Origin: Pelosinus fermentans JBW45
GTDB lineage: Bacteria; Bacillota; Negativicutes; DSM-13327
Length of the DNA stretch: 64,000 nt
Reading direction: 5' to 3'
Assembly (NCBI RefSeq): GCF_000271665.2
Contig: NZ_CP010978.1
Location: 1,706,501-1,770,500 of the forward strand
Shown here piece by piece: positions 1-64,000 of this stretch. Made by a program: the position numbers and the translations under genes. The first letter of the stretch is position 1. Each line of letters opens with the position of its first letter. The notes under the pieces were generated by a model. It was not told the origin of the DNA. It did no database searches and worked only from the letters and a program-made list of their open reading frames with translations.

Positions 1-2
1 TA

Positions 3-1874
3 GTAGAAACTGCTAGTTATTTGGTAGAAAGTAGCAGCAATAAGATATATTCTTCACTAAAAGAAAAAGAGGTATTAGTTTCGGTTACTGCTCAGGTATT
101 AGGTGAGAAGCTAATATCACAATCGGAAGAAATTGAATTTTTAAAACAGGTCAAAGCTGCTGGGACAGGTGTTCAATCCGCTTATACAGGATATGAAGAT
201 ATGACTTGTGCAGACTCTCAGGGAGTCACAGAAAAAAAGAAACCACAAGGGTATGACCCGCGGTCACGAGAATGGTACAAGGTGGCTTTGCAAGCTAATG
301 GAGGAGTTGGTTATACCGAAATATATGAATCAACAGCTAAAGAGTTGTCTGTTGGCGTAGTAAAAAACATAATACGTGATGGTAAAGTTATTGGTGTTAC
401 TGGCATTGGTATGGATATTGATCCGATACATAGACTAGCTCAGGATTTTAAAATTGGTAAAACTGGATATGCAGTTATACTAGACGCAAGAGGAAATTTT
501 GTATATCATCCTATCTTTGGGCTAAAAGATAATATCTTAAAGAATGAAAATGGAATGCTTGCGGAATATGGAAGAACTCTCATGAATGGATCAGCTAATG
601 TGCAAACAGGGTTAATCGATGGTGTTGATACTTTGATGGCGGCATCTCCTATTGGAAAAACTGGTTGGACATTTGTTGTCTTTGTTCCTAAAGCAGAATT
701 GCTTGACCAAGTGAATATACTAAGAATGCATTCATTTATTTCCAGTATAGTTGCACTTTTTTTATTAGGAATCATTATTATAGTAATTACGCTGCAAATA
801 GTGCGGCGGATTCAATTATTAAAAGAGATGGCAGAAGATATTGCAGATGGCGATTTGACGATTACTTCCAACAAAGATTTAGTAATTGGAGATGAAATTG
901 ACAATTTAATAAACAGTTTTTCTAAAATGGCAGCAAATTTGCGTGGATTAATTTCACATGTCTATTCATCTGCTGGAAAAGTTGAAAAATCTGCTCAACA
1001 ATTTAGTGTAAGTTCGCAGCAATCTGCAGAGGCATCTTGTTCGATTGCATCTGCTATTGCTAATGTGACTCGGGGGTCGGAAGAGCAAGTGAATATATTA
1101 AAGGAGGTATCTGCAGTTGTTACCGGAATGTCAGCAAGTATTGAAGACGTAGCTGCAACGGCGGATAGAATGACTAAAGTCGCTCAGGAAGCAACTTTAG
1201 CTACAGATGCTGGACAATACGCTATAGATAAAGCAATGAGTCAAATGGAAAGTATGGTTAAGGCTGCTAGAGGAGCAAAAGAAACGTCTGGTGACCTAGA
1301 AATAGGCTCCAAGCAAATTGGAGAAATAGTAGAATTGATTTCTATTATAGCTGGACAGACAAATCTTCTGGCTCTAAATGCCGCGATAGAAGCAGCACGT
1401 GCAGGAGAACAAGGACGCGGCTTTGCTGTCGTAGCGGAAGAAGTACGAAAATTGGCTGAACAATCCGAAAGAGCAGCCTTGCAAATTACTGGATTAATTC
1501 AAAAAAATCATCAAAATATAAACAATGTAGTCGAATCAATTGATTCAGCTATTGCGAATGTTGACCAAGGCGTGACGGTGGTAAGTTCCGCAGGAGAAGA
1601 ATTTAAACAGATTTTACATTTTGTCAAAAGTGTAGATAGCCAGGTGAAAATAATTTCGACGTCATTGGCACAACTCTCCTTAGGTAGCCAACGAATCGTA
1701 ATGTCGGTGAAAGAGGCGGGAAAGACTTGTGAAGGTACTACAAGTGAATTGCAGAATGTATCTGCAGCAGTAGAGGAGCAGACAGCTTCGATGGAGGAAG
1801 TTGCTTCGACCTGTGGAATGCTATCTCAATTATCGAAGCAGCTGAAGGAGCAGGTTCATAAATTTAAAATATAG
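3..1874 (+). CDS. Methyl-accepting chemotaxis protein, 5'-truncated by the window
   Basis: Membrane chemoreceptor that senses a ligand outside and controls CheA inside. The frame is open to the window edge and no start is visible, so the N-terminus with its first membrane helix lies upstream; the TTG at 21 is not a convincing start. The visible part holds a dCache-like sensor domain (about residues 1-235), a membrane helix (about 240-262), a HAMP domain and the cytoplasmic signalling coiled coil. The conserved hairpin tip is clear ([16 protein letters not shown], then [18 protein letters not shown]). The end HKFKI resembles the other chemoreceptor at 17020. The ligand cannot be read from sequence. 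It has its own terminator and no cotranscribed neighbour inside the window. Confidence 0.93.
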
Positions 1875-1956
1875 TTTTCGACAGACTACGCTATAGCGAT
1901 TTTCTGTATAAAATAAATATGATGTTATAAGGAAGCTAAGTATGTTCTAATACGAT

Positions 1957-2016
1957 AAAAAAGGTACCCTTTCTTGTTGACTAAATGATATTCAACAAGA
2001 AAGGGGACCTTTTTAT
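1957..2016. terminator. Bidirectional intrinsic terminator
   Basis: A long inverted repeat (AAAAGGTACCCTTTCTTGTTGA against TCAACAAGAAAGGGGACCTTTT in shortened form) is flanked by A-runs on the left and T-runs on the right. It lies between the converging chemoreceptor and DeoR genes and can stop transcription from both. Confidence 0.8.
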
Positions 2017-2022
2017 AAAAAA

Positions 2023-2787
2023 TCAGGGGGTTAAGAGAGTGATATTATTTGCCATAAAAAAATCTACATATTCACTAGGAGGCAGTGTATTGGTGATAAA
2101 ATAGCTAAAATCTTCTAGCTTGCCATAGGTCATTAAGGATGCAACATTTATTTTGGTATGGTCGACTAATAAAGCAGTTTTTGTGCTATTTTCGATTAAA
2201 TAGCGTTTAATCTCAGTTTCAAGAGGAGATATATTTGTTACACCTTTTGTCAACGAGATACCTGTTGATGCCAAAAATGCTTTTTCGATATTGTAATTTC
2301 TAAGAGATGTTGTTACTTCAGTACCCGTGAGGGAATTGGTTCCTCGATAAAGCACCCCGCCAGTAGAAATTACATTCAAGTTCGGATATGGAATAGAAGC
2401 AATAATAGCATGTAAATTGGATGTGATAATCGTTATATTTTGTTTATTGGCTAAGAAAGGAATCATATGTATCGTCGTGGTTCCGGAATCAATAAAAATA
2501 ACATCATCGTCATCTACTAAATCACTTGCGAGCTTTGCAATCTGGCTTTTTTCTGCTTGGTATTTTATCTCACGCGATTCGAATGGTTCGCGAGATTCAA
2601 CACCATTTGTTTGATTGATTGTAATACCGCCATATACTTTTTTTATGGCGCCTTTTTTCGCCAATTCGCTAATATCTCTTCGAATTGTATTTTTCGAAAC
2701 TTTAAAGACATCACATAGGCGATCTAAGGAAACGTGCTCTAATTGTCGTGTATACTTTTCAATTTCGCTAATTCGATTGATTTTCAA
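2023..2787 (-). CDS. DeoR-family transcriptional repressor
   Basis: A 254-residue sugar-responsive repressor. The N-terminal DeoR helix-turn-helix (about residues 1-55) has the family pattern VSLDRLCDVFKVSKNTIRRD followed by GAIKKVYGG. The rest is the DeoR C-terminal sensor domain with DDVIFIDSGTTTIHM, the phosphosugar-binding GTT-type loop. It is divergent from the ABC importer that starts at 3446 across a 658-base gap, so control of that importer and the glycerate genes by a sugar phosphate is the likely role. That target assignment is inferred from position. Length is normal for the family (about 250). Confidence 0.88.
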   Translation of the reverse strand: MKINRISEIEKYTRQLEHVSLDRLCDVFKVSKNTIRRDISELAKKGAIKKVYGGITINQTNGVESREPFESREIKYQAEKSQIAKLASDLVDDDDVIFIDSGTTTIHMIPFLANKQNITIITSNLHAIIASIPYPNLNVISTGGVLYRGTNSLTGTEVTTSLRNYNIEKAFLASTGISLTKGVTNISPLETEIKRYLIENSTKTALLVDHTKINVASLMTYGKLEDFSYFITNTLPPSEYVDFFMANNITLLTP

Positions 2788-3445
2788 TTTATTACCTCAC
2801 ATTACTTATTTTGTTAATATTATATGCAATTGTAATACATTATACAAGTCTAATTGTTAGACAAATGAGTAAATGTTGATGATATCTTATCCTAGCAAGG
2901 TACTTTATGAGGAGATCTCTCTTTAATTATAATATATATATTATTCAAAGTCTGTTATAAAATTGAAATTCTTTATTTTAAAGAAATAAATTTAATTGCT
3001 TATTGAGCGCAATATCACGCTTAAAATCTTTATTATTAAAAATTGAAAGAATATTTATAATCTTAAAAGAATCATATTGACAATATATGGAAATGATAGT
3101 AAATTTAATATGAGTTTATCAATAGGTGATCAAATGATAATAAAAATATAAGCAAATACGATTAAATAATTATAAAAAATGATCATAATTGTGTAAAATG
3201 TAGGAGGAACTAGATTATATAGTGTTCTTAATGAATAAGAAACAGCTGTCAAAGCATGGTGAAAAGTGCAGTGAAAAGTAATTAATATAATATGGAAAGG
3301 TGGCATGTTTTTGGATATGACAATCCATGATTTTGATATATCTCGTTAGTTAAAAAATGAAAGTATCTACAGGAACGGCTGATATGGAATAACGTAGTTG
3401 AGTTTTTTACTGCTATAAATATTCGATGTATCGGGAGGTTTATGT
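2788..3445. other. Long AT-rich intergenic region between repressor and importer
   Basis: No convincing gene is seen in these 658 bases. Both divergent promoters and the DeoR operators should lie here. The stretch is very AT-rich with several near-repeats of AAAT/ATGAT type, but I cannot define an operator by eye. Confidence 0.6.
3077..3105 (+). promoter_or_regulatory. Possible sigma-70 promoter for the ABC importer
   Basis: TTGACA is followed after 17 bases by TAAATT. The -35 box is perfect and the -10 box weak (4 of 6). It would leave a leader of about 330 bases before the importer ATPase, so other promoters nearer the gene are possible. Confidence 0.35.
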
Positions 3446-4963
3446 ATGAGTGAATATTTTTTAAGTCTCAAAGGGATATGTAAAAGATTTCCTGGTGTAA
3501 GTGCCTTAACAGATGTCAGTTTGGATATTAAAAATGGTGAAATTCATGCTCTTTGCGGTGAGAACGGAGCAGGGAAATCTACGTTTATTAAAATACTAAC
3601 AGGTGTGTATCAAAGCAATGATGGTGAGATGCTTTGTGAGGGCAAGGTAGTTCGATTTAACAATACGCAAGAGTCATTTTCTTTAGGGATTACAGCAATT
3701 TATCAGGAATTAAGCATATTGCCCAACTTGACAGTTGCAGAAAATATTTTTCTAGGTCGAGAGTTACGTATTCCAGGATTTGGCTTATTAGATTACCGTA
3801 AAATGAATCATTTGGCAAAGACGGCTTTACTGGAGCTGGGAATTGACATTGATGTGACGAAGACAGCTAGTGAATATACAATGGGATATCAACAGATGAT
3901 AGAAATTGCTCGTGCTTTAATTGCCAATGTGAAGCTTATTATTATGGATGAACCAACATCCAGCCTGTCTGGACGTGAAGTGGATGTTTTGTTGAAAAAT
4001 ATACATAAGCTAAAAGAAAAAGGCATTGCAGTTATTTATATTTCTCACCGATTGGAAGAAGTATTGGCTATCGCTGACCGAATTACAGTGATCCGCGATG
4101 GCTGTAAAATTGGAACGATGGAAAGAAGTGAAGCGGATGAAGAAAAAATTATTCGTTTAATGGTAGGACGCACTCTGGAGGAAAAATTCCCTAGACACCA
4201 AGCCCAAAAAGGAGATATTGCTTTAAGGGTTAGAAATCTAAATCAAAGAGGCAGACTGAATGACATTTCCTTTGACTTGCATAAAGGAGAAGTGATTGGC
4301 TTTGCGGGATTGGTTGGCGCAGGACGTACTGAATTGGCGAGAGCTGTTTTTGGTGCAGATAAGATTGATAGCGGAATAATAGAAATATTTGGAAAACAAG
4401 TTAAAATTAATAGTCCCAAGGATGCGATTCATCATGGTATGGCTTTTCTTACAGAAGACCGTAAGGGGCAAGGGCTGATTCTTATGCATGATATTATCGT
4501 TAATTCCACTTTGACGGGACTGAAGAAATTTTGCAAGTTTGGATACTTTATCGATCAAAAAATGGTAGTTGCTGAAGTTGACGAGATGATGCGTGAGCTG
4601 CAAATTCACCCTGCGATTCCAAAGATGACGACTCGTTTGTTATCGGGCGGTAATCAGCAGAAGGTAGTCATTGCTAAATGGTTGTGCTCAAAGGCAAAAA
4701 TATTTATTTTTGATGAACCGACCCGCGGTATTGATGTGGGTGCCAAGGTTGAGGTTTATAATCTCATTAATCGTCTGGTTAATGAAGGAGCGGCGGTGAT
4801 TGTCATTTCTTCTGAATTACCCGAGGTTATGGGAATTAGCGATCGCATTCTAGTGATGAACAGTGGGAAGATAACAGGTGAATTTTCTTGTTTAGAAGTT
4901 ACACCAGAGGAAATTTTAAAAGCTGCTACAGGAGGTATTAATCATGAATACAAGCACGCCTGA
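3446..4963 (+). CDS. Ribose-type sugar ABC importer, double ATPase subunit
   Basis: The 505-residue protein has two fused ABC domains as in RbsA/MglA/XylG and energises import of a monosaccharide or related compound. The first domain has a canonical Walker A (GENGAGKST) and Walker B (LIIMDEPTSSL). The second has the altered P-loop typical of this family (AGLVGAGRTE) but retains LSGGNQQKV and IFDEPTRGID. The start has a good GGGAGG site seven bases upstream. It overlaps the permease gene by 20 bases, so the two are translationally linked. The substrate is not readable; the downstream hydroxyacid dehydrogenase and glycerate kinase suggest a compound leading to glycerate. Confidence 0.93.
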   Translation: MSEYFLSLKGICKRFPGVSALTDVSLDIKNGEIHALCGENGAGKSTFIKILTGVYQSNDGEMLCEGKVVRFNNTQESFSLGITAIYQELSILPNLTVAENIFLGRELRIPGFGLLDYRKMNHLAKTALLELGIDIDVTKTASEYTMGYQQMIEIARALIANVKLIIMDEPTSSLSGREVDVLLKNIHKLKEKGIAVIYISHRLEEVLAIADRITVIRDGCKIGTMERSEADEEKIIRLMVGRTLEEKFPRHQAQKGDIALRVRNLNQRGRLNDISFDLHKGEVIGFAGLVGAGRTELARAVFGADKIDSGIIEIFGKQVKINSPKDAIHHGMAFLTEDRKGQGLILMHDIIVNSTLTGLKKFCKFGYFIDQKMVVAEVDEMMRELQIHPAIPKMTTRLLSGGNQQKVVIAKWLCSKAKIFIFDEPTRGIDVGAKVEVYNLINRLVNEGAAVIVISSELPEVMGISDRILVMNSGKITGEFSCLEVTPEEILKAATGGINHEYKHA

Positions 4964-5945
4964 AGTTCAAGGTCATGGGGGTACCCAAAAAACACAATTT
5001 CGTCAGCTGATAAAAAAAATGGGATCGCTCATTGGGTTAATCGGTCTATCACTGGTATTGACGTTTGCATCCCCTTACTTTTTAACAATGGACAACATTA
5101 TGAATGTTGCCAGGCAATCAGCAATAAACAGTCTTATTGCGATTGGCATGTTATTAGCGATTTTAACAGCTGGAATTGATTTATCAGTTGGCTCAATTTT
5201 AGCACTGAGTACCGTTATGATGGGGATTGTTGTCGTAAAGATGGGAATGTCTCCTATTATCGGAGTGGGTGTATGTTTAGGCATTGGTATACTACTTGGG
5301 TGGCTTAATGGAATGATGTTAACTAAAATGTCGCTGCCCCATCCTTTTATTTCTACATTAGGAACGATGAATGTTGCTCGAGGATTAGCCTTAATAGTAA
5401 CAGCAGCTTCGCCTATTTCGAACTTTCCCACATCGATACAGTTTTTGGGAGCCGCTTTTATCGGTCCGATTCCAGTTAGTTTTATCTTGGTATTAGTTGT
5501 GTATGCTGCATTTCACGTTTTCCTTAATTACACCACTGTTGGACGTTATATTTATGCGGTAGGCGGCAATCCGGAAGCAACACGTTTGTCAGGTATCAGT
5601 ATTGATAAGGTATTAATCATTGTATATGCCATTAGTGGTCTAATGGCAGCTCTAGGTGGATTGGTTCTTGTCGGACGAGTCAATTCGGCATACCCATTAG
5701 CAGGATTAGGGTACGAATTTGATGCCATTGCAGCATGTATTATTGGCGGTGCCAGTTTTATGGGAGGTGAAGGCACTGTTTGGGGAACGTTGATTGGTTC
5801 CATGATCATGGCAGTATTACGAAACGGTTTAAATCTTTTGAGTGTTTCCGCTGAGATGCAGACGGTAGCCATTGGTATTGTTATTATTCTTGCAGTATAT
5901 ATAGATGTGCTGCGGCATAAGGCGGCTGCAAGGGTTAAGGCCTGA
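4944..5945 (+). CDS. Ribose-type sugar ABC importer, permease subunit
   Basis: A 333-residue RbsC-family inner-membrane permease with about eight to ten hydrophobic helices. The family signature AGIDLSVGSILALS is present at about residue 75, followed by the conserved stretches GRYIYAVGGNPEATRLSGI and IIGGASFMGGEGTVWGT. It starts inside the end of the ATPase gene, with AGGAGG lying in the last ATPase codons. It forms the importer together with the flanking ATPase and binding protein. Confidence 0.93.
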   Translation: MNTSTPEVQGHGGTQKTQFRQLIKKMGSLIGLIGLSLVLTFASPYFLTMDNIMNVARQSAINSLIAIGMLLAILTAGIDLSVGSILALSTVMMGIVVVKMGMSPIIGVGVCLGIGILLGWLNGMMLTKMSLPHPFISTLGTMNVARGLALIVTAASPISNFPTSIQFLGAAFIGPIPVSFILVLVVYAAFHVFLNYTTVGRYIYAVGGNPEATRLSGISIDKVLIIVYAISGLMAALGGLVLVGRVNSAYPLAGLGYEFDAIAACIIGGASFMGGEGTVWGTLIGSMIMAVLRNGLNLLSVSAEMQTVAIGIVIILAVYIDVLRHKAAARVKA

Positions 5946-6056
5946 AGATAAGAGATGTACAGGTTAACGATACCATGCTGAGGAGGTGAAAAGGAGAAGG
6001 AAAACTGTACTGATCACTAACATTTGGAACTATAAAATGAGAAAAGAGGGGTTAGA

Positions 6057-7022
6057 ATGAAAAAGACCATGTCTCTGTTGGCAGCATTGTTTTTGATGGT
6101 CGCTCTCATAGTTACTGGTTGTGGTAGTACCCAAACTCAAACGCAAAAAGCGCCCGAAAAAATGAAAGTTGGGGTAGTAGTAAAAGCATTAAATAGTGAT
6201 TATTGGAAGATCGTAGAATCTGGAGCGAAAGCAGCAGGCGAAAAATATGGTGTTGAAGTAAAAGTTCTTGGCCCTAATACGGAGACCGATGTGACGGGGC
6301 AGATTTCTTTAATTGAAGATCAAGTTACAAGAAAAGTAAATGCATTAGTTGTAGCTCCTTCACAAGCTGCTAGTGCAATCCCTGCCTTTAATCGGGCTAA
6401 AGAGTCTAAAATTCCTGTGATTCTTGCTGATACGGATGCAGCATGGGATGGGAAGGCTTCTTTTGTCGGTACAGGCAATTTTAATGGGGGTAAACTGGCA
6501 GGAGAATACTTTGGGAAAAAACTTCCTAAGGGTTCGAAAATTGTTATTTTACGTGGTGCATTAGGCGATCCTACCCATGATGAACGAGCTAACGGTTGTA
6601 TTGAAGGATTAAAAGCTGCTGGCTTGGAAGTGGCTGTAACCCAGCCTGCCAATAGCGAACGTTCCATGGCAGTAACTGTAATCGAAAATATTCTGCAAAG
6701 TAAACAAGAATTTGCAGCAGTGTTTGCCACGAATGATGAGATGGCGCTAGGAGCAGCCAAAGCCTTAGAAGATGCTGGCAAGAAAATGATTGTTGTTGGT
6801 TTTGATGGCTCTCCTGATGCATTGGCTTCCATTAGTGATGGAAAACTGGATGCATCTGTAGCACAAAGTCCCTATAATATAGGGTTTAAAAGTGTAGAAG
6901 CTGCTGTTAAAATCGCTAAAGGTGAAGCGATTGAAAAACGTATAGATACTGGTACGGAAATTGTTAATGCTGAAAATGTTAAACAAAAAAGTGATGATTT
7001 AAAAAAGATCTTAGGTAAATAA
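6057..7022 (+). CDS. Ribose-type sugar ABC importer, substrate-binding lipoprotein
   Basis: A 321-residue Peripla_BP_4 (RbsB-like) solute-binding protein. The N-terminus is a lipoprotein signal peptide ending VALIVTGCGS, with Cys at about residue 22 as the lipidation site. The body shows the family pattern KVGVVVKALNSDYW, then TDVTGQISLIEDQV, then FATNDEMALGA and VVGFDGSPDAL. It sits 111 bases after the permease, which is enough for a separate ribosome site and probably a transcript rich in this subunit. Ligand identity is unknown. Confidence 0.93.
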   Translation: MKKTMSLLAALFLMVALIVTGCGSTQTQTQKAPEKMKVGVVVKALNSDYWKIVESGAKAAGEKYGVEVKVLGPNTETDVTGQISLIEDQVTRKVNALVVAPSQAASAIPAFNRAKESKIPVILADTDAAWDGKASFVGTGNFNGGKLAGEYFGKKLPKGSKIVILRGALGDPTHDERANGCIEGLKAAGLEVAVTQPANSERSMAVTVIENILQSKQEFAAVFATNDEMALGAAKALEDAGKKMIVVGFDGSPDALASISDGKLDASVAQSPYNIGFKSVEAAVKIAKGEAIEKRIDTGTEIVNAENVKQKSDDLKKILGK

Positions 7023-7079
7023 AATTTCAAAAATAATTGTATAATCTTTACAAGCGCATGCATATATGGGATCAGTTAT

Positions 7080-7196
7080 ACATTTTTTCACTGGTATTAT
7101 GCGGATTTGGTGCGTGCGCTTGCAAAAGAGGGAGAGGCTAAACTTACAAAAGTGGGCACTGATAGTGATAACTATGATCGGACGTGGATAACATGA
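7080..7196 (+). pseudogene. Possible decayed coding tail between importer and dehydrogenase
   Basis: The frame ending with the TGA at 7194 reads as protein-like sequence (YYADLVRALAKEGEAKLTKV, then GTDSDNYDRTWIT) with no usable start. It looks like the C-terminal end of a lost enzyme rather than random intergenic DNA, but I do not recognise the family. It could also be chance in this short stretch. Confidence 0.25.
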
Positions 7197-7233
7197 AAAA
7201 ATCAGCATGTATTGAAATGAGGAAAATACTATT

Positions 7234-8193
7234 ATGAGAATCGTTGTATTAGATGGCTATACCCTAAATCCTGGTGACTTAAGCTGGGATGGTCTAACAG
7301 CACTAGGTGATGTGGTGGTATATGACAGAACACCAGCCGAGAAAACCATTGAAAGAATTGGGGACGCTCAGATTGTTTTTACCAACAAAACCGTTATCGA
7401 TCAAGAAGTATTTTCTGCCTGCCCGAACATCAAATTTATTGGTGTATTGGCAACGGGTTACAATGTGGTAGATGTGGAAATTGCCAAAACCAAAGGCATA
7501 CCGGTAGCCAATATTCCAACCTATGGCACCACTGCCGTATCCCAAATTACCATTGCACTCTTACTGGAAGTATGCCACCATATTGGAGAACATAGCCGAA
7601 GTGTACTAAAAGGTGACTGGACCAATTGTCCAGACTGGTGTTATTGGAACTATCCTCTCATCGAACTTGCTGGTAAAACCTTAGGTATTATCGGATTCGG
7701 CAGAATTGGTCAAGCAACCGCTAAGATTGCTCAAGCTTTGGGAATGAAAGTATTAGCTTTTGACTCCTATGAAATGGAAGAGCTAAAAAGCGATACCCTA
7801 CAGTATGTAGGTCTTGATGAACTGTTAGCAAACTCCGATGTAATATCCCTGCATTGTCCGTTATTTGACAGTACCAAGGGCATTGTAAGCAAGAATAATA
7901 TTGCCAAAATGAAAGATGGGGTTATCATTATCAATACCTCTCGAGGTCCTTTGATTGTGGAAAAAGATTTGGCAGAAGCGTTAAATAGCGGCAAAGTATA
8001 TGGAGCGGCATTGGATGTTGTTTCCTCCGAGCCGATTAAAGCGGATAATCCATTACTCACGGCAAAAAACTGCATTATTACGCCTCATATTGCTTGGGCA
8101 CCAAAAGAATCAAGATCGAGACTAATGGAAATTGCCGTAGATAATCTGGCAAATTTCTTGGCAAATACACCAGTGAATATTGTGAATAAGTAA
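7234..8193 (+). CDS. D-2-hydroxyacid dehydrogenase (glycerate dehydrogenase/hydroxypyruvate reductase type)
   Basis: A 319-residue NAD(P)-dependent dehydrogenase of the D-isomer-specific 2-hydroxyacid family, probably interconverting hydroxypyruvate and D-glycerate. The Rossmann motif GKTLGIIGFGRIGQATA is at about residue 145-161. The family catalytic set is visible: Arg in INTSRGPLIVE, Glu in DVVSSEPI and His in ITPHIAWA. Length matches HprA-type enzymes. It follows the importer by 210 bases and precedes glycerate kinase, so a hydroxypyruvate or tartronate-type route through glycerate is a reasonable inference. Glyoxylate or phosphoglycerate activity cannot be excluded. Confidence 0.85.
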   Translation: MRIVVLDGYTLNPGDLSWDGLTALGDVVVYDRTPAEKTIERIGDAQIVFTNKTVIDQEVFSACPNIKFIGVLATGYNVVDVEIAKTKGIPVANIPTYGTTAVSQITIALLLEVCHHIGEHSRSVLKGDWTNCPDWCYWNYPLIELAGKTLGIIGFGRIGQATAKIAQALGMKVLAFDSYEMEELKSDTLQYVGLDELLANSDVISLHCPLFDSTKGIVSKNNIAKMKDGVIIINTSRGPLIVEKDLAEALNSGKVYGAALDVVSSEPIKADNPLLTAKNCIITPHIAWAPKESRSRLMEIAVDNLANFLANTPVNIVNK

Positions 8194-8303
8194 GTCGTGC
8201 TTGTTATATACAATACATTTGCTGTGTAGAATGTTTATTTCAGTGGAGATAACAGTAAACATAGATTAATAATTGGTAAGATGATAAAATAAAGTAATAA
8301 AAA

Positions 8304-8339
8304 TGAGAGTATGAGAATGATTTCATACTCTCATTTACA
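8304..8339. terminator. Hairpin between dehydrogenase and glycerate kinase
   Basis: AATGAGAGTATGA pairs with TCATACTCTCATT around a short loop. No good T-run follows on the plus strand, while the minus strand has one. It may attenuate or stabilise the operon transcript. It also covers any upstream start for the kinase at 8311, which argues against that start. Confidence 0.45.
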
Positions 8340-8382
8340 TGCAGTATCAAAGATACTTAGATTGATAAAGGATGTGATGGAT

Positions 8383-9540
8383 ATGCGCATTGTTGTAGCC
8401 CCCGATTCATTTAAAGGAAGCGCGTCAGCTGTAGCTGTAGCAAATGCTATGGAGGCAGGAATATTATCCGTTTTCTCAGATGCCGAGGTAATTAAAGTAC
8501 CAATAGCGGATGGAGGAGAAGGTACAATTGAAGCTCTTGTTGTAGCTACTGGTGGACAAATCATTACAGAAACTGTACTTGGACCATTAGGAAATCCGCT
8601 AGAGGCTCATTGGGGGATACTTGGCGATGGGGAAACCGCTGTCATTGAGATGGCAGCTGCATCAGGTTTGCCTTTGGTACCCCAGGACAAACGCAATCCT
8701 TGCATCACTACTACTTATGGTACAGGTGAATTAATAAAGGCGGCTCTTGATCGAGGAATTCGCAAATTAATCATTGGAATAGGCGGCAGTGCAACGAATG
8801 ATGGCGGAATGGGAATGGCTTGTGCTTTAGGAGCAAAATTCCTAGATGCTGTTGGCAACTCCCTGCCTAGCGGAGGAGCGGCATTACAGCAGTTAACAAA
8901 GATTGATGTCAGTCATATGGATGCACGGTTAGCGGAAACGACGGTAGTCGTAGCCTGTGATGTTGATAACCCTTTATGCGGACCGCGGGGAGCATCGGCT
9001 GTTTATGGTCCACAAAAAGGTGCTACGATAGAAATGATTGCTGAATTAGACGCGGCATTAGCAAAATTTGCTGCGATTGCTAAGCAAGTTACAGGAAAAG
9101 ATGTGGCCCAATATCCAGGGTCAGGAGCTGCCGGCGGTCTTGGAGCCGGCTTACTGCTTTTTACCAATGCGAAGCTATTGCCTGGTGTTGAGATTATACT
9201 TGAGGCGGTACGCTTTTCTGATATTGCCAGAGAAGCTGACGTTATCATAACTGGTGAAGGTTGTACTGATTTTCAAACTGCTTGCGGGAAAGCTCCAGTA
9301 GGTGTAGCGCGCATTGCTAAGACATATGATGTTCCTACTTTTTGTTTATCCGGTAGTTTAGGTAAGGGATATGAAGAAGTATATTCTTGTGGCATTAGTG
9401 GCTTAATGAGCATTATCCCTTCACCCCTGAATTTAGCTGATTGCATGACAAATGCTCCTGAATTGATAGAAGCAGCAGCAGAACGATTATGTCACATCAT
9501 AAAAAGGAGCATGGAGTTGGGGATAAAAGTAAAGAAATAA
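8383..9540 (+). CDS. Glycerate kinase
   Basis: A 385-residue kinase of the GlxK/GarK family (glycerate to 2-phosphoglycerate; some members form 3-phosphoglycerate). The N-terminus MRIVVAPDSFKGS is the family hallmark, followed by PIADGGEGT, GTGELIKAALDRG, GIGGSATNDGGMGMA and PGSGAAGGLGAG. I chose the ATG at 8383 because the family begins this way and AAAGGA lies about ten bases upstream; 8377 is also possible, and the longer frame to 8311 runs into a hairpin. It ends the carbon-uptake locus and would feed glycerate into lower glycolysis. Confidence 0.93.
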   Translation: MRIVVAPDSFKGSASAVAVANAMEAGILSVFSDAEVIKVPIADGGEGTIEALVVATGGQIITETVLGPLGNPLEAHWGILGDGETAVIEMAAASGLPLVPQDKRNPCITTTYGTGELIKAALDRGIRKLIIGIGGSATNDGGMGMACALGAKFLDAVGNSLPSGGAALQQLTKIDVSHMDARLAETTVVVACDVDNPLCGPRGASAVYGPQKGATIEMIAELDAALAKFAAIAKQVTGKDVAQYPGSGAAGGLGAGLLLFTNAKLLPGVEIILEAVRFSDIAREADVIITGEGCTDFQTACGKAPVGVARIAKTYDVPTFCLSGSLGKGYEEVYSCGISGLMSIIPSPLNLADCMTNAPELIEAAAERLCHIIKRSMELGIKVKK

Positions 9541-9543
9541 GGA

Positions 9544-9592
9544 AATAGAGTAAAGCTCATATCTCAAACGGGGATATGAGCTTTACTCTATT
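9544..9592. terminator. 20-bp perfect inverted repeat after glycerate kinase
   Basis: AATAGAGTAAAGCTCATATC pairs perfectly with its complement across a nine-base loop (TCAAACGGG), immediately after the kinase stop. The T-run is poor, but stem length and position support a terminator. Confidence 0.65.
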
Positions 9593-9822
9593 CTGTGGTA
9601 TTCCAAGTTGTTTTTAGTGTAGCATGTAAGATGGTGATTTGTGACATGAGAAATAGAGTAGAAGTATAATGGCTTAAAGAACAAGTCTTTTCTAATAATA
9701 AACAAAAAATTGACAAATTTAGCAAGGAATTAGGACGATCCTTGTGGAACCAAATCATATATATTTTTGTAATCGTGTAATTTATTGGCAGTGACTAATG
9801 GATAGGAAAGGAGTTAATTGTC

Positions 9823-10968
9823 ATGGGCAGCAAACTGATTGTTAGTATTTTTATTATAGGGTTTGTTTTGCTTGGCAGCGGGTGTAGCAGTAATACGATT
9901 GGGCAGCAGAGTAAGACGGATGACATTATCATTGCCAGTGCCAATCCTATGACCGGCAACTCTAAAGAGTTTGGCAGCATGAAAGTAAAAGCCATTCAAT
10001 TAGCCTTAGAGGAAGCAAATGCAGCTGGCGGCATTCAAGGCAGAAATATTAGGTTATTGGTGGGGGATGATGCCAGCTCACCAAAAGAAGCTCATAATTT
10101 GGCAGAAAAAATAGTAACAAACCAAGCTGTAATAGCAGTGCTTGGTCATTGGAACAGTGCTAGTACCATGGCAGCTAGAAATGTATATAATGGTGCAGGG
10201 ATTCCTGTAATTACAGATTCAGTAAATAAAACGATTACAGATGGTACAACACCCTATGTGTTTAGAATTATACCAACAGATAAGGTAGAAGCAGAAGGAC
10301 TGGGAGAATATTCTTTTTATCAGCTAGGCTTAAAGAAGATGGCGATTATTTACGCCAATAATGATTACGGCAAGGGAATGAAAGATTATTTTCGTGAGAA
10401 ACTGCAGCGCATTGGCGGTGAAATTACAGCGATTGAAATTTTTTCTGAAGGACGAACTACTGACTTTACCTCTGAACTGTATAAAATAAAGTATTCAAAA
10501 CCCGATGGGATTTTTATAGCGGGATACTCTTCGGAAGCAGCATTCGTTGCTCGTCAAGCGAGAAGGATCGGGATAGACCTTCCCATCATCGGTACAGATG
10601 GAATTAGCTCAGAAGAATTTGTTTTGCTAGGTAAAGAAGCGGTGGAAGGCGTCCGTTTTAATGGTTTTTTTTATAATGGTATACAGGAAAATGGATCTGA
10701 AGAATTCACAAAGCGTTTTCAGGATCGATATCATAAAGAGCCTGACAGTTACGCAGCCTTGGCTTACGATTCAGCTCAATTGTTGATTCAGGCGATGAAA
10801 AAGAATGGTGCTAGCCGTGAGGGGATTTATGATTATCTTAGCAAGGTGGAAAATTATCCCGGTGTTACAGGGCGTATTACTTTTGATCAGCATCATGATG
10901 TGAAAAGAAAAATGATGATCTTGACGATTCGAAATGGAAAGATTGTCAAGGATGACATACAGCCTTAA
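9823..10968 (+). CDS. LivJ-like ligand-binding lipoprotein (Peripla_BP_6), likely sensor partner
   Basis: A 381-residue binding protein of the branched-chain amino acid type. A lipoprotein signal ends LLGSGCSS, with Cys near residue 22. The body has the family motifs SANPMTGNSKEFG, ALEEANAAGGIQGR and TMAARNVYNGAGIPVIT. No LivH/LivM/LivG/LivF transport genes are nearby. Instead it lies 32 bases upstream of a histidine kinase and is presumably cotranscribed. This suggests a role as an extracytoplasmic ligand sensor for the kinase rather than in uptake; that is inference. Start ATG has AAAGGAG upstream. Confidence 0.85.
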   Translation: MGSKLIVSIFIIGFVLLGSGCSSNTIGQQSKTDDIIIASANPMTGNSKEFGSMKVKAIQLALEEANAAGGIQGRNIRLLVGDDASSPKEAHNLAEKIVTNQAVIAVLGHWNSASTMAARNVYNGAGIPVITDSVNKTITDGTTPYVFRIIPTDKVEAEGLGEYSFYQLGLKKMAIIYANNDYGKGMKDYFREKLQRIGGEITAIEIFSEGRTTDFTSELYKIKYSKPDGIFIAGYSSEAAFVARQARRIGIDLPIIGTDGISSEEFVLLGKEAVEGVRFNGFFYNGIQENGSEEFTKRFQDRYHKEPDSYAALAYDSAQLLIQAMKKNGASREGIYDYLSKVENYPGVTGRITFDQHHDVKRKMMILTIRNGKIVKDDIQP

Positions 10969-11000
10969 GGAAGCCGATTTTGGAGAGGAGGATACATAGC

Positions 11001-13382
11001 ATGAAGATTCGTTCTCAGCTGCTTTTAGTAATGGTGGTAGCATTATTCCTGATGACTTCACTCGTTACTGGTGTGCAGATGTATACTGCTTACATCCAAG
11101 AGAAAGAAAGTATGCAAGGAATTCTACAAAATCAGGCTACGCAATTTAGTAATCAAGTGGAAATGTGGTTTATTCTTATAAAACAAAGCGGTCACCTTTT
11201 CGTAAGTGAATATTTTGTTCAAAATGCAAGTCAGAAAGAAATGCAAAAGCTTTTGGGAAATATGCATAATGAACTAAATGCTTTTGATGATCTTATTGTA
11301 GCAAAGCCAAATGGAGAAATCACTAATATCTATCCTCATAATTCCAGTGCAATTGGAAAAAGTATGGTGGGTTACAATTATTTCCAAGATACCATTACAT
11401 CGAGAACCTCCCAAATTAGTAAGATATTGATTAGTCCTACGACTGGGAAACCTGTCATTGTCATTACCCAGCCGATCATAAAAGAGAATGGGGAGTTAAC
11501 AGGCGTATTATTACAAAATATTAAGTTAGATGTATTACAGGATATGAGTGAAGATGCAAAGATTGGTCAAACGGGTCAAACACTTGTTTTCACTTCCGAT
11601 GGAAAAGTAATTGTACCGCAACATAGTGAAACTGCGGGGCATATTTCCTATATTCCAAGTGAGCTTACTGATTTATTTAAAAAAGATTTACGTAGTATAA
11701 GGCAGTTTACTAGAGATAATGGAGAGGTAGTAATGGTAGCCACTAATCGTGTAAAAACTCCAGGCTGGGGCATTGCTGTTACTATTACACAAAAAGAAAT
11801 ATTACAAGGTTTCTACGATAGTATTAAATATGGTGTAGTCACCTTCTGCATTATATTTTTCTTGCTTTCTTTTGTTTCTCTCTTGATTTTCAATAAGTTA
11901 TTTCGTTCGATTACTACGGTAACAAAGCATCTTACGAGTATGAATGAGGGGAATTTTGCTTCTGCAAAAATCAGTGAAGAGGTAATTCGCTCTGCTCCTC
12001 AAGAATTGCAAGAACTTTGTACAACTTTCAATACGATGTCACAAACGATTCAAAATAATATGGATGTAATTCAGAAAACGAACGAAGAGTTGATGATCAG
12101 CGAAGAACGCTGGCAGCTGGCATTGCAGGGGAATAATGAGGGGATTTGGGATTGGGATATAAAAACCGACCAAACCTTCTTTTCTGCCAGAGTAATGCAA
12201 ATGTTTGGGTATGATGATGTAGAAGTATTTAAGAGTATGGAGGAATGGCGAAAACGAATTCATCCAAATGATTCTGAAAAGATTGAGCAATTGTTGCAGG
12301 ATTATCTTGCGAAAAAAACAGATTTTTTTCGTGGGGAATATCGTTTTTGCTGTAAGGATCATAGCTTTAAATGGGCATTTGTTAGCGGGCAAGCAGTCTG
12401 GGATGAACAGTGTATGCCGTTGCGGGTTGTTGGCTCGATCAGTGACATCACACAGCGTAAGATAGCTGAGGAAGCACTGCGTCAAGTCCATGAGCAGCTA
12501 GAGATTAAAGTGGAACGCAGAACGGAAGATTTGCTCGCTATGAATGAAGAGTTACAATCTGTAAATAAACAGTTACAGTTTACTTTAGAGAATTTGCAAC
12601 AAACCCAGGCGCAGCTAGTGCATGCGGAGAAGATGGCTTCTCTTGGCAGCTTAGTTGCCGGAATTGCCCATGAAATTAATACGCCAGTAGGAGTGGGGGT
12701 AACGGCTACTTCTCATTTACAAAAGGTAACGAAGGACTTTGCAGATTTATACGCTGCTGGCGATCTAAAGAGGCGAGACTTGTCAAATTATTTAGCAGAT
12801 TCCGAGGAAGCCTTATCTATTATTTTTTCTAATTTAGAACGGGCATCCCAATTAATTCGCAGTTTTAAACAAGTTTCTGCAGATCAATCGAGTGAAGCCA
12901 GACGTATTTTTAATATCAAACAATATTTGAATGAAATATTATTAAGTTTACAACCCAAAATCAAGCAAACGCAGCATAAAATCATCGTTCAATGTGATGA
13001 AACCTTACAAATTGATAGTTTTCCAGGAGCCTTTGGACAAATTATTACCAATTTGATTATGAATTCTTTAATCCATGCCTATGGTCCTGATCAAGAAGGA
13101 GGAAAGCTTACCATTACGATTTTGGAAGACGCAGACACCATATCCCTGATTTATTCTGATGATGGAAAGGGCATGAGCAAAGAAGTGGTATCGCAAATTT
13201 TTAATCCTTTTTTCACCACAAATCGAGGCATGGGGGGAACTGGTTTAGGATTATATATTTTATATAACCTTGTAAAACAACAGTTTAATGGTACGATTGA
13301 ATGTGAAAGTCAATTGGGAAAAGGAACGAAATTTATAATTAGCATTCCAGTAGAGAGGGGGGCGCGTAATGATAAAGAATGA
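11001..13382 (+). CDS. Sensor histidine kinase, dCache-HAMP-PAS-HisKA-HATPase
   Basis: A 793-residue membrane kinase. Order: membrane helix (about 9-28), extracytoplasmic dCache-like domain (30-280), second helix, HAMP (300-355), PAS (about 370-490, with GIWDWDIKTDQTFFS), coiled coil, H-box with GIAHEINTP (phospho-His near 556), and an ATPase domain with an N-box near 685 (TNLIMNSLIHAYG), DDGKGM near 718 and GTGLGLYI near 746. I chose the ATG at 11001 because GAGAGGAGG lies about ten bases upstream. Its 3' end overlaps the response-regulator gene by 14 bases, so that protein is its likely partner. Confidence 0.92.
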   Translation: MKIRSQLLLVMVVALFLMTSLVTGVQMYTAYIQEKESMQGILQNQATQFSNQVEMWFILIKQSGHLFVSEYFVQNASQKEMQKLLGNMHNELNAFDDLIVAKPNGEITNIYPHNSSAIGKSMVGYNYFQDTITSRTSQISKILISPTTGKPVIVITQPIIKENGELTGVLLQNIKLDVLQDMSEDAKIGQTGQTLVFTSDGKVIVPQHSETAGHISYIPSELTDLFKKDLRSIRQFTRDNGEVVMVATNRVKTPGWGIAVTITQKEILQGFYDSIKYGVVTFCIIFFLLSFVSLLIFNKLFRSITTVTKHLTSMNEGNFASAKISEEVIRSAPQELQELCTTFNTMSQTIQNNMDVIQKTNEELMISEERWQLALQGNNEGIWDWDIKTDQTFFSARVMQMFGYDDVEVFKSMEEWRKRIHPNDSEKIEQLLQDYLAKKTDFFRGEYRFCCKDHSFKWAFVSGQAVWDEQCMPLRVVGSISDITQRKIAEEALRQVHEQLEIKVERRTEDLLAMNEELQSVNKQLQFTLENLQQTQAQLVHAEKMASLGSLVAGIAHEINTPVGVGVTATSHLQKVTKDFADLYAAGDLKRRDLSNYLADSEEALSIIFSNLERASQLIRSFKQVSADQSSEARRIFNIKQYLNEILLSLQPKIKQTQHKIIVQCDETLQIDSFPGAFGQIITNLIMNSLIHAYGPDQEGGKLTITILEDADTISLIYSDDGKGMSKEVVSQIFNPFFTTNRGMGGTGLGLYILYNLVKQQFNGTIECESQLGKGTKFIISIPVERGARNDKE

Positions 13383-14934
13383 TGATGAACTATTATTTGA
13401 AAAATGGGAGGAGGAACTCCCAGCATCAGAAAGTGAGTTTCCTCCTATTCATAAGGGTAAATGGAAGGTCTTAATTGTTGATGATGAAGAAGAAGTTCAT
13501 CATGTAACCAAATTAGCACTTCGTCGCTTTACTTTTGATGCTAAGGCGATAGAGTTTATCAGTGCTTATTCAGCAAGTGAAGGGCGAAATTTATTAATAG
13601 AGAATCCGGATGTAGCTGTGATATTGCTGGACGTGGTCATGGAAGAAGAAAATTCAGGCTTGCAGTTGGCTCGCTATATTCGCAATGAATTACAGAATCA
13701 TTTAGTTAGGATCATTCTGCGGACTGGTCAGCCTGGTCAGGCTCCGGAACATGATGTGGTGGTAGAATATGATATTAATGATTATAAGGAAAAAACAGAG
13801 CTAACATCGCAAAAGCTGCATACTACCTTAGTAACAACCCTGCGTTCTTTTCGGGATTTGAGTATTATTGATATGAATCGCCGCAGTTTAAAGCAAATCA
13901 TTGATTCATCAGCTACTATTTTTCAGCTTCAATCGATGACAAAATTTGCTTCTGCGGTATTATCACAACTGGTGGCGATTCTACACCTGAATCCTAATGC
14001 ATTGTATTGCCATGCATCCGCCTTTGCCGCAACGAAAGAAGGAATAGATGATTTTTGTATATTGGCGGCAACTGGTACCTATGAAAATTTGATTGGTACT
14101 AAGCTGCAGAAAGATATAGAGACGAAAGTTGGACAAGATATTGAAGCAACTTTTCAGCAAAAGAAAAGTCTGTACTTTCCTGATCGTTTTATAATTTACT
14201 TTTGTAGTAAACAAGGCTCAGAAAATGTAATTTACTTAGATGGTGTCGCTTCTTTAAGTATCTGGGATAAGGATTTAATTGAGGTTTTTTGCACCAATGT
14301 ATCAATCGCTTTCGATAATATTTATTTAAATGAAGAGGTAGAAGATGCACAAAAGAAAATTCTCTTTACATTAGGAGAGATTGCTGAAGCACGCTCTCAG
14401 GAAACAGGATATCACGTGAAAAGGGTTGCTGAAATTGCAAAATTATTAGCATTAGCTTATGGTCTTTCTCCCGAAGAAGCAGAAAATTTACGATTAGCTG
14501 CTCCGATCCATGATGTCGGTAAATTGGCAATTCCAGATGCGATTTTAAATAAACCAGGTAAACTGACTCCTGAGGAATTTACTATTATGAAAAGACATTC
14601 TCCTGTGGGCTATGAAATGTTAAAAAGATCAAAGCGTTCCATATTAAAAAGTGGAGCCCTTATCGCTCATGAACATCATGAGCGATATGATGGCAGCGGA
14701 TATCCACAAGGTTTGGCAGGGGAAGAAATACATATTTATGGTAGAATTGTTGCATTAGCAGATGTTTTTGATGCCTTGGGGAGTGAGCGTATTTATAAAA
14801 AGGCTTGGCCATTAGATGAGATATTACGTTATATTTCCAAAGAGCGGGGAGCTCATTTTGATCCTAAACTAGTGGATCTTTTTATGAATAAATTGGATGA
14901 AATCTTGCAAATTTGTGAACAATTCCCGGATTAA
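13369..14934 (+). CDS. Response regulator REC-DUF3369-HD-GYP, probable c-di-GMP phosphodiesterase
   Basis: A 521-residue protein. The receiver domain begins WKVLIVDDEEEVHHV, with phospho-acceptor Asp in VILLDVVME near residue 86. A central DUF3369 sensor-like region follows (about 150-320). The C-terminal HD-GYP domain has HVKRVAEIAK, the HD pair in APIHDVGKLAIP near 380 and HHERYDGSGYP near 437, so the HHExxDGxGYP signature is intact. HD-GYP proteins of this type usually hydrolyse cyclic-di-GMP. Overlap with the kinase gene supports phosphorylation by it. This is the only cyclic-di-GMP turnover enzyme in the window and could feed the riboswitches at 46.9 and 57.2 kb. Confidence 0.9.
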   Translation: MIKNDDELLFEKWEEELPASESEFPPIHKGKWKVLIVDDEEEVHHVTKLALRRFTFDAKAIEFISAYSASEGRNLLIENPDVAVILLDVVMEEENSGLQLARYIRNELQNHLVRIILRTGQPGQAPEHDVVVEYDINDYKEKTELTSQKLHTTLVTTLRSFRDLSIIDMNRRSLKQIIDSSATIFQLQSMTKFASAVLSQLVAILHLNPNALYCHASAFAATKEGIDDFCILAATGTYENLIGTKLQKDIETKVGQDIEATFQQKKSLYFPDRFIIYFCSKQGSENVIYLDGVASLSIWDKDLIEVFCTNVSIAFDNIYLNEEVEDAQKKILFTLGEIAEARSQETGYHVKRVAEIAKLLALAYGLSPEEAENLRLAAPIHDVGKLAIPDAILNKPGKLTPEEFTIMKRHSPVGYEMLKRSKRSILKSGALIAHEHHERYDGSGYPQGLAGEEIHIYGRIVALADVFDALGSERIYKKAWPLDEILRYISKERGAHFDPKLVDLFMNKLDEILQICEQFPD

Positions 14935-14946
14935 GAAAAAACTTCT

Positions 14947-14980
14947 TGGCATTTTAAGCTAAAAGCCTTTGTTTTTTATT
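14947..14980 (+). terminator. Weak intrinsic terminator
   Basis: GGC-TTTT pairs with AAAA-GCC with one bulged A, followed by TTTGTTTTTT. It is a short stem with a good T-run, directly after the HD-GYP gene. Confidence 0.4.
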
Positions 14981-15114
14981 TGATTAATTAATAAATAATG
15001 GAAGGTATTTGAAAAATAAATGGCGAATTTTATCAAAATATCAGAAAAATAGATAAGTTGTTAGTAAGTTATTAATATAAATGATAATTTATCAAGAATG
15101 GGGAGGTAAAAGTA

Positions 15115-15525
15115 ATGTACTCTTTTTCCTCACTTGCAGAATTTGCGATTCTGCGGGATTCAATAAAAAGAGAATTGGTTCAAACGTGTGAAGAGGATGC
15201 CCTTCGTTTATTTATTGCCATCAATGAAGGGGTTAATAATGCAATTTTTCATGGTAATAAGGAAGATAGTACTAAAAAGGTACAGATTATTATCGAAAGA
15301 TCACCAGAAGATGTACAAATTATTATTCGCGATGAAGGCGAGGGCTTTGTAAATACAAAAGAATCTGCCGGCATGGAATTATGGGATGAAAATGGGCGAG
15401 GTCTTGATTTAATAGGTCTTTATGTAGATTCTTGCTGCTGGAATACCAAAGGCAATGAGATTACCTTAGTAAAAAAAATTAATCCTGCTTATTGTAAACC
15501 TTTTAGTACTTGTACCAGTTTATAA
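15115..15525 (+). CDS. RsbW/SpoIIAB-like serine kinase (anti-sigma type ATPase)
   Basis: A 136-residue GHKL ATPase of the HATPase_c_2 group. N-box INEGVNNAIFHGNKED, G1 box IIIRDEGEGF and G2-like ENGRGLDLI are visible. Family members phosphorylate a STAS antagonist on serine and often bind a sigma factor or other output. The next two genes encode a STAS protein and a PP2C phosphatase, giving the full partner-switching set. No sigma factor gene is adjacent, so the output target is unknown. AGGTAAAAGT precedes the ATG. Confidence 0.88.
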   Translation: MYSFSSLAEFAILRDSIKRELVQTCEEDALRLFIAINEGVNNAIFHGNKEDSTKKVQIIIERSPEDVQIIIRDEGEGFVNTKESAGMELWDENGRGLDLIGLYVDSCCWNTKGNEITLVKKINPAYCKPFSTCTSL

Positions 15526-15560
15526 GCTGAGGAAATTCAACATGGAGAGGGGATACACAA

Positions 15561-15866
15561 TTGGAGATTACTACGAATATTAGTGAAAAAGAAGTTATTG
15601 TAACCTTAGCAGGAAGTATGTATGTGGAAGATGCTGCTGTATTACGAGAAAAGCTGATAGGTTTTATTGAATCTGGATATAAACAATTTATCATCAAACT
15701 GCACAATGTAGATTATATTGATAGTTCAGGTCTTGGTGTACTTGTCGCCATACAAAAGAAGGTGCTGCCGAAAGAAGGGCATGTAACTTTGACAGGTGCC
15801 AAAGGCGTTGTAAAGGAATTATTTGAATTAACAAGATTAAACAAGGTATTTACGATGCAAGCATAG
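15561..15866 (+). CDS. STAS-domain anti-sigma factor antagonist
   Basis: A 101-residue STAS protein of the SpoIIAA/RsbV group. The phosphorylation loop VDYIDSSGLGVLVA carries the expected serines. The start is a TTG with GGAGAGGGG ten bases upstream; the ATG inside that purine run is out of frame. Predicted cycle: phosphorylated by the upstream kinase and dephosphorylated by the downstream phosphatase. Confidence 0.9.
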   Translation: MEITTNISEKEVIVTLAGSMYVEDAAVLREKLIGFIESGYKQFIIKLHNVDYIDSSGLGVLVAIQKKVLPKEGHVTLTGAKGVVKELFELTRLNKVFTMQA

Positions 15867-15881
15867 TAAGGAGTTAGGTAA

Positions 15882-16934
15882 ATGAGTGTTTCACAAGGGA
15901 TTTTTAGCGGCATGTGTGATTACTGCCAGCGTTTTGATCTGTTTAACATGATCAATGATGCACTGCTATTAATTGATTTTGAAGATGGAAAAATATTATT
16001 TATAAATCAAAAGGCACTGACGTTGTATCAATATACCGAAGAAGAATTTTTGACCTTGTTTGCGGATGATATAGCAAACAGTTCAATGAGAACATTGCGA
16101 GAAAATATGGAGTTAGCTAAGACGCATAAAGAGGGATATATTTTTACTACCAACCATATTAAAAAAGATGGGACGATTTTTAAAGTAGAAGTAAGTGCCC
16201 GTTATATGACGTTACATGGAACTCCTGTTTTTGCTGCTGTTATAAGAAACCTTACTTTTGATGGAAAAATGCGGGAAGAAATTCAAATTGCTGGTCAAGT
16301 GCAGCATAGGATGCTGCCGCGGGATTTAGAAAATGAATTATTTCGTATCCGGTCGGTTTATCAGCCCCATCATTATGTTAGCGGGGATTTGTATGATTTT
16401 GTTTATGAAGAAAAATCCCAATTGCTGTTTGGCATTATGATTGATGTTATGGGACATGGTGTTGCAGCTGCACTGCAAACGAGTATCCTAAAATATCTTT
16501 TTTTAAAAGTGATTAAGAAGAACATTACAATAAATGATAGGCTGGCATGGATAAATAAAGAAGTAATGCCCTTTTTTAAAGGGGGACAATTCGCTGGTGT
16601 ATTTTTATTTGAGTTTGATTTCATGTGCAATACTCTCACCTATGCAGCGGGAGGGATTAATCATTTTATCATCTTAAAAGAGCAAGGACCACACATTATA
16701 AAAACCCCCGGACTTTTCTTAGGTATTAATGAAGATGAGGTCTATGATCAGGGAAGCTATCATTTTACATCCGGTGAAAGTTTTCTGTTTTTAACAGATG
16801 GATTGTTTGAGAGAATCGTCCAACCTATGGATCATGAGCTGGATTTTTGGAGTATTCACGAATTATCTAAGAAAATTGTTAATAGCGGTGAATGTAATGA
16901 TGATGCTTCAGGTGTGGGAATTTTAATCCGCTAA
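15882..16934 (+). CDS. PAS-PP2C (SpoIIE/RsbU-type) serine phosphatase
   Basis: A 350-residue protein with an N-terminal PAS domain (about residues 15-135, MINDALLLIDFEDGKILFIN) and a C-terminal SpoIIE-type PP2C domain (about 150-350). Metal-binding motifs are VSGDLYDF, IDVMGHGVAAAL, LTDGLFE and NDDASGVGIL. It should dephosphorylate the STAS protein encoded 15 bases upstream. There is no receiver domain, so it is likely controlled through its PAS domain or by interaction. Confidence 0.9.
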   Translation: MSVSQGIFSGMCDYCQRFDLFNMINDALLLIDFEDGKILFINQKALTLYQYTEEEFLTLFADDIANSSMRTLRENMELAKTHKEGYIFTTNHIKKDGTIFKVEVSARYMTLHGTPVFAAVIRNLTFDGKMREEIQIAGQVQHRMLPRDLENELFRIRSVYQPHHYVSGDLYDFVYEEKSQLLFGIMIDVMGHGVAAALQTSILKYLFLKVIKKNITINDRLAWINKEVMPFFKGGQFAGVFLFEFDFMCNTLTYAAGGINHFIILKEQGPHIIKTPGLFLGINEDEVYDQGSYHFTSGESFLFLTDGLFERIVQPMDHELDFWSIHELSKKIVNSGECNDDASGVGILIR

Positions 16935-17019
16935 AAGAGTTTTTTAGAAAATGACTATTTCAAGATTGGTCAAATCTTTTCATAGTTGGAAAATAATGAT
17001 CAAAGGTGATGAGTTTAAA

Positions 17020-18750
17020 ATGAGAATAAAATTAAAGATAGGTGCTAAAATTGCTGCTAGTTTTGCAATTGTAATTGTCTTGATTATTATTATGGCAATT
17101 AATTCATTTATTTCATTAAATCATGCAAAAAATGATTTGGAAAATATCAATCAGGCAAATGTTCGCATGGCGATTGCCGATGCGATTACGATTCAATATA
17201 AGATCACTGTATCTGATCTTCGTGCTTATGCAGCCTATGGAGATGAAGTATACTTAAATCGAATTAATAGTGATTTTGAAAAGGTTATACAGCTAGAGAA
17301 TGATTTATTAGCACTTGCCAGACCTGAAAAAAAACAGGAAGTACAAGCTGTAATTGATGAAACGGTGAAATATAAAAATACAATTACGACAGAGTTTGTG
17401 CCACTTGCAAAAGAGTATAATCGACTGATTGCGGCAGGCGATTATGGCAAAGCCCAAGAAAACAAAGTAAAATTAGCAGACTTTGCCAAGCGGATCGCAC
17501 CTCAATCCCAAGGAATTGAAACGGCCTTAGATGGTTTTGCTCAAATAAACGTTGAAGCGGCAAAAGGCTTTATTAAAGAAAGTATAAGTTCTAATAATAC
17601 TGTAATTATTACTTCTGGAATCATCAGTTTAGTGGTGTTAGTGTTAGGCATAGTTATTGCAATCACTTTAACCAATATGATTCGCAGACCTGTCATCAAG
17701 CTTACTGAAATTGCGCATCAATATGCAAATGGTGACTTACGTAGCCAGGTTGAAGTTGCCAGCTCAGATGAAATTGGTGAGCTGGCAGCTTCTCTGCAGG
17801 AAATGCATAAAAATTTCGTGGAAATGATTACGAACATTCGATCTGCCTCAGGACAATTAGCGAGTGCATCAGAAGAAATGGCGACCTCGACAGAAGAGGT
17901 AACTTCTTCTAGTGAAGATGTATCCAAAAATATGCAGCACTTAGCGCAAGAAGCAGATTTAGGCAATCAATCTATGTTGGAAGCATCCCAAGCGTTAGTA
18001 GAGTTATCTAGTCTCATTCAAATTGCAAAATCAAAATCGGAAAATACCATTACAAACTCCGAAAATACATTGCATGCAGCAGAAGAAGGGCGAAAAAGAG
18101 TTACTGAATCAGTGAAAAAAATGGATAATATCAAAGAGCAAACGCAAAATTCCAGTCAAGTCATTGAAGAACTTAACACCTATTCACAGCAAATTTCACA
18201 AATTACAAATACCATTACCAACTTGGCTAAGCAGACCAATCTTTTGGCTCTTAATGCGGCGATTGAGGCTGCTCGGGCGGGGGAACATGGACGGGGCTTC
18301 GCCGTTGTTGCCGAAGAAGTACGTAAGTTGGCAGAACAATCGGATCAAGGCGCTCAAGAGATTACTTCCTTAGTGAAGATGGTTACTGAAAAAACAAATC
18401 TTGCAGTGACAACCATGGCTCAAAATGCTATTGAGGTAGATTCTGGTGTTTCTACTGTTAATGAAGCGGGAGGCGCTTTGGATAGTATTTTGCAGGCTGT
18501 GAAGCAAACCGTAACAGAAACAAAAGATATCGGTGATGTAACTTCCTCGGAAGTTGCAAGTTCCGAGCAAATCGTAAAATTAATTAATAGCCTTGCAACG
18601 ATGATAGAAAGTGTTGCAGCTCATGGTGAAGAAATTGCAGCCTCTTCTGAGCAGCAGTCAGCGGCTATGCAGACTGTAGCAGCTAGTGCAGAAGAAACAA
18701 GCGCTATGGCTCATCAGTTAAGAACTTCTGTGGAGAAGTTTAAATTATAA
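17020..18750 (+). CDS. Methyl-accepting chemotaxis protein
   Basis: A 576-residue chemoreceptor. A membrane helix (about residues 10-32) is followed by a mostly helical extracytoplasmic region of about 150 residues, probably four-helix-bundle type. A second helix, HAMP and the signalling domain follow, with the tip [16 protein letters not shown] and [21 protein letters not shown] chose the ATG at 17020 because AAAGGTGATGAG precedes it and the sequence then reads [15 protein letters not shown]; the longer frame to 16951 lacks a ribosome site. It lies 85 bases after the phosphatase, so it may belong to the same locus. Confidence 0.93.
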
Positions 18751-18792
18751 AAGAAGTGGCGAGAGTGGTTCCAATTGAAAGAGAATAGTAAG

Positions 18793-18834
18793 AAGATCTT
18801 GTCGATTATAAAACTGTCTGACAAGGTCTTTTTA
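18793..18834 (+). terminator. Intrinsic terminator after chemoreceptor
   Basis: AAGATCTTGTC pairs with GACAAGGTCTT (one G-T pair), followed by TTTTT. It closes the sensory locus. Confidence 0.65.
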
Positions 18835-18934
18835 CTGTTTTTCTAATGCTTTACATAGAATCTAAGGATAGGAATGAAGGGATCTCGGAAATAATGTCCT
18901 TAGATGATATAAATATATGGTTGGAGGATCATGA

Positions 18935-20122
18935 ATGGTAATAATGTATAGTATATTAGTCGTCGTTATGCTGGCCATATTCTGGGTGAATTGGCGTTTA
19001 CTAACCCAATGGTTTCTTAATGAAAATTTTTCTAGTAAAAATCGTATGTATTGGCTTATAACGGGACTTGCTTGGTTCTTTATTAACTATAATTGGTGGT
19101 TCCAGCCAGATGCCGCTTTTTTCTATCGATGGATAACCCCGGTTGTTGATTTTGCTTACGTTTGGATCATCAGCGGAGTTGTTTTACTCTGCTTTTTTCC
19201 TGTACTATTTGCAATAAGAAGGTTGCTAAATCTTACGAAGGTTAAAAAGGAAACTGGTAAAATGGACGTCAGTCGTCGTACATTTTTACAAAGTGTGCTT
19301 TATGCTGCACCTGTATTATCCTTAGGAATAAGTGCTAAAGGTGTATATTCAGCAGAAAAGGAAATGGTAGTCAAGCATGTAGCGTTGCCTTTTGAAGGAC
19401 TTTCTCAAGAATTAGCAGGGTTTAAAATAGCACAAATTAGTGATACCCATTTAGGACCATTTTTTAGTTTGGAACGATTGGACGAAGTGTTACAATTGAT
19501 TATAAAAGAAAAACCAAATATGGTAGTGATAACAGGAGATCTAATTGATGATTTGAATCTACTTGACGCAGCGATAATTAAACTTAGCGAATTCTGTTCC
19601 CTAATACCTTATGGTGTTTATTTCTGCTGGGGTAATCACGAATATTTTCGGGATATTAAGCGGATTAGCAGAGCTTTGCACAATAGTCCAATCCATGTCC
19701 TGAAAAATAGTAATATTCCAGTTCAGGTAGGAGGAACCATCGTATATATATTAGGTGTTGATTATCCTTGGCCAAAAGATAGTGAAGAAAAGGAACGAAC
19801 ACGACAACAATTTATGACAAAGGCAGAGCAGGATATACCTAAAGATGCCTTTAAAGTATTATTGGCACATCATCCCGATTTTTTGTTTAATGCTTTTGCT
19901 TCGCAAATACCACTTACTCTATCAGGACATACCCATGGAGGGCAAGTTAATATCTTAGGAAAGTCCCTATTGCCGGTAAGTTATCATTATATGCGTGGGC
20001 TTTATCAGGAAAATCATTCTTATGGATATGTTAGTCCAGGAACAGGACAATGGATACCGTTTCGTCTTGGTTGTCCACCTGAAATTAGTGTATTTAGTTT
20101 AACAGTTAAGAATAAAGATTAG
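18935..20122 (+). CDS. Membrane-anchored metallophosphoesterase
   Basis: A 395-residue calcineurin-like phosphoesterase. About three hydrophobic helices fill residues 1-95. Then comes a stretch VSRRTFLQSVLYAAPVLSL that looks like a twin-arginine signal at about residues 110-128. The catalytic domain follows, with the metal motifs ISDTHLG, VVITGDLIDD, WGNHEYF, LAHHPD and SGHTHGGQ, which is a full metallophosphoesterase set. Relatives include YkuE-type and UDP-diacylglucosamine-like hydrolases; the substrate is unknown. It is a single gene between a terminator and the ROK regulator. Confidence 0.88.
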   Translation: MVIMYSILVVVMLAIFWVNWRLLTQWFLNENFSSKNRMYWLITGLAWFFINYNWWFQPDAAFFYRWITPVVDFAYVWIISGVVLLCFFPVLFAIRRLLNLTKVKKETGKMDVSRRTFLQSVLYAAPVLSLGISAKGVYSAEKEMVVKHVALPFEGLSQELAGFKIAQISDTHLGPFFSLERLDEVLQLIIKEKPNMVVITGDLIDDLNLLDAAIIKLSEFCSLIPYGVYFCWGNHEYFRDIKRISRALHNSPIHVLKNSNIPVQVGGTIVYILGVDYPWPKDSEEKERTRQQFMTKAEQDIPKDAFKVLLAHHPDFLFNAFASQIPLTLSGHTHGGQVNILGKSLLPVSYHYMRGLYQENHSYGYVSPGTGQWIPFRLGCPPEISVFSLTVKNKD

Positions 20123-20284
20123 TTTGTCAATATCCTCTTTATTGTTAAGAGAGCACTGTGTAATATGAAGTGCAATGAGAAAGGCTTATAATATAGTTCG
20201 CAATATCATTAACATTAAGGTATAATTTCATTGAGAATAGTTCATTCATAGTAATCAAATTAAAGTTAAGGGATATGAGGAAAA

Positions 20285-21517
20285 ATGAGAAGCCCTGGCA
20301 ATAGTAAATATGTTAAAAAGCTAAATCGAATGACAATTATAAATATTATTAAAGATAACGAATTAATTTCTCGTCAGCAAATTGCCGATTTAACTGGTCT
20401 TACTCCGCCCGCGATTACAGGTATTATCCGAGAATTAATTGATACAGGATTTGTAAAAGAAGTTGGCTTAGGTCAATCTCAAGGAGGAAGAAAACCTGTT
20501 AATCTACAATTTAATTGTAGTGCGGGATATGTAATCGGCATAGAAGTGACTAGCCAGGAAATAACAGTTGCTCTTGCTGATTTGAAAAATATTCCCACTT
20601 GTATTGGGCGAGTAACGGTAGATATGAAAGACCCAGCAATAGCAGTAAAAGAACTTATTCATGTCATTAAACAAGTCAGTCTGAATAAAGAAAATAGAGA
20701 GAAAAGAATTGTAGCAATTGCAATTGCATTTCCGGGTATGCTAAATCGGAGTGAAGGCACAGTCAAAAGAGCTGTAAATCTAGGTAAGATGTGGAATGGC
20801 TATCCGTTAAAGGCCACTTTGGAAAACGAATTTGGATTGCCTATCTATATTGAAACCAATTCAAAAGTTGCAGCTCTAGGGGAAAAGTGGTATGGGGGCG
20901 GCATTAATTGTGAAAATTTAATCTACATCAACATGGGAGAAGGAATTAGTGCTGGCATCATTATGGGGGAGCATATTGTACAAGGTTCCCAAGGGTATGC
21001 TGGACAAATTGGTCATACTGTCATGATCGAGCAGGGAACTTTATGCAATTGCGGTAATCGTGGTTGTTTAGAAACCGTCTGCGGTATTCCTGCCATTGTC
21101 CAAAAAGTAAATGCACAGCTGCCTTTTCTTGCTGATGAAGATCCATTAAAAAAGCGTTTTAACATTACGCAAGAAATACAAATAAGTGATATCGTAGAAG
21201 TTGCTTTAAAGAAAGAGTCTTATGCAAGAGATGTGCTGCGACAAGCAACTCACTATGTGGCTTTAGCAACTTCTCACATGATTAATCTGTATAATCCAGA
21301 TGCAGTTTTTATCGGGGGTAAATTGGCGATCGTAGCAGAATTCTTTATGGAAGACTTTCATGAAGTGATTGCATCGCATACTTTTTCTGAAGTGGAAGAT
21401 GCAACTGCGATTATTATATCAAAACTCGGTGCAGATTCAGGCGTAATCGGTGCATGTGCTCTTGCTCTCAAAATGGTACTGAAATCACCTAACACCGATA
21501 TGTTTGATGATTTATAA
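20285..21517 (+). CDS. ROK-family transcriptional regulator (NagC/XylR type)
   Basis: A 410-residue protein with an N-terminal winged helix (about 10-75; ISRQQIADLTGLTPPAITGI) and a ROK sugar-kinase-like domain. Zinc-binding ROK motif CNCGNRGCLET is intact near residue 255, and the sugar-binding region is represented by GYAGQIGHT. It lacks the clear ATP-site DxGGT motif of true kinases (VIGIEVTSQEITVAL instead), in line with a regulator. No sugar operon is adjacent, so its target is unknown. Confidence 0.9.
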   Translation: MRSPGNSKYVKKLNRMTIINIIKDNELISRQQIADLTGLTPPAITGIIRELIDTGFVKEVGLGQSQGGRKPVNLQFNCSAGYVIGIEVTSQEITVALADLKNIPTCIGRVTVDMKDPAIAVKELIHVIKQVSLNKENREKRIVAIAIAFPGMLNRSEGTVKRAVNLGKMWNGYPLKATLENEFGLPIYIETNSKVAALGEKWYGGGINCENLIYINMGEGISAGIIMGEHIVQGSQGYAGQIGHTVMIEQGTLCNCGNRGCLETVCGIPAIVQKVNAQLPFLADEDPLKKRFNITQEIQISDIVEVALKKESYARDVLRQATHYVALATSHMINLYNPDAVFIGGKLAIVAEFFMEDFHEVIASHTFSEVEDATAIIISKLGADSGVIGACALALKMVLKSPNTDMFDDL

Positions 21518-21772
21518 TCACTATTCTTGATTAACCCAATAGCAATACTTGAGCAATTGCTCATTTAGTAAAATGATCTGAGACCCTGGGGTTTTAGGTC
21601 GTTTTTTATTTTAGAAAAATAATTTTCTAAAAAAGAAGAAATTATATCAATCATGGTACATCCTCCATATCATTCCTTTTCACTTCTTATATTGTAAGTA
21701 TAGAGTAAAACATGTATAGATACTGTAATGCTTGTCACAATAATAGAATTGAATCTAATTCTTCTTTATCTT

Positions 21773-21801
21773 TTGACGAATCCTTTTAAGCGTCGTACAA
21801 T
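21773..21801 (+). promoter_or_regulatory. Sigma-70 promoter for the XPB helicase operon
   Basis: TTGACG, 17 bases, TACAAT: a near-consensus promoter that places the start of transcription about 50 bases before the GTG at 21861. The rest of the 343-base gap after the ROK gene (21518-21860) shows only a weak hairpin near 21575-21600 with a T-run. Confidence 0.7.
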
Positions 21802-21860
21802 ATAAGGATATAGCATGTGATTAAAGACCATTACATAGCATGTATTATTAGGAGGTAAAT

Positions 21861-23615
21861 GTGGTATATAATCCAACGAATCCAATGATTGTTCAAGGCG
21901 ATTTTTCTGTATTGCTAGAAGCATATCATCCTGATTTTGAAATCGTTCGCGGTGGATTGTCTGCGTTTGCAGATTTAGAAAAGAGTCCTGAACATATCCA
22001 TACATATCGTATTACTCCTTTATCTTTATGGAATGCTGCAGCCACGGGTCAGACAGCGGCTCAGGTTCTTGAATTTTTATTAACGTATGTAAAGTTCCCT
22101 TTGCCGAATAATGTGTGTCGTGACATTGAAGGCTACATGAGTCGTTATGGTCTGGTAAAACTAATGGCATATCCACCAATGATTGCAGAACATGAAGCCG
22201 ATGAGCTTACTGTGCCTGGAGAATTCTTATATCTTTACTCCCAGGATATTCCTACGATTATGACCATTGCTGGGCACAAAGAGACAAAGGTCATCTTTAC
22301 AGCAAAATTAGATGAACACACTTTGGTTATCCCAGCAGGAAAACGGGGGATTATAAAGCAGCTTTTAGTAAAAATCGGTTATCCTATTGAGGATTTAGCT
22401 GGTTATGTTGATGGTGAAAAGTTAGCGATAGCATTACGGCCTACGGATCTAACTGGACGAGAATTTTCCCTGCGGGATTATCAGAGGCAGGCTGTTGATC
22501 TTTTTTATGATGGCGGTCGAGAGACGGGTGGATCAGGAGTCTTGGTTTTACCCTGTGGTGCAGGAAAAACGATAATTGGCATCGGCGCAATGGAAAGGGT
22601 TGGAATGAATACGTTGATTTTAACAACCTCAACCAGCGCTGTACATCAATGGATGAGAGAAATTGTGGAGAAAACAGATTTGCCGGCAGAAATAGTCGGT
22701 GAATATTCTGGAGATAGAAAAGATATCTGCCCAGTAACAGTTACCACGTATCAAATGGTAACCTATCGTCCTGTTAAAAATGGTCCCTTTCCTCACTTTG
22801 AAATTTTTAATGCCCGAGCTTGGGGATTGGTTATTTATGATGAAGTACATACTCTGCCAGCCCCTGTTTTTCAAGTTACAGCCGAATTGCAGGCAAAACG
22901 CAGATTAGGTTTAACAGCTACCTTGGTAAGAGAAGATGGTAAGGAAGCTGATGTCTTTACCTTGATTGGTCCCAAAAAGCTGGATGTTCCATGGACTGAA
23001 ATGGAGAGTGCCGGCTGGATTGCTACAGCAGTCTGTACAGAAGTACGTGTGCCCATGGATTTTTCCCTGCGCATGGAGTGTGCCCAAGTTCCAGAACGAA
23101 TAGCCTATCGTATGGAAGCGGAAAATACTTTTAAGTTAAAGGCTATCGAATATATCTTGCATAAACATGCTGGAGAAGGTATATTGATTATTGGTCAATA
23201 TATAAAGCAGTTAGAAGCGATTGCCGACTATTTTGGATTTCCCCTCATCACTGGCAAGATGCCAACAGTAAAACGGGATGAGTTGTATCAAGCATTTCGC
23301 AATCGAAAAATTGCAGTACTCATTGTATCAAAAGTGGCTAATTTCGCCATTGATTTGCCGGATGCTGCAGTAGGTGTGCAGGTTTCTGGAGCTTTTGGCT
23401 CTCGTCAGGAAGAGGCTCAGCGCTTGGGCAGAATCTTGCGGCCTAAAGATGATGGTCGGTCGGCTTATTTTTATAGTGTAGTCTCTAAGGATTCTCGGGA
23501 GCAGGAATTTGCTCACCATCGTCAGTTATTTTTAACAGAGCAGGGATACCAGTATCAAATCTTGGATTTTGATGAAACATTGGCAAGGGAAGGAATGGGG
23601 AATTTTGCCAAATAA
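21861..23615 (+). CDS. XPB/ERCC3-type DNA repair helicase
   Basis: A 584-residue superfamily 2 helicase resembling XPB (Ssl2), the 3'-5' helicase of nucleotide excision repair and transcription in eukaryotes, with scattered bacterial homologues. Residues 1-190 form a damage-recognition-like N-terminal region. The helicase core has motif I LVLPCGAGKTIIGI, motif II VIYDEVH, motif III GLTATLVREDG (which includes the RED triplet seen in XPB) and motif VI QEEAQRLGRILRPK. The start is GTG with AGGAGGTAAAT upstream. It overlaps or abuts the next gene, a Helicase_C_3 protein, implying a joint function. Confidence 0.9.
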   Translation: MVYNPTNPMIVQGDFSVLLEAYHPDFEIVRGGLSAFADLEKSPEHIHTYRITPLSLWNAAATGQTAAQVLEFLLTYVKFPLPNNVCRDIEGYMSRYGLVKLMAYPPMIAEHEADELTVPGEFLYLYSQDIPTIMTIAGHKETKVIFTAKLDEHTLVIPAGKRGIIKQLLVKIGYPIEDLAGYVDGEKLAIALRPTDLTGREFSLRDYQRQAVDLFYDGGRETGGSGVLVLPCGAGKTIIGIGAMERVGMNTLILTTSTSAVHQWMREIVEKTDLPAEIVGEYSGDRKDICPVTVTTYQMVTYRPVKNGPFPHFEIFNARAWGLVIYDEVHTLPAPVFQVTAELQAKRRLGLTATLVREDGKEADVFTLIGPKKLDVPWTEMESAGWIATAVCTEVRVPMDFSLRMECAQVPERIAYRMEAENTFKLKAIEYILHKHAGEGILIIGQYIKQLEAIADYFGFPLITGKMPTVKRDELYQAFRNRKIAVLIVSKVANFAIDLPDAAVGVQVSGAFGSRQEEAQRLGRILRPKDDGRSAYFYSVVSKDSREQEFAHHRQLFLTEQGYQYQILDFDETLAREGMGNFAK

Positions 23616-25377
23616 AAAATTATCCTTACGTTTGGATCATGCATATACCTTAGAAGAAATCTATGCATTAAATAAAACAGCCTTAAATAAAATGTGTTGG
23701 TTATTTGATGTAAGCGGCTGGGTGGGCAATGTTCCTAAATTACTACGTGAGGCTATCTTCCATATCCCACGATTTGCTGGAGTATATCATGAATTGAGAG
23801 AAGAAGAGCAAAGTATAATGGCTTTTCTATGTGAATTCGCTGGCAAGCCACTAGCTATAAATCAAATATATGAAAAGTATCGTTCGACAGTGCCCGTGAA
23901 AACAATTGATGCTGCAGTTACCGATTTACTGCAGAAGGGATGGCTGTTAGAAGGGCAGATGCCTCAGTCTCTGTTAGCTATACCCGACTTTAAGAAAACA
24001 CTTGATAAAATGTCAGCGTTTTATTATTTTTTAGAAGCGCAGCTGCCGGCCACGCATTCTGCAATTGATAGCGGAGGACAGTCTCTTACGGATTTGATTG
24101 AGCTATCCGCATTTTTGTATGTAGAAAAACCAAAACTTACTGTAAAAAAGTTCATGGCAAAATCCGTATTGCGTCGTTTAATGTCACGCTTAAGCTCTGC
24201 GGCAGCTGACCAATGGGAAGAAGCCGCTGATGAAAATTTATATACGAATATGACACGTATGCTTTTAGGGATTTTACAGGAGATAGGAGCCTTAAAGGTT
24301 GTAGTTGATAAAGGCGACTATTGCTATTATCAATTAAATGGGGAAAAATGGGATGATTTTATTTTTTCACCTGCATCCCACCGTTTACTCTATATTTTGA
24401 GCTGGCAAATCTCTCGTATTCAATATCATAAGGGCGGAAGCCTACCTTTTATTGCCAATTTATTTAAATATGCAGCCCAGGTAAAAGGAACATGGTTAAC
24501 TGGCGCGTCTTTAATGATGAAAAGCGTTATAGACGAATCTTCAGTGCTTTTTCATGATAAAGATCCTTTTAGTAGTGAAGAGTGGTTAGAGGCAGTTGTA
24601 TTAGAACCATTTATGTATTGTGGATTATTCGAAAAGACTACAGCCGAGCTGCCAACTCAATGGCTGATGGAAGAGAAGATGCCGCGAAATTTCTGGCGAT
24701 TGACTCCTTTGGGATTGGCTTTGGCTCAATGGCTGGCAGAAGAGAAAGACGCAGGTAAGGCTATTAGCCAAATGGTTAAAATCGATTTGTATCATAAAGA
24801 TACGGAAGCCATTTTTGCGCCTTTATTTGATAAATGGCGGCAGGTTTTATCAGCTGAACTGGAGCAGCAGCTGATCATTCAACCAGATCTTTCCTTTTTC
24901 GTTCCGAAAAGTGTAAGCCCTTACGTGGTGTGGATGTTATCGGTTTTTGCTGAGACTCAGGTTCAAGATTACGTATATCAAGGAGAATTTACTCGCAGTA
25001 GTATACTTCGTGCGTTAAAAGGAGGAGCTTCAGTTGATGATTTATTTGCGCTGATTGCTGATCATAGTAAAGTACCTCCCACGGAAAATGTGCTGTGTAC
25101 ACTGCAACAGTGGGCCACTGCTTATGATAAAACCTTGTTTGCCAGAGCGATGATATTGGCTTGTGATACTCCCGAAATGGCGTCGGAAATTCTTGCTCAA
25201 AGTAAATTATCCAATTGGGTGATTGGTTTGGTCGGTCCCCAGGTTTTGCTGATAAAGCCAGATGGAGAAGGGACCATTCGTAAATGGCTAGAAAAGAAAA
25301 ATTGGGTACCAAGGCCTGGAGTCACTGTAGGAGAAGGATTATATACTTGGCTAACAACAGGAAAAAACGAAAAGTAA
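23605..25377 (+). CDS. Helicase_C_3 (XPB/Ssl2-associated) domain protein, partner of the helicase
   Basis: A protein of about 590 residues without Walker motifs. The C-terminal third resembles the Helicase_C_3 (XPB/Ssl2-like helicase-associated) domain: LIIQPDLSFFVP, then TRSSILRALKGGASVDDLFAL and NVLCTLQQWA. The N-terminal part is predicted helical with winged-helix-like stretches. The start is uncertain: TTG at 23605 with AAGGAATGGGGA upstream fits best, while ATG at 23569 would overlap the helicase by 47 bases. Tight coupling to the XPB gene suggests a complex. A similar pairing exists in Mycobacterium (Rv0861c/Rv0862c, from memory). Confidence 0.75.
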   Translation: MPNKKLSLRLDHAYTLEEIYALNKTALNKMCWLFDVSGWVGNVPKLLREAIFHIPRFAGVYHELREEEQSIMAFLCEFAGKPLAINQIYEKYRSTVPVKTIDAAVTDLLQKGWLLEGQMPQSLLAIPDFKKTLDKMSAFYYFLEAQLPATHSAIDSGGQSLTDLIELSAFLYVEKPKLTVKKFMAKSVLRRLMSRLSSAAADQWEEAADENLYTNMTRMLLGILQEIGALKVVVDKGDYCYYQLNGEKWDDFIFSPASHRLLYILSWQISRIQYHKGGSLPFIANLFKYAAQVKGTWLTGASLMMKSVIDESSVLFHDKDPFSSEEWLEAVVLEPFMYCGLFEKTTAELPTQWLMEEKMPRNFWRLTPLGLALAQWLAEEKDAGKAISQMVKIDLYHKDTEAIFAPLFDKWRQVLSAELEQQLIIQPDLSFFVPKSVSPYVVWMLSVFAETQVQDYVYQGEFTRSSILRALKGGASVDDLFALIADHSKVPPTENVLCTLQQWATAYDKTLFARAMILACDTPEMASEILAQSKLSNWVIGLVGPQVLLIKPDGEGTIRKWLEKKNWVPRPGVTVGEGLYTWLTTGKNEK

Positions 25378-25433
25378 TTGGATTTGTGCTATAATATAGG
25401 TATAAAATTTTAAGATGATAGGGTGAATGGAAT

Positions 25434-25754
25434 ATGGCAAAAATACCAAAAAATTTAAGTGACACAGCTATGTTCGGCGATTATAAAGAGACTCTTACTT
25501 TTGAAAATGAGAATTATGCAGAAGAAACAGCAACTCCTCAGCCTGTAAGGGGAATACAAAAAGATAATAAGAATTATGCAAGTGAGTTTTTTACGTCAGA
25601 ATTGCAGGAAAAGGTAGGCAAAGCGTTACTGGAGTTAAAAGTTAAACTATTTAAGGAAGGCATTGTTGATTTTGATATTAAGGTAACAACCCAGGATAAA
25701 CAAATCATATTAACAGGCGTTCCTAGTAAAGCGGAAAAGAAAAAAGCCAAATAA
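25434..25754 (+). CDS. Conserved hypothetical protein, 106 residues
   Basis: Not recognised. It is acidic and polar in its first half and ends in a lysine-rich tail (AEKKKAK). It has no membrane helix or signal. The second half may form a beta-rich unit (DFDIKVTTQDKQIILTGVP). It lies 11 bases upstream of the HD-domain gene and 56 bases after the helicase partner, with a TATAAT-like box just upstream (CTATAATATAGG). Confidence 0.6.
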   Translation: MAKIPKNLSDTAMFGDYKETLTFENENYAEETATPQPVRGIQKDNKNYASEFFTSELQEKVGKALLELKVKLFKEGIVDFDIKVTTQDKQIILTGVPSKAEKKKAK

Positions 25755-25765
25755 TCGGAGGGCCT

Positions 25766-26548
25766 ATGAAGGAACATGCTTTTTTATTTCTTAAAAACTG
25801 GTTTCATGGTTATGTTCAGGATTTTTATTCTACTGATGAACAGCTGCAATTTCACATTCGATTGAAGGAAGAGCATACAAGGCGAGTGCTGGAAAATGCA
25901 GTGAGAATTGGTACATGGTTAACTTGTACTTTTGAACAGATGCAGCACATCAAAATTGCTGCTTTACTTCATGATATTGGAAGGTTTCAGCAATATCAGA
26001 CGTATAAAACCTTTAATGATGCGTTGTCTGTGAATCATGCTCAATTAGGATTGGAAGTATTGCAGGAATCGGGCAGTTTGCAAGCTGCTGGACTAAATGA
26101 TCAAGAACAGAAGATTATAAAAAATGCTGTGTTATACCATAATCGGCGTCAGTTACCAATGGATGAAAGTGAAGAGTGGCTAACTCTTGCAAAGATTATT
26201 CGAGATGCAGATAAGATAGACATCTTTTCCATGTTAATCACGAAAGATAAGGATAATAAAATCCCTCTGCCCCTAGAGTTAGAAAATACTAATGCGTATT
26301 CAGCAAAGATTGTTGAGGATATATTACAGGGGAAATTAGTGGAGTATCCAGACATTAAGAGCGGAAATGATTTAATGCTTTTTCGTTTGTCTTGGATATA
26401 TGATATCTACTTTTCCTATTCTTTTTCTTATATAGTAGAGCAAGGGTACATTGATAAGCTGATTGCTACCCTGCCTGCTCGAAAGGAGATTGCTCGTGTG
26501 CATCAGTGTTTATGGCAGTATGCCAGAGACCATGCTATTTCAGAGTAG
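25766..26548 (+). CDS. HD-domain phosphohydrolase
   Basis: A 260-residue soluble protein. The HD superfamily pattern is visible: HTRRVLENAVRIG, then AALLHDIGRFQQYQTY, HAQLGLEVL, NAVLYHNRRQ and IIRDADKIDIF. The metal-binding set is complete, so nucleotide or phosphate-ester hydrolysis is likely; the substrate is unknown. The ribosome site is CGGAGGGCCT. It overlaps no other real gene; the next gene starts 41 bases later. Confidence 0.85.
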   Translation: MKEHAFLFLKNWFHGYVQDFYSTDEQLQFHIRLKEEHTRRVLENAVRIGTWLTCTFEQMQHIKIAALLHDIGRFQQYQTYKTFNDALSVNHAQLGLEVLQESGSLQAAGLNDQEQKIIKNAVLYHNRRQLPMDESEEWLTLAKIIRDADKIDIFSMLITKDKDNKIPLPLELENTNAYSAKIVEDILQGKLVEYPDIKSGNDLMLFRLSWIYDIYFSYSFSYIVEQGYIDKLIATLPARKEIARVHQCLWQYARDHAISE

Positions 26549-26589
26549 CAATGGGAACCCAAGGATTAAGAAGTGGGAGTGAGGGGAAT

Positions 26590-27117
26590 ATGCAGGAGAC
26601 TTTAGAATTGCCTGAAGGTACGTTTTTTATTCGGATTGCTTCTCTAAGTGATATTGAGCAAATTACGGAAATCTACAATCAAGGCATACAAGATCGAATT
26701 GCTACATTAGAAACAAATACAAAAAGTGTCGAAGAAATGGCAGAATGGCTGAGAAGCAGGAGTTCTAGGCATAAAGTATTAGTAATAGAAGATACAGAGA
26801 ATAAGATAGAAGGCTGGGCTTCACTCAATCTTTTTAATGCCAGAGAATGTTATCGGGGTGTTGCTGATTTATCCATTTATATTAAAAGAGAAAAACGGAA
26901 TAAGGGGCTTGGCAAACATTTATTATTGGCCTTAATCCAAGTGGCGAAAGAGGAAGAATTTTATAAGATCGTGCTGACTACGTTGGCTGTTAATTGTACA
27001 GGACATAAACTCTATCACTCTCTTGGTTTTACAAAGGTTGGTACTTACGTAAAACAAGGAATGTTAGATGGAAAATGGATTGATGTACACGTTATGGAAA
27101 AATTTTTATTAGAATAA
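26590..27117 (+). CDS. GNAT N-acetyltransferase (phosphinothricin-acetyltransferase-like)
   Basis: A 175-residue GNAT protein. FIRIASLSDIEQITEIYNQ at the N-terminus and the acetyl-CoA site KRNKGLGKHLLLALI (R/QxxGxG/A-type) near residue 118, plus HKLYHSLGFTKVGT at the end, match the PAT/YwnH group that acetylates phosphinothricin or related amino compounds. The ATG at 26590 follows GAGGGGA; the longer frame has no ribosome site and would overlap the HD gene. Actual substrate unknown. Confidence 0.85.
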   Translation: MQETLELPEGTFFIRIASLSDIEQITEIYNQGIQDRIATLETNTKSVEEMAEWLRSRSSRHKVLVIEDTENKIEGWASLNLFNARECYRGVADLSIYIKREKRNKGLGKHLLLALIQVAKEEEFYKIVLTTLAVNCTGHKLYHSLGFTKVGTYVKQGMLDGKWIDVHVMEKFLLE

Positions 27118-27131
27118 ATATTGGTAATTTC

Positions 27132-27161
27132 ACAACTGTCTTTATAGACTGTTGTTTTTTA
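27132..27161 (+). terminator. Intrinsic terminator after acetyltransferase
   Basis: ACAACTGTC pairs with GACTGTTGT (one mismatch) over a six-base loop and is followed by TTTTTATT. Confidence 0.6.
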
Positions 27162-27315
27162 TTGTGCTTATACGATACATTAACAAAAACTTGAATATAA
27201 ATTGTTACTGTCAGAGGATGCGGGTATTTCCCGGTAATACTTTTCTTGCTATGCAAGCTTAGCTATGGGATGATAAGAGGATATGACCGGCACTTTAAAG
27301 AAAGAAGATGAGAAA

Positions 27316-27774
27316 ATGTATACAACTACACTCTGCTTTTTGCTTAAAAGAGATAAAATTCTGCTTGGGATGAAAAAAACAGGCTTTGGTCAAGGAAAAT
27401 ATAATGGTTTTGGTGGTAAAATTAAAGAAGGTGAAACAGTATTGCAAGCAACTGTACGGGAGCTGGAAGAAGAAAGTGGTATACAGGTGGAGGAGAGGCA
27501 GTTGGAGTACGCAGGTAAACTGGATTTCATTTTTCCTGCAAGCCCTCAGCTGCGGCATGATGTACATATCTTTCTAGTGCATACCTGGCAGGGGAAACCA
27601 GTAGAAACGGAAGAAATGAAGCCTCAATGGTTTTCACAACCCGATATCCCTTATGATGCAATGTGGCAGGATGACATCTATTGGCTGCCTACAGTCTTGG
27701 CAGGAAAGACCATAGAGGGCACGATAATTTTTGCCGAAAATAATGAAGATGTGGCTGAAGTCAATTTCTTATAG
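27316..27774 (+). CDS. NUDIX hydrolase, MTH1-like 8-oxo-dGTP diphosphatase
   Basis: A 152-residue NUDIX protein that probably removes oxidised purine nucleotides. The Nudix box GGKIKEGE...RELEEESGI is intact. The preceding stretch LLGMKKTGFGQGKYNGFGG closely resembles human MTH1, where the same region binds oxidised purines. The ATG at 27316 gives MYTTTLCFLL, in register with the family; the longer start at 27283 has its ribosome site too close. Confidence 0.85.
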   Translation: MYTTTLCFLLKRDKILLGMKKTGFGQGKYNGFGGKIKEGETVLQATVRELEEESGIQVEERQLEYAGKLDFIFPASPQLRHDVHIFLVHTWQGKPVETEEMKPQWFSQPDIPYDAMWQDDIYWLPTVLAGKTIEGTIIFAENNEDVAEVNFL

Positions 27775-27786
27775 CAAGACTAAGAA

Positions 27787-27828
27787 GTAAAGCCTTTCCT
27801 ATGCTGCAGAATATAGGAAAGGCTTTAC
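27787..27828. terminator. 16-bp perfect inverted repeat between converging genes
   Basis: GTAAAGCCTTTCCTAT pairs perfectly with ATAGGAAAGGCTTTAC over a ten-base loop. The T-run is weak on both sides, but the position between the converging NUDIX and hypothetical genes supports a shared terminator. Confidence 0.6.
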
Positions 27829-27838
27829 TCTAATCAAG

Positions 27839-28069
27839 CTAAAAAGAACTACGTCCTAATCGAGGATGACATACTGGTCTTAAGCTGAGTTTTAATATAA
27901 AAGATAAGGCTTGTTTCATATTGAGATCTTGCCGTCCATTAGGTGTTTCAAAAACGCATAAGGGTTCTTCCATGCCAATTTCGCTGGCTGGCAAATATAC
28001 ATATTCTGCGGTGTTAGTATCACCAAAAATAATGCCTGTCTTAAGATGTGCTATTGTCATTTTACTCAT
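27839..28069 (-). CDS. Small conserved hypothetical protein, 76 residues
   Basis: Not recognised. The likely start is the ATG at 28069 (MSKMTIAHLKTGIIFGDT), which has ATGAGGT upstream on its strand; a longer frame reaches 28102. It has no signal peptide or membrane helix. The N-terminal half looks beta-rich and the C-terminal half helical (MKQALSFILKLSLRP). Confidence 0.55.
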   Translation of the reverse strand: MSKMTIAHLKTGIIFGDTNTAEYVYLPASEIGMEEPLCVFETPNGRQDLNMKQALSFILKLSLRPVCHPRLGRSSF

Positions 28070-28343
28070 AAGTACCTCATAATATAATTTATAGTGCTTC
28101 ATTGATTATATAATATTCACCAAGTAAAAGTAACTAGATATTGAGAAATGTAACTTATAATTAAAATTATTGAATTTTCTAAATATATAATAAATTTAAT
28201 TATGAATACAATGTCCACCTGCAGGAGAAAACAAAGATTTATAGAACTATATATAATGTATTTTAAATACATTTACTGTGAGGAAAACGAGTTTGTCTTC
28301 AGATGGTAAAGAGGAAAGGGATATATAGGAGGAAGGAATAAAG

Positions 28344-29711
28344 ATGTTAGGAATACTATTAGCACTTATTGTTACGTCAATGGTTGTCTACATGATTTTA
28401 AAGCAATACAAGACACAAGCTGTTTTAGTTTTTGGTGGTCTTATTCTTATGTCATGTGCTGTTATTTTTGGTTTGGGAACGATTTTGCCAGTTAAGGAGA
28501 GTACGGGAATCGTTTGGTTTGATTTGTTTGAATTTATCAAAAAGACGTTGAGTGGCAGAGCCGCTGGTCTTGGTCTTAGTATTATGGCAGTGGGAGGTTT
28601 TGCTCGATATATGGATCATATTGGAGCTAGTAAGGCTTTAGTGAATATTGCCATAAAGCCATTGCAAAAACTTCATGCTCCCTATGTAATGTTGGCTGCG
28701 TGTTATTTAGTTGGTCAGGTATTAGGCTTGTTTATTAACAGTGCCTCTGGTTTAGGCATGCTGCTTATGGTTACTATGTTTCCTATTTTAGTACGCCTTG
28801 GCGTCAGCCGACTAGCTGCTACGGCTGTTATTGGTACTACTTTGTGCTTGGATTGGAGCCCTGGAGATCCTGGCAGTGTCTTGTCAGCTAATACTGCTGG
28901 TATGGACATTGCGACTTATTGGACCCAGTATCAAATTCCCGTTGCTTTAACAGTAATGGTGGTAGTTGCGGTATTACATTATTTTGTCCAACAGTGGTTT
29001 GATAAAAAACAAGGGCATATTGTAGAGCGGGCAGAGATAGTCACGAATAAAACAGAAGAGGAGCTTCCTCCAGGGATTTTTGCCTTGTTGCCTGTCGTGC
29101 CTTTAGTACTGATTTTAGCCTTTAGTGATATTGGCATTAAAGGAATTAAAATGGATATTGTAAATGCGATGTTTATTAGTTTATTTGTATCTATGATTTT
29201 TGAGTTTCTTCGTAAAAGAGATATTAAAAAAGTCTTTGCTGATCTGCAAGTTTTTTTTGACGGTATGGGCATTCAGTTTGCTGCTGTAGTTACCTTGATC
29301 GTAGCAGGGGAAACCTTTGCTCAGGGGTTAAAATCAGTGGGAGCCATTGAATCGATTATTAGTTCTGCTCAATCAGCAGGTTTTGGTGGAGCTGGTATGA
29401 TTATTGTCATGGTATCGATTATTGCGGTATCATCTGTAGTCATGGGGTCAGGCAATGCGCCATTCTTTGCTTTTGTAGCTTTAACTCCCGTTGTAGCCGC
29501 TAAGATGGATATTGCTCCTGTCCTGATGCTATTGCCAATGCATTTTGCTGCAAGTATTGCCCGCAGTATGTCACCAATTACTGCGGTAATTGTAGTCGTT
29601 TCAGGTATTGCAAATGTATCGCCAATTGATGTAGTAAAACGTACATCTATTCCCATGATTGGTGCCCTTATTGTGAATGTGGCTGCTACCTTTATTTACT
29701 TCTATCGATAA
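28344..29711 (+). CDS. dcuC: Anaerobic C4-dicarboxylate transporter, DcuC family
   Basis: A 455-residue inner-membrane carrier with 12-14 hydrophobic helices. Length and local sequence match E. coli DcuC: GGFARYMDHIGASKALV, IKPLQKLHAPYVML, SASGLGMLLMVTMFPILV and SPGDPGSVLSANTA. Family members exchange or export C4-dicarboxylates such as succinate during anaerobic growth. It is monocistronic with AGGAGGAAGGA before the ATG and a strong terminator after the stop. Substrate within the family is uncertain. Confidence 0.85.
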   Translation: MLGILLALIVTSMVVYMILKQYKTQAVLVFGGLILMSCAVIFGLGTILPVKESTGIVWFDLFEFIKKTLSGRAAGLGLSIMAVGGFARYMDHIGASKALVNIAIKPLQKLHAPYVMLAACYLVGQVLGLFINSASGLGMLLMVTMFPILVRLGVSRLAATAVIGTTLCLDWSPGDPGSVLSANTAGMDIATYWTQYQIPVALTVMVVVAVLHYFVQQWFDKKQGHIVERAEIVTNKTEEELPPGIFALLPVVPLVLILAFSDIGIKGIKMDIVNAMFISLFVSMIFEFLRKRDIKKVFADLQVFFDGMGIQFAAVVTLIVAGETFAQGLKSVGAIESIISSAQSAGFGGAGMIIVMVSIIAVSSVVMGSGNAPFFAFVALTPVVAAKMDIAPVLMLLPMHFAASIARSMSPITAVIVVVSGIANVSPIDVVKRTSIPMIGALIVNVAATFIYFYR

Positions 29712-29727
29712 TTAGCATATAAGAAAC

Positions 29728-29770
29728 CCTCTCATTTTGTCTCTGGGATAAAATGAGAGGGCCTTTTTTA
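29728..29770 (+). terminator. Strong intrinsic terminator after dcuC
   Basis: CCCTCTCATTTT pairs perfectly with AAAATGAGAGGG over a ten-base loop, followed by CCTTTTTTAT. Confidence 0.85.
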
Positions 29771-29792
29771 TAGAATTTACAAGTTTAGGGGA

Positions 29793-29850
29793 ACGTTAAA
29801 CACAAAGGATACAGAGATGCGCAAAGAGCACAGAGGCAGATTTACTTTAT
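29793..29850. repeat. Decayed copy of a CACAGAG-type dispersed repeat
   Basis: GTTAAACACAAAGGATACAG and GCAAAGAGCACAGAGGCAG resemble the left half of the better preserved element at 32438-32534 (CGCAGAGGTGCAGAG, ACACAGAGG). The resemblance is imperfect and was judged by eye. Confidence 0.4.
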
Positions 29851-29941
29851 CGTATTTGAGCGATAACTCTTTTACTTGTGCAGAATAGGATAAGGAAAAG
29901 ACTATTTATTAGCAGATAATTTTACTTGTGGAGGGTGAGAT

Positions 29942-30223
29942 ATGATGTGGCGAAATATTCAACAGGTTATTTATTTCCCCAATAAGTGTATTGGAGCCTA
30001 TACTGCAATTTTTATTATAATTTGGTTAGGAGCTTGGATTCTTAATGGAATAAAAAGTACGCAATTTGATTTATATCAGTTTCGTGATACCTATATTTGG
30101 CTAATGACTCAATTAAATGCGACACATGCGATTAATTCTATCTGGAATACGCCAAAGGGGACTTGTCCAGGTGATTTAGGAATAAAAGACGATATGACAG
30201 GTAAATCTAATTGTAACTTGTAA
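29942..30223 (+). CDS. Hypothetical single-helix membrane protein, 93 residues
   Basis: Not recognised. GGAGGGTGAG lies directly upstream of the ATG pair at 29942/29945. One hydrophobic helix is seen at about residues 15-35 (IGAYTAIFIIIWLGAWIL); the remainder is polar and ends with two cysteines (GTCPGD and SNCNL). The good ribosome site is the main support. Confidence 0.5.
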   Translation: MMWRNIQQVIYFPNKCIGAYTAIFIIIWLGAWILNGIKSTQFDLYQFRDTYIWLMTQLNATHAINSIWNTPKGTCPGDLGIKDDMTGKSNCNL

Positions 30224-30324
30224 GGCAACGCAACTCTTCGAAAAAAATAAGCCGACAAGAATTAGGGTTGATGCGCATTAGGTGATGGGGGAAAAGAAAT
30301 AGACCTTTTCCCCAAGGCTATTTT

Positions 30325-30438
30325 ATGATAGAATTTATAAATATAGAAGAATCTGGGAAAGAGGGATCTTTTAGAATGATTGCAATGGCGGCGGTATATT
30401 GCACAATGGTACTGGCTGTAATTAAAATAAATTCATAA
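30325..30438 (+). CDS. Possible 37-residue membrane miniprotein
   Basis: An open frame with AAGG about seven bases upstream encodes a short polar head and one hydrophobic helix (MIAMAAVYCTMVLAVIKI). It is too short to prove coding. A nine-base-pair hairpin (GGGGAAAAG/CTTTTCCCC, 30288-30313) lies just before it, so the region could also be the leader of speE. Confidence 0.3.
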   Translation: MIEFINIEESGKEGSFRMIAMAAVYCTMVLAVIKINS

Positions 30439-30505
30439 TAGTGGACATATAGTCTCTGAATAAGAGAGAACATCGATAAAATAAAAAAGTTGGAGGGAAG
30501 CAAAG

Positions 30506-31339
30506 ATGGATATATGGATTAGCGAGGCGCAAACAAAAGACTTAGAATTACGAGCGCGCGTAAAAGAAACATTATTTATGGGAAAGTCTGATTTTCAGGA
30601 GATCGCGGTAGTGGATTCTCACCAATTCGGTCGCATGTTAGTGCTGGATGGTGTGTTTCAAACATCGGTGACTGATGAATTTATTTATCATGAAATGATT
30701 GTTCACGTTCCTTTATTTACTCATCCTAACCCTAAGAATGTACTAGTCATTGGCGGTGGTGATGGCGGTACAATTCGTGAGGTTGTAAGGCATGATTGTG
30801 TTGAGAAAGCAGAAATGGTTGAAATTGACGGTTTGGTGGTTGATGTCTGTAAAAAATTTCTGCCGGAAATTAGTGAAGCTATGATTCATAAGCATCCTAA
30901 ATTGGAGCTTAAAATTGGTGATGGTATTTCTCATATGAAACAGGCTGAAAATAAATATGATATTATCATTGTAGATTGCTCCGATCCTATAGGCCCTGGT
31001 AAAGGCCTGTTTAAACCTGAGTTTTATACTAATGTGTATAAGGCGTTAAAAGAAGATGGACTGTTTGTACAGCAAACAGAATCTCCTTTTTATCACCAAG
31101 AGTTAATTACATATGTAAATAAAGAGATTCGCCAATTATTTCCTATTACGAAAATGTATTTGGCGAACATTCCTACTTACCCTAGCGGATTACATTGCTT
31201 CACCATAGGCTCCAAGAAATATGATCCGATTCAATCTAGTATGGAAAATCTTCAAGGGCTAGCTACTCGATATTATAATAAAGACATTCACAAAAGTTCA
31301 TTTGTGCTGCCGAATTTTGTGCAAGAATTATTGAAATAA
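30506..31339 (+). CDS. speE: Spermidine synthase (polyamine aminopropyltransferase)
   Basis: A 277-residue enzyme that transfers the aminopropyl group of decarboxylated S-adenosylmethionine to putrescine. The class I methyltransferase-like fold shows the co-substrate site VLVIGGGDGGTIREVVRH near residue 80-97 and the catalytic stretch IIIVDCSDPIGPG near residue 152. Length is normal. GGAGGGAAG precedes the ATG. No decarboxylase (speD) or speB gene is adjacent, so it stands alone here. Confidence 0.95.
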   Translation: MDIWISEAQTKDLELRARVKETLFMGKSDFQEIAVVDSHQFGRMLVLDGVFQTSVTDEFIYHEMIVHVPLFTHPNPKNVLVIGGGDGGTIREVVRHDCVEKAEMVEIDGLVVDVCKKFLPEISEAMIHKHPKLELKIGDGISHMKQAENKYDIIIVDCSDPIGPGKGLFKPEFYTNVYKALKEDGLFVQQTESPFYHQELITYVNKEIRQLFPITKMYLANIPTYPSGLHCFTIGSKKYDPIQSSMENLQGLATRYYNKDIHKSSFVLPNFVQELLK

Positions 31340-31389
31340 GACTGATAACTACTTTTTTGTAATAGTATAAAAAAAGTTAGTTTACCCTA

Positions 31390-31418
31390 TTGCATTTATG
31401 GTTAAGATAATATATAAT
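31390..31418 (+). promoter_or_regulatory. Sigma-70 promoter of the tRNA cluster
   Basis: TTGCAT, 17 bases, TATAAT: a perfect -10 with a good -35 box. Transcription would start about ten bases before tRNA-Asn. Confidence 0.8.
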
Positions 31419-31433
31419 GATAAATGTTGTTAT

Positions 31434-31509
31434 TCCTCGATAGCTCAGTTGGTAGAGCAATCGGCTGTTAACCGATCGGTCGTAGGTTCGAGTCCTACTC
31501 GAGGAGCCA
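31434..31509 (+). tRNA. tRNA-Asn (anticodon GTT)
   Basis: Cloverleaf with acceptor TCCTCGA/TCGAGGA, anticodon loop CTGTTAA, T-loop GTTCGAGTC and encoded CCA end. 76 bases. First of three clustered tRNAs. Confidence 0.97.
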
Positions 31510-31514
31510 TATGT

Positions 31515-31589
31515 GGCCCGTTGGTCAAGCGGTTAAGACACCGCCCTTTCACGGCGATAACGGGGGTTCGATTCCCCCACGGGTCACCA
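31515..31589 (+). tRNA. tRNA-Glu (anticodon TTC)
   Basis: Acceptor GGCCCGT pairs with ACGGGTC, anticodon loop CTTTCAC, T-loop GTTCGATTC and encoded CCA. 75 bases, five bases after tRNA-Asn. Confidence 0.96.
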
Positions 31590-31600
31590 ACATAGTATAC

Positions 31601-31676
<76 letters not shown>

Positions 31677-31905
31677 AATTAGAGATGATAATGGGTATTA
31701 GAATGAAGATTCTGATACTCATTTTTTGTTATCATCATCCTATGTAATATAGATCAAGATAGACAATGAGCAGGAAAAATTCCATTTTGACCGAATTGTG
31801 AAAGTGAAAGGGTTATATTTGCTAAAGGCATATCAATTAAGCATATCAATATAAGATAGTTGTGAAACTTTCTTAATTTAAATAGGAAGTATAGGGGGCA
31901 TAGTA

Positions 31906-32424
31906 ATGGATGCAAAAGAGCGACGAGGACGATTGTTAGAGAAACTAAGGACAGCAGAGCAACCATTGACAGGGACTTGGTTGGCGAAAGAACTAGGTGT
32001 CAGCCGTCAAGTAATTGTTACTGATTTTGCTATTTTGCGCGCTGCAGGAAATGTGATATATGCTACGCCTCAAGGATATCTATTGCCAGTGGTAGAAAGT
32101 TCTAAGAGTATTAAAGCTACCCTAGCTTGTAAGCACGGTCAAGATGAATTAGAAGAAGAACTATCTATTATTGTAGACAATGGTGGTAAGGTACTTGATG
32201 TCATAGTAGATCATTCCTTATACGGTGAGTTAAAGGCGAACTTAATGTTAGGATCTCGTCGTGAAATCGGAGAATTTCTGCATAAGTTAAAAGATGGCAA
32301 GGCAGAGCAATTAGCAAGTATCACTGGTGGTGTACACTTACATACCATAGAGATACCTAATGAAGAAGTCTTGACTAAGATCAAAGAAGAGTTAAAGAGC
32401 AAAGGCATTTTAATGCTGTCTTAA
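31906..32424 (+). CDS. niaR: NiaR-type niacin-responsive repressor (HTH_11 + 3H domain)
   Basis: A 172-residue regulator. The N-terminal HTH_11 winged helix (about 5-60; GTWLAKELGVSRQVIVTDFA) is followed by the 3H domain with its conserved histidines (ACKHGQDELEEEL, IVDHSLYGEL and GGVHLHTIEIP). NiaR proteins bind nicotinic acid and metal and repress NAD salvage and niacin uptake genes. A NiaP-like transporter lies 6 kb downstream at 38496, a likely regulon member. The ribosome site is GGGGGC. Confidence 0.88.
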   Translation: MDAKERRGRLLEKLRTAEQPLTGTWLAKELGVSRQVIVTDFAILRAAGNVIYATPQGYLLPVVESSKSIKATLACKHGQDELEEELSIIVDNGGKVLDVIVDHSLYGELKANLMLGSRREIGEFLHKLKDGKAEQLASITGGVHLHTIEIPNEEVLTKIKEELKSKGILMLS

Positions 32425-32437
32425 AAAAATATATGAA

Positions 32438-32534
32438 AGCGAACCGCAGAGGTGCAGAGAACACAGAGGAAAGATGGAGAATAGAGTTATAAAATACCCC
32501 TCAGCGCACTCTGCGTCTCTGCGGTTAGGGTTCT
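32438..32534. repeat. Dispersed inverted-repeat element (GCAGAG type)
   Basis: AACCGCAGAGGTGCAGAG (32442-32459) is inverted as CTCTGCGTCTCTGCGGTT (32509-32526) with two mismatches, around an AT-rich centre. It lies between niaR and the lactate genes and carries no reading frame. A decayed relative is at 29793. Confidence 0.7.
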
Positions 32535-32566
32535 CCTTACAAAAACATTGCGAATAGAGCAAAAAA

Positions 32567-32607
32567 ATAATAAGTGGTTAAGAGCAATGCTCTTAACCAC
32601 TTATTAT
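32567..32607 (-). terminator. Terminator of the lactate-utilisation operon
   Basis: A perfect 19-bp stem (ATAATAAGTGGTTAAGAGC and complement) with a three-base loop, followed on the minus strand by TTTTTTT. It lies directly after the LutB/LutA fusion stop. Confidence 0.9.
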
Positions 32608-32611
32608 CTTA

Positions 32612-34780
32612 CTAGTCTTTGATTTGCTCGGCAATAATTTCTGCAACATGCTTAATTTTAACATTAGGAGCTTGTTTATCCAATCCACCTTGAATTTGCA
32701 TCATGCAGGCTGGGCAGGCTACAGCAATTACTTCAGCACCGCTGTCTTTAATATTATCAATTTTCTTTTTTAAGATCGGCATAGATAGTTCGGTATATTT
32801 CACACCGAATGCGCCAGCCATACCGCAGCATTTATCGCAATCTTTCATTTCGACGAAATCATAACCAGGTGCAGATTCTAGCAGTTGTCTAGGTTCAGTA
32901 TGCACATTAAGACCACGTTTCATATGACAAGAATCATGATAGGTTACTTTTTGTCCGCCAGTGGTTTTGTTTAGACGGCCAATTTTATCATATTCACCAG
33001 CAACGAAGCTGGTAAATTCACGTACATTGTGAACGAGTTTTTCGACTCGTTTGCTCCACTCTGGATCATCTTTAAACAGTTCTACATAGGTAAGATGCCA
33101 AGTTTCAGCGCAAGTTGGGCAGGCAAACATAATATAGTCAGCTTTAGCTTCTTCAAAGGCAATAATATTTTGTTTGGCAATTTTTCTAGCCGTTTCATGG
33201 TCGCCCATACCTAATACTGGCTTACCGCAGCAACTTTGATCTTCAGGGAAGACAACTTCCATATTGAGATCTTGTAGTACTTTATAGACGGATTCTCCGG
33301 TTTCAGGGAAGATAAAGTCGATATTACAACCACTGAAGAAGGCAACACGTTTAACTGGTTTGTCTATCTTTTTAGTAACTTTTTTTACTCGATCTCTAAA
33401 CGGTTTGTCTGCTACGGCTGGTAAACTGCGATCAGCTGCTAAACCAGCAAAGAACAATGGTAAATGTCTAATAACACGTCCAGTGGTAAAAGGTTTTTGT
33501 CCAATTGAGGCTAAACGTAGTAAATTGTGGAAGACTTTTCGATTGGCAAGAACGTTTTCAAAGACTGCTTTTACACCAAAAGGCAGGCCGTCTTGTTCAA
33601 CCGATTTAGCTCGAAGATATTCAATCAGGCCAGGAATATCAATTTTACCAGGACAGATTTCAGTACAACGACGACAGCCAATACACATTTCATTAATTTG
33701 TTTAAAATCGTCCATACTATTTAAGAGAGCTGTTAAGATGGCACCAATGCCACCTGCATAAATATGGCCGTAAACATGTCCGCCAACCAAGGTATAAACT
33801 GGGCAAACATTCAAACAGGAAGCACAGCGAACGCATTGGTAAATTTGTTTTAGTTTATCGTCTTTTGCTGCTTTTAAACGTCCGTTATCAAAAAGAATGA
33901 CATGAAGTTCTTTTTCTTGCTCTACCCATTGACCATCTTTTTTTACTAAGGCAGGAGCAGCACCAGAAATCATACTCATATAACTGGTCATAAGCTGACC
34001 GGTTGCATTCCTTGGCAAGGTTCTTAAAATCGGCACGGCATCTTTAATGGTAGGAATCAATTTTTCATAACCAATAATGACGACCTGAATTGGTGGTAGA
34101 GTTGCTACTAAGCGGGCATTTCCTTCATTGGTTACCAGTCCGGTAGCACCGTTTTCTGCAATACCGAAATTGGCACCCGTAATACCCATATCTGCTTGCA
34201 GGAATTCATCCCTTAAGGCGATTCTGGCCTCTTGTACCATGTAAGCAATATCAGGTTCAATGTCTTTATTTAGTTCTTGAGAAAAATATTTTGCAACCTG
34301 ATTTCGATCAAGGTGAATGGCAGGCATAACCATGTGAGATGGTTTGTGTCCAGCAATAGAAATAATCCACTCCCCTAAATCTGTTTCTTTAACATGTAAC
34401 CCTTTTTCTTCTAAAAAGTGATTCAGATGAATTTCTTCGGTAGCCATAGATTTGGATTTCGCAATTCGTTTAACGCCTTTTTCCTTGCACAGATTAAAGA
34501 GATATTCTTTTAAAGCATCTCCATCTTTGGCGCGAAACACTTTTCCGCCTCTTTTGGTTACTTGTTCTTCGAATTGATCAGCAATTTTCTCCAAGTTTTC
34601 TACGGTAGCTATTTTCATATCTCTTACAGAGTTACGTAAGGAATCGATGTCATCAACATTTTCATAAGCCTTAGCGCGAGCAATTGGATATGCTTCTGCA
34701 AATCGATTTAAAGAACCGCGCAAGGTCTCATCCATTAATTTCTCGTTAATTTCTTGTTTTAGATTACGATTGCTAGACAT
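32612..34780 (-). CDS. Fused LutB-LutA-like lactate oxidation iron-sulfur protein
   Basis: A 722-residue fusion. The N-terminal part (about 1-310) is a LUD domain as in LutB/LldF (GANFGIAENGATGLVTNEGN). The middle holds two 4Fe-4S clusters (CVRCASCLNVCP and CIGCRRCTEICP). The C-terminal part carries two CCG cysteine-rich domains as in LutA/LldE or GlcF (SCCGKPVLGMGDHE and KCCGMAGAFG, with CPTC and CPAC). In Bacillus these are separate LutA and LutB subunits of the FAD-independent L-lactate dehydrogenase. It lies four bases after lutC and is divergent from lactate permease. Electrons likely pass to the quinone pool or a flavoprotein; this is inference. Confidence 0.9.
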   Translation of the reverse strand: MSSNRNLKQEINEKLMDETLRGSLNRFAEAYPIARAKAYENVDDIDSLRNSVRDMKIATVENLEKIADQFEEQVTKRGGKVFRAKDGDALKEYLFNLCKEKGVKRIAKSKSMATEEIHLNHFLEEKGLHVKETDLGEWIISIAGHKPSHMVMPAIHLDRNQVAKYFSQELNKDIEPDIAYMVQEARIALRDEFLQADMGITGANFGIAENGATGLVTNEGNARLVATLPPIQVVIIGYEKLIPTIKDAVPILRTLPRNATGQLMTSYMSMISGAAPALVKKDGQWVEQEKELHVILFDNGRLKAAKDDKLKQIYQCVRCASCLNVCPVYTLVGGHVYGHIYAGGIGAILTALLNSMDDFKQINEMCIGCRRCTEICPGKIDIPGLIEYLRAKSVEQDGLPFGVKAVFENVLANRKVFHNLLRLASIGQKPFTTGRVIRHLPLFFAGLAADRSLPAVADKPFRDRVKKVTKKIDKPVKRVAFFSGCNIDFIFPETGESVYKVLQDLNMEVVFPEDQSCCGKPVLGMGDHETARKIAKQNIIAFEEAKADYIMFACPTCAETWHLTYVELFKDDPEWSKRVEKLVHNVREFTSFVAGEYDKIGRLNKTTGGQKVTYHDSCHMKRGLNVHTEPRQLLESAPGYDFVEMKDCDKCCGMAGAFGVKYTELSMPILKKKIDNIKDSGAEVIAVACPACMMQIQGGLDKQAPNVKIKHVAEIIAEQIKD

Positions 34781-34784
34781 TATT

Positions 34785-35390
34785 TCATACCTCCCTTATT
34801 TCTTCATCAATAGCAATAATTACTAGTTGGCTAGGTCCGTGTACACCGATAGTTAATACTCTCTCAATGTCTGATGTACGGCTAGGGCCAGTGATGAAGC
34901 TGATGTAACCGTGATCAAATACCTTGGAAATCGTTTCAAAGGCTGCTGCTATGGTGGGTACCACATTTGCACTATTCATTACAACAATCGATATGGGAGG
35001 GAGAGTTGTAATGAGACGCTGTTCAATGGCAAGGCTGTCTTCACAGACACTACCCGTTTCGGCAATGCCAAACTCCACACAGGCAATACCTACATCTGAT
35101 GTATCGGCATGAGTTCGAATATCTGATTGCTCAGTATATAAATTTAAATTCATGGATTTTAGTATAGTAGGGAGTTCTAACGGGGATACTACTTCAGGAG
35201 TGGCTACCACTTTTTTGGCATCGCAGGATTTTATGATTTCGACAATTACTGACTGGGCTTCTGCTGCTGTTTTTACTCTAAATACCTTAGCTGCAACATT
35301 TTGGGCACGCATTGCAAATTCCTCGAAAAATTCGGTTCCGACGCTTTCGGGTGGGAAAGCTTGCTTCCAATTATTACTTACTTTTTTCAT
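34785..35390 (-). CDS. lutC: LutC-like LUD-domain protein
   Basis: A 201-residue LUD (LutC/YkgG) domain protein, third component of the LutABC lactate-oxidising system. Key stretches are GIACVEFGIAETGSV, RLITTLPPISIVVM and FITGPSRTSDIERVLTIGVHGP, which are typical of LutC. Together with the fusion gene it forms a two-gene operon facing away from lactate permease. The catalytic role of LutC is not settled in the family. Confidence 0.9.
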   Translation of the reverse strand: MKKVSNNWKQAFPPESVGTEFFEEFAMRAQNVAAKVFRVKTAAEAQSVIVEIIKSCDAKKVVATPEVVSPLELPTILKSMNLNLYTEQSDIRTHADTSDVGIACVEFGIAETGSVCEDSLAIEQRLITTLPPISIVVMNSANVVPTIAAAFETISKVFDHGYISFITGPSRTSDIERVLTIGVHGPSQLVIIAIDEEIREV

Positions 35391-35438
35391 AAGTCACGTC
35401 CTCGCTTTTTAATAAAATAAATTATAAATTCGGGATAG

Positions 35439-35449
35439 TGGTCTGACCA
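35439..35449. promoter_or_regulatory. FadR-type operator for lutC-lutBA
   Basis: TGGTCTGACCA fits the TGGTnnnACCA half-site rule of FadR/LldR/PdhR GntR regulators. It lies next to a minus-strand TATACT -10-like box (35449-35454), so binding should block that promoter. The FadR-type regulator at 37575 is the likely ligand-sensing protein. Confidence 0.75.
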
Positions 35450-35574
35450 GTATATTCTAACTTCAATATATAAAATCCTTCTTAAATGCGTGAAAAAACA
35501 TAAAATTTTATTTATTTGAATTTTTTAAATATATAGGCAGGAATTTAGCTGAGTCTGTTGAAATATTATATCTA

Positions 35575-35585
35575 TGGTCAGACCA
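35575..35585. promoter_or_regulatory. FadR-type operator for lactate permease
   Basis: TGGTCAGACCA is the second TGGTnnnACCA site, 136 bases from the first and differing only at the central base. It sits just downstream of a TATTAT -10-like box (35564-35569) on the plus strand. The 320-base gap between the divergent genes otherwise shows no gene. Confidence 0.75.
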
Positions 35586-35710
35586 CTAGTCCAGTGAAGA
35601 TGGCTAAAATACTGGTTGATCAAAGAGAGGTGAGAAGAAGATTATACCAGTGATTAGGACTAATACGATTTAAAATAATGGAAAAACATAAAAAAAGAGG
35701 TGTTTATTTA

Positions 35711-37339
35711 ATGACATGGACTCAAGTTTATGATCCAATGAACAATTTGGCGTTATCATCCCTTTTCGCAGCAATTCCTATTATTGTAATTTTCTATCTT
35801 TTAGCCATTCGTCGTACACCAGGACAAATAGCAGGTGCACTTGCTGCAGCATCAGCAGTGTTAGTAGCAATTTTTGTATATCAAATGCCTGCAGGAATCG
35901 CAGTTACTGCGACAGCTATGGGTGCTTTATATGGGGTATTCCCAATTTTTTGGATTGTTCTTACCGCTATTTTCATCTACAACATGACAGTAGAAACAGG
36001 ACAATTTGAAATTGTAAAAGACTCAATTGCGACGATTACCGATGACCGTCGTTTACAAGCACTTTTAATAGCTTTTGGTTTCGGTGCTTTCTTGGAAGGA
36101 GCAGCAGGTTTTGGTACTCCAGTTGCGATTTCCGCTGGTATGTTAGTGGGTCTTGGTTTTAATCCTCTATATGCAGCTGGATTATGCCTGATCGCTAATA
36201 CAGCTCCTGTGGCCTTTGGTGGTATTGGTATTCCTATTATTGTCGCTGGACAAGTAACTGGACTCGATACTATGAAAATTAGTGCCATGGTTGGTAGACA
36301 ATTACCTTTCTTATCCATTATTATTCCTATCTGGTTAGTTGTATTAATGTCAGGCTGGAAAGCTGCAAAAGAAGTATTGCCTGCATGTTTAGTCGCAGGG
36401 ATCTCTTTCGCTGGTGTACAATGGTTTTCTTCCAACTATATTGGACCAGAACTTCCCGATATTTTATCTTCACTTGCTTGTATTATCTCTTTAACGATCT
36501 TCTTAAAATATTGGAAACCAAAAAGCATTTGGCGCTTTGCTAATGAACCAGCACCTACTCTTGTTGCAAATCGTGCAGCATTAACTTTCGGTAAAGTAAT
36601 GAAAGCATGGTCCCCATTCATTATCTTGCCTGTAATGGTTATCTTGTGGGGCTTAAAACCGGTAGTAGCGGTTTTGGATGCTGTTACGCTGAAATTCTTA
36701 GTACCAGGTTTGGATAAAGTCGTTATGCAGGTGGCTCCAATCGCTAAAGTGCCAACTGCGATGGCAGCTCTTTATAAACTTAACTGGCTTAGTGCAGCAG
36801 GTACGGCTTTGTTTATTGCAGCAATCATTACAGCAGCAGTATTAGGCGTTGGACCTGGAAGATTCATTTCCATTTTCACAAAGACACTAAAACAATTAAC
36901 AAAACCTTTGATTACGATTCCTTGTGTTCTTGGTTTGGCTTATATTATGAATTATTCCGGTATGAGCTCAACTCTTGGCTTATTCCTTGCAGGTACAGGT
37001 TCTTTCTTCCCATTCTTCTCCCCATTTTTAGGATGGTTGGGTGTATTCTTAACTGGTTCCGATACTTCTGCAAATGCGTTATTTGGCAACTTGCAGGCTG
37101 TTACAGGAACACAAGTTGGTGTTGATCCTATTTTAACAGTTGCTGCAAACTCCTCAGGTGGTGTTTGTGGTAAGATGATTTCACCACAAAGTATTGCAGT
37201 AGCTACTGCAGCTACTGGATTAGTTGGTAAAGAAGGAGATTTGTTTGGCTTTACGGTAAAACATTCTCTAGTACTGGCTGTTATCGTTGGTATTATGACC
37301 TATGTGCAAGCTTACTGGTTGCAATGGATGATCCCATAG
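35711..37339 (+). CDS. lctP: L-lactate permease
   Basis: A 542-residue LctP-family permease with 12 or more hydrophobic helices. Family landmarks include WTQVYDPMNNLALSSLFAAIPI at the start in shortened form, LEGAAGFGTPVAISAGML, GSDTSANALFGNLQ and NSSGGVCGKMISPQS. The ATG at 35711 has AAGAGGTG eight bases upstream; the upstream frame to 35678 lacks a site. It is divergent from lutC-lutBA and shares the operator pair, consistent with lactate uptake for oxidation or, in a fermenter, with lactate exchange. Confidence 0.95.
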   Translation: MTWTQVYDPMNNLALSSLFAAIPIIVIFYLLAIRRTPGQIAGALAAASAVLVAIFVYQMPAGIAVTATAMGALYGVFPIFWIVLTAIFIYNMTVETGQFEIVKDSIATITDDRRLQALLIAFGFGAFLEGAAGFGTPVAISAGMLVGLGFNPLYAAGLCLIANTAPVAFGGIGIPIIVAGQVTGLDTMKISAMVGRQLPFLSIIIPIWLVVLMSGWKAAKEVLPACLVAGISFAGVQWFSSNYIGPELPDILSSLACIISLTIFLKYWKPKSIWRFANEPAPTLVANRAALTFGKVMKAWSPFIILPVMVILWGLKPVVAVLDAVTLKFLVPGLDKVVMQVAPIAKVPTAMAALYKLNWLSAAGTALFIAAIITAAVLGVGPGRFISIFTKTLKQLTKPLITIPCVLGLAYIMNYSGMSSTLGLFLAGTGSFFPFFSPFLGWLGVFLTGSDTSANALFGNLQAVTGTQVGVDPILTVAANSSGGVCGKMISPQSIAVATAATGLVGKEGDLFGFTVKHSLVLAVIVGIMTYVQAYWLQWMIP

Positions 37340-37460
37340 GGATTCCCGGGTAAATGATGTTATACTAGGGTCTAGACTTATGAAAGAAAATAGTATATCA
37401 TGAAAGAAATATGATTATAAGTGATGTAATAGATAATCATCGTTACTAACACTTATCTAG

Positions 37461-37497
37461 TACATGGCGGGCGGCAAACTATGCAGCCCGCCATGTA
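37461..37497 (+). terminator. Hairpin between lactate permease and its regulator
   Basis: TACATGGCGGGC pairs perfectly with GCCCGCCATGTA over a 13-base loop. The following T-run is short (TTT), so termination may be partial. Confidence 0.55.
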
Positions 37498-37574
37498 TTT
37501 AACTGATAGATCGTACATCCTTATCACTGACATTTATAGATCTCTGCAATGATTAAGGGAAGATGGAGGATTAT

Positions 37575-38357
37575 ATGTTTAAGCCAGTTAAAACAAAAAA
37601 AGTATATGAAGAAGTAATTGAACAAATTAAGCAGCTTATTGTTATCGGGGAATTGCAGCCAGGTGACAAATTATTATCGGAACGTGAATTATCAGAGAAA
37701 CTAAATGTTAGTCGCGCTTCTATACGAGAAGCATTCAGCGCACTAGAAATAATGGGGATTATAACGATACGTCCAGGAGAAGGCAGTTTTGTACGTCAGG
37801 TGTCTTTTGAAGGAATGCTTGAACCATTATCTTTTTTATTACATGTAAACGTTGATGATGCAATGAATTTATTGGAAGTAAGAAAAACTTTAGAAGTTGA
37901 AATTGCCGCGTTAGCCGCTGCTCGTGCTACACCAGAAGATATAGAAGAGATGCGTGCTGCCCTGCATCGCATGGTAGATGAAGTGAATGATGGAGAAGTG
38001 GGTGACAAGGCAGATGCAGATTTTCATTTTGCTATACTGAAAGCCGCCCATAATCCTATTATGATTAAATTAATGGGGGCTGTTTCTGATCTAATGAATA
38101 GTACCTATCGATTCTCCAGACAAAAAATTTTTATGGAAGAAAATATGCAGAATGTTTTGTATGATTCACATTGTTCCATTTTTCATGCAATTGAACAGAA
38201 AAAACCTAGTCAGGCTCGAAAAACAATGGGAAAACATATAACGATGGTAGAAGAATCATTAATTCAGCTCAAACGAGGTGGAATAACATCCTTAACTAAG
38301 AATGAAAAGAGCTTTGTACACAATAATATAAAAGCAGATTTTGGCTTTCCATCCTAA
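37575..38357 (+). CDS. FadR-subfamily GntR regulator of lactate genes (LutR/LldR-like)
   Basis: A 260-residue regulator. The N-terminal winged helix (about 5-75) has the GntR signature LQPGDKLLSERELSEKLNVS and the FCD-type all-helical sensor domain follows, with the metal/acid-binding residues in ADFHFAILKAAHNPI. The ATG at 37575 has GGAGG six bases upstream. The two TGGTCnGACCA sites in the lut-lctP region match this family, so it probably represses both promoters and is released by lactate. Ligand assignment is inferred from position. Confidence 0.88.
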   Translation: MFKPVKTKKVYEEVIEQIKQLIVIGELQPGDKLLSERELSEKLNVSRASIREAFSALEIMGIITIRPGEGSFVRQVSFEGMLEPLSFLLHVNVDDAMNLLEVRKTLEVEIAALAAARATPEDIEEMRAALHRMVDEVNDGEVGDKADADFHFAILKAAHNPIMIKLMGAVSDLMNSTYRFSRQKIFMEENMQNVLYDSHCSIFHAIEQKKPSQARKTMGKHITMVEESLIQLKRGGITSLTKNEKSFVHNNIKADFGFPS

Positions 38358-38377
38358 AAGGTTGGAGAGCTTTTTTT
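38344..38377 (+). terminator. Terminator overlapping the regulator's stop codon
   Basis: GCTTTCCATCC pairs with GGTTGGAGAGC (one G-T pair and one mismatch) and is followed by seven T's. The stem includes the last codons of the regulator. Confidence 0.75.
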
Positions 38378-38423
38378 AGATAAAAACATGTATGCTGAAT
38401 AGGGATTTCTAGCAAACTAACTA

Positions 38424-38452
38424 TTGTCATCAAGAGAGAGAAGCGCTATAAT
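38424..38452 (+). promoter_or_regulatory. Sigma-70 promoter of the NiaP-like transporter
   Basis: TTGTCA, 17 bases, TATAAT. The -35 box coincides with a TTG that could be misread as the gene start. A segment just downstream with AGACA-type half sites (ACAAGACAGATGT, 38465-38477) might be a NiaR site, but I could not define a palindrome. Confidence 0.7.
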
Positions 38453-38495
38453 ACATACATATGACAAGACAGATGTTATTACTTTGGAGGGCTTT

Positions 38496-39815
38496 ATGGA
38501 TATTATTACTCGATTAGAAAATGTGCCTGTGACAAAATTTCATTATCGTTTATTAGTAATTACGGGACTGGGATGGATGTTTGATGCCATGGACACAGGC
38601 ATTATTGCTTTTGTTCTTCCTACGCTTGCAAAAGTATGGGGGCTGACTAGTACTCAAGTTGGATATATCGGCAGTATTGGCTTGGTGGGGATGGCATTAG
38701 GAGCTGTATTATCTGGGTCTATGGCAGATCGTTTTGGTCGTAAGAAAGTATTTTCAGCTACTCTTGTTATGTATAGTGTAGCTACAGGCTTGTGTGGATT
38801 GGCATGGAACTTTGAATCCTTATTATTGTTTCGGTTTTTGGTAGGCTTCGGCTTAGGTGGGCAACTTCCAGTAGCAGTTACCCTAGTAAGTGAATATGCG
38901 CCGCCTACAGCTAGAGGACGTTTTGTAGTATTATTAGAAAGCTTTTGGGGGATCGGTTGGTTAGTTGCAGCTTTAATCTCTTATCTGGTCATTCCTAGCT
39001 ATGGGTGGAATATCGCTTTTTTTATTGGTGCATTACCTGCTTTATATGTTTTTAAGGTTTGGAAGTCAGTACCAGAGTCAATTCCTTATTTGCTAGGCAA
39101 GGGAAAAGTTAAGGAGGCTCATGATCTAGTTAGTAAACTGGAAGAGTATGCAGGAATAAAGCCTGCTGCCAGTATAATTGCGCCAGAGAATAAAGATATA
39201 ACACCAGCTGTTTTTGCAGATCTCTGGAAAGCGCAGTTTATTAAAAGGACAATTATGTTGTGGATATTATGGTTTGGCATTGTGTATTCCTATTATGGAA
39301 TATTTACTTGGCTGCCTTCATTAATGGTAGGGCAGGGCTATACTGTTATTAAAACTTTTGAATATGTTCTAGTTATGACATTAGCCCAATTGCCAGGATA
39401 TTTTGCTGCAGCCTATCTCGTAGATCGTATAGGGCGCAAAGCTACTTTATCCGGTTTTTTAGCGGCTTGTGCTGTATGTGCTTATTTCTTTGGACAGGGA
39501 GGAAATGCAGCTACTGTATTATGGTGGGGCAGTATGATGTCATTTTTCAATTTAGGAGCATGGGGAGTCGTATATACCTATACTCCAGAGTTGTATCCTA
39601 CTAAAGTTCGTGCTTATGGGTCTGGTTGGGCAGCTGCTGTAGGTCGCATTGGCGGCATTTTGGCACCTACGGTTGTCGGTTATATGATATCTGGGAATGA
39701 CGGCTTTAGTAAGGTGTTTATGATGTTTACCATTGTGATGTTAGGAGTAGCAGTTATCGTTTGGTTTTTAGGAGAAGAGACAAAAGGCAAGTCTTTGCAA
39801 GAAATTAGCAGCTAA
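38496..39815 (+). CDS. niaP: NiaP-like MFS transporter, probable niacin uptake
   Basis: A 439-residue 12-helix MFS permease. It resembles B. subtilis NiaP (YceI): GLGWMFDAMDTGIIAF, ADRFGRKKVF, LLESFWGIGWLVAALISY, FEYVLVMTLAQLPGYF and NLGAWGVVYTYTPELYP are near-identical blocks as I recall them. The ATG at 38496 has GGAGG five bases upstream, and the promoter lies where a longer frame would begin. NiaR at 31906 is the likely repressor. Other acids (such as benzoate-type substrates of related carriers) cannot be excluded. Confidence 0.8.
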   Translation: MDIITRLENVPVTKFHYRLLVITGLGWMFDAMDTGIIAFVLPTLAKVWGLTSTQVGYIGSIGLVGMALGAVLSGSMADRFGRKKVFSATLVMYSVATGLCGLAWNFESLLLFRFLVGFGLGGQLPVAVTLVSEYAPPTARGRFVVLLESFWGIGWLVAALISYLVIPSYGWNIAFFIGALPALYVFKVWKSVPESIPYLLGKGKVKEAHDLVSKLEEYAGIKPAASIIAPENKDITPAVFADLWKAQFIKRTIMLWILWFGIVYSYYGIFTWLPSLMVGQGYTVIKTFEYVLVMTLAQLPGYFAAAYLVDRIGRKATLSGFLAACAVCAYFFGQGGNAATVLWWGSMMSFFNLGAWGVVYTYTPELYPTKVRAYGSGWAAAVGRIGGILAPTVVGYMISGNDGFSKVFMMFTIVMLGVAVIVWFLGEETKGKSLQEISS

Positions 39816-39885
39816 GTCTTAGTTGTTGCCTACCTGCTGTTTTTGATGCTATAATAACGTATCATTAGGGTAAGGTGGTTTTGAT

Positions 39886-40275
39886 ATGGGAATTAATATG
39901 TTGATTGGGTTAATAGCTGCGTATTTTATATATAATGATGCAAAAAAACTAGGACAGCCTTTTTTTACCTCGCTATTATGGGCTGTAGCTAGTATTCCGA
40001 TGCCGATTGTAATTGTCCCCTTATATTTGTTACTTGGTCGTAAACCCAACATAGACAGGCAGCGGAACGCCGATCCAGATATTATTGATGTAGAAGCAAC
40101 TGTGGTAGAAGAGACGACCCCTTGTCCTATGTGTGGCAGTAAGGTCCAGGAAAGTTTTTTAGTATGTCCTTATTGTAAGCATACTTTGCAGTTAAAATGT
40201 CAGTCTTGTGGGAATGAGATAGAGCGGGAATCTAAAGTTTGCCCTTATTGTCAGGCTCACATCGATTATAAATGA
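39886..40275 (+). CDS. Membrane protein with double zinc ribbon
   Basis: A 129-residue protein. Two hydrophobic helices (about 3-17 and 25-46) are followed by a linker and two CxxC...CxxC zinc ribbons (CPMCGSKV...CPYCKHTL and CQSCGNEI...CPYCQAHI). The function is unknown; such architecture is seen in small membrane proteins of unknown role. The first part resembles the PLDc_N/YIIP-like short membrane region found in many small proteins. Confidence 0.75.
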   Translation: MGINMLIGLIAAYFIYNDAKKLGQPFFTSLLWAVASIPMPIVIVPLYLLLGRKPNIDRQRNADPDIIDVEATVVEETTPCPMCGSKVQESFLVCPYCKHTLQLKCQSCGNEIERESKVCPYCQAHIDYK

Positions 40276-40356
40276 TGATAGCTTACATCGACAATTGATT
40301 AGACAGGGTATTAGTTTTATGATATAATAAGTTTTGTGGTTTAAACTCATTAATGT

Positions 40357-40431
40357 GCGCCCGTAGCTCAGGGGATAGAGCATTGGCCTCCGAAGCCATG
40401 TGCGCAGGTTCGATTCCTGCCGGGCGCACCA
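40357..40431 (+). tRNA. tRNA-Arg (anticodon CCG)
   Basis: Acceptor GCGCCCG pairs with CGGGCGC, anticodon loop CTCCGAA, T-loop GTTCGATTC and encoded CCA. 75 bases. A TATAAT box lies at 40323-40328. The accessory patch starts directly after this gene. Confidence 0.97.
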
Positions 40432-40925
40432 TAAGTATCCTCAAGGGATATAGCGACATTTTAAGAGCATAAAACTAATTCCCATGCGTAAAACTCTAGA
40501 CAACTCTAGGGTTTATTTTTGTTCTCCTCGTAGAATATAGGAGGAGTGAATAGGATGGATTTAGGACACGCAAAAAGAATATTTTAGACCTCACTGAAGT
40601 CACCACAGGGATATTCGAGAGTTTCTCATAGTATTAAGAAGCCTAACTATGGCTGGCTTGAGCAACCACCAAAGGCAAACTGCAAAGAATGAACTATGAA
40701 TAACTAGCAAAAAGCCCCGCCGAAGGGCTTTTACATTTTTAGAACAGTAATCACTATATCTCCAGAGTATGTGTCGATGAAGGCATATGGTGGCTCTCAA
40801 ACATTAAATACTGCCAGATGATTATCTACATGACACCGATGCTACCATTGGACCATTTTAGAAGAATTTCTCCCTGGTGGTTTTGTATGCTATAATGTCA
40901 TAAAATAGGAAGGGGGAAATAAAAG
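40432..40925. other. Gene-poor stretch after tRNA-Arg
   Basis: No supported gene in about 490 bases. It holds the tRNA terminator, a ten-codon open frame with a good ribosome site (MDLGHAKRIF at 40555) that stops at once, a GGAGGAG/CTCCTC hairpin (about 40523-40548) and a terminator-like hairpin AAAAGCCC/GGGCTTTT (40710-40732). On the minus strand, protein-like words (PPYAFIDTYSGDIVITV) occur near 40735-40800 without a start. The region looks like debris of lost genes. A TATAAT box at 40891 serves the LysE gene. Confidence 0.5.
40491..40520 (+). terminator. Terminator of tRNA-Arg
   Basis: AAACTCTAGA pairs with TCTAGGGTTT (one G-T pair) over a four-base loop, followed by ATTTTTG. Confidence 0.7.
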
Positions 40926-41558
40926 ATGGACTTTTACTCGATTATGTCTTTTCTGGGGGTATCTATATTACTTACCATAATGCCAGGACCAGATAATCTT
41001 TGCGTTCTAACTTATAGTATTTCAAAAGGCAAAAAAGCAGGTATGGCTTTGCTGCTTGGGCTGTGTACAGGTCTCATTGTTCATATTACGGCGGCCACTG
41101 TTGGGATATCAGCAATAATTTATCAATCGTCGTTGGCCTTTGCATTAATAAAATATGCTGGAGCAGCATACCTATTATTTTTGGCATATAAAACATTTCG
41201 TGAAGGTAAATTAAATTTCAATGACAATGCACAGAGGAGTGGCAGAGAGGTTAGTTTTAAATTGATATATAAAAGAGGAATAATTATGAACATCTTAAAT
41301 CCCAAAGTTTCATTGTTTTTTCTCGCATTTTTACCACAGTTTGTTGATAACTCTACAAGCGATGTTCCCAAACAAATGCTTATTTTTGGTTTTTTATTTT
41401 TGCTTCAAACTTTACTAATCTTTTGCCTAATGAATATTTTTGCAGGAAAATTAGGGTCGTATCTCTGTAAAAATCCAGTAATATCTGAAAAAATTAGCCT
41501 TTTACAAGGAACCTTGTTTGCGCTTCTCGGAGTGAAAATTGCGTTTAGCGAAAACTAG
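40926..41558 (+). CDS. LysE/RhtB-family amino acid exporter
   Basis: A 210-residue inner-membrane exporter with about six hydrophobic helices. The family signature MPGPDNLCVLTYSISKGKKAG is at residues 20-40 in shortened form, followed by LYKTF-type and NILNPKVSLFFLAFLPQFV. AGGAAGGGGG precedes the ATG. The substrate (an amino acid or homoserine lactone-like compound) is unknown. A second family member, on the other strand at 41847, has only moderate resemblance, so recent duplication is unlikely. Confidence 0.9.
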   Translation: MDFYSIMSFLGVSILLTIMPGPDNLCVLTYSISKGKKAGMALLLGLCTGLIVHITAATVGISAIIYQSSLAFALIKYAGAAYLLFLAYKTFREGKLNFNDNAQRSGREVSFKLIYKRGIIMNILNPKVSLFFLAFLPQFVDNSTSDVPKQMLIFGFLFLLQTLLIFCLMNIFAGKLGSYLCKNPVISEKISLLQGTLFALLGVKIAFSEN

Positions 41559-41784
41559 TAAAACTATTATAATAACTATTTAACGAAGATATAATCGGTC
41601 ATAATGGCGCTGAAATTGGTTTATGGTATAATTCTGGGCAACAATGAATAAATCTTCTGGTTATAAATATAGGCTTCGTCTGGCACCGAATTTTTTAGTG
41701 GCGTAACCTTCAGTCCATTGTCACAATTTTAAACTTATGACACTATAAAAGACAGACACTCATTTTTGAACTACATACTTTCCA

Positions 41785-41830
41785 ATAAAAAAAGAGCAAG
41801 ATTTACAGAGTGTTCCGTAAACCTTGCTCT
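41785..41830 (-). terminator. Terminator of the minus-strand LysE gene
   Basis: AGAGCAAGGTTTA pairs with TAAATCTTGCTCT (one mismatch) and is followed on the minus strand by TTTTTTTATTGG. It lies between the converging LysE-type genes. Confidence 0.8.
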
Positions 41831-41846
41831 AATGTTGCTTATAGAA

Positions 41847-42473
41847 CTATTTTTTATCTAAAGCTAGTTTCAAACCAAATGAAATCAGTAATACTCCAGT
41901 TACCTTTTGCATTCTGTTCTTAAATACGGGGTTATCAAAATATTTACGGATGTATCCAAGTGCGTATGCCAAAAAAATAAACCAAGCAAGTGATAGAATA
42001 ACTAAGATTACACCCAGCATAATGAGCTGTGGCATAACCGACTTTGATTGAACAACAAACTGCGGTAAAAATGTCAGATAGAAAATAACGGTTTTCGGAT
42101 TAAGAACATTAGCTAAAACTCCTTGCATGAAAATTTTCCATTTGTTCCCATGCTCTGTTGTTTCTTTATCTGTAGCATCGTACCCCTCTTGAGCGTCAGT
42201 CGCTCTAAACGATGTAACGCCAAGGTAAAATAGGTATGCCGCTCCAATGTACTTAACTATATCAAATAAAAAAGCTGATTTTGCAATGATTGCCGATAGA
42301 CCTAATACTGCGGTAGTCGTATGAATAATTAATCCTGCCGCTATTCCGCAAGCAGTGATTTCTCCTGCTTTGCGTCCATTTGCTAAAGTTGTTTTCATAA
42401 TCAGCGTAAAGTCAGCACCAGGCATCATGATAAACGCCATAGCTATGAAACAGTAAAGTATCAGATTATCCAT
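41847..42473 (-). CDS. LysE/RhtB-family amino acid exporter
   Basis: A 208-residue exporter with six hydrophobic helices. Motifs MMPGADFTLIMKTTLANGRKAG in part, GAAYLFYLGVTSFR and NVLNPKTVIFYLTFLPQFV are typical. The proline-glycine-proline of the family signature reads PGA here, with Pro replaced by Ala. GTAGGAGG precedes the ATG on its strand. Substrate unknown. Confidence 0.9.
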   Translation of the reverse strand: MDNLILYCFIAMAFIMMPGADFTLIMKTTLANGRKAGEITACGIAAGLIIHTTTAVLGLSAIIAKSAFLFDIVKYIGAAYLFYLGVTSFRATDAQEGYDATDKETTEHGNKWKIFMQGVLANVLNPKTVIFYLTFLPQFVVQSKSVMPQLIMLGVILVILSLAWFIFLAYALGYIRKYFDNPVFKNRMQKVTGVLLISFGLKLALDKK

Positions 42474-42645
42474 AGTGTACCTCCTACTAAAAACCTCAAC
42501 ACTTTTATTATTTACAATTCTAACATAGAAACTTCAATATGACTATATTAAAAAATATAGAATGTTCTTAGAAAAGTATCTAATGTCTTGACTTTTGACA
42601 ACTTTTCGCCTAACATACGGAAGTCCTTCAATAAGGAGAACTTTA

Positions 42646-42828
42646 ATGCCAATGAAAAATTATTATGCTGTCAAGAAAGGCAGAGTCCCTGGGGTTTACA
42701 CCACGTGGGAAGAGTGTCAACAACAAGTTAAAAATCACCACCTTGCTCTTATGAGTTTGACGATATTTTTGTGTTTTATCACTTTTAACACCTCAAAAAC
42801 ATATTATGTTATAACAAGGAGGTGTTAA
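42646..42828 (+). pseudogene. Truncated RNase H1 N-terminal (viroplasmin-like) domain
   Basis: The first 30 codons (MKNYYAVKKGRVPGVYTTWE, then ECQQQVKN) match the caulimovirus viroplasmin/RNase HI N-terminal domain, which binds RNA-DNA hybrids. The domain's second half and the whole RNase H catalytic domain are missing; the sequence continues as unrelated hydrophobic codons to a stop. AAGGAGAA still precedes the ATG. It is a 5' remnant of an rnhA-type gene. Confidence 0.7.
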
Positions 42829-42831
42829 TTT

Positions 42832-42969
42832 ATGTCACACGGAAATTGCCACGAAGAAGAAAATAAAATAGAAAGATTAGAACTTGAAGTCGAAGAGATA
42901 GAAAGAATAGAACGCGAGCTCTTTCGAATAATTCGTGAATTGGCTGATAAAGATGATTGTCATAGATAA
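42832..42969 (+). CDS. Small charged helical protein, 45 residues
   Basis: An open frame with a perfect ribosome site (AAGGAGGTG) eight bases before the ATG. The protein is rich in Glu, Arg and Ile in heptad-like order (ENKIERLELEVEEIERIERE) and likely forms one long helix or coiled coil. It ends DKDDCHR, and His/Cys occur near both ends (SHGNCHEEE), which might bind metal. It is followed by a terminator hairpin. Family not recognised. Confidence 0.6.
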   Translation: MSHGNCHEEENKIERLELEVEEIERIERELFRIIRELADKDDCHR

Positions 42970-42980
42970 CTTTTAGGTTA

Positions 42981-43010
42981 GCCCGCCAGTGTAATTGGCG
43001 GACTTTACAT
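42981..43010 (+). terminator. Intrinsic terminator after the 45-residue gene
   Basis: GCCCGCCA pairs with TGGCGGAC (one mismatch) over a seven-base loop, followed by TTT. Confidence 0.5.
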
Positions 43011-43124
43011 ATGTATTTTTTCTTGTGCCCCGTTTTTATTCCAAATAATACTATCTTCAATTTTAAAAGAGAATTGCTTGGCTTTGGCAAGAGAAAAGCT
43101 GTCGTCAGCGATATTATGATATGC

Positions 43125-43170
43125 TACCCCTATATAGGACACTGAAATATAAAAGTCCTATATGGGGGTA
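43125..43170 (+). promoter_or_regulatory. Hairpin at the IS left end covering the orfA ribosome site
   Basis: TACCCCTATATAGGAC pairs with GTCCTATATGGGGGTA (one mismatch) over a 14-base loop. The right arm contains the GGGGG that would act as orfA ribosome site, seven bases before the ATG at 43176. Transcripts entering from outside would fold this and hide the site, while a transcript starting inside would not. Confidence 0.65.
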
Positions 43171-43175
43171 TTTCT

Positions 43176-43862
43176 ATGTCTAGAAAAAGTAAGATTGATC
43201 CAGTAGAAAAAGTAAAAATTGTTGAACGATACCTGAATGGCAAAATTGGCATTAGACAAGCGGGAAGAATTGCAAACATAGCCTACCAAAGTGTGCAGAG
43301 ATGGGTGCGAATATATAAAGCAGAAGGTCCTATCGGATTGCTTAATCAAACCAAGAACCGAAGTTATTCAAAAACGTTAAAGATGAATGCGGTTAATGAC
43401 TATCTGAGTGGAAAAGGATCACTTGGTGACATTTGTCAAAAGTACGATATTCGTTCTAACAAGCAACTTTGTGATTGGATAAAGGTGTATAATTCTGGTG
43501 GAATACTTAAAGAATCCACTGGAGGTACATACATGACAAAAGCAAGAACAACAACTCCTGAAGAACGATTACAGGTAGTCAAGGATTGTTTAATGAATGA
43601 TAAAAACTATGGAGCAATGGCAAGCAAATACAATTGTTCTTATCAACAGATTCGAAACTGGGTCAAAAAGTATGAAGATATGGGAAGGGCTGGACTTGAA
43701 GACAGACGTGGTCACCGTGTTGGTTCGCAGCCAAGTCGTAGTCCAGAAGAAGAGCTACGGGATAAGATTGCAGAGTTGGAACGAATGAACACCGATCTAC
43801 AAATGGAGAATGATCTGTTAAAAAAAGTCAGGGAACTGGAGAGGAGGGATCACTATCTTTAG
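43176..43862 (+). CDS. IS3-family OrfA (DNA-binding transposase subunit)
   Basis: A 228-residue protein with two tandem helix-turn-helix units (about 10-55, RQAGRIANIAYQSVQRWVR; and 125-170, YGAMASKYNCSYQQIRNWV), typical of the IS150-like branch. A leucine-zipper-like C-terminus follows (IAELERMNTDLQMENDLLKK). It recognises the element ends and is fused to OrfB by frameshifting to make the active transposase. Confidence 0.92.
   Translation: MSRKSKIDPVEKVKIVERYLNGKIGIRQAGRIANIAYQSVQRWVRIYKAEGPIGLLNQTKNRSYSKTLKMNAVNDYLSGKGSLGDICQKYDIRSNKQLCDWIKVYNSGGILKESTGGTYMTKARTTTPEERLQVVKDCLMNDKNYGAMASKYNCSYQQIRNWVKKYEDMGRAGLEDRRGHRVGSQPSRSPEEELRDKIAELERMNTDLQMENDLLKKVRELERRDHYL
43820..43827 (+). other. 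Probable -1 programmed frameshift site
   Basis: Seven A's then G lie in the orfA frame as TTA-AAA-AAA-G. A slip of one base back enters the orfB frame, which is open from 43814. GGAGAGGAGGG follows ten bases later. A-runs of this kind drive OrfAB fusion in IS3 elements. Confidence 0.75.
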
Positions 43863-44755
43863 TACAGTACCTTACAGCCTATATAGCTATCAAGGAATTA
43901 TCTTCAACCAAAGGCTATCCAACAAAAAAATTATGTAAATATCTTAAAATCACGCGCTCTGCTTATTATCGTTGGCTCAATCATCCAAAGAGTGATAGTG
44001 AAATTAAGAATGAACGTATTTCGGAAGAAATATATACTATCCATAAACAACATCCAGATATGGGATACCGCCGTATTCGTGATGAGCTGGATGTAAATTA
44101 CAAAATTGTTGTGAACGATAAACGCGTTCTTCGTATTTGCAGAAACAAAGGAATTCAATCCACCATTAAATGGAGACCAAAAAGTTGTACCAGATCTGCT
44201 CGAAATCCGGACCACATCGCAAAAAACTATTTAAACCGTGAATTCCACGCTGATATGCCTAATGAAAAATGGCTTACGGATGTTTCTGAATTCAAATATT
44301 ATATCGGTATTGAAGTTCACAAGATATATCTGAGTGCCATCCTGGATTTATACGACCGCAGAATTGTAGCCTTTAAAATTAGTAATCATAACGATAATCC
44401 ATTGGTTATGGATACTTTTGATGAAGCTGTTCGTTTGGAACCGGAGGCTCATCCGCTGTTCCACAGCGACCGTGGTTATCAATATACAAGTGCTCAATTC
44501 CATATGCGTTTAAAAGATCATCACATGAAGCAAAGTATGTCCAGAGTAGCCCATTGCATTGACAATGGACCAATGGAAGGATTTTGGGGAATTTTGAAAC
44601 GAGAAATGTATTATGGTCATCGTTTCACTAATAGAGATAATCTAGTGGAGGCTATAACTGATTACATAGATTACTACAATAATCGACGTCTGCAACGCAA
44701 GTTAAATGTAATGACACCAATGGCATACCATAATCATTATAGATTGGCAGCATAA
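43826..44755 (+). CDS. IS3-family OrfB (DDE transposase, made by frameshift)
   Basis: About 309 residues of rve-type integrase core in the -1 frame relative to orfA. An HTH_21 region (KQHPDMGYRRIRDEL) precedes the catalytic domain, with DDE residues in WLTDVSEF, FHSDRGYQY and the Glu of GILKREMYYG. There is no ATG or other good start near the frame's beginning; the first ATG (44060) would remove the N-terminal part, which supports frameshift expression. Confidence 0.9.
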   Translation, partial: SQGTGEEGSLSLVQYLTAYIAIKELSSTKGYPTKKLCKYLKITRSAYYRWLNHPKSDSEIKNERISEEIYTIHKQHPDMGYRRIRDELDVNYKIVVNDKRVLRICRNKGIQSTIKWRPKSCTRSARNPDHIAKNYLNREFHADMPNEKWLTDVSEFKYYIGIEVHKIYLSAILDLYDRRIVAFKISNHNDNPLVMDTFDEAVRLEPEAHPLFHSDRGYQYTSAQFHMRLKDHHMKQSMSRVAHCIDNGPMEGFWGILKREMYYGHRFTNRDNLVEAITDYIDYYNNRRLQRKLNVMTPMAYHNHYRLAA

Positions 44756-44866
44756 AAATATCGCCAACCGTTATCAGGCTGGCGATAGAAAAATTTATTA
44801 TTTTTTATTGTCCTCTTGACGGGTAGCACACCATTATTATATCGCTAATGCGACAGCCTCATCTAC

Positions 44867-45256
44867 TCATTTTAAAAACTTTATAGTAACATTATGGACG
44901 TATTTCATTTTAGTCGTAATTGGATCTTTGATAAAATTCGGTTCATCTGCAATCATGTTTTCAACAGTACTTTTTTCAAGAATTACATATGGCTTAACGA
45001 TTCCAAAAGGAGTATGTATTTCTGAAGAAAGTGCCCCAGCTTCAAGATGAGAAATGGTTGCTCCATTGAAATAAACAGTGTACTCACCAATGGTACTTTC
45101 GTTTAGGGTAATGCGTATCCCTATGTGGTTCTTCTTGTCAGACATTATTTTTTCGGCAATTGAATATAGCGAACTATGGTTATTCATAAACGCTTCAAAT
45201 GTACGCTTATAAAAAGGCATAAACTCTTCCTGCATTAACTTGTCGGCATCAGCCAT
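44867..45256 (-). CDS. Hypothetical protein, about 129 residues
   Basis: Not recognised. The ATG at 45256 (MADADKLMQEEFMPFYKRTF) has GGAGGGA six bases upstream on its strand; the frame also reaches 45271. The N-terminal third is helical, the rest alternates as beta-strand-like segments (IGIRITLNESTIGEYTVYF, IVKPYVILEK, VHNVTIKFLK). No signal or membrane helix. It is convergent with the IS element and 38 bases from its right end. Confidence 0.6.
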   Translation of the reverse strand: MADADKLMQEEFMPFYKRTFEAFMNNHSSLYSIAEKIMSDKKNHIGIRITLNESTIGEYTVYFNGATISHLEAGALSSEIHTPFGIVKPYVILEKSTVENMIADEPNFIKDPITTKMKYVHNVTIKFLK

Positions 45257-45345
45257 ATATGATCCCTCCATAAATTTGTTGTTTTTTTATTCTAACCCAT
45301 AATCAAATTATTATTTGCTCATAAATAAAAAAGGAGACTAACATC

Positions 45346-45599
45346 ATGAAAATAATAAGAATATTACAGCCGTGGGCGAGTCCAATCGCCCGCGGTGCTA
45401 AAAAGATAGAAACTAGATTAGGCAGCTAACTACAGATGCTATACATCCAGGAAAACTATACCCAGTATGGACCTGTTTATTTCTATGGTGGAAAAAGAAA
45501 AAAAGAATAGCAGCGGTCTTAGAAAATGACATGAAGGTTATTGGGATTGGTAATAACCATGAATCCTATAATAAAATCAGTCCTGTTGAGGCAAATTAA
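45346..45599 (+). pseudogene. ASCH-domain gene remnant
   Basis: AAGGAGA precedes an ATG whose 27 codons (MKIIRILQPWASPIARGAKK, then IETRLGS) match the ASCH-domain start, where PWA and G-K-IETR form the RNA-binding core. The frame ends at TAA 45427-45429. Protein-like sequence continues in another frame (HPGKLYPVW, then LENDMKVIGIGNNHESYNKI) to 45599. A frameshift or deletion is the simplest explanation. Confidence 0.6.
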
Positions 45600-45617
45600 T
45601 AGAAAGGAGGAATGTAA

Positions 45618-45968
45618 TTGAGCAAGCAAACTGTAATATTCGATTTTGATGGAGTAATTAATAGCTATACGAGTCGTTGGCAAGGGGCAGATATCATTCC
45701 TGATCCACCAGTAGAAGGAATTAAGGAAGCTATAACAGAAGTTCGTAAGCACTATCGGGTGGTTGTTGTTTCTTCACGATGCTATAAGCCAGGAGGAATT
45801 GAAGCAATAAAGGCATGGCTGAAAAAATATCAAATACAAGTCGACGATGTAACGGATGAAAAACCGCCAGCAGTGGTTATTTTTGATGATAGAGCAATTA
45901 CGTTTGATGGTAATACTACTGGAATGCTAGATAAAATCAAGGCGTTTAAGCCTTGGAATAAAAAATAA
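45618..45968 (+). CDS. HAD-like phosphatase domain protein, 116 residues
   Basis: A short HAD-superfamily protein. Motif I is VIFDFDGVI, motif II VVVVSSRCY and the C-terminal motif IV PPAVVIFDDRAI. There is no cap domain. Length and style resemble phage- or plasmid-carried small HAD proteins of unknown substrate. The start is TTG with AAAGGAGG eight bases upstream. Confidence 0.7.
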   Translation: MSKQTVIFDFDGVINSYTSRWQGADIIPDPPVEGIKEAITEVRKHYRVVVVSSRCYKPGGIEAIKAWLKKYQIQVDDVTDEKPPAVVIFDDRAITFDGNTTGMLDKIKAFKPWNKK

Positions 45969-46000
45969 TAAAGGGCAGCATTGACCGCCCTATTATCTTA
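45966..46000 (+). terminator. Possible terminator after HAD gene
   Basis: AGGGC pairs with GCCCT over a ten-base loop, with flanking AT-rich arms. Short stem and weak T-run. Confidence 0.35.
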
Positions 46001-46070
46001 AATTCGCCTATAGGGGTGGAATATGCCCTACTTAGTGATTTGAAAAGTCTCTGATGTGTGGCACTATTAT

Positions 46071-46718
46071 TCAGCATAATAAAGTGGCAATTGCACTGAG
46101 TGCGAAATAAGGACCGTAAGAGATAGTATCTTTGGTTTTTTTTATTTTCCCGAGCAGTAATACGGCACTAACCAATCCGCCGCTTAAAAAACCTAGAAAT
46201 AAGGTAAATAATAATTTATCAGTACCTAGCCAGAGTCCGAGGACAAAAAGTAGTTTGATATCACCGCCGCCAATACCGCCTTTGGTTACAATTGCTAAAA
46301 ACAATAAAATACCGCCGCCAATCACTGCGGCAAAAAGGCGGTTTAAAAGTAACGCTGGTAAAAATGATGAAAAACACAAGGCTAATACAAGCAAGGGGAA
46401 AAGAATCTTGTCCAAAATGACCTGCTGTTCAAAATCCATGATACTGATGAGTACCATGAAAGTGATGAATATCCATAAAATAGCAAGCTGCAATCCATCA
46501 ACCATTAAATAATAGCTCAGGCTATAAAAGAAAAAAAGCAAACCAAATAAGCTTATTTTTCGCTTGGTATGAGAGCCTGGCAGCTTCTCAGGTTTTTCTA
46601 GAATAGAGATGGATTGGCATAAATAGTATTGCATTATTTTCGATAGCACTTGACTTACAATGAGTGTAAAGATCACAAACAATAAAAGCATACATAAAAA
46701 TGCAATTTGTTCAGGCAT
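46071..46718 (-). CDS. tadV: Prepilin peptidase of the Tad pilus (A24 family)
   Basis: A 215-residue membrane aspartic protease that processes Flp pilin and the TadE-like pseudopilins. Six or so hydrophobic helices are seen. Catalytic Asp residues are in ISIMDFEQQVILDK and in the GxGD motif KGGIGGGDIKLLFVLG. It lacks the N-terminal methylase domain of PilD, as usual for TadV/CpaA. It is divergent from the riboswitch-controlled pilus operon. Confidence 0.9.
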   Translation of the reverse strand: MPEQIAFLCMLLLFVIFTLIVSQVLSKIMQYYLCQSISILEKPEKLPGSHTKRKISLFGLLFFFYSLSYYLMVDGLQLAILWIFITFMVLISIMDFEQQVILDKILFPLLVLALCFSSFLPALLLNRLFAAVIGGGILLFLAIVTKGGIGGGDIKLLFVLGLWLGTDKLLFTLFLGFLSGGLVSAVLLLGKIKKTKDTISYGPYFALSAIATLLC

Positions 46719-46880
46719 GGAGGTCCGCCTTTCAAAGGTACCAGATTGCTATCTGGCATTTATGTTCATTATATAATAAAAATAAAGAAAATATAAGAAA
46801 GGGGAAAAGTTTCTGCTAGTTATATGCATCGAGAATTGTTATGGTTTGTTAAATTTTTATTTGTTTTTCGTTGAAGGGCC

Positions 46881-46909
46881 TTGTAAATTTTGCCAGAATG
46901 AATTATTAT
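46881..46909 (+). promoter_or_regulatory. Promoter for the Tad operon leader
   Basis: TTGTAA, 17 bases, TATTAT. It places transcription start near 46916, about 40 bases before the aptamer. Confidence 0.55.
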
Positions 46910-46954
46910 TATCATAAATATTTACAATTATATTAGAGAAAGAAAAAATATGAA

Positions 46955-47030
46955 TAATTGGCAAACTTATCGAAAGATAAGGACGCAAAGCCGTGGGTCT
47001 AAAGAGCTATTCTATGACAGCCTGGTTGCA
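46955..47030 (+). promoter_or_regulatory. Cyclic-di-GMP-I (GEMM-I) riboswitch of the Tad pilus operon
   Basis: The aptamer shows the invariant blocks: GGCAAAC, then stem CTTATC with GAAA tetraloop and GATAAG, then GGACGCAAAGCCGTGGGTCT, the second stem and CAGCCTGGTTGC. All these match GEMM-I, which binds cyclic-di-GMP. The 3' end of the aptamer reaches into the terminator stem that follows, so ligand binding could alter termination. It lies upstream of cpaB. Its ON or OFF direction needs folding. Confidence 0.93.
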
Positions 47031-47084
47031 TAAATAAATGATATACATTTAGTTGTATCCTTTTTATGCAACCGGGTATTTTTA
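47022..47084 (+). terminator. Riboswitch expression-platform terminator (Tad operon)
   Basis: CTGGTTGCATAAA pairs with TTTATGCAACCGG (one G-T pair) over a long AT-rich loop, followed by GTATTTTTACG. Its left arm overlaps the last bases of the aptamer. Confidence 0.8.
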
Positions 47085-47149
47085 CGTTTTAGATAAAAGG
47101 GATATTTTGGTAAAAAAATTACATATGATTGTTGCTGGGAGGATTTATT

Positions 47150-48031
47150 TTGAATTTGTCTGAACTGCCCAAAAGTGTAATGGAAAAAATGACACCGAAG
47201 CAGCTGATTCTATTGGCTTTTGCGGCGAGTTTTTTAGTAGCATTACTGCTTTATTTTTATTTGTCAGGATTAGAAGATCATCAGCAGAAAAAGGCACAAG
47301 TATTTACAGATGTAGTTATAGCGGTTAAGGATATTCCTGAAAGAAGCGTAATACAAGAAGAAATGCTGAAAACCGTTCAGATGCCAACAGAGTTGATACA
47401 ACCCGATGCAGTTATGGAGTTGAAATCCGCAGTGGGAAAAACTACTAAAATTAAAATTCTTCAAGGTGATTCCGTAACGGCGAAAAAATTATTCACCGAT
47501 ACCGGGATGGAAGGGTTTATTGGCAGTATTCCTTATGATAAACGCGCAATTTCCATTTCCATTACAGATACAACAGGGATTTCCGGTTTTGCCAAACCGG
47601 GAGATTATGTAGATGTAATGCTGATTACGGATAAGACCCACAAAAATACGATTTCAGGTGAAATGATTTTACAGAGTATCCTTTTGCTGGCGATTAATAA
47701 GAGCAGCGATATAGTAGATGACAAAAAAGAGGCAAAAAAAGAACAAATGTCAACCGCAACGTTGGCAGTTTCTCCAGAAGATGCAGTCCAGCTTGCCGTG
47801 GCCCAGTCACAGGGAACAATCTATCTTGTGCTTCGCCCCTTTAAACCTAAAGATAGCTTTATTCTCCAAACCGAAGTGTTGGCTCATCAGTATGGACAGG
47901 CAACGGCAGAACCGGCGCCAGATAGACCTGTTCAGGCTCCTTTGCCTCAGGAAATGCCAGTAATGAAAATACCGTCATACAGTATCCCTGTTATTCGCGG
48001 CAATGTGGTGAATACAGTTGAGGTACGATAA
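47150..48031 (+). CDS. cpaB: Tad pilus assembly protein CpaB/RcpC
   Basis: A 293-residue protein with one N-terminal membrane helix (about 20-38) followed by SAF and RcpC domains (AVKDIPERSVIQEEML, then YDKRAISISITDTTGISGFAKPGDYVDVML in pieces). It links the pilus secretin to the inner membrane. The start is TTG at 47150 with GGGAGG seven bases upstream; the longer frame to 47129 has none. First gene after the riboswitch. Confidence 0.9.
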   Translation: MNLSELPKSVMEKMTPKQLILLAFAASFLVALLLYFYLSGLEDHQQKKAQVFTDVVIAVKDIPERSVIQEEMLKTVQMPTELIQPDAVMELKSAVGKTTKIKILQGDSVTAKKLFTDTGMEGFIGSIPYDKRAISISITDTTGISGFAKPGDYVDVMLITDKTHKNTISGEMILQSILLLAINKSSDIVDDKKEAKKEQMSTATLAVSPEDAVQLAVAQSQGTIYLVLRPFKPKDSFILQTEVLAHQYGQATAEPAPDRPVQAPLPQEMPVMKIPSYSIPVIRGNVVNTVEVR

Positions 48032-48037
48032 GGAGCA

Positions 48038-49318
48038 ATGGCAATGAAGAAAATACCAAAAATATGCAGAGGACTAATTTTCCTCGCCTGGGCTATGGTC
48101 TTCATGGCAGGGACTGCGATGGCTCAAGTAAGTATTTCAATGGATGTAAACCAGTCTACATGCCTTACTACCGGCGGGGAGATTACACGAGTTGCAATTG
48201 CTAATCCGGAAATTGCGGATATAACCATAATTTCTCAAATTGAGATGCTTGTTGTTGCAAAAAAAATGGGAACAACGACCTTATACATATGGACAAATGA
48301 TGGAATGCGTCAGGAATACGCAGTTAACATACGTGATCATGATACCCAAACCTCGATGGCAGTGGAAAAGATGATCGGCTATGCAGGGGTTGACGTAGAA
48401 AAGATAGGCAATAAGGTTCTGCTCAAGGGCAAAGTCAAAAATCAGCTGGAAAAAATCCGTGCAGAAAAAATAGCAGAAATGTATGGTGAAAAGGTTATTA
48501 ATTTGCTGGAAATGACCCATCCTGATCAAATTCAGATTGAGGCGAAAATCTTGGAAATTTCCACAGATAAAGTGAAAAAATTAGGCATACAGTATGCAAA
48601 TGCCTCTGATATTGATAAAGAGAGCGGAATCGTAACAATCGGGCAAACCGGCATGTTTGGCTTCGGACAGACTTTTTCTAATTCACGTGATTCATCCAAG
48701 TCAAAGATGGGCGGTTATGCCGATATCAATGCAACGCTCCAGGCATTAATCACAAATGGTGATGCCCAAATTCTATCCCAGCCAAGTATGGTTACCATGA
48801 GTGGTGAAAAAGCAAATATTCTTATCGGTGGTGAAATTCCAATTCCAATGAGTAATTCCGATGGTCAGATTACTGTAGAATGGCGGGAATATGGCATTAA
48901 ACTTAATATCGAACCAAATGTTAATGCAGATAATAAAATTACAAGTAAGGTGAATGCTGAAGTAAGTACGCTTGACAGCTCTTCAGCGGCGGCAATTAAT
49001 CTGAGCAATGGCTTGTCGATACCAGCTCTGCGTTCACGCAAAGCAGAAACGGTCATTCACCTGTCGTCAGGCAGCACCATGGCGATTGGCGGACTTCTTA
49101 GTTCAGAAGATGGCAAACAGGTTACAAAAGTTCCGTTTTTGGGTGACATCCCTATATTAGGAAAGTTTTTCCGTAGTACGGCTACAAGCAAGGAAAAAAA
49201 AGAAATTATTATATTAGTGACACCAACGCTGGTAGATGAGACAACACCGATTAACATGTCAGATGAAATGAAGAAGCTGCTGAATGGATCAAAAGCAGAG
49301 GAAACAGATACAAAGTAA
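48038..49318 (+). CDS. cpaC: Tad pilus secretin CpaC/RcpA
   Basis: A 426-residue outer-membrane secretin. A signal peptide (about 1-30, ending GTAMAQ) is followed by the N-terminal BON/N0-type pilus domain (ITRVAIANPEIADITI) and the secretin channel domain (GDAQILSQPSMVTMSGEKANILIGGEIPIP in pieces; KVPFLGDIPILGKFFR). It forms the pilus exit channel, again implying an outer membrane. AAGGAGC precedes the ATG. Confidence 0.93.
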   Translation: MAMKKIPKICRGLIFLAWAMVFMAGTAMAQVSISMDVNQSTCLTTGGEITRVAIANPEIADITIISQIEMLVVAKKMGTTTLYIWTNDGMRQEYAVNIRDHDTQTSMAVEKMIGYAGVDVEKIGNKVLLKGKVKNQLEKIRAEKIAEMYGEKVINLLEMTHPDQIQIEAKILEISTDKVKKLGIQYANASDIDKESGIVTIGQTGMFGFGQTFSNSRDSSKSKMGGYADINATLQALITNGDAQILSQPSMVTMSGEKANILIGGEIPIPMSNSDGQITVEWREYGIKLNIEPNVNADNKITSKVNAEVSTLDSSSAAAINLSNGLSIPALRSRKAETVIHLSSGSTMAIGGLLSSEDGKQVTKVPFLGDIPILGKFFRSTATSKEKKEIIILVTPTLVDETTPINMSDEMKKLLNGSKAEETDTK

Positions 49319-49327
49319 AGATAAAGC

Positions 49328-50164
49328 GTGGTGAAGCAAAAGGTGGAAGAAGAAATCAGAAGCGGTATCATCATGACGGTATTTAGTACTGCATCTGCTG
49401 TTGGAAAAACACTGTTGAGTATTAATATGGCGGCTGAGCTGGCGAGAAGCGGCTACAAAGTCTGTGTGGTAGATCTGGATTTACAATTTGGTGATATCTG
49501 CAATTATCTGCATTTGTCTCCCCAAAAGACGATTTATGACGCTCAAAAGGCGGCTGAAAATACTGTAGGTCAATTGGATTACGGTGAATACATGACACCT
49601 TATGAATATGAAGATACAATTTTTTCCGTATTGGCAGCACCACAAAAAATGGAAGAGGCATATAACATTTCGACCCAGGCTGTGATTGAGGTGCTTGCTG
49701 GAATTCGTGGGGAATATGATTATGTGGTGCTTGATACGACAGCGACCTTTAGTGATTTGAATTTGGCAGTGATGGATTTGAGTACCATGATCACGTTTGT
49801 CGGAATTGTGGATTTTATTCCTACGATTAAGAATATGAAAGTTGGCTATGATACCATGCGCAGTATCGGCTATGAAAAAAATAAAATCCGGTTTGTTCTA
49901 AATCGCAGCAATTCCAAAACCCATATTGAACTGCAGGATGTTGAGCAGCTATTGGAAGAGCGTTTTTACCATATCTTGCCCAATGATTTTCTAACTGCCA
50001 TTGATTCGATTCATCAGGGGATTCCCTTGGTCATTAATGATGAAGAGACAGCCTTAAGCAGGGGAATGCAGGAGCTGATTGAGAAATATACAAATCGTGC
50101 GCGGCAAAGAAGCAGCAGGAAAAATGCCTCACTATCGTCTTGGGTAAAGCGATTATTTAAATAA
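49328..50164 (+). CDS. CpaE/TadZ-like MinD/ParA ATPase, short paralogue
   Basis: A 278-residue P-loop protein without a receiver domain. The Walker A region is unusual (STASAVGKT): it keeps the GKT core but lacks the signature lysine of KGGxGKT in MinD/ParA proteins. Switch I-like VVDLDLQFGD and YDYVVLDTTATF are present. It probably helps localise the pilus machine. A second, full-length CpaE follows 23 bases later. The start is a GTG pair (49328/49331) with weak ribosome sites. Confidence 0.85.
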   Translation: MVKQKVEEEIRSGIIMTVFSTASAVGKTLLSINMAAELARSGYKVCVVDLDLQFGDICNYLHLSPQKTIYDAQKAAENTVGQLDYGEYMTPYEYEDTIFSVLAAPQKMEEAYNISTQAVIEVLAGIRGEYDYVVLDTTATFSDLNLAVMDLSTMITFVGIVDFIPTIKNMKVGYDTMRSIGYEKNKIRFVLNRSNSKTHIELQDVEQLLEERFYHILPNDFLTAIDSIHQGIPLVINDEETALSRGMQELIEKYTNRARQRSSRKNASLSSWVKRLFK

Positions 50165-50187
50165 CAAAGGAAAAGGAGGAAATAGCC

Positions 50188-51309
50188 ATGCCGGAATATC
50201 GTGTCCTGCTGATTGAATCAAATCGCATTATGATGGAGCGTTTGTCCAGTGTAGTGCGAAATACAAAGAACTTTCAGCTTGTTTCCAGAGCCATGGATGC
50301 GCGGGAAGCTTTAGGGCAAGGCGGTGTTTTTGTCCCTAATCTAATTTTATTAGATATTGATGCCCAGGAGAGTATGCAGCTGGTACGAGAATTTGTGCGT
50401 GCATTTCCCCAAGCGGGGATACTGGCCCTGAGCAGTCAGTGGAATGCCCAGGCGGCCAGTACCGTTGTCAAAGCAGGTGCCAAAGGGTATCTAATTAAGC
50501 CATTTACCAGTGATGAATTGATTGCCGCCATCAATACCTTTGGCAACAGCGGCATGGGGATGATCAGTGAAGTCATGACTTTTTTCAGTCCCAAAGGAAA
50601 AAGCGGCAAAACAACTTTGATTGCTAATTTGGGGATGGCTCTGGCGCAAAAAAGCGGGCAGAATGTGGCCATTATTGATGCCGATTTACAGTTCGGCGAT
50701 ATGGCCGTATTCTTTAATCTGGATCCCCAAAGTACGATTGTGGAAGCAACGCGGGATATTAAATTCTTGTCGCCCATTTCCTTAAATTCCTACTTTATGC
50801 CGATTGCAGATCATGTCAGAGTGCTTTGCGGCACAAAACGCCCCGAATTTGCTGAGGATGTTAGCCCGAAAGCTTTTGCTGAGATGATTAGCATGGCCCG
50901 CAGTTTGTTTCGCTATATTTTAGTTGATGTCCCATCAGCTTTTAATCCCATTTCCGTTGCCGCTGCCGAAGCATCTGAGCAGGTTTATCTTGTTTCGATG
51001 ATCAGTGGAGGTTATGAAGACAAGCACATGCGGCGGGCTTTAGATATTTTTAAAGCATGGCCGGATTATGAGACTAAGGTAAAGACCATTTTTACAAGAG
51101 TCGAGCCATGTGATATACAAAAACAGCAGCAATTAGAAACGCTGATCGAATATCCTGTATGCAGTATTCTGCCGAATGAGTACCTGCTTGTTTCGGAAGC
51201 CGCCAATAATGGAAGAATGGCCGTGGATATCAAACCAGGATCACCTCTGGCTCGAAGTATTGATCTGCTGGCCGCCAAAATTTGTGGCAGACCGCATAAG
51301 GTGGGATAA
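50188..51309 (+). CDS. cpaE: CpaE/TadZ: receiver-like domain plus MinD-type ATPase
   Basis: A 373-residue protein. The N-terminal receiver-like domain (about 1-125) keeps the Asp of LILLDIDAQ and Lys of GYLIKPF, but the acidic pocket is reduced (VLLIESNR instead of DD). The C-terminal ATPase has a canonical deviant Walker A (FSPKGKSGKTTLIANLG) and IIDADLQFGDMAVF. CpaE/TadZ places the pilus machinery in the cell. AAGGAGGAAA precedes the ATG. Confidence 0.92.
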   Translation: MPEYRVLLIESNRIMMERLSSVVRNTKNFQLVSRAMDAREALGQGGVFVPNLILLDIDAQESMQLVREFVRAFPQAGILALSSQWNAQAASTVVKAGAKGYLIKPFTSDELIAAINTFGNSGMGMISEVMTFFSPKGKSGKTTLIANLGMALAQKSGQNVAIIDADLQFGDMAVFFNLDPQSTIVEATRDIKFLSPISLNSYFMPIADHVRVLCGTKRPEFAEDVSPKAFAEMISMARSLFRYILVDVPSAFNPISVAAAEASEQVYLVSMISGGYEDKHMRRALDIFKAWPDYETKVKTIFTRVEPCDIQKQQQLETLIEYPVCSILPNEYLLVSEAANNGRMAVDIKPGSPLARSIDLLAAKICGRPHKVG

Positions 51310-51312
51310 ATT

Positions 51313-52272
51313 ATGCTGATCGTAGCCTTACTCAGCGGCATGCTGGTATTTATCATTTTCCTGGTTTTAATTGAATATTACGGCAGAGGAAAAACCCATA
51401 TCACTCGCAAAGTTCTGCGTTATACCGGAGATGCAAGGGATATGAACGATGCCGAGAAGAAAAACGACCATGTTGAAAAATTTATGAAGTTCATCCGGTA
51501 TTTAGGCTTGAAAGTCCGTGGGGCACCTCAGGCAAAAGGTCTTGAAGTCAAGATGCAGCAGGCTGGTTTTCCCTTGCTGGGATCAGAGTTTCTTGCTCTT
51601 GTTGGTGTTGCAGTTCTCGCAGTAGGCATTCTTGGAATGATGCTGACCATGCAGGTGCTCTATGCCATCACCTTTGGTATAGTGGCAGGATTAGGATGTT
51701 TTCTGTATCTCAATATCCGGATCACCAACCGGCAGAAGGAGTTTAGCAATCAGTTGGGTGATGTGCTGATCATGATGTCTAATGCCATGCGTTCCGGTTT
51801 CAGCTTTATGCAAGCTATGGATTTGATCGCTAAAGAGATGAAACCACCGGTTTCTGTAGAGTTTTTTAAGACCATAGCGGAAATCCGTCTGGGGGCAGAT
51901 ACAGAAACGGCTTTGCTTAATATGGGGAAACGGGTGCAAAGCTCAGATCTGGACCTTGCTGTTACCGCCGTCCTCATTCAGCGTCAGGTAGGCGGTAACC
52001 TGGCTCAAATTCTGGATACTATTGCCGGAACCATAAATGAACGAATTAAAATGAAGCGGGAAATCAAGACACTGACAGTCCAGGGGCGGATTTCCGGCTG
52101 GGTGCTGGCGGCGCTGCCCTTTGGAATTGCAGTCTTTGCTTCCATCATTAATCCAGGATATATGCGGCCATTTATTGAAGAGCCTATTGGTCGTATCATG
52201 TTAGCAGGCGCGGTTATTTCTGAGTTAGTGGGCTTCTTGATTATACGTAGGATTGTCAATATTGATGTTTAA
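51313..52272 (+). CDS. tadB: Tad pilus inner-membrane platform protein TadB
   Basis: A 319-residue T2SSF-domain protein with an N-terminal helix, a helix pair in the middle (about 95-135) and two helices at the C-terminus. GLEVKMQQAGFP and the T2SSF stretch MRSGFSFMQAMDLIAKEM, then QRQVGGNLAQILDTIA are characteristic. It starts 3 bases after cpaE, so translation is probably coupled. It pairs with TadC. Confidence 0.93.
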   Translation: MLIVALLSGMLVFIIFLVLIEYYGRGKTHITRKVLRYTGDARDMNDAEKKNDHVEKFMKFIRYLGLKVRGAPQAKGLEVKMQQAGFPLLGSEFLALVGVAVLAVGILGMMLTMQVLYAITFGIVAGLGCFLYLNIRITNRQKEFSNQLGDVLIMMSNAMRSGFSFMQAMDLIAKEMKPPVSVEFFKTIAEIRLGADTETALLNMGKRVQSSDLDLAVTAVLIQRQVGGNLAQILDTIAGTINERIKMKREIKTLTVQGRISGWVLAALPFGIAVFASIINPGYMRPFIEEPIGRIMLAGAVISELVGFLIIRRIVNIDV

Positions 52273-52329
52273 AGCTTATGTTTAATAGGCTTTTACATAA
52301 ACTCTATATTAATTTAAGGAGGATGTTTT

Positions 52330-52527
52330 ATGTTAACTTATTTAAACCATTTCAAAATGCGTTATTTGAATGAGAAAGGTCAGGGCATGGTGGAATATGC
52401 TGTAATTCTTGCTGTTGTTGTTGCTATTGGACTTACGTTGACCGGTACGGAGGGGGTACTTTCTAAAGGGATAAAAGATATGTTTACTAACATTATGACA
52501 AAGGCCAAGACGATTGTACCTTTATAA
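52330..52527 (+). CDS. flp: Flp-type major pilin
   Basis: A 65-residue pilin precursor. The processing site is KGQG-MVEY, with the Glu and Tyr of the Flp signature (QGMVEYAVILAVVVAIGLTL) followed by a hydrophobic helix. The leader of about 20 residues would be removed by the A24 peptidase at 46071. TAAGGAGGATG gives a strong ribosome site. A hairpin follows the gene. Confidence 0.92.
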   Translation: MLTYLNHFKMRYLNEKGQGMVEYAVILAVVVAIGLTLTGTEGVLSKGIKDMFTNIMTKAKTIVPL

Positions 52528-52548
52528 GGAATTTATTTAGCAATAAGA

Positions 52549-52586
52549 AAGAAACAGTCTTTTGGTGGACAAGAGACTGTTTCTTC
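52549..52586 (+). terminator. Hairpin after the pilin gene
   Basis: AAGAAACAGTCT pairs perfectly with AGACTGTTTCTT over a 13-base loop. The T-run is short. It could partly terminate or protect the upstream mRNA and so raise pilin relative to downstream proteins. Confidence 0.65.
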
Positions 52587-52616
52587 TTTAAGGAATTTGC
52601 AAAGGAGGTTTTCTAC

Positions 52617-53021
52617 ATGCGTTATCTTAGGAATAAACGCGGGCAAGCCATGGTTGAATTTGCAATTATTATCCCTTTTTTTATTTTTATGATGTATGGC
52701 TTCTCCTACCTGGGAATGTTTTTTCATGACTATCTGACTTTAAATGAAATGACCCGTGATATTACTCGGCAGGCATCTGTGGGAATTTCCCTTGATAAAA
52801 TAAAAGAAAGCTATAGTAATAAGACGTTTTTGACAAGTGTTTATACATTTGATTCTGATGCTATTGAAATGACAATAGCATCAGAAAATGAAAAAGATAC
52901 ATCAGACGGGCAGAACGTTACAGTTAAATTGACTGCATGGTTAAATATGGAAAGTGGCTTTTGGAAAAGCATATTTCCCGAGAAAATTTCATCATCATTA
53001 ACGATGCGCAAGGAGGAATAG
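52617..53021 (+). CDS. tadE: TadE-like pseudopilin
   Basis: A 134-residue TadE-domain protein. The N-terminus MRYLRNKRGQAMVEFAIIIP has the Flp-like cleavage site (GQ-AMVEF) and one hydrophobic helix, followed by a polar exported domain. TadE pseudopilins are processed by TadV and assist pilus assembly. GCAAAGGAGG precedes the ATG; it ends two bases before tadA. Confidence 0.9.
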   Translation: MRYLRNKRGQAMVEFAIIIPFFIFMMYGFSYLGMFFHDYLTLNEMTRDITRQASVGISLDKIKESYSNKTFLTSVYTFDSDAIEMTIASENEKDTSDGQNVTVKLTAWLNMESGFWKSIFPEKISSSLTMRKEE

Positions 53022-53023
53022 GA

Positions 53024-54418
53024 ATGTCATTATTGGAGCGCCTGGGGAAAAGAGAAGGCTTGGAAGAATCCAAACCGATTTTTGCCGGGCGGAAAAGCAG
53101 TTCTACCGATGACCAGTACCAGGAATTGAAGCTGGACATTCATCGGCGTATTGTGGATGAAATGAATATGGAGCAGCAGCAAATTCTGATGAATGGTCAG
53201 CAGGATCGCCGTGAAATTGAAGGCATCATAGCAGAGTATTGCAATCGGGTACTGGATGAGAATCCCTTTGCCGTTCCCCGAGGGGACCGAACGGCGATTT
53301 TGGCTGATCTTTTGGATGAAATGCTGGGACTGGGACCCATTGAGCCCCTGCTCAAGGATGAAACCGTTACGGAGATTATGATTAACGGACCGAAGCATAT
53401 TTTTGTGGAGCGGTTAGGCAAACTTCATCTTACCAAAGTGCAGTTTCATGATGATATGCATTTGATGAATATCATTGAACGAATCATTGCCCCCTTGGGC
53501 CGTCGGATTGATGAAAGTTCGCCCTTAGTTGATGCAAGACTGGAAGATGGTTCCCGTGTCAATATTATCATTCCTCCTCTGTCTCTGATCGGTCCTTGCG
53601 TGACCATTCGTAAGTTTAACAAAGACCCATTAAGTGTGGAAAATTTGATTGGCTTTGGCTCCTTGAGTGAAACCATGGCAGGTTTTTTACGTGCCTGCAT
53701 TGCAGCTCGCCTCAATATTGTCGTATCAGGGGGAACAGGGTCTGGCAAGACGACGACCCTCAATGTGCTTTCTTCCTTTATTCCTTCGGATGAGCGCGTT
53801 GTTACCATTGAAGATGCCGCGGAACTGCAGCTGATGCAGGAGCATGTCGTCACTTTGGAGAGCCGTCCTGCTAATATTGAAGGTTCAGGGGAGATTACCA
53901 TACGGGATTTGGTTCGCAATGCACTGCGTATGCGTCCTGATCGCATTATCGTCGGCGAAGTGCGCTCCGGTGAAGCGCTGGATATGCTCCAGGCCATGAA
54001 TACAGGGCATGACGGTTCCTTGACTACAGCCCATGCCAATAGTCCCCGGGATGTATTGAGTCGTTTGGAGACCATGGTGCTGATGGCAGGCATGGATTTG
54101 CCCGTAAGGGCCATTCGAGAGCAGATTTCCTCGGCAGTGGACCTGATTATTCAGCAGTCCAGAATCAGGGATGGCAGCCGTAAGATTACCTATATTACAG
54201 AGGTCCAGAACATGGAAGGGGATGTCATCATTCTGCAGGATTTATTCCGTTTCGTGCAGAACGGAGTTGATGAAAGCGGGAAGATCCTAGGAAATTTTGA
54301 GTCTACAGGAATCCGGCCTAATTTCATGGAAAAAATGGAAACAAATGGAATTAAGATTCCGAAAAATTTATTCAGTCTTGGCAGCAATGTGCCAGGCGAC
54401 GAAGATTGGGGGCAATAA
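53024..54418 (+). CDS. tadA: Tad pilus secretion ATPase TadA/CpaF
   Basis: A 464-residue GspE/VirB11-type hexameric ATPase that powers pilus assembly and possibly retraction. Walker A SGGTGSGKTTTLN lies near residue 235, the Asp box VTIEDAAELQ follows, and Walker B RIIVGEVRSGEAL and the His box TGHDGSLTTAHANS are intact. I chose the ATG at 53024 because AAGGAGGAATAGG precedes it; the open frame runs back to 52937 without a site. Confidence 0.95.
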   Translation: MSLLERLGKREGLEESKPIFAGRKSSSTDDQYQELKLDIHRRIVDEMNMEQQQILMNGQQDRREIEGIIAEYCNRVLDENPFAVPRGDRTAILADLLDEMLGLGPIEPLLKDETVTEIMINGPKHIFVERLGKLHLTKVQFHDDMHLMNIIERIIAPLGRRIDESSPLVDARLEDGSRVNIIIPPLSLIGPCVTIRKFNKDPLSVENLIGFGSLSETMAGFLRACIAARLNIVVSGGTGSGKTTTLNVLSSFIPSDERVVTIEDAAELQLMQEHVVTLESRPANIEGSGEITIRDLVRNALRMRPDRIIVGEVRSGEALDMLQAMNTGHDGSLTTAHANSPRDVLSRLETMVLMAGMDLPVRAIREQISSAVDLIIQQSRIRDGSRKITYITEVQNMEGDVIILQDLFRFVQNGVDESGKILGNFESTGIRPNFMEKMETNGIKIPKNLFSLGSNVPGDEDWGQ

Positions 54419-54419
54419 G

Positions 54420-55364
54420 ATGGCATTATGGATTGCTCTTGCCTCTGGATTTTTCTTGTTTTTATTTTTTTATCTGTTTGTTATTACTAAGATCGCACCT
54501 AAAACCCAGGTGAAGGAACGGGTACAGCGGCTGCGCCGTCCTGCTACATTGGTTGAACAGGTCCGTTTTGAAAGTGAAAATCTGAATAAACCTTTTACGG
54601 AGCGTATTATTCTGCCGTTTTTTCATCAGATCGAAAATTGGATGATTCGTCTAGCTCCCAGTCGTATTTATGAAATGCTGGCAGACCGAATCATGCGTGC
54701 CGGAAAACAGTATATATGGAGTGTTAATGTCTTTGTTTGTTTTTGGATGATTTCTTCGGTTGCTTTTATGGTCGTTATGGTGTTTTTTGCTTTCTATGTA
54801 AAGCATATGGATTTTATTCAGGGCTTTGCTCTGGCGCTTTGTGCTCTGATTTTAGGAGCAGCTTTACCCGTTGTATTTTTAGACTCGCTGATTGCAAAGC
54901 GGCGGAAGTCGATTTTGCGTCAGCTTCCTGAAGTCTTGGATTTACTCTGTGTCAGTGTTCAGGCCGGTTTGTCTTTTGATGGTGCCATGGCGAAGGTAGC
55001 AGACAAAATGAAGGGGCCATTGATTGATGAATGTACTAAGATGCTGCGTGATATCCGCATGGGTATGACACGACGGCAGGCTTTAACCAATATGGCAGAA
55101 CGATGCCGGATTCAGGAAGTGCATCTGTTTACGGCGGCTGTCGTTCAGTCCGACCGTCTGGGAGTCAGTATGGCAAAGACCTTAGTTGTGCAGTCAGAAA
55201 ATATGCGGGAAAGAAGACGCCAGACCGTTAAGGAGCAAGCTTTGAAAGCACCCGTAAAAATGCTGTTCCCCTTGGCAGTATTTATTTTCCCCGCATTATT
55301 CGTTGTTGTTCTTTTGCCGACGGTTTTTTCGATTTTGCGTAATTTAGGGTCGATTGGAAAATGA
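54420..55364 (+). CDS. tadC: Tad pilus inner-membrane platform protein TadC
   Basis: A 314-residue T2SSF protein, partner of TadB. Helices at about 4-22, around 105-150 and at the C-terminus, and the T2SSF segment LCVSVQAGLSFDGAMAKVA followed by QSDRLGVSMAKTL. The ATG directly follows the tadA stop and has GGGGG about nine bases upstream. Its last four bases overlap the DUF192 gene (ATGA). Confidence 0.93.
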   Translation: MALWIALASGFFLFLFFYLFVITKIAPKTQVKERVQRLRRPATLVEQVRFESENLNKPFTERIILPFFHQIENWMIRLAPSRIYEMLADRIMRAGKQYIWSVNVFVCFWMISSVAFMVVMVFFAFYVKHMDFIQGFALALCALILGAALPVVFLDSLIAKRRKSILRQLPEVLDLLCVSVQAGLSFDGAMAKVADKMKGPLIDECTKMLRDIRMGMTRRQALTNMAERCRIQEVHLFTAAVVQSDRLGVSMAKTLVVQSENMRERRRQTVKEQALKAPVKMLFPLAVFIFPALFVVVLLPTVFSILRNLGSIGK

Positions 55365-55711
55365 GAAAAATATACCTATCACTTCAAGATTCTGCCGCCG
55401 ACAATTTATTGGAAATTTCGGTAGCAGATACATTTCTTTCCCGTTTAAAAGGTCTTCTGGGAACAGCAGAATTGGCAGAGAATCAAGGATTGCTGCTTTG
55501 CAATTGCAATAGCGTTCATATGATCGGGATGCGGTATGCCCTTGATATTGTCTATTTGGATAAGAATGGCGTCATTTTAAAAATAATAGAAAACCTCAAA
55601 CCCTGGCAGACAAGTTACTGCTGGTCCGCCAAAGACACACTGGAAGTAAAAAGCGGAACGATACAACGCCTTCACTGGAAGGTTGGGGATCAATTGCGGC
55701 AGAATAAATAA
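55361..55711 (+). CDS. DUF192 protein, last gene of the Tad operon
   Basis: A 116-residue DUF192 protein (SRLKGLLGTAELAENQGLLL, then HMIGMRYALDIVYLDKNG and ENLKPWQ, with the conserved Cys at about residue 46 in LLLCNCNSVHM). The function of DUF192 is unknown. Many are exported, but this one lacks a signal peptide. The ATGA overlap with tadC shows it belongs to the pilus operon, where DUF192 genes are repeatedly found in Firmicutes, as I recall. Confidence 0.88.
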   Translation: MRKIYLSLQDSAADNLLEISVADTFLSRLKGLLGTAELAENQGLLLCNCNSVHMIGMRYALDIVYLDKNGVILKIIENLKPWQTSYCWSAKDTLEVKSGTIQRLHWKVGDQLRQNK

Positions 55712-55748
55712 AGAGCGAAATCATTATTACGATTTCGCTCTTTATTTA
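55705..55748. terminator. 18-bp perfect bidirectional terminator
   Basis: TAAATAAAGAGCGAAATC pairs perfectly with its complement over an eight-base loop, with A/T tracts on both sides. It closes the Tad operon and the converging tadG gene, whose stop codon lies inside the stem. Confidence 0.9.
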
Positions 55749-56996
55749 CTCTGTCAGTCTTATCTTGCCTGAACCGCCGCTGCCACCTGACCAATGAGAA
55801 TTCTGATATTTTCGGGCACCTTGCCCTAAAGAGACACTCTGTCCAATTAGATAGCCGTTGATTGTCGTGCCGCCACCATTTACGGTGATACTTCCGTGGG
55901 GAGCAAGTGCATTTACATTAATCATGTTTCCGCCACTGATCATAATATTGCCGGTTAAAGAGATCAGAGTAATTGTTGCGGTATTGGAAAACGTAATGGA
56001 TGAAAAATTGAGTGCAATATCTCCTGTTGCAACAATCACGACATCATTAGTTACTACGCCGCCATTAGAATTGGGACCAGAAATAATATTTTTCGTGCTG
56101 TAGCCACTACCCAAATTTCCCTCTACATATAATGGGGAAGTAAGCTTTAAAGCATCAACACCACTACCGCCTGCAGCAGAAGCTGGATGAGAAGTAGAAA
56201 AGGTATTTGCTTTATTAGTAAGAGCATCAATTTTAGCTTTTACAGTTGGGTTGGTTTCAGTAATATCAATTTTATCTGAACCGTATGAAAACTTAGATGC
56301 CAAAACTTGATTAGCGGTTTTATTTAAACCTCCAATATCATATTTTTCGGCTGTTATGGTAATTGGAGCATTAATTTCTGTTCCTGTGCTTGGAATATTA
56401 TCGGTACCATAGCCCTTTTCACTATTTTTGTCAAATTGAAATATTCCATTTACATGGATTGGTCCATTAAATTTATTACCGCCAGAACCCCATTCGCCCA
56501 TTAAATAAAATGTTCCATCACCACCGGAGATAATACTATGATCAAATATACCAAGGGCGCTGCTGCTATAAGAAGCTATCGCATGTACAGTAAGCTTTAT
56601 AGGGTCGTCAATAAATTTGAACAAAGAAATGACAGAGCTCATAAATGGTAGCTGCGAATAGTGTATCGACTCTTCAATCTTTACACGAATTTTTTTTGCG
56701 CTATCTTCATTAGGAAAGCTGATCTCGATGCCGTTACCGATCCCAATGCCTCCATCCGAAGCCTTCTTGTTTTTTTCTATGTATGTTAAAGCCAGTTTCT
56801 GTGCATCCGCTGTACCCGAACCAAGTTTTGCTGCACCTGCCAATACGGCAGCATCAGCCATATTTTGCATATGGGAGCGTTGGACATAGAGATAGCCGCA
56901 GTCAACGGCAATCGCGCTGATAACAAAGAGAAAGGGAATGGTAAAAGCCATAAGCATAAGAATAGAACCCTTTTGATTGAAATGAAAACGGTTCAT
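55746..56996 (-). CDS. TadG-like minor pilin/pilus tip protein, encoded on the opposite strand
   Basis: A 416-residue protein. The TadG/TadE-type N-terminus is NQKGSILMLMAFTIPFLFVI with one hydrophobic helix, followed by CGYLYVQRSHMQNMADAAVL AGAAKL in pieces (the TadG alpha region). The long C-terminal half is rich in Gly, Ser, Asn and Thr and resembles a repetitive beta-helix (NIMISGGNMINVNALAPHG, then SITVNGGGTTINGY). It may be an exposed adhesin-like part. It converges with the Tad operon and is outside the riboswitch unit. TAAGGAGATA precedes the ATG. Confidence 0.85.
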   Translation of the reverse strand: MNRFHFNQKGSILMLMAFTIPFLFVISAIAVDCGYLYVQRSHMQNMADAAVLAGAAKLGSGTADAQKLALTYIEKNKKASDGGIGIGNGIEISFPNEDSAKKIRVKIEESIHYSQLPFMSSVISLFKFIDDPIKLTVHAIASYSSSALGIFDHSIISGGDGTFYLMGEWGSGGNKFNGPIHVNGIFQFDKNSEKGYGTDNIPSTGTEINAPITITAEKYDIGGLNKTANQVLASKFSYGSDKIDITETNPTVKAKIDALTNKANTFSTSHPASAAGGSGVDALKLTSPLYVEGNLGSGYSTKNIISGPNSNGGVVTNDVVIVATGDIALNFSSITFSNTATITLISLTGNIMISGGNMINVNALAPHGSITVNGGGTTINGYLIGQSVSLGQGARKYQNSHWSGGSGGSGKIRLTE

Positions 56997-57168
56997 GGAA
57001 ATATCTCCTTATATAGTAAGAATTAGCTTCTGATGATTTATTATATAATGCATGAGATATTCTTTTCAAGAAATAGCTAAAAAATATTCTAGTCAAAGCA
57101 ACTCTAGACAAGAATAAATGCTAAAACAGATTTTAAATTTATTACCATTTATTTTGTAATAATAATGC

Positions 57169-57198
57169 TTGGCAACAATAATATATTTATGGTAATAT
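57169..57198 (+). promoter_or_regulatory. Promoter for the polysaccharide operon leader
   Basis: TTGGCA, 18 bases, TAATAT. It would start transcription near 57205, about 35 bases before the aptamer. Confidence 0.55.
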
Positions 57199-57238
57199 AT
57201 CAATGCTCCCTTGGAGTTTGGTTTGATAAAAATAATAA

Positions 57239-57315
57239 TGAAAAAGGCAAACTTATTGAAAGGTAAGGACGCAAAGCCATGGGTCTACATGCATTTTGTA
57301 TATGACTGCCAGGTT
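57239..57315 (+). promoter_or_regulatory. Cyclic-di-GMP-I (GEMM-I) riboswitch of the polysaccharide operon
   Basis: The invariant blocks are GGCAAAC, stem CTTATT with GAAA tetraloop and GGTAAG, and GGACGCAAAGCCATGGGTCT, followed by the second stem and GACTGCCAGGTTGC. It is clearly related to the aptamer at 46955. A strong terminator begins inside its 3' end. The first downstream gene starts about 200 bases later (57514). Confidence 0.93.
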
Positions 57316-57340
57316 GCAATTGCAACTTGGCAGTTTTTTG
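57306..57340 (+). terminator. Riboswitch expression-platform terminator (polysaccharide operon)
   Basis: CTGCCAGGTTGCA pairs with TGCAACTTGGCAG (one G-T pair) with almost no loop, followed by TTTTTTG. The left arm includes bases of the aptamer 3' end, so aptamer and terminator should compete. Confidence 0.88.
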
Positions 57341-57513
57341 TTGTAAATATAAATAATATTAGATTAAAAATTCTATGATTATGAAGTTCTAAAAAAGGTA
57401 ATAAACGGTAAAAATGATACGAATGATCATATTCAGAGTAGCTACATAGTGGAAGAAATCGGTACTGATCGCGGTTTATTATGATACATTTTATCAGGAT
57501 GGTGAATTATTGA

Positions 57514-58614
57514 GTGAAAAAAATTTTAATATTACTATTTGCCATGGCAGCGGTAATTAGTACATCTACAGGGAATCCCTTTGATGGTGAGTGGATGGGA
57601 AACGTGGTATATGCTTCAAACCAGCTTGATAGTGATATTGAATCAAAAACAATAAGTAAGGTGAATGATACTGATGCTGATCAAAAAGCAATCCTTAATA
57701 CAGGTTATATTGACCAGGAAACATACACAGCCCTCATAGATGAGTTGATGCATGTAGGACAGCGTAGTAATCGCTTGGACAACAAGGTGAAGTTTGACGG
57801 TGAAATTCGTTATCATTATGCATTTAACAGTGGGTCTGAACGCTGGAAGCGAGATTCTTCTGGCATTCGTATGTATCTTAGAGCTGATGCTGCACTTAAT
57901 AAAGATTGGCGTGCGTATAGTATTTTGGAAGGTAGAAAGAATTTAGTGCATTACAATAATGAATTTAAACTTTCACGTTTATATGTGGTGGGAAAGGTTG
58001 GTACATCCACAGTGAAAGCAGGATCTTTTGGATATCTAATGGCAGAAGGAAATATTTATGATAGTGGCTTTGATGGTATCCGGGTTGATTTTGAGGGACC
58101 AGTAAAATACACATTGAGCTACGGAGAAACCAATGATACAAAAGACACAACGATTGCCACAGCACGGTATGAGGATTTTGACTATAATTTAGAAGCTGGC
58201 ATGTATCATTATCAGACGGATGACAGTAATCAAAATACAATCTGGACTCTTGGTGGAAATTATAATTTCAGTAATTTTAGCATAGGAACGATGGTCTTGA
58301 GTTCCAGCCTAAAGGATCGGAATGGGAATGACAACGGCTATGTATTAAACCTTAACTATGGTGTTTTAAAATCATGGAGAGCGGGAACCTATGAAATATT
58401 TGCCAAATATTACAATCAGTCCAGAGGAACGTATATTGCCCATGGGATGAATGGCGTAGGAGGTTCAATGCAGGGGTTTAAGGGCTATGGAGTGGGAATG
58501 AATTATGCACTCAAAGAAAATCTTGTTGCAGGTATAGAATATTACAGATTATCAGATAAAATTTCTAAGGATAAAGGTGATAGTTGGTGGAGTCAATTAA
58601 CGTATTATTTCTAA
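57514..58614 (+). CDS. Outer-membrane beta-barrel protein, putative polysaccharide porin
   Basis: A 366-residue exported protein. A signal peptide (about 1-33, ending VVYA) leads to a short helical region (YIDQETYTALIDELMHVGQR) and then a long series of alternating strands rich in Tyr, Asn and Gly. The last residues are QLTYYF, ending in Phe, the outer-membrane barrel signature. No SLH domain is seen. The start is GTG with GGATGGTG upstream. It is the first gene after the riboswitch. By analogy with AlgE-type exporters it could let the polymer out; that is inference, as no sequence match is claimed. Confidence 0.75.
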   Translation: MKKILILLFAMAAVISTSTGNPFDGEWMGNVVYASNQLDSDIESKTISKVNDTDADQKAILNTGYIDQETYTALIDELMHVGQRSNRLDNKVKFDGEIRYHYAFNSGSERWKRDSSGIRMYLRADAALNKDWRAYSILEGRKNLVHYNNEFKLSRLYVVGKVGTSTVKAGSFGYLMAEGNIYDSGFDGIRVDFEGPVKYTLSYGETNDTKDTTIATARYEDFDYNLEAGMYHYQTDDSNQNTIWTLGGNYNFSNFSIGTMVLSSSLKDRNGNDNGYVLNLNYGVLKSWRAGTYEIFAKYYNQSRGTYIAHGMNGVGGSMQGFKGYGVGMNYALKENLVAGIEYYRLSDKISKDKGDSWWSQLTYYF

Positions 58615-58642
58615 ATAAATACGCAGATGAGATGAAATAAGG

Positions 58643-59965
58643 ATGGAAATATTTGAAAGAATTCGGACAAAAAAAGATTTCTTAGCAGTTGTCGGGCTTG
58701 GATATGTAGGTTTACCAGTTGCTGTTGCTTTTGCTGAGAAAGTTAAAACCCTGGGAGTTGATATTAATCAAGAAAAGATTGATATTTACAAAAAGGGAAT
58801 TGATCCTACCAATGAAATTGGCGATGAAGAAATTCAACGTACAACTTTGGAATTTACCTGTGATCCAACGAGGCTAAAAGAAGCTAAGGTTATCATTGTT
58901 GCTGTGCCGACACCTGTCAATGGAGATAAGACGCCCAATTTGGCACCGATTATCAATGCCAGCAAAATGATAGGGGAAAATTTATCTCAAGGCAGTATTG
59001 TTGTTTTTGAATCCACAGTGTATCCAGGGGTTACAGAAGATATTTGTGCTCCAATTTTAGAAAAAGAGTCGGGTATGGTATGCGGCAAGGATTTTAAAAT
59101 CGGCTATTCGCCGGAGCGAATTAATCCTGGGGATCGAGTACATACGCTTAAAAACATTCAAAAAATTGTAGCAGGTATGGACGAAGAAACTCTGGAGAAT
59201 ATTGCAGCCATTTATGAGCTGATTATTAAAGCTGGTGTTTATAAAGCGCCCAGCATTAAAGTTGCAGAAGCGACAAAATTGGCTGAAAATGCCCAAAGGG
59301 ATATTAACATCGCCTTTATGAATGAATTGGCAATGGCCTTTGATCGTATGGGGATCAATACCAAAGAGGTTATTGATGCCATGAATACCAAATGGAATGC
59401 TTTAGGTTTTTATCCAGGATTAGTAGGTGGTCATTGTATTGGTGTCGATCCCTACTACTTTATTTATCAGGCCGAAATGTTGGGGTATCACTCGCAGATT
59501 ATTGCCGCTGGCAGAAAAGTTAATGATAATATGGGGATTTTTGTCACTGACAACATCATAAAAAAAATGATTCAATCCAATATAAATGTCAAGAAATCTA
59601 ATATTTATATTATGGGTATCACTTTCAAAGAGAATTGTCCGGATATGCGCAATTCAAAAGCGGTAGATGTTTGTAAGCACCTTGCTACCTATGGAATCAA
59701 AGTAAATGTGGTAGACCCTATTGCCGACAAAACAGAGTTTAGAAAAGAGTTTGATATGGAATTAGTAGACATAAAAGATATTCGAAACGCTGATTGTCTG
59801 GTCTTTTTAGTAGCGCATCAACAATTTAAGAATTTGCGGACGACAGACTTGAGAAAGTTATTTAAACAGCCAAGATTACAAACAAAATATGTCTTTATTG
59901 ATATCAAGAGTATATTTGACCAAAAAGCCATAGAAAAAGAGGGGTATTCCTACTGGAGTCTTTAA
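58643..59965 (+). CDS. UDP-sugar 6-dehydrogenase (TviB/WbpO-like)
   Basis: A 440-residue nucleotide-sugar dehydrogenase that oxidises a UDP-hexose or UDP-N-acetylhexosamine to its uronic acid. The NAD site is AVVGLGYVGLPVAVAFA, the catalytic Cys is in GGHCIGVDPYYF and the central domain has EATKLAENAQRDINIAF. Its overall style is closer to TviB/WbpO (UDP-GalNAc/GlcNAc dehydrogenases) than to UDP-glucose dehydrogenase, but the substrate is unproven. It should supply the uronic acid precursor for the polymer. Confidence 0.88.
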   Translation: MEIFERIRTKKDFLAVVGLGYVGLPVAVAFAEKVKTLGVDINQEKIDIYKKGIDPTNEIGDEEIQRTTLEFTCDPTRLKEAKVIIVAVPTPVNGDKTPNLAPIINASKMIGENLSQGSIVVFESTVYPGVTEDICAPILEKESGMVCGKDFKIGYSPERINPGDRVHTLKNIQKIVAGMDEETLENIAAIYELIIKAGVYKAPSIKVAEATKLAENAQRDINIAFMNELAMAFDRMGINTKEVIDAMNTKWNALGFYPGLVGGHCIGVDPYYFIYQAEMLGYHSQIIAAGRKVNDNMGIFVTDNIIKKMIQSNINVKKSNIYIMGITFKENCPDMRNSKAVDVCKHLATYGIKVNVVDPIADKTEFRKEFDMELVDIKDIRNADCLVFLVAHQQFKNLRTTDLRKLFKQPRLQTKYVFIDIKSIFDQKAIEKEGYSYWSL

Positions 59966-59983
59966 TTATAAGGGGTGATATAC

Positions 59984-62635
59984 GTGAAAACTAAGATAAT
60001 AGTATCATCACTGGTTCTATTTATCGGTGCTTGCCTCATAGGGATATTTTTCTTTAAAGACTTTTTTACAGCGCCGACAGGCGGCGACTATCGTAACATT
60101 ACGGATATAGAAAGTTCTTATAATGCAGAGGCAGAAATTGCACAAGCATTAGCTAAAATGAAAAGTAGTCAAGACAAAGCAACTGTAATCATGCGTAGCA
60201 ATAGTGGCCAGCGTCAAATTGCTCTAACTTTTGATGGGCTAACAGATAGCACTAGCATGCAGCAAATTTTAGACCTATTAAAAAAACATAATGTGAAAGC
60301 AACATTTTTTGTAGATGGGATGCAGACTGCCGAAGATCCGCAAACCGTTGTAAATATTAAAAAAGCAGGGCATAAAATAGAAAACTATTCACTTTTAGGC
60401 ATTAGTAAAATGGAAGCTCTACCTGTGGAAAGAGTAGTAAAAGATTTCAGCCGGGCACAAAAAATCATTAAAGTGATTACAGATCAAGGGCCAAATCTTT
60501 TAAAATGCAATGATACCAACTATACGGATCAATTATTACAAGCAGCAAAGGCCTGTGGTTTTAATAGTGTGGTGAAAAGTGATGTTTTTTTGAATGTGAA
60601 ACAAATAAATTCCCTTTCGGCAGCGGATGTTTTTGTCGGTAAGCTTAAACCGGGAAGCATCCTTTCCGTTAAACTAAAACCCAATACTGAACGGATTGTA
60701 AATGAACCAGGAAAAACAGATTTACGACCGGCAATTGACAAACAGCCTGGATTAAAAGAACTGCCACAAGAGGCAAACCTGGGAGAAAAGGAAACTATCG
60801 CTGCGGTAGAAAGACTTTTAACTGCTATTAACAAGGCAAATTATACTACGGTCTATGTAGAAGATTTCGCAACTGACAGCAGTATGCAAAATCCAGTAAA
60901 AACGACTTTTTTTCCAAATAGTATCAACAACGTTAAAGAAAGTACTCACTACTCGTTTTTTATAAAAATGGCTTCTTTCCTACAAGAAGAATTTACGACT
61001 TTATTTATTGGCCGTACAGCTTATGCGGCAGAGAGTGTAAATAGCGAGGCACAAGAAATAAAACTGATTTCAACCACAGAGCCTGCTCTTTCTTATACCT
61101 TCGGGGGATTAGCAAATGAAACAGTGGTCAATGATGTACTCACAAGGTTACATCGTCTAGGCATTAAAGCAACCTTCTTTGTAGCGGAGGTAGAAATGAG
61201 AAAGTACCCTGAAACACTGCGAAGAATCATTGAAAATGGACACGAAATTGGTATTGCGATCAGACCTAAGGATGGGGAGACCGCTGATGAGACGCGCAGT
61301 ACAATTCTGCGTGATAGTAAGAAACTGCAAGAACAGTTTGGTGTGGCTACGAACTTGGTAAAACAGCCATGGGGCGCCGTATCGGATACAACTAAAGAAG
61401 TGATTTTTAGTTTGGGCTATAAATTGATTGGTCAATCTGTCAATGTTGTTCAAAACAAACATAAAGATTACACTTCGGCAGATCAAGTGATGGCTGAAAT
61501 TTTCGGAAAATCCATGTTGTCTTTAGCACGGGGACAAATTGTACATTTCAGAATGGATTATTATGCTAATGATCGATTGGTTGGCGATTTGGCTGAAATA
61601 ATCAAGCAACGCAAAGTGGATAACATTGCCTATGCAACATTTTATGATAATCCTGTCAATAATTTATCGAATGACTCTCAGTATACGATTAAGCCAGTAG
61701 GAGAAATTCTGAATAATACTAGATTTATTTATCGATACCCGGTAGATCTGGCAACTGTTCCTGCACATCTAAAAAATGATGGATCTGAGCAAATGATTGA
61801 TACACACAATTTTCTGGCAGAAGCCTCTAAACGCTATATAGGAAACAGGGATGTTAATGACAATAACAATATGCTAGGTTTCTCAAAAATGGATACTCGT
61901 CGTCTTGATAAGAGTGGATTGATACACACAAAAGACAATGTTATTTTCATTACCTTCGACGACTGGGGGACGGATGCGTCAGTCAATAAAATACTATATG
62001 TCTTGCGCAAGCACAATGTACCGGCAACATTTTTTATTCTCACCCATAATGTAGTAAATAACCCAAATCTGCTTCGGACGATTGCCATGCAAGGTCATAA
62101 TATTGGAGATCATTCTGACAAACATAAACCTATGGTAGTTCGTGATCCCAAAACAGGTAAGCAAGTCAATACTCAGGGTAAAGAAGAGTACATTCAGGAG
62201 CTTGCTACATCCTATCAAAAATTGTTAACTATTACAGGAGATGTAAACGTTAATGGGAAACCAATGTTAACCAAATTTTTTCGCCCGCCAACGCTGGCAA
62301 TCAGCAAGATGGGAATTGAGGTGCTGTTTGAAACTGGTTACGAATTTATTGTTTCCGGTTCGTGCAACACAAATGATTATAGAGCAAAAAATGTTCCTCA
62401 ACTTGAAAAAATAATTGAAGATGGAGTATATACAGAAAATGGGGAAGTAAGAAAAGGCGCTATTTTGGTTCTGCATATGTTAGATAGTGCTGCGTACACT
62501 GCAATAGCCTTAGATATACTGCTGACTGCAAATGAGGCCAAAGCAGATTCTGATCCTTCCAAATTTAAAGTCGGCAGGTTATCAGACTACTTAATTGATG
62601 GCTATTCGCAAATCAGCCGAAAATCACTGAAATGA
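59984..62635 (+). CDS. Triple NodB-domain polysaccharide deacetylase
   Basis: An 883-residue membrane-anchored protein (helix at about 5-25) with three NodB-like regions. Domain 3 (about 655-840) keeps catalytic DD in ITFDDWG near 657, the metal pair in HSDKH near 709, FFRPPT near 765 and LHMLDS near 828, so it is likely active. Domain 1 (about 75-200, ALTFDGLTD) and domain 2 (about 365-550, SYTFGGLAN) have lost the second Asp (domain 1) or both (domain 2) and the HxxxH site. The start is GTG at 59984 with AAGGGGTG upstream. It would de-N-acetylate an exported polymer. Confidence 0.88.
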   Translation: MKTKIIVSSLVLFIGACLIGIFFFKDFFTAPTGGDYRNITDIESSYNAEAEIAQALAKMKSSQDKATVIMRSNSGQRQIALTFDGLTDSTSMQQILDLLKKHNVKATFFVDGMQTAEDPQTVVNIKKAGHKIENYSLLGISKMEALPVERVVKDFSRAQKIIKVITDQGPNLLKCNDTNYTDQLLQAAKACGFNSVVKSDVFLNVKQINSLSAADVFVGKLKPGSILSVKLKPNTERIVNEPGKTDLRPAIDKQPGLKELPQEANLGEKETIAAVERLLTAINKANYTTVYVEDFATDSSMQNPVKTTFFPNSINNVKESTHYSFFIKMASFLQEEFTTLFIGRTAYAAESVNSEAQEIKLISTTEPALSYTFGGLANETVVNDVLTRLHRLGIKATFFVAEVEMRKYPETLRRIIENGHEIGIAIRPKDGETADETRSTILRDSKKLQEQFGVATNLVKQPWGAVSDTTKEVIFSLGYKLIGQSVNVVQNKHKDYTSADQVMAEIFGKSMLSLARGQIVHFRMDYYANDRLVGDLAEIIKQRKVDNIAYATFYDNPVNNLSNDSQYTIKPVGEILNNTRFIYRYPVDLATVPAHLKNDGSEQMIDTHNFLAEASKRYIGNRDVNDNNNMLGFSKMDTRRLDKSGLIHTKDNVIFITFDDWGTDASVNKILYVLRKHNVPATFFILTHNVVNNPNLLRTIAMQGHNIGDHSDKHKPMVVRDPKTGKQVNTQGKEEYIQELATSYQKLLTITGDVNVNGKPMLTKFFRPPTLAISKMGIEVLFETGYEFIVSGSCNTNDYRAKNVPQLEKIIEDGVYTENGEVRKGAILVLHMLDSAAYTAIALDILLTANEAKADSDPSKFKVGRLSDYLIDGYSQISRKSLK

Positions 62636-62751
62636 AATAATAATGATCATGTTTAATGCAGCAAAAGTATAAATTATCATAATGACATGATAAAAGTGAT
62701 TGATTATATGCTGCTCTAATCAGCAGCGTAGAAATGGCAAGGAAGTGGATG

Positions 62752-64000
62752 ATGGATAAGATAAAAACAGAAGAGGATATTTTACTTGTTGCCAAACCCG
62801 ATCGCAGGCTGATTTCTAAAGTACCTGATAAAGAAAAATTGCGTTCGAATATAGACAGGCGCCGCGTAAAGGGAAATGAGGACCCCAACGATATTTCAAC
62901 TCTTGTAGAAAATGAAAAAATGGGCAGACGCTACTTAGTGAATTATGATGTTTCAATCCGATATGTTTCTAATGGGAAAGAAGTAACATGTCTCGCGAAA
63001 GGCGTTGATATATCGACCACTGGTATGTTACTGGAAGTTTCTCCGGAAGTGGCTCGGGGATTGAGCCTGGCATCAAAAATCAAACTGAAGTTTGTCATAA
63101 CGCCCGGCTCTATGCCGGAAGGTTATGAGATGAAAGTTGATATTGCCGCCCATTATATCCGTTTTGACAAAAACGCAGAAGGGAAAACCTTGTGTGGAGT
63201 GGAATTTATCGAATCACTTGCTCAGTATGCAACAAAGAAGAAAAATTGGTATATGCTTTCCGCCGCCTCATTTTTTCTATTCTTTATTACTGCCTGCATT
63301 CTTCTGATGAGGGCAGAAAGTGTGCTTTATTTTAAATTTAATAAAATCTTGTATATGTACAGTATTATTGCAGCAACATTCTTGCTTACTCGATATCTGT
63401 TTGGTTCTTTTTATCGACCAGTTCCTATTGACAAAGATTTTACGCCTGGGGTGACAATTATTGTTCCTTGTTTCAATGAGGAACAATGGATACAAAGAAC
63501 AATTTTAGGCTGTATTAATCAAGATTATCCTATCCATAAACTAGAAGTAATTGTTGTAGATGATTGCTCTAATGATAAATCCGTTGAAAAAATTAAAGAG
63601 ATCGTAGAAGAACTGAAGATTAAAGAACAACGCTATGATATTGAAAACAGGCTTCATTATATTGTTCAGGAAACAAATGCAGGTAAAAGGGAGGCATTGG
63701 CAAAAGGAGCACTAATGGCACAGCATGAATTAATTGTGTTTGTTGATTCTGACAGCTTCTTAGATCCTTTTGCCATTCGAAATATTGTCCAGCCCTTTAA
63801 AGATACAAAAATGGGCGGCGTTTCCGGCAGAACCGACGTTGCCAATACCTATACCAATGCACTTACGAAAATGCAGGCTGTACGCTATTACATTGCCTTT
63901 CGTATCATGAAGGCAGCAGAAAGCTATTTTGATGCAGTCACTTGTTTATCTGGTCCTCTGTCTTGTTACAGAAAAGATTTGCTTGTTAAATATATGGATG
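62752..64000 (+). CDS. PilZ-fused, hyaluronan-synthase-like glycosyltransferase (3'-truncated by the window)
   Basis: Reads to the window end. The N-terminal 60 residues are Lys/Arg-rich; a PilZ-like domain (about 60-165) has DISTTGM, matching D/NxSxxG, while the RxxxR motif is weak (RRYLV). Two membrane helices (about 168-190 and 203-220) precede a GT2 domain with IIVPCFNEEQWIQ, VIVVDDCSND and VFVDSDSF (DxD), then QAVRYYIAFRIMKAAESYFD and CLSGPLSCYRKDLL, which closely resemble hyaluronan/chitin synthases (NodC/HasA). It is thus a processive membrane polymerase likely tuned by cyclic-di-GMP. AAGGAAG precedes the ATG at 62752; 62749 or 62734 are possible. The QxxRW end lies beyond the window. 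Confidence 0.85.
   Translation, partial: MDKIKTEEDILLVAKPDRRLISKVPDKEKLRSNIDRRRVKGNEDPNDISTLVENEKMGRRYLVNYDVSIRYVSNGKEVTCLAKGVDISTTGMLLEVSPEVARGLSLASKIKLKFVITPGSMPEGYEMKVDIAAHYIRFDKNAEGKTLCGVEFIESLAQYATKKKNWYMLSAASFFLFFITACILLMRAESVLYFKFNKILYMYSIIAATFLLTRYLFGSFYRPVPIDKDFTPGVTIIVPCFNEEQWIQRTILGCINQDYPIHKLEVIVVDDCSNDKSVEKIKEIVEELKIKEQRYDIENRLHYIVQETNAGKREALAKGALMAQHELIVFVDSDSFLDPFAIRNIVQPFKDTKMGGVSGRTDVANTYTNALTKMQAVRYYIAFRIMKAAESYFDAVTCLSGPLSCYRKDLLVKYMD

Follow-up and report, generated by a model that had tools for sequence, protein, structure and literature searches.

Organization of the locus

The window analysed here is a stretch of 64,000 nucleotides from Pelosinus fermentans JBW45 (G000:C1:1706501-1770500 within a single-contig assembly of 5.38 Mb). 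Its nearest relatives are Pelosinus, which makes the host a diderm member of the Negativicutes (Firmicutes). At the end of the window the plus strand carries the gene of a PilZ-GT2 synthase (62734..64000), whose frame is cut by the window end and was completed from the assembly up to the window-equivalent position 64575, giving 613 aa. The start was called at the ATG at 62734, with an uncertainty of 15–18 bases: the ATGs at 62749, immediately preceded by AGGAAG, and at 62752, the choice of the preliminary description of this DNA, are alternatives. The protein is 94% identical to the copy in P. fermentans UBA6563; one annotated plasmid homologue bears the name "glycosyltransferase family 2 protein" only. 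Beyond this frame, to which the preliminary description was limited, lie a conserved operon of six genes in Pelosinus, a c-di-GMP riboswitch and an outer-membrane module found in diderms only.

The first gene of the operon (57514..58614, plus strand) codes for a putative outer-membrane beta-barrel protein of 366 aa. It has no Pfam match, but shows a conserved barrel-like C-terminal region ending in YYF. Its relatives bear N-terminal TPR or other modules, and in Sporomusa TPRs are fused to it as in known exporters. This protein is likely to be the exporter of the polymer. The JBW45 copy is short of approximately 100 residues which in other Pelosinus copies are present between signal peptide and barrel. 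The second gene (58643..59965, plus strand) encodes a TviB-like nucleotide-sugar dehydrogenase of the UDP-HexNAc C6 dehydrogenase class, with 441.9 bits for TviB (NF011729; below the cut-off of 592) versus 237 for WecC and 156 for the UDP-glucose dehydrogenase TuaD. The dehydrogenase belongs to the same class in ten other operons scanned, TviB giving the top score in nine of them. It is followed by a membrane-anchored triple NodB-type polysaccharide deacetylase (59975..62635, plus strand; PF01522 in three stretches, 7e-59), in which the third domain retains TFDD and HSDKH while the first two are degenerate (TFDG, TFGG).

Conservation of the operon in Firmicutes

Across Firmicutes the operon is conserved with a NodB-type deacetylase, often the TviB-like dehydrogenase, the PilZ-GT2 synthase, a PgaB-like protein and a GH18 protein. 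Among 79 synthase loci a PgaB-like gene occurs in 78, a NodB-type deacetylase gene in 77 and a GH18 gene in 74, most absences being due to contig ends. Judged by their motifs, the third NodB domain and the GH18 protein are suggested to be active. Where enough upstream sequence was available, the dehydrogenase gene is found in 30 of 31 diderm but 15 of 30 monoderm loci, and the barrel gene in all 31 diderm Negativicutes but in none of the 30 monoderm loci, a contrast for which the Fisher value overstates the independence of loci that are kin. In a quick tree, with L090 as a long-branch outgroup, the barrel-bearing loci form one nested Negativicutes group; the barrel-less rows within this group are two short loci (L006, L086) and a short MAG contig (L029).

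Several loci have peculiarities of their own. L029 and L030 are MAGs titled Acholeplasmataceae, which group in the diderm Negativicutes clade and of which L030 has the barrel gene; these are probably misnamed or chimeric bins. In one Lachnospiraceae locus (L054, 2838-6269), where a PgaB-like gene of its own was not detected, the PilZ-GT2 frame extends over 1144 aa, hence the two genes may be fused. Two long collagen-like GXT-repeat proteins are encoded on the minus strand shortly 3' of the operon, beyond the window (L003, 13538-17805), and similar genes adjoin the operon in L005 and L007.

The glycosyltransferase and its probable product

Pfam assigns residues 66-160 of the synthase to PilZ and residues 238-480 to GT2. 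The gene was completed and its structure modelled, as the preliminary description had proposed, and the full-length model (AlphaFold2, 80 sequences) has a mean pLDDT of 87.3 and a pTM of 0.86. Two helices (162-198 and 204-225) lie between both domains, only the first of which passes a simple hydropathy cut-off. Provided that both helices span the membrane, as in hyaluronan synthases (HAS), the PilZ and GT domains would both be located on the cytoplasmic side.

Among solved structures, the GT2 part comes nearest to HAS (phmmer 4.6e-35 to 8smm). In Foldseek, HAS occupy all of ranks 1-13 for the GT2/membrane part, and VIA Z-scores range from 25.9 to 30.1 across 365-388 residues, comprising the HAS-like fold and channel. 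The D,D,D,QxxRW residues and a C-terminal WGTR motif are kept at each position in all 84 homologues. The motifs CLSGPLSCYRKDLL and AAESYFD are found within the GT2 domain as well. They had been taken as near-diagnostic of hyaluronan/chitin synthases; HAS is indeed nearest, but in view of the TviB-like dehydrogenase their diagnostic value was overstated. Against the NCBIfam models the synthase scores best with NodC (TIGR04242, 182 bits; equivalog cut-off 550) and second-best with PgaC/IcaA (TIGR03937, 115 bits; cut-off 422). BcsA/CelA (TIGR03030) gives 35 bits, with a cut-off of 699, and the PilZ domain is N-terminal here, not C-terminal.

The synthase very probably produces a biofilm polymer of amino sugars and exports it. 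The product is probably one that contains an aminouronic acid where the dehydrogenase occurs and that becomes part-deacetylated outside the membrane. A serious possibility, somewhat short of an even chance in our view, is that the enzyme makes a chitin-like or PNAG-like amino-sugar homopolymer and that the dehydrogenase contributes to a side modification or to a different pathway. The ranking of NodC and PgaC/IcaA, the PgaB-like and GH18 partners and the lack of the dehydrogenase in 15 of 30 monoderm loci would all fit such a homopolymer, but both scores stay far under their equivalog cut-offs, the dehydrogenase is retained in nearly every diderm locus and its gene sits between the deacetylase and synthase genes in Paenibacillaceae and Lactobacillus.

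The N-terminal PilZ domain and the arginine-rich tail

The PilZ domain, encoded at 62929..63213 (plus strand), contains R66 and the motif D92-x-S94-x-x-G97. Compared with PF07238 the synthase itself is marginal (19.6 bits for the full-length protein, 23.1 for the isolated domain and 23.4 in the genome search; cut-off 22.5), while 78 out of 78 homologues scanned match (best 1.4e-12, counting matches at E up to 1). PDB sequences searched with an N-terminal profile yielded nothing useful, the single match having an E-value of 0.61; therefore the PilZ call is based on Pfam and the fold. When the AlphaFold2 model of the isolated domain was compared with known structures by Foldseek and VIA, PilZ proteins led, many of them as c-di-GMP complexes. 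The model has the six-stranded beta-barrel of PilZ, with MotI as the top match (Z 10.8, 97 residues, 3.2 A); YcgR, Alg44, BcsA and other PilZ proteins follow at Z 7-9.6, and unrelated split barrels from about Z 7.7. The N-terminal PilZ ahead of a HAS/NodC-like GT2, as initially described, is real, and its order is unlike that of BcsA, with a C-terminal PilZ, and of Alg44, a separate protein.

The DISTTGM sequence noticed in the preliminary description represents the [D/N]xSxxG motif, and R66, [D/N]92, S94 and G97 are invariant in 84 out of 84 homologues, within a domain whose mean column identity is 28%. The RxxxR motif, which had been called weak, has lost its first arginine family-wide: it is present in none of the 84 homologues, while the second, R66, is present in all of them. 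A K or R occurs at position 61 or 62 in 54 of 84, position 62 never being Arg. In the VIA alignments model residue 61 corresponds to residue 16 of Alg44 and model residue 62 to residue 580 of BcsA; from these ranges it follows that R66 is equivalent to Alg44 R21 and BcsA R584, and K62 to Alg44 R17 and BcsA R580.

The PilZ domain is preceded by a tail rich in arginine, DRR(x11)R(xxxx)RR, which spans residues 23-43 (62800..62862, plus strand). Its D/E23-R24-R25, R37 and the R42-R43 pair are kept in all 83 homologues holding that part. The full-length model gives residues 11-30 a pLDDT of 74-82, but they reach only 49-58 if the N-terminal region is modelled by itself using a matching alignment. 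This difference suggests that the tail packs against the membrane part or the GT rather than against PilZ. In BcsA, the pair Arg580-Glu371 keeps the GT shut until c-di-GMP binding (PMC10374906). By analogy, the DRR...R...DRR tail might replace the missing first arginine of RxxxR, or might lock the GT until c-di-GMP binds. When 299 phylum genomes were searched with a profile built on the N-terminal region, 6 had matches, all in open frames of fusion size (623-646 aa), and no stand-alone copy of this domain was seen among the 299. The only other PilZ protein detected in the genome is YcgR-like and belongs to a flagellar/chemotaxis cluster (L004, 6386-7033; genome 2296385-2297032).

The preliminary description had left two options, that the domain binds c-di-GMP differently or that it senses it only loosely. 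The loss of the first arginine throughout the family, together with the retention of R66 and the invariant arginine tail, favours altered binding over loose sensing. Nevertheless, binding of c-di-GMP by this PilZ domain is the least certain step of the mechanism proposed below, because mutating the first arginine of RxxxR in Alg44 abolishes c-di-GMP binding (PMC12564702) and because RiGT2 of Romboutsia, a PilZ-GT2 protein which keeps both motifs, neither binds nor needs c-di-GMP (PMC10374906). The RiGT2 PilZ domain is essential all the same (PMC10374906). Following that precedent, PilZ here could have become a structural or assembly domain, with c-di-GMP acting on the operon via the riboswitch only, and the missing arginine would agree with this. 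However, R66, [D/N]92, S94 and G97 are not obviously needed structurally, yet remain invariant in an otherwise divergent domain, and many homologues without a detectable riboswitch still keep them. We consider a non-binding PilZ unlikely, if by no means far-fetched.

c-di-GMP riboswitches at the head of the operon

In the operon leader, 192 nt 5' of the first gene, a c-di-GMP-I (GEMM) riboswitch aptamer is located at 57236..57321 (plus strand), which exceeds the gathering threshold of Rfam RF01051 (80.3 bits, cut-off 35; E 7.1e-14). It is followed by an intrinsic terminator (57304..57335, plus strand; 14 bp without mismatch and a T-run), whose 5' arm (GACTGCCAGGTTGC) doubles as the aptamer's 3' strand. 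Including the window, a class I riboswitch heads the operon at 14 Sporomusaceae/Negativicutes loci and, furthermore, in Anaerocolumna (L040), Acetobacterium (L045) and Paenibacillus macerans (L084). A class II riboswitch, which is structurally unrelated, takes this position in two Clostridium loci (L047, L079). Altogether, riboswitches are at the operon head in 19 loci from five families. For the R1 model, the RNAalifold structure of which is not the true class-I fold, matches were kept where Rfam agreed or E was < 1e-8. At the thresholds used, no riboswitch was recognised at many Clostridium, Lachnospiraceae, Selenomonas and Paenibacillus loci.

The riboswitches of Fontibacillus/Cohnella (L072, L076, L078) were excluded from the count since other genes intervene before the operon. 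These are of the c-di-GMP-I or I-GGC type and lie at 14-99 in L072 and, both in tandem, at 219-426 in L076 and 5092-5299 in L078; the pair in L076 is directly 5' of a transglutaminase-like gene.

The finding of two unrelated aptamers at the same operon position argues strongly for a response of the operon to c-di-GMP, and does so independently of the PilZ domain. GGDEF genes adjoin the operon in several loci. They also occur in 32 out of 32 host genomes tested, but this genome-wide co-occurrence was set aside as evidence for c-di-GMP sensing, as it discriminates little against a background of 187 out of 198 phylum members. Lactobacillus nasalidis and L. equicursoris (L069, L070) hold the synthase together with 17-18 GGDEF matches each, more than we would have expected for lactobacilli.

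The 5' arm of the terminator overlaps the 3' end of the aptamer in 18 of the 19 leaders, against backgrounds of 13% (random positions) and 16% (shuffled leaders). When the leaders of the window, L005, L012, L013 and others are folded, the terminator takes the 3' strand from the aptamer. With its 5' arm inside the aptamer's own 3' end, the terminator should be blocked by the ligand, and this architecture, from which the polarity is deduced entirely, supports a transcriptional ON switch. The class-I riboswitch Bc1 of B. thuringiensis works at both levels, which makes a more complex action possible for such leaders (PMC11218506). If the riboswitch were an OFF switch or translational, c-di-GMP would lower expression while raising the activity of the enzyme; given the same terminator arrangement in 18 of 19 leaders and with two unrelated aptamer classes, we regard this as rather improbable.

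A second c-di-GMP-I riboswitch with an overlapping terminator is found in the window at 46950-47033 (plus strand, 75.8 bits), directly 5' of a CpaB-like gene at 47129, the apparent start of a Flp/Tad pilus operon. Through their two riboswitches pili and polysaccharide would be co-switched. An IS3-like transposase pair (43176-44755) is located between transporter genes and the Tad pilus locus.

A proposed two-tier control and its relation to known systems

We propose, with a probability of roughly 0.7, that the synthase acts as polymerase in a synthase-dependent exopolysaccharide system which c-di-GMP controls at two tiers, the RNA and the enzyme. At low c-di-GMP the leader RNA would form the terminator and the operon would be off, whereas at high c-di-GMP the aptamer would retain the 5' arm of the terminator, allowing transcription to read through. 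c-di-GMP would then activate the synthase via its N-terminal PilZ domain, resulting in a coherent two-step gate. On the cytoplasmic side the HAS/NodC-like GT2 is predicted to polymerise amino sugars, probably HexNAc, either alone or together with a HexNAc-uronic acid that the TviB-like dehydrogenase would provide, and to thread the chain through its own membrane helices. Outside the membrane, enzymes of the NodB/PgaB type would partly deacetylate the polymer and GH18 would trim it; in diderm hosts the barrel protein would convey it over the outer membrane.

Synthase-dependent, c-di-GMP-controlled exopolysaccharide systems are an already known frame. Chlorella virus HAS, Xenopus HAS1 and NodC share with the synthase the GT2 core, D,D,D,QxxRW, the C-terminal WGTR and the membrane channel topology, but HAS and NodC have no PilZ, and the Pelosinus operon adds NodB, PgaB and GH18 proteins and a TviB-like instead of a UDP-glucose dehydrogenase. 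For the latter reason a hyaluronan product is improbable. A true bacterial hyaluronan synthase (making a GlcA/GlcNAc heteropolymer) with an added PilZ would agree with the closest solved folds, the invariant WGTR and the presence of a nucleotide-sugar dehydrogenase in the operon, but is very hard to reconcile with an identity to HAS of only ~24%, with the class of that dehydrogenase and its absence from half of the monoderm loci, and with several NodB-type deacetylase domains, which to our knowledge hyaluronan systems do not need.

BcsA likewise joins a membrane GT2 and a cytoplasmic PilZ on one polypeptide, but its PilZ is C-terminal with a full RxxxR, whereas that of the synthase is N-terminal, lacks the first arginine and is accompanied by the conserved DRR tail. 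Alg8/Alg44 also combines an N-terminal PilZ sensor serving a GT2 with a dehydrogenase and an outer-membrane export protein; there, however, a protein of its own carries PilZ along with a membrane-fusion domain, and the sugar chemistry differs. The PNAG systems PgaABCD/IcaABCD similarly have a GT2, a PgaB-type deacetylase and, in diderms, an outer-membrane barrel with TPR, but PgaC is without PilZ (c-di-GMP binds PgaC/PgaD) and a TviB-like dehydrogenase is missing. Pel and Pss use other synthases and receptors (PelD, PssE), and we know of no N-terminal PilZ-GT2 fusion in either. Gram-positive Pel (PMC7112168) and Listeria Pss (PMC4125290) also are c-di-GMP-controlled exopolysaccharide operons of Firmicutes. 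RiGT2 is a Firmicute PilZ-GT2 fusion too, but is BcsA-like, with a C-terminal PilZ, a full RxxxR and no response to c-di-GMP (PMC10374906). The gts operon of L. acidophilus was rejected as a described member, since its receptor is PdeB, a degenerate EAL protein, and its glycosyltransferase is separate.

Within the open-access PMC literature, the scope of our search, we found no report of a PilZ-GT2 fusion in the N-terminal order, of the family-wide arginine change and tail, or of a riboswitch and a PilZ protein paired within one operon; nor is this PilZ-GT2 fusion described in the passages retrieved from the Anoxybacillus and Bundalovic-Torma papers. A more far-reaching reading, which we put forward tentatively and hold to be somewhat less likely than not as a whole, would be that of an undescribed, c-di-GMP-activated synthase family spanning monoderm and diderm Firmicutes. 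Its product would be a new part-deacetylated aminouronic-acid exopolysaccharide, controlled twice, by interchangeable class I or II riboswitches and by PilZ, with the GT-docked DRR...R...DRR tail substituting for the first RxxxR arginine as a novel element of binding or gating.

Little is known of c-di-GMP-controlled polymers in Firmicutes, and here two independent lines of sequence evidence tie an operon to c-di-GMP. It is tractable in culturable anaerobes (Pelosinus, Sporomusa, Acetobacterium and Clostridium), and as the same inner-membrane synthase occurs with and without an outer-membrane exporter, it represents a natural experiment. Furthermore, the loss of the first arginine from PilZ, next to a tail of invariant arginines, could expose an alternative wiring from PilZ to the synthase.
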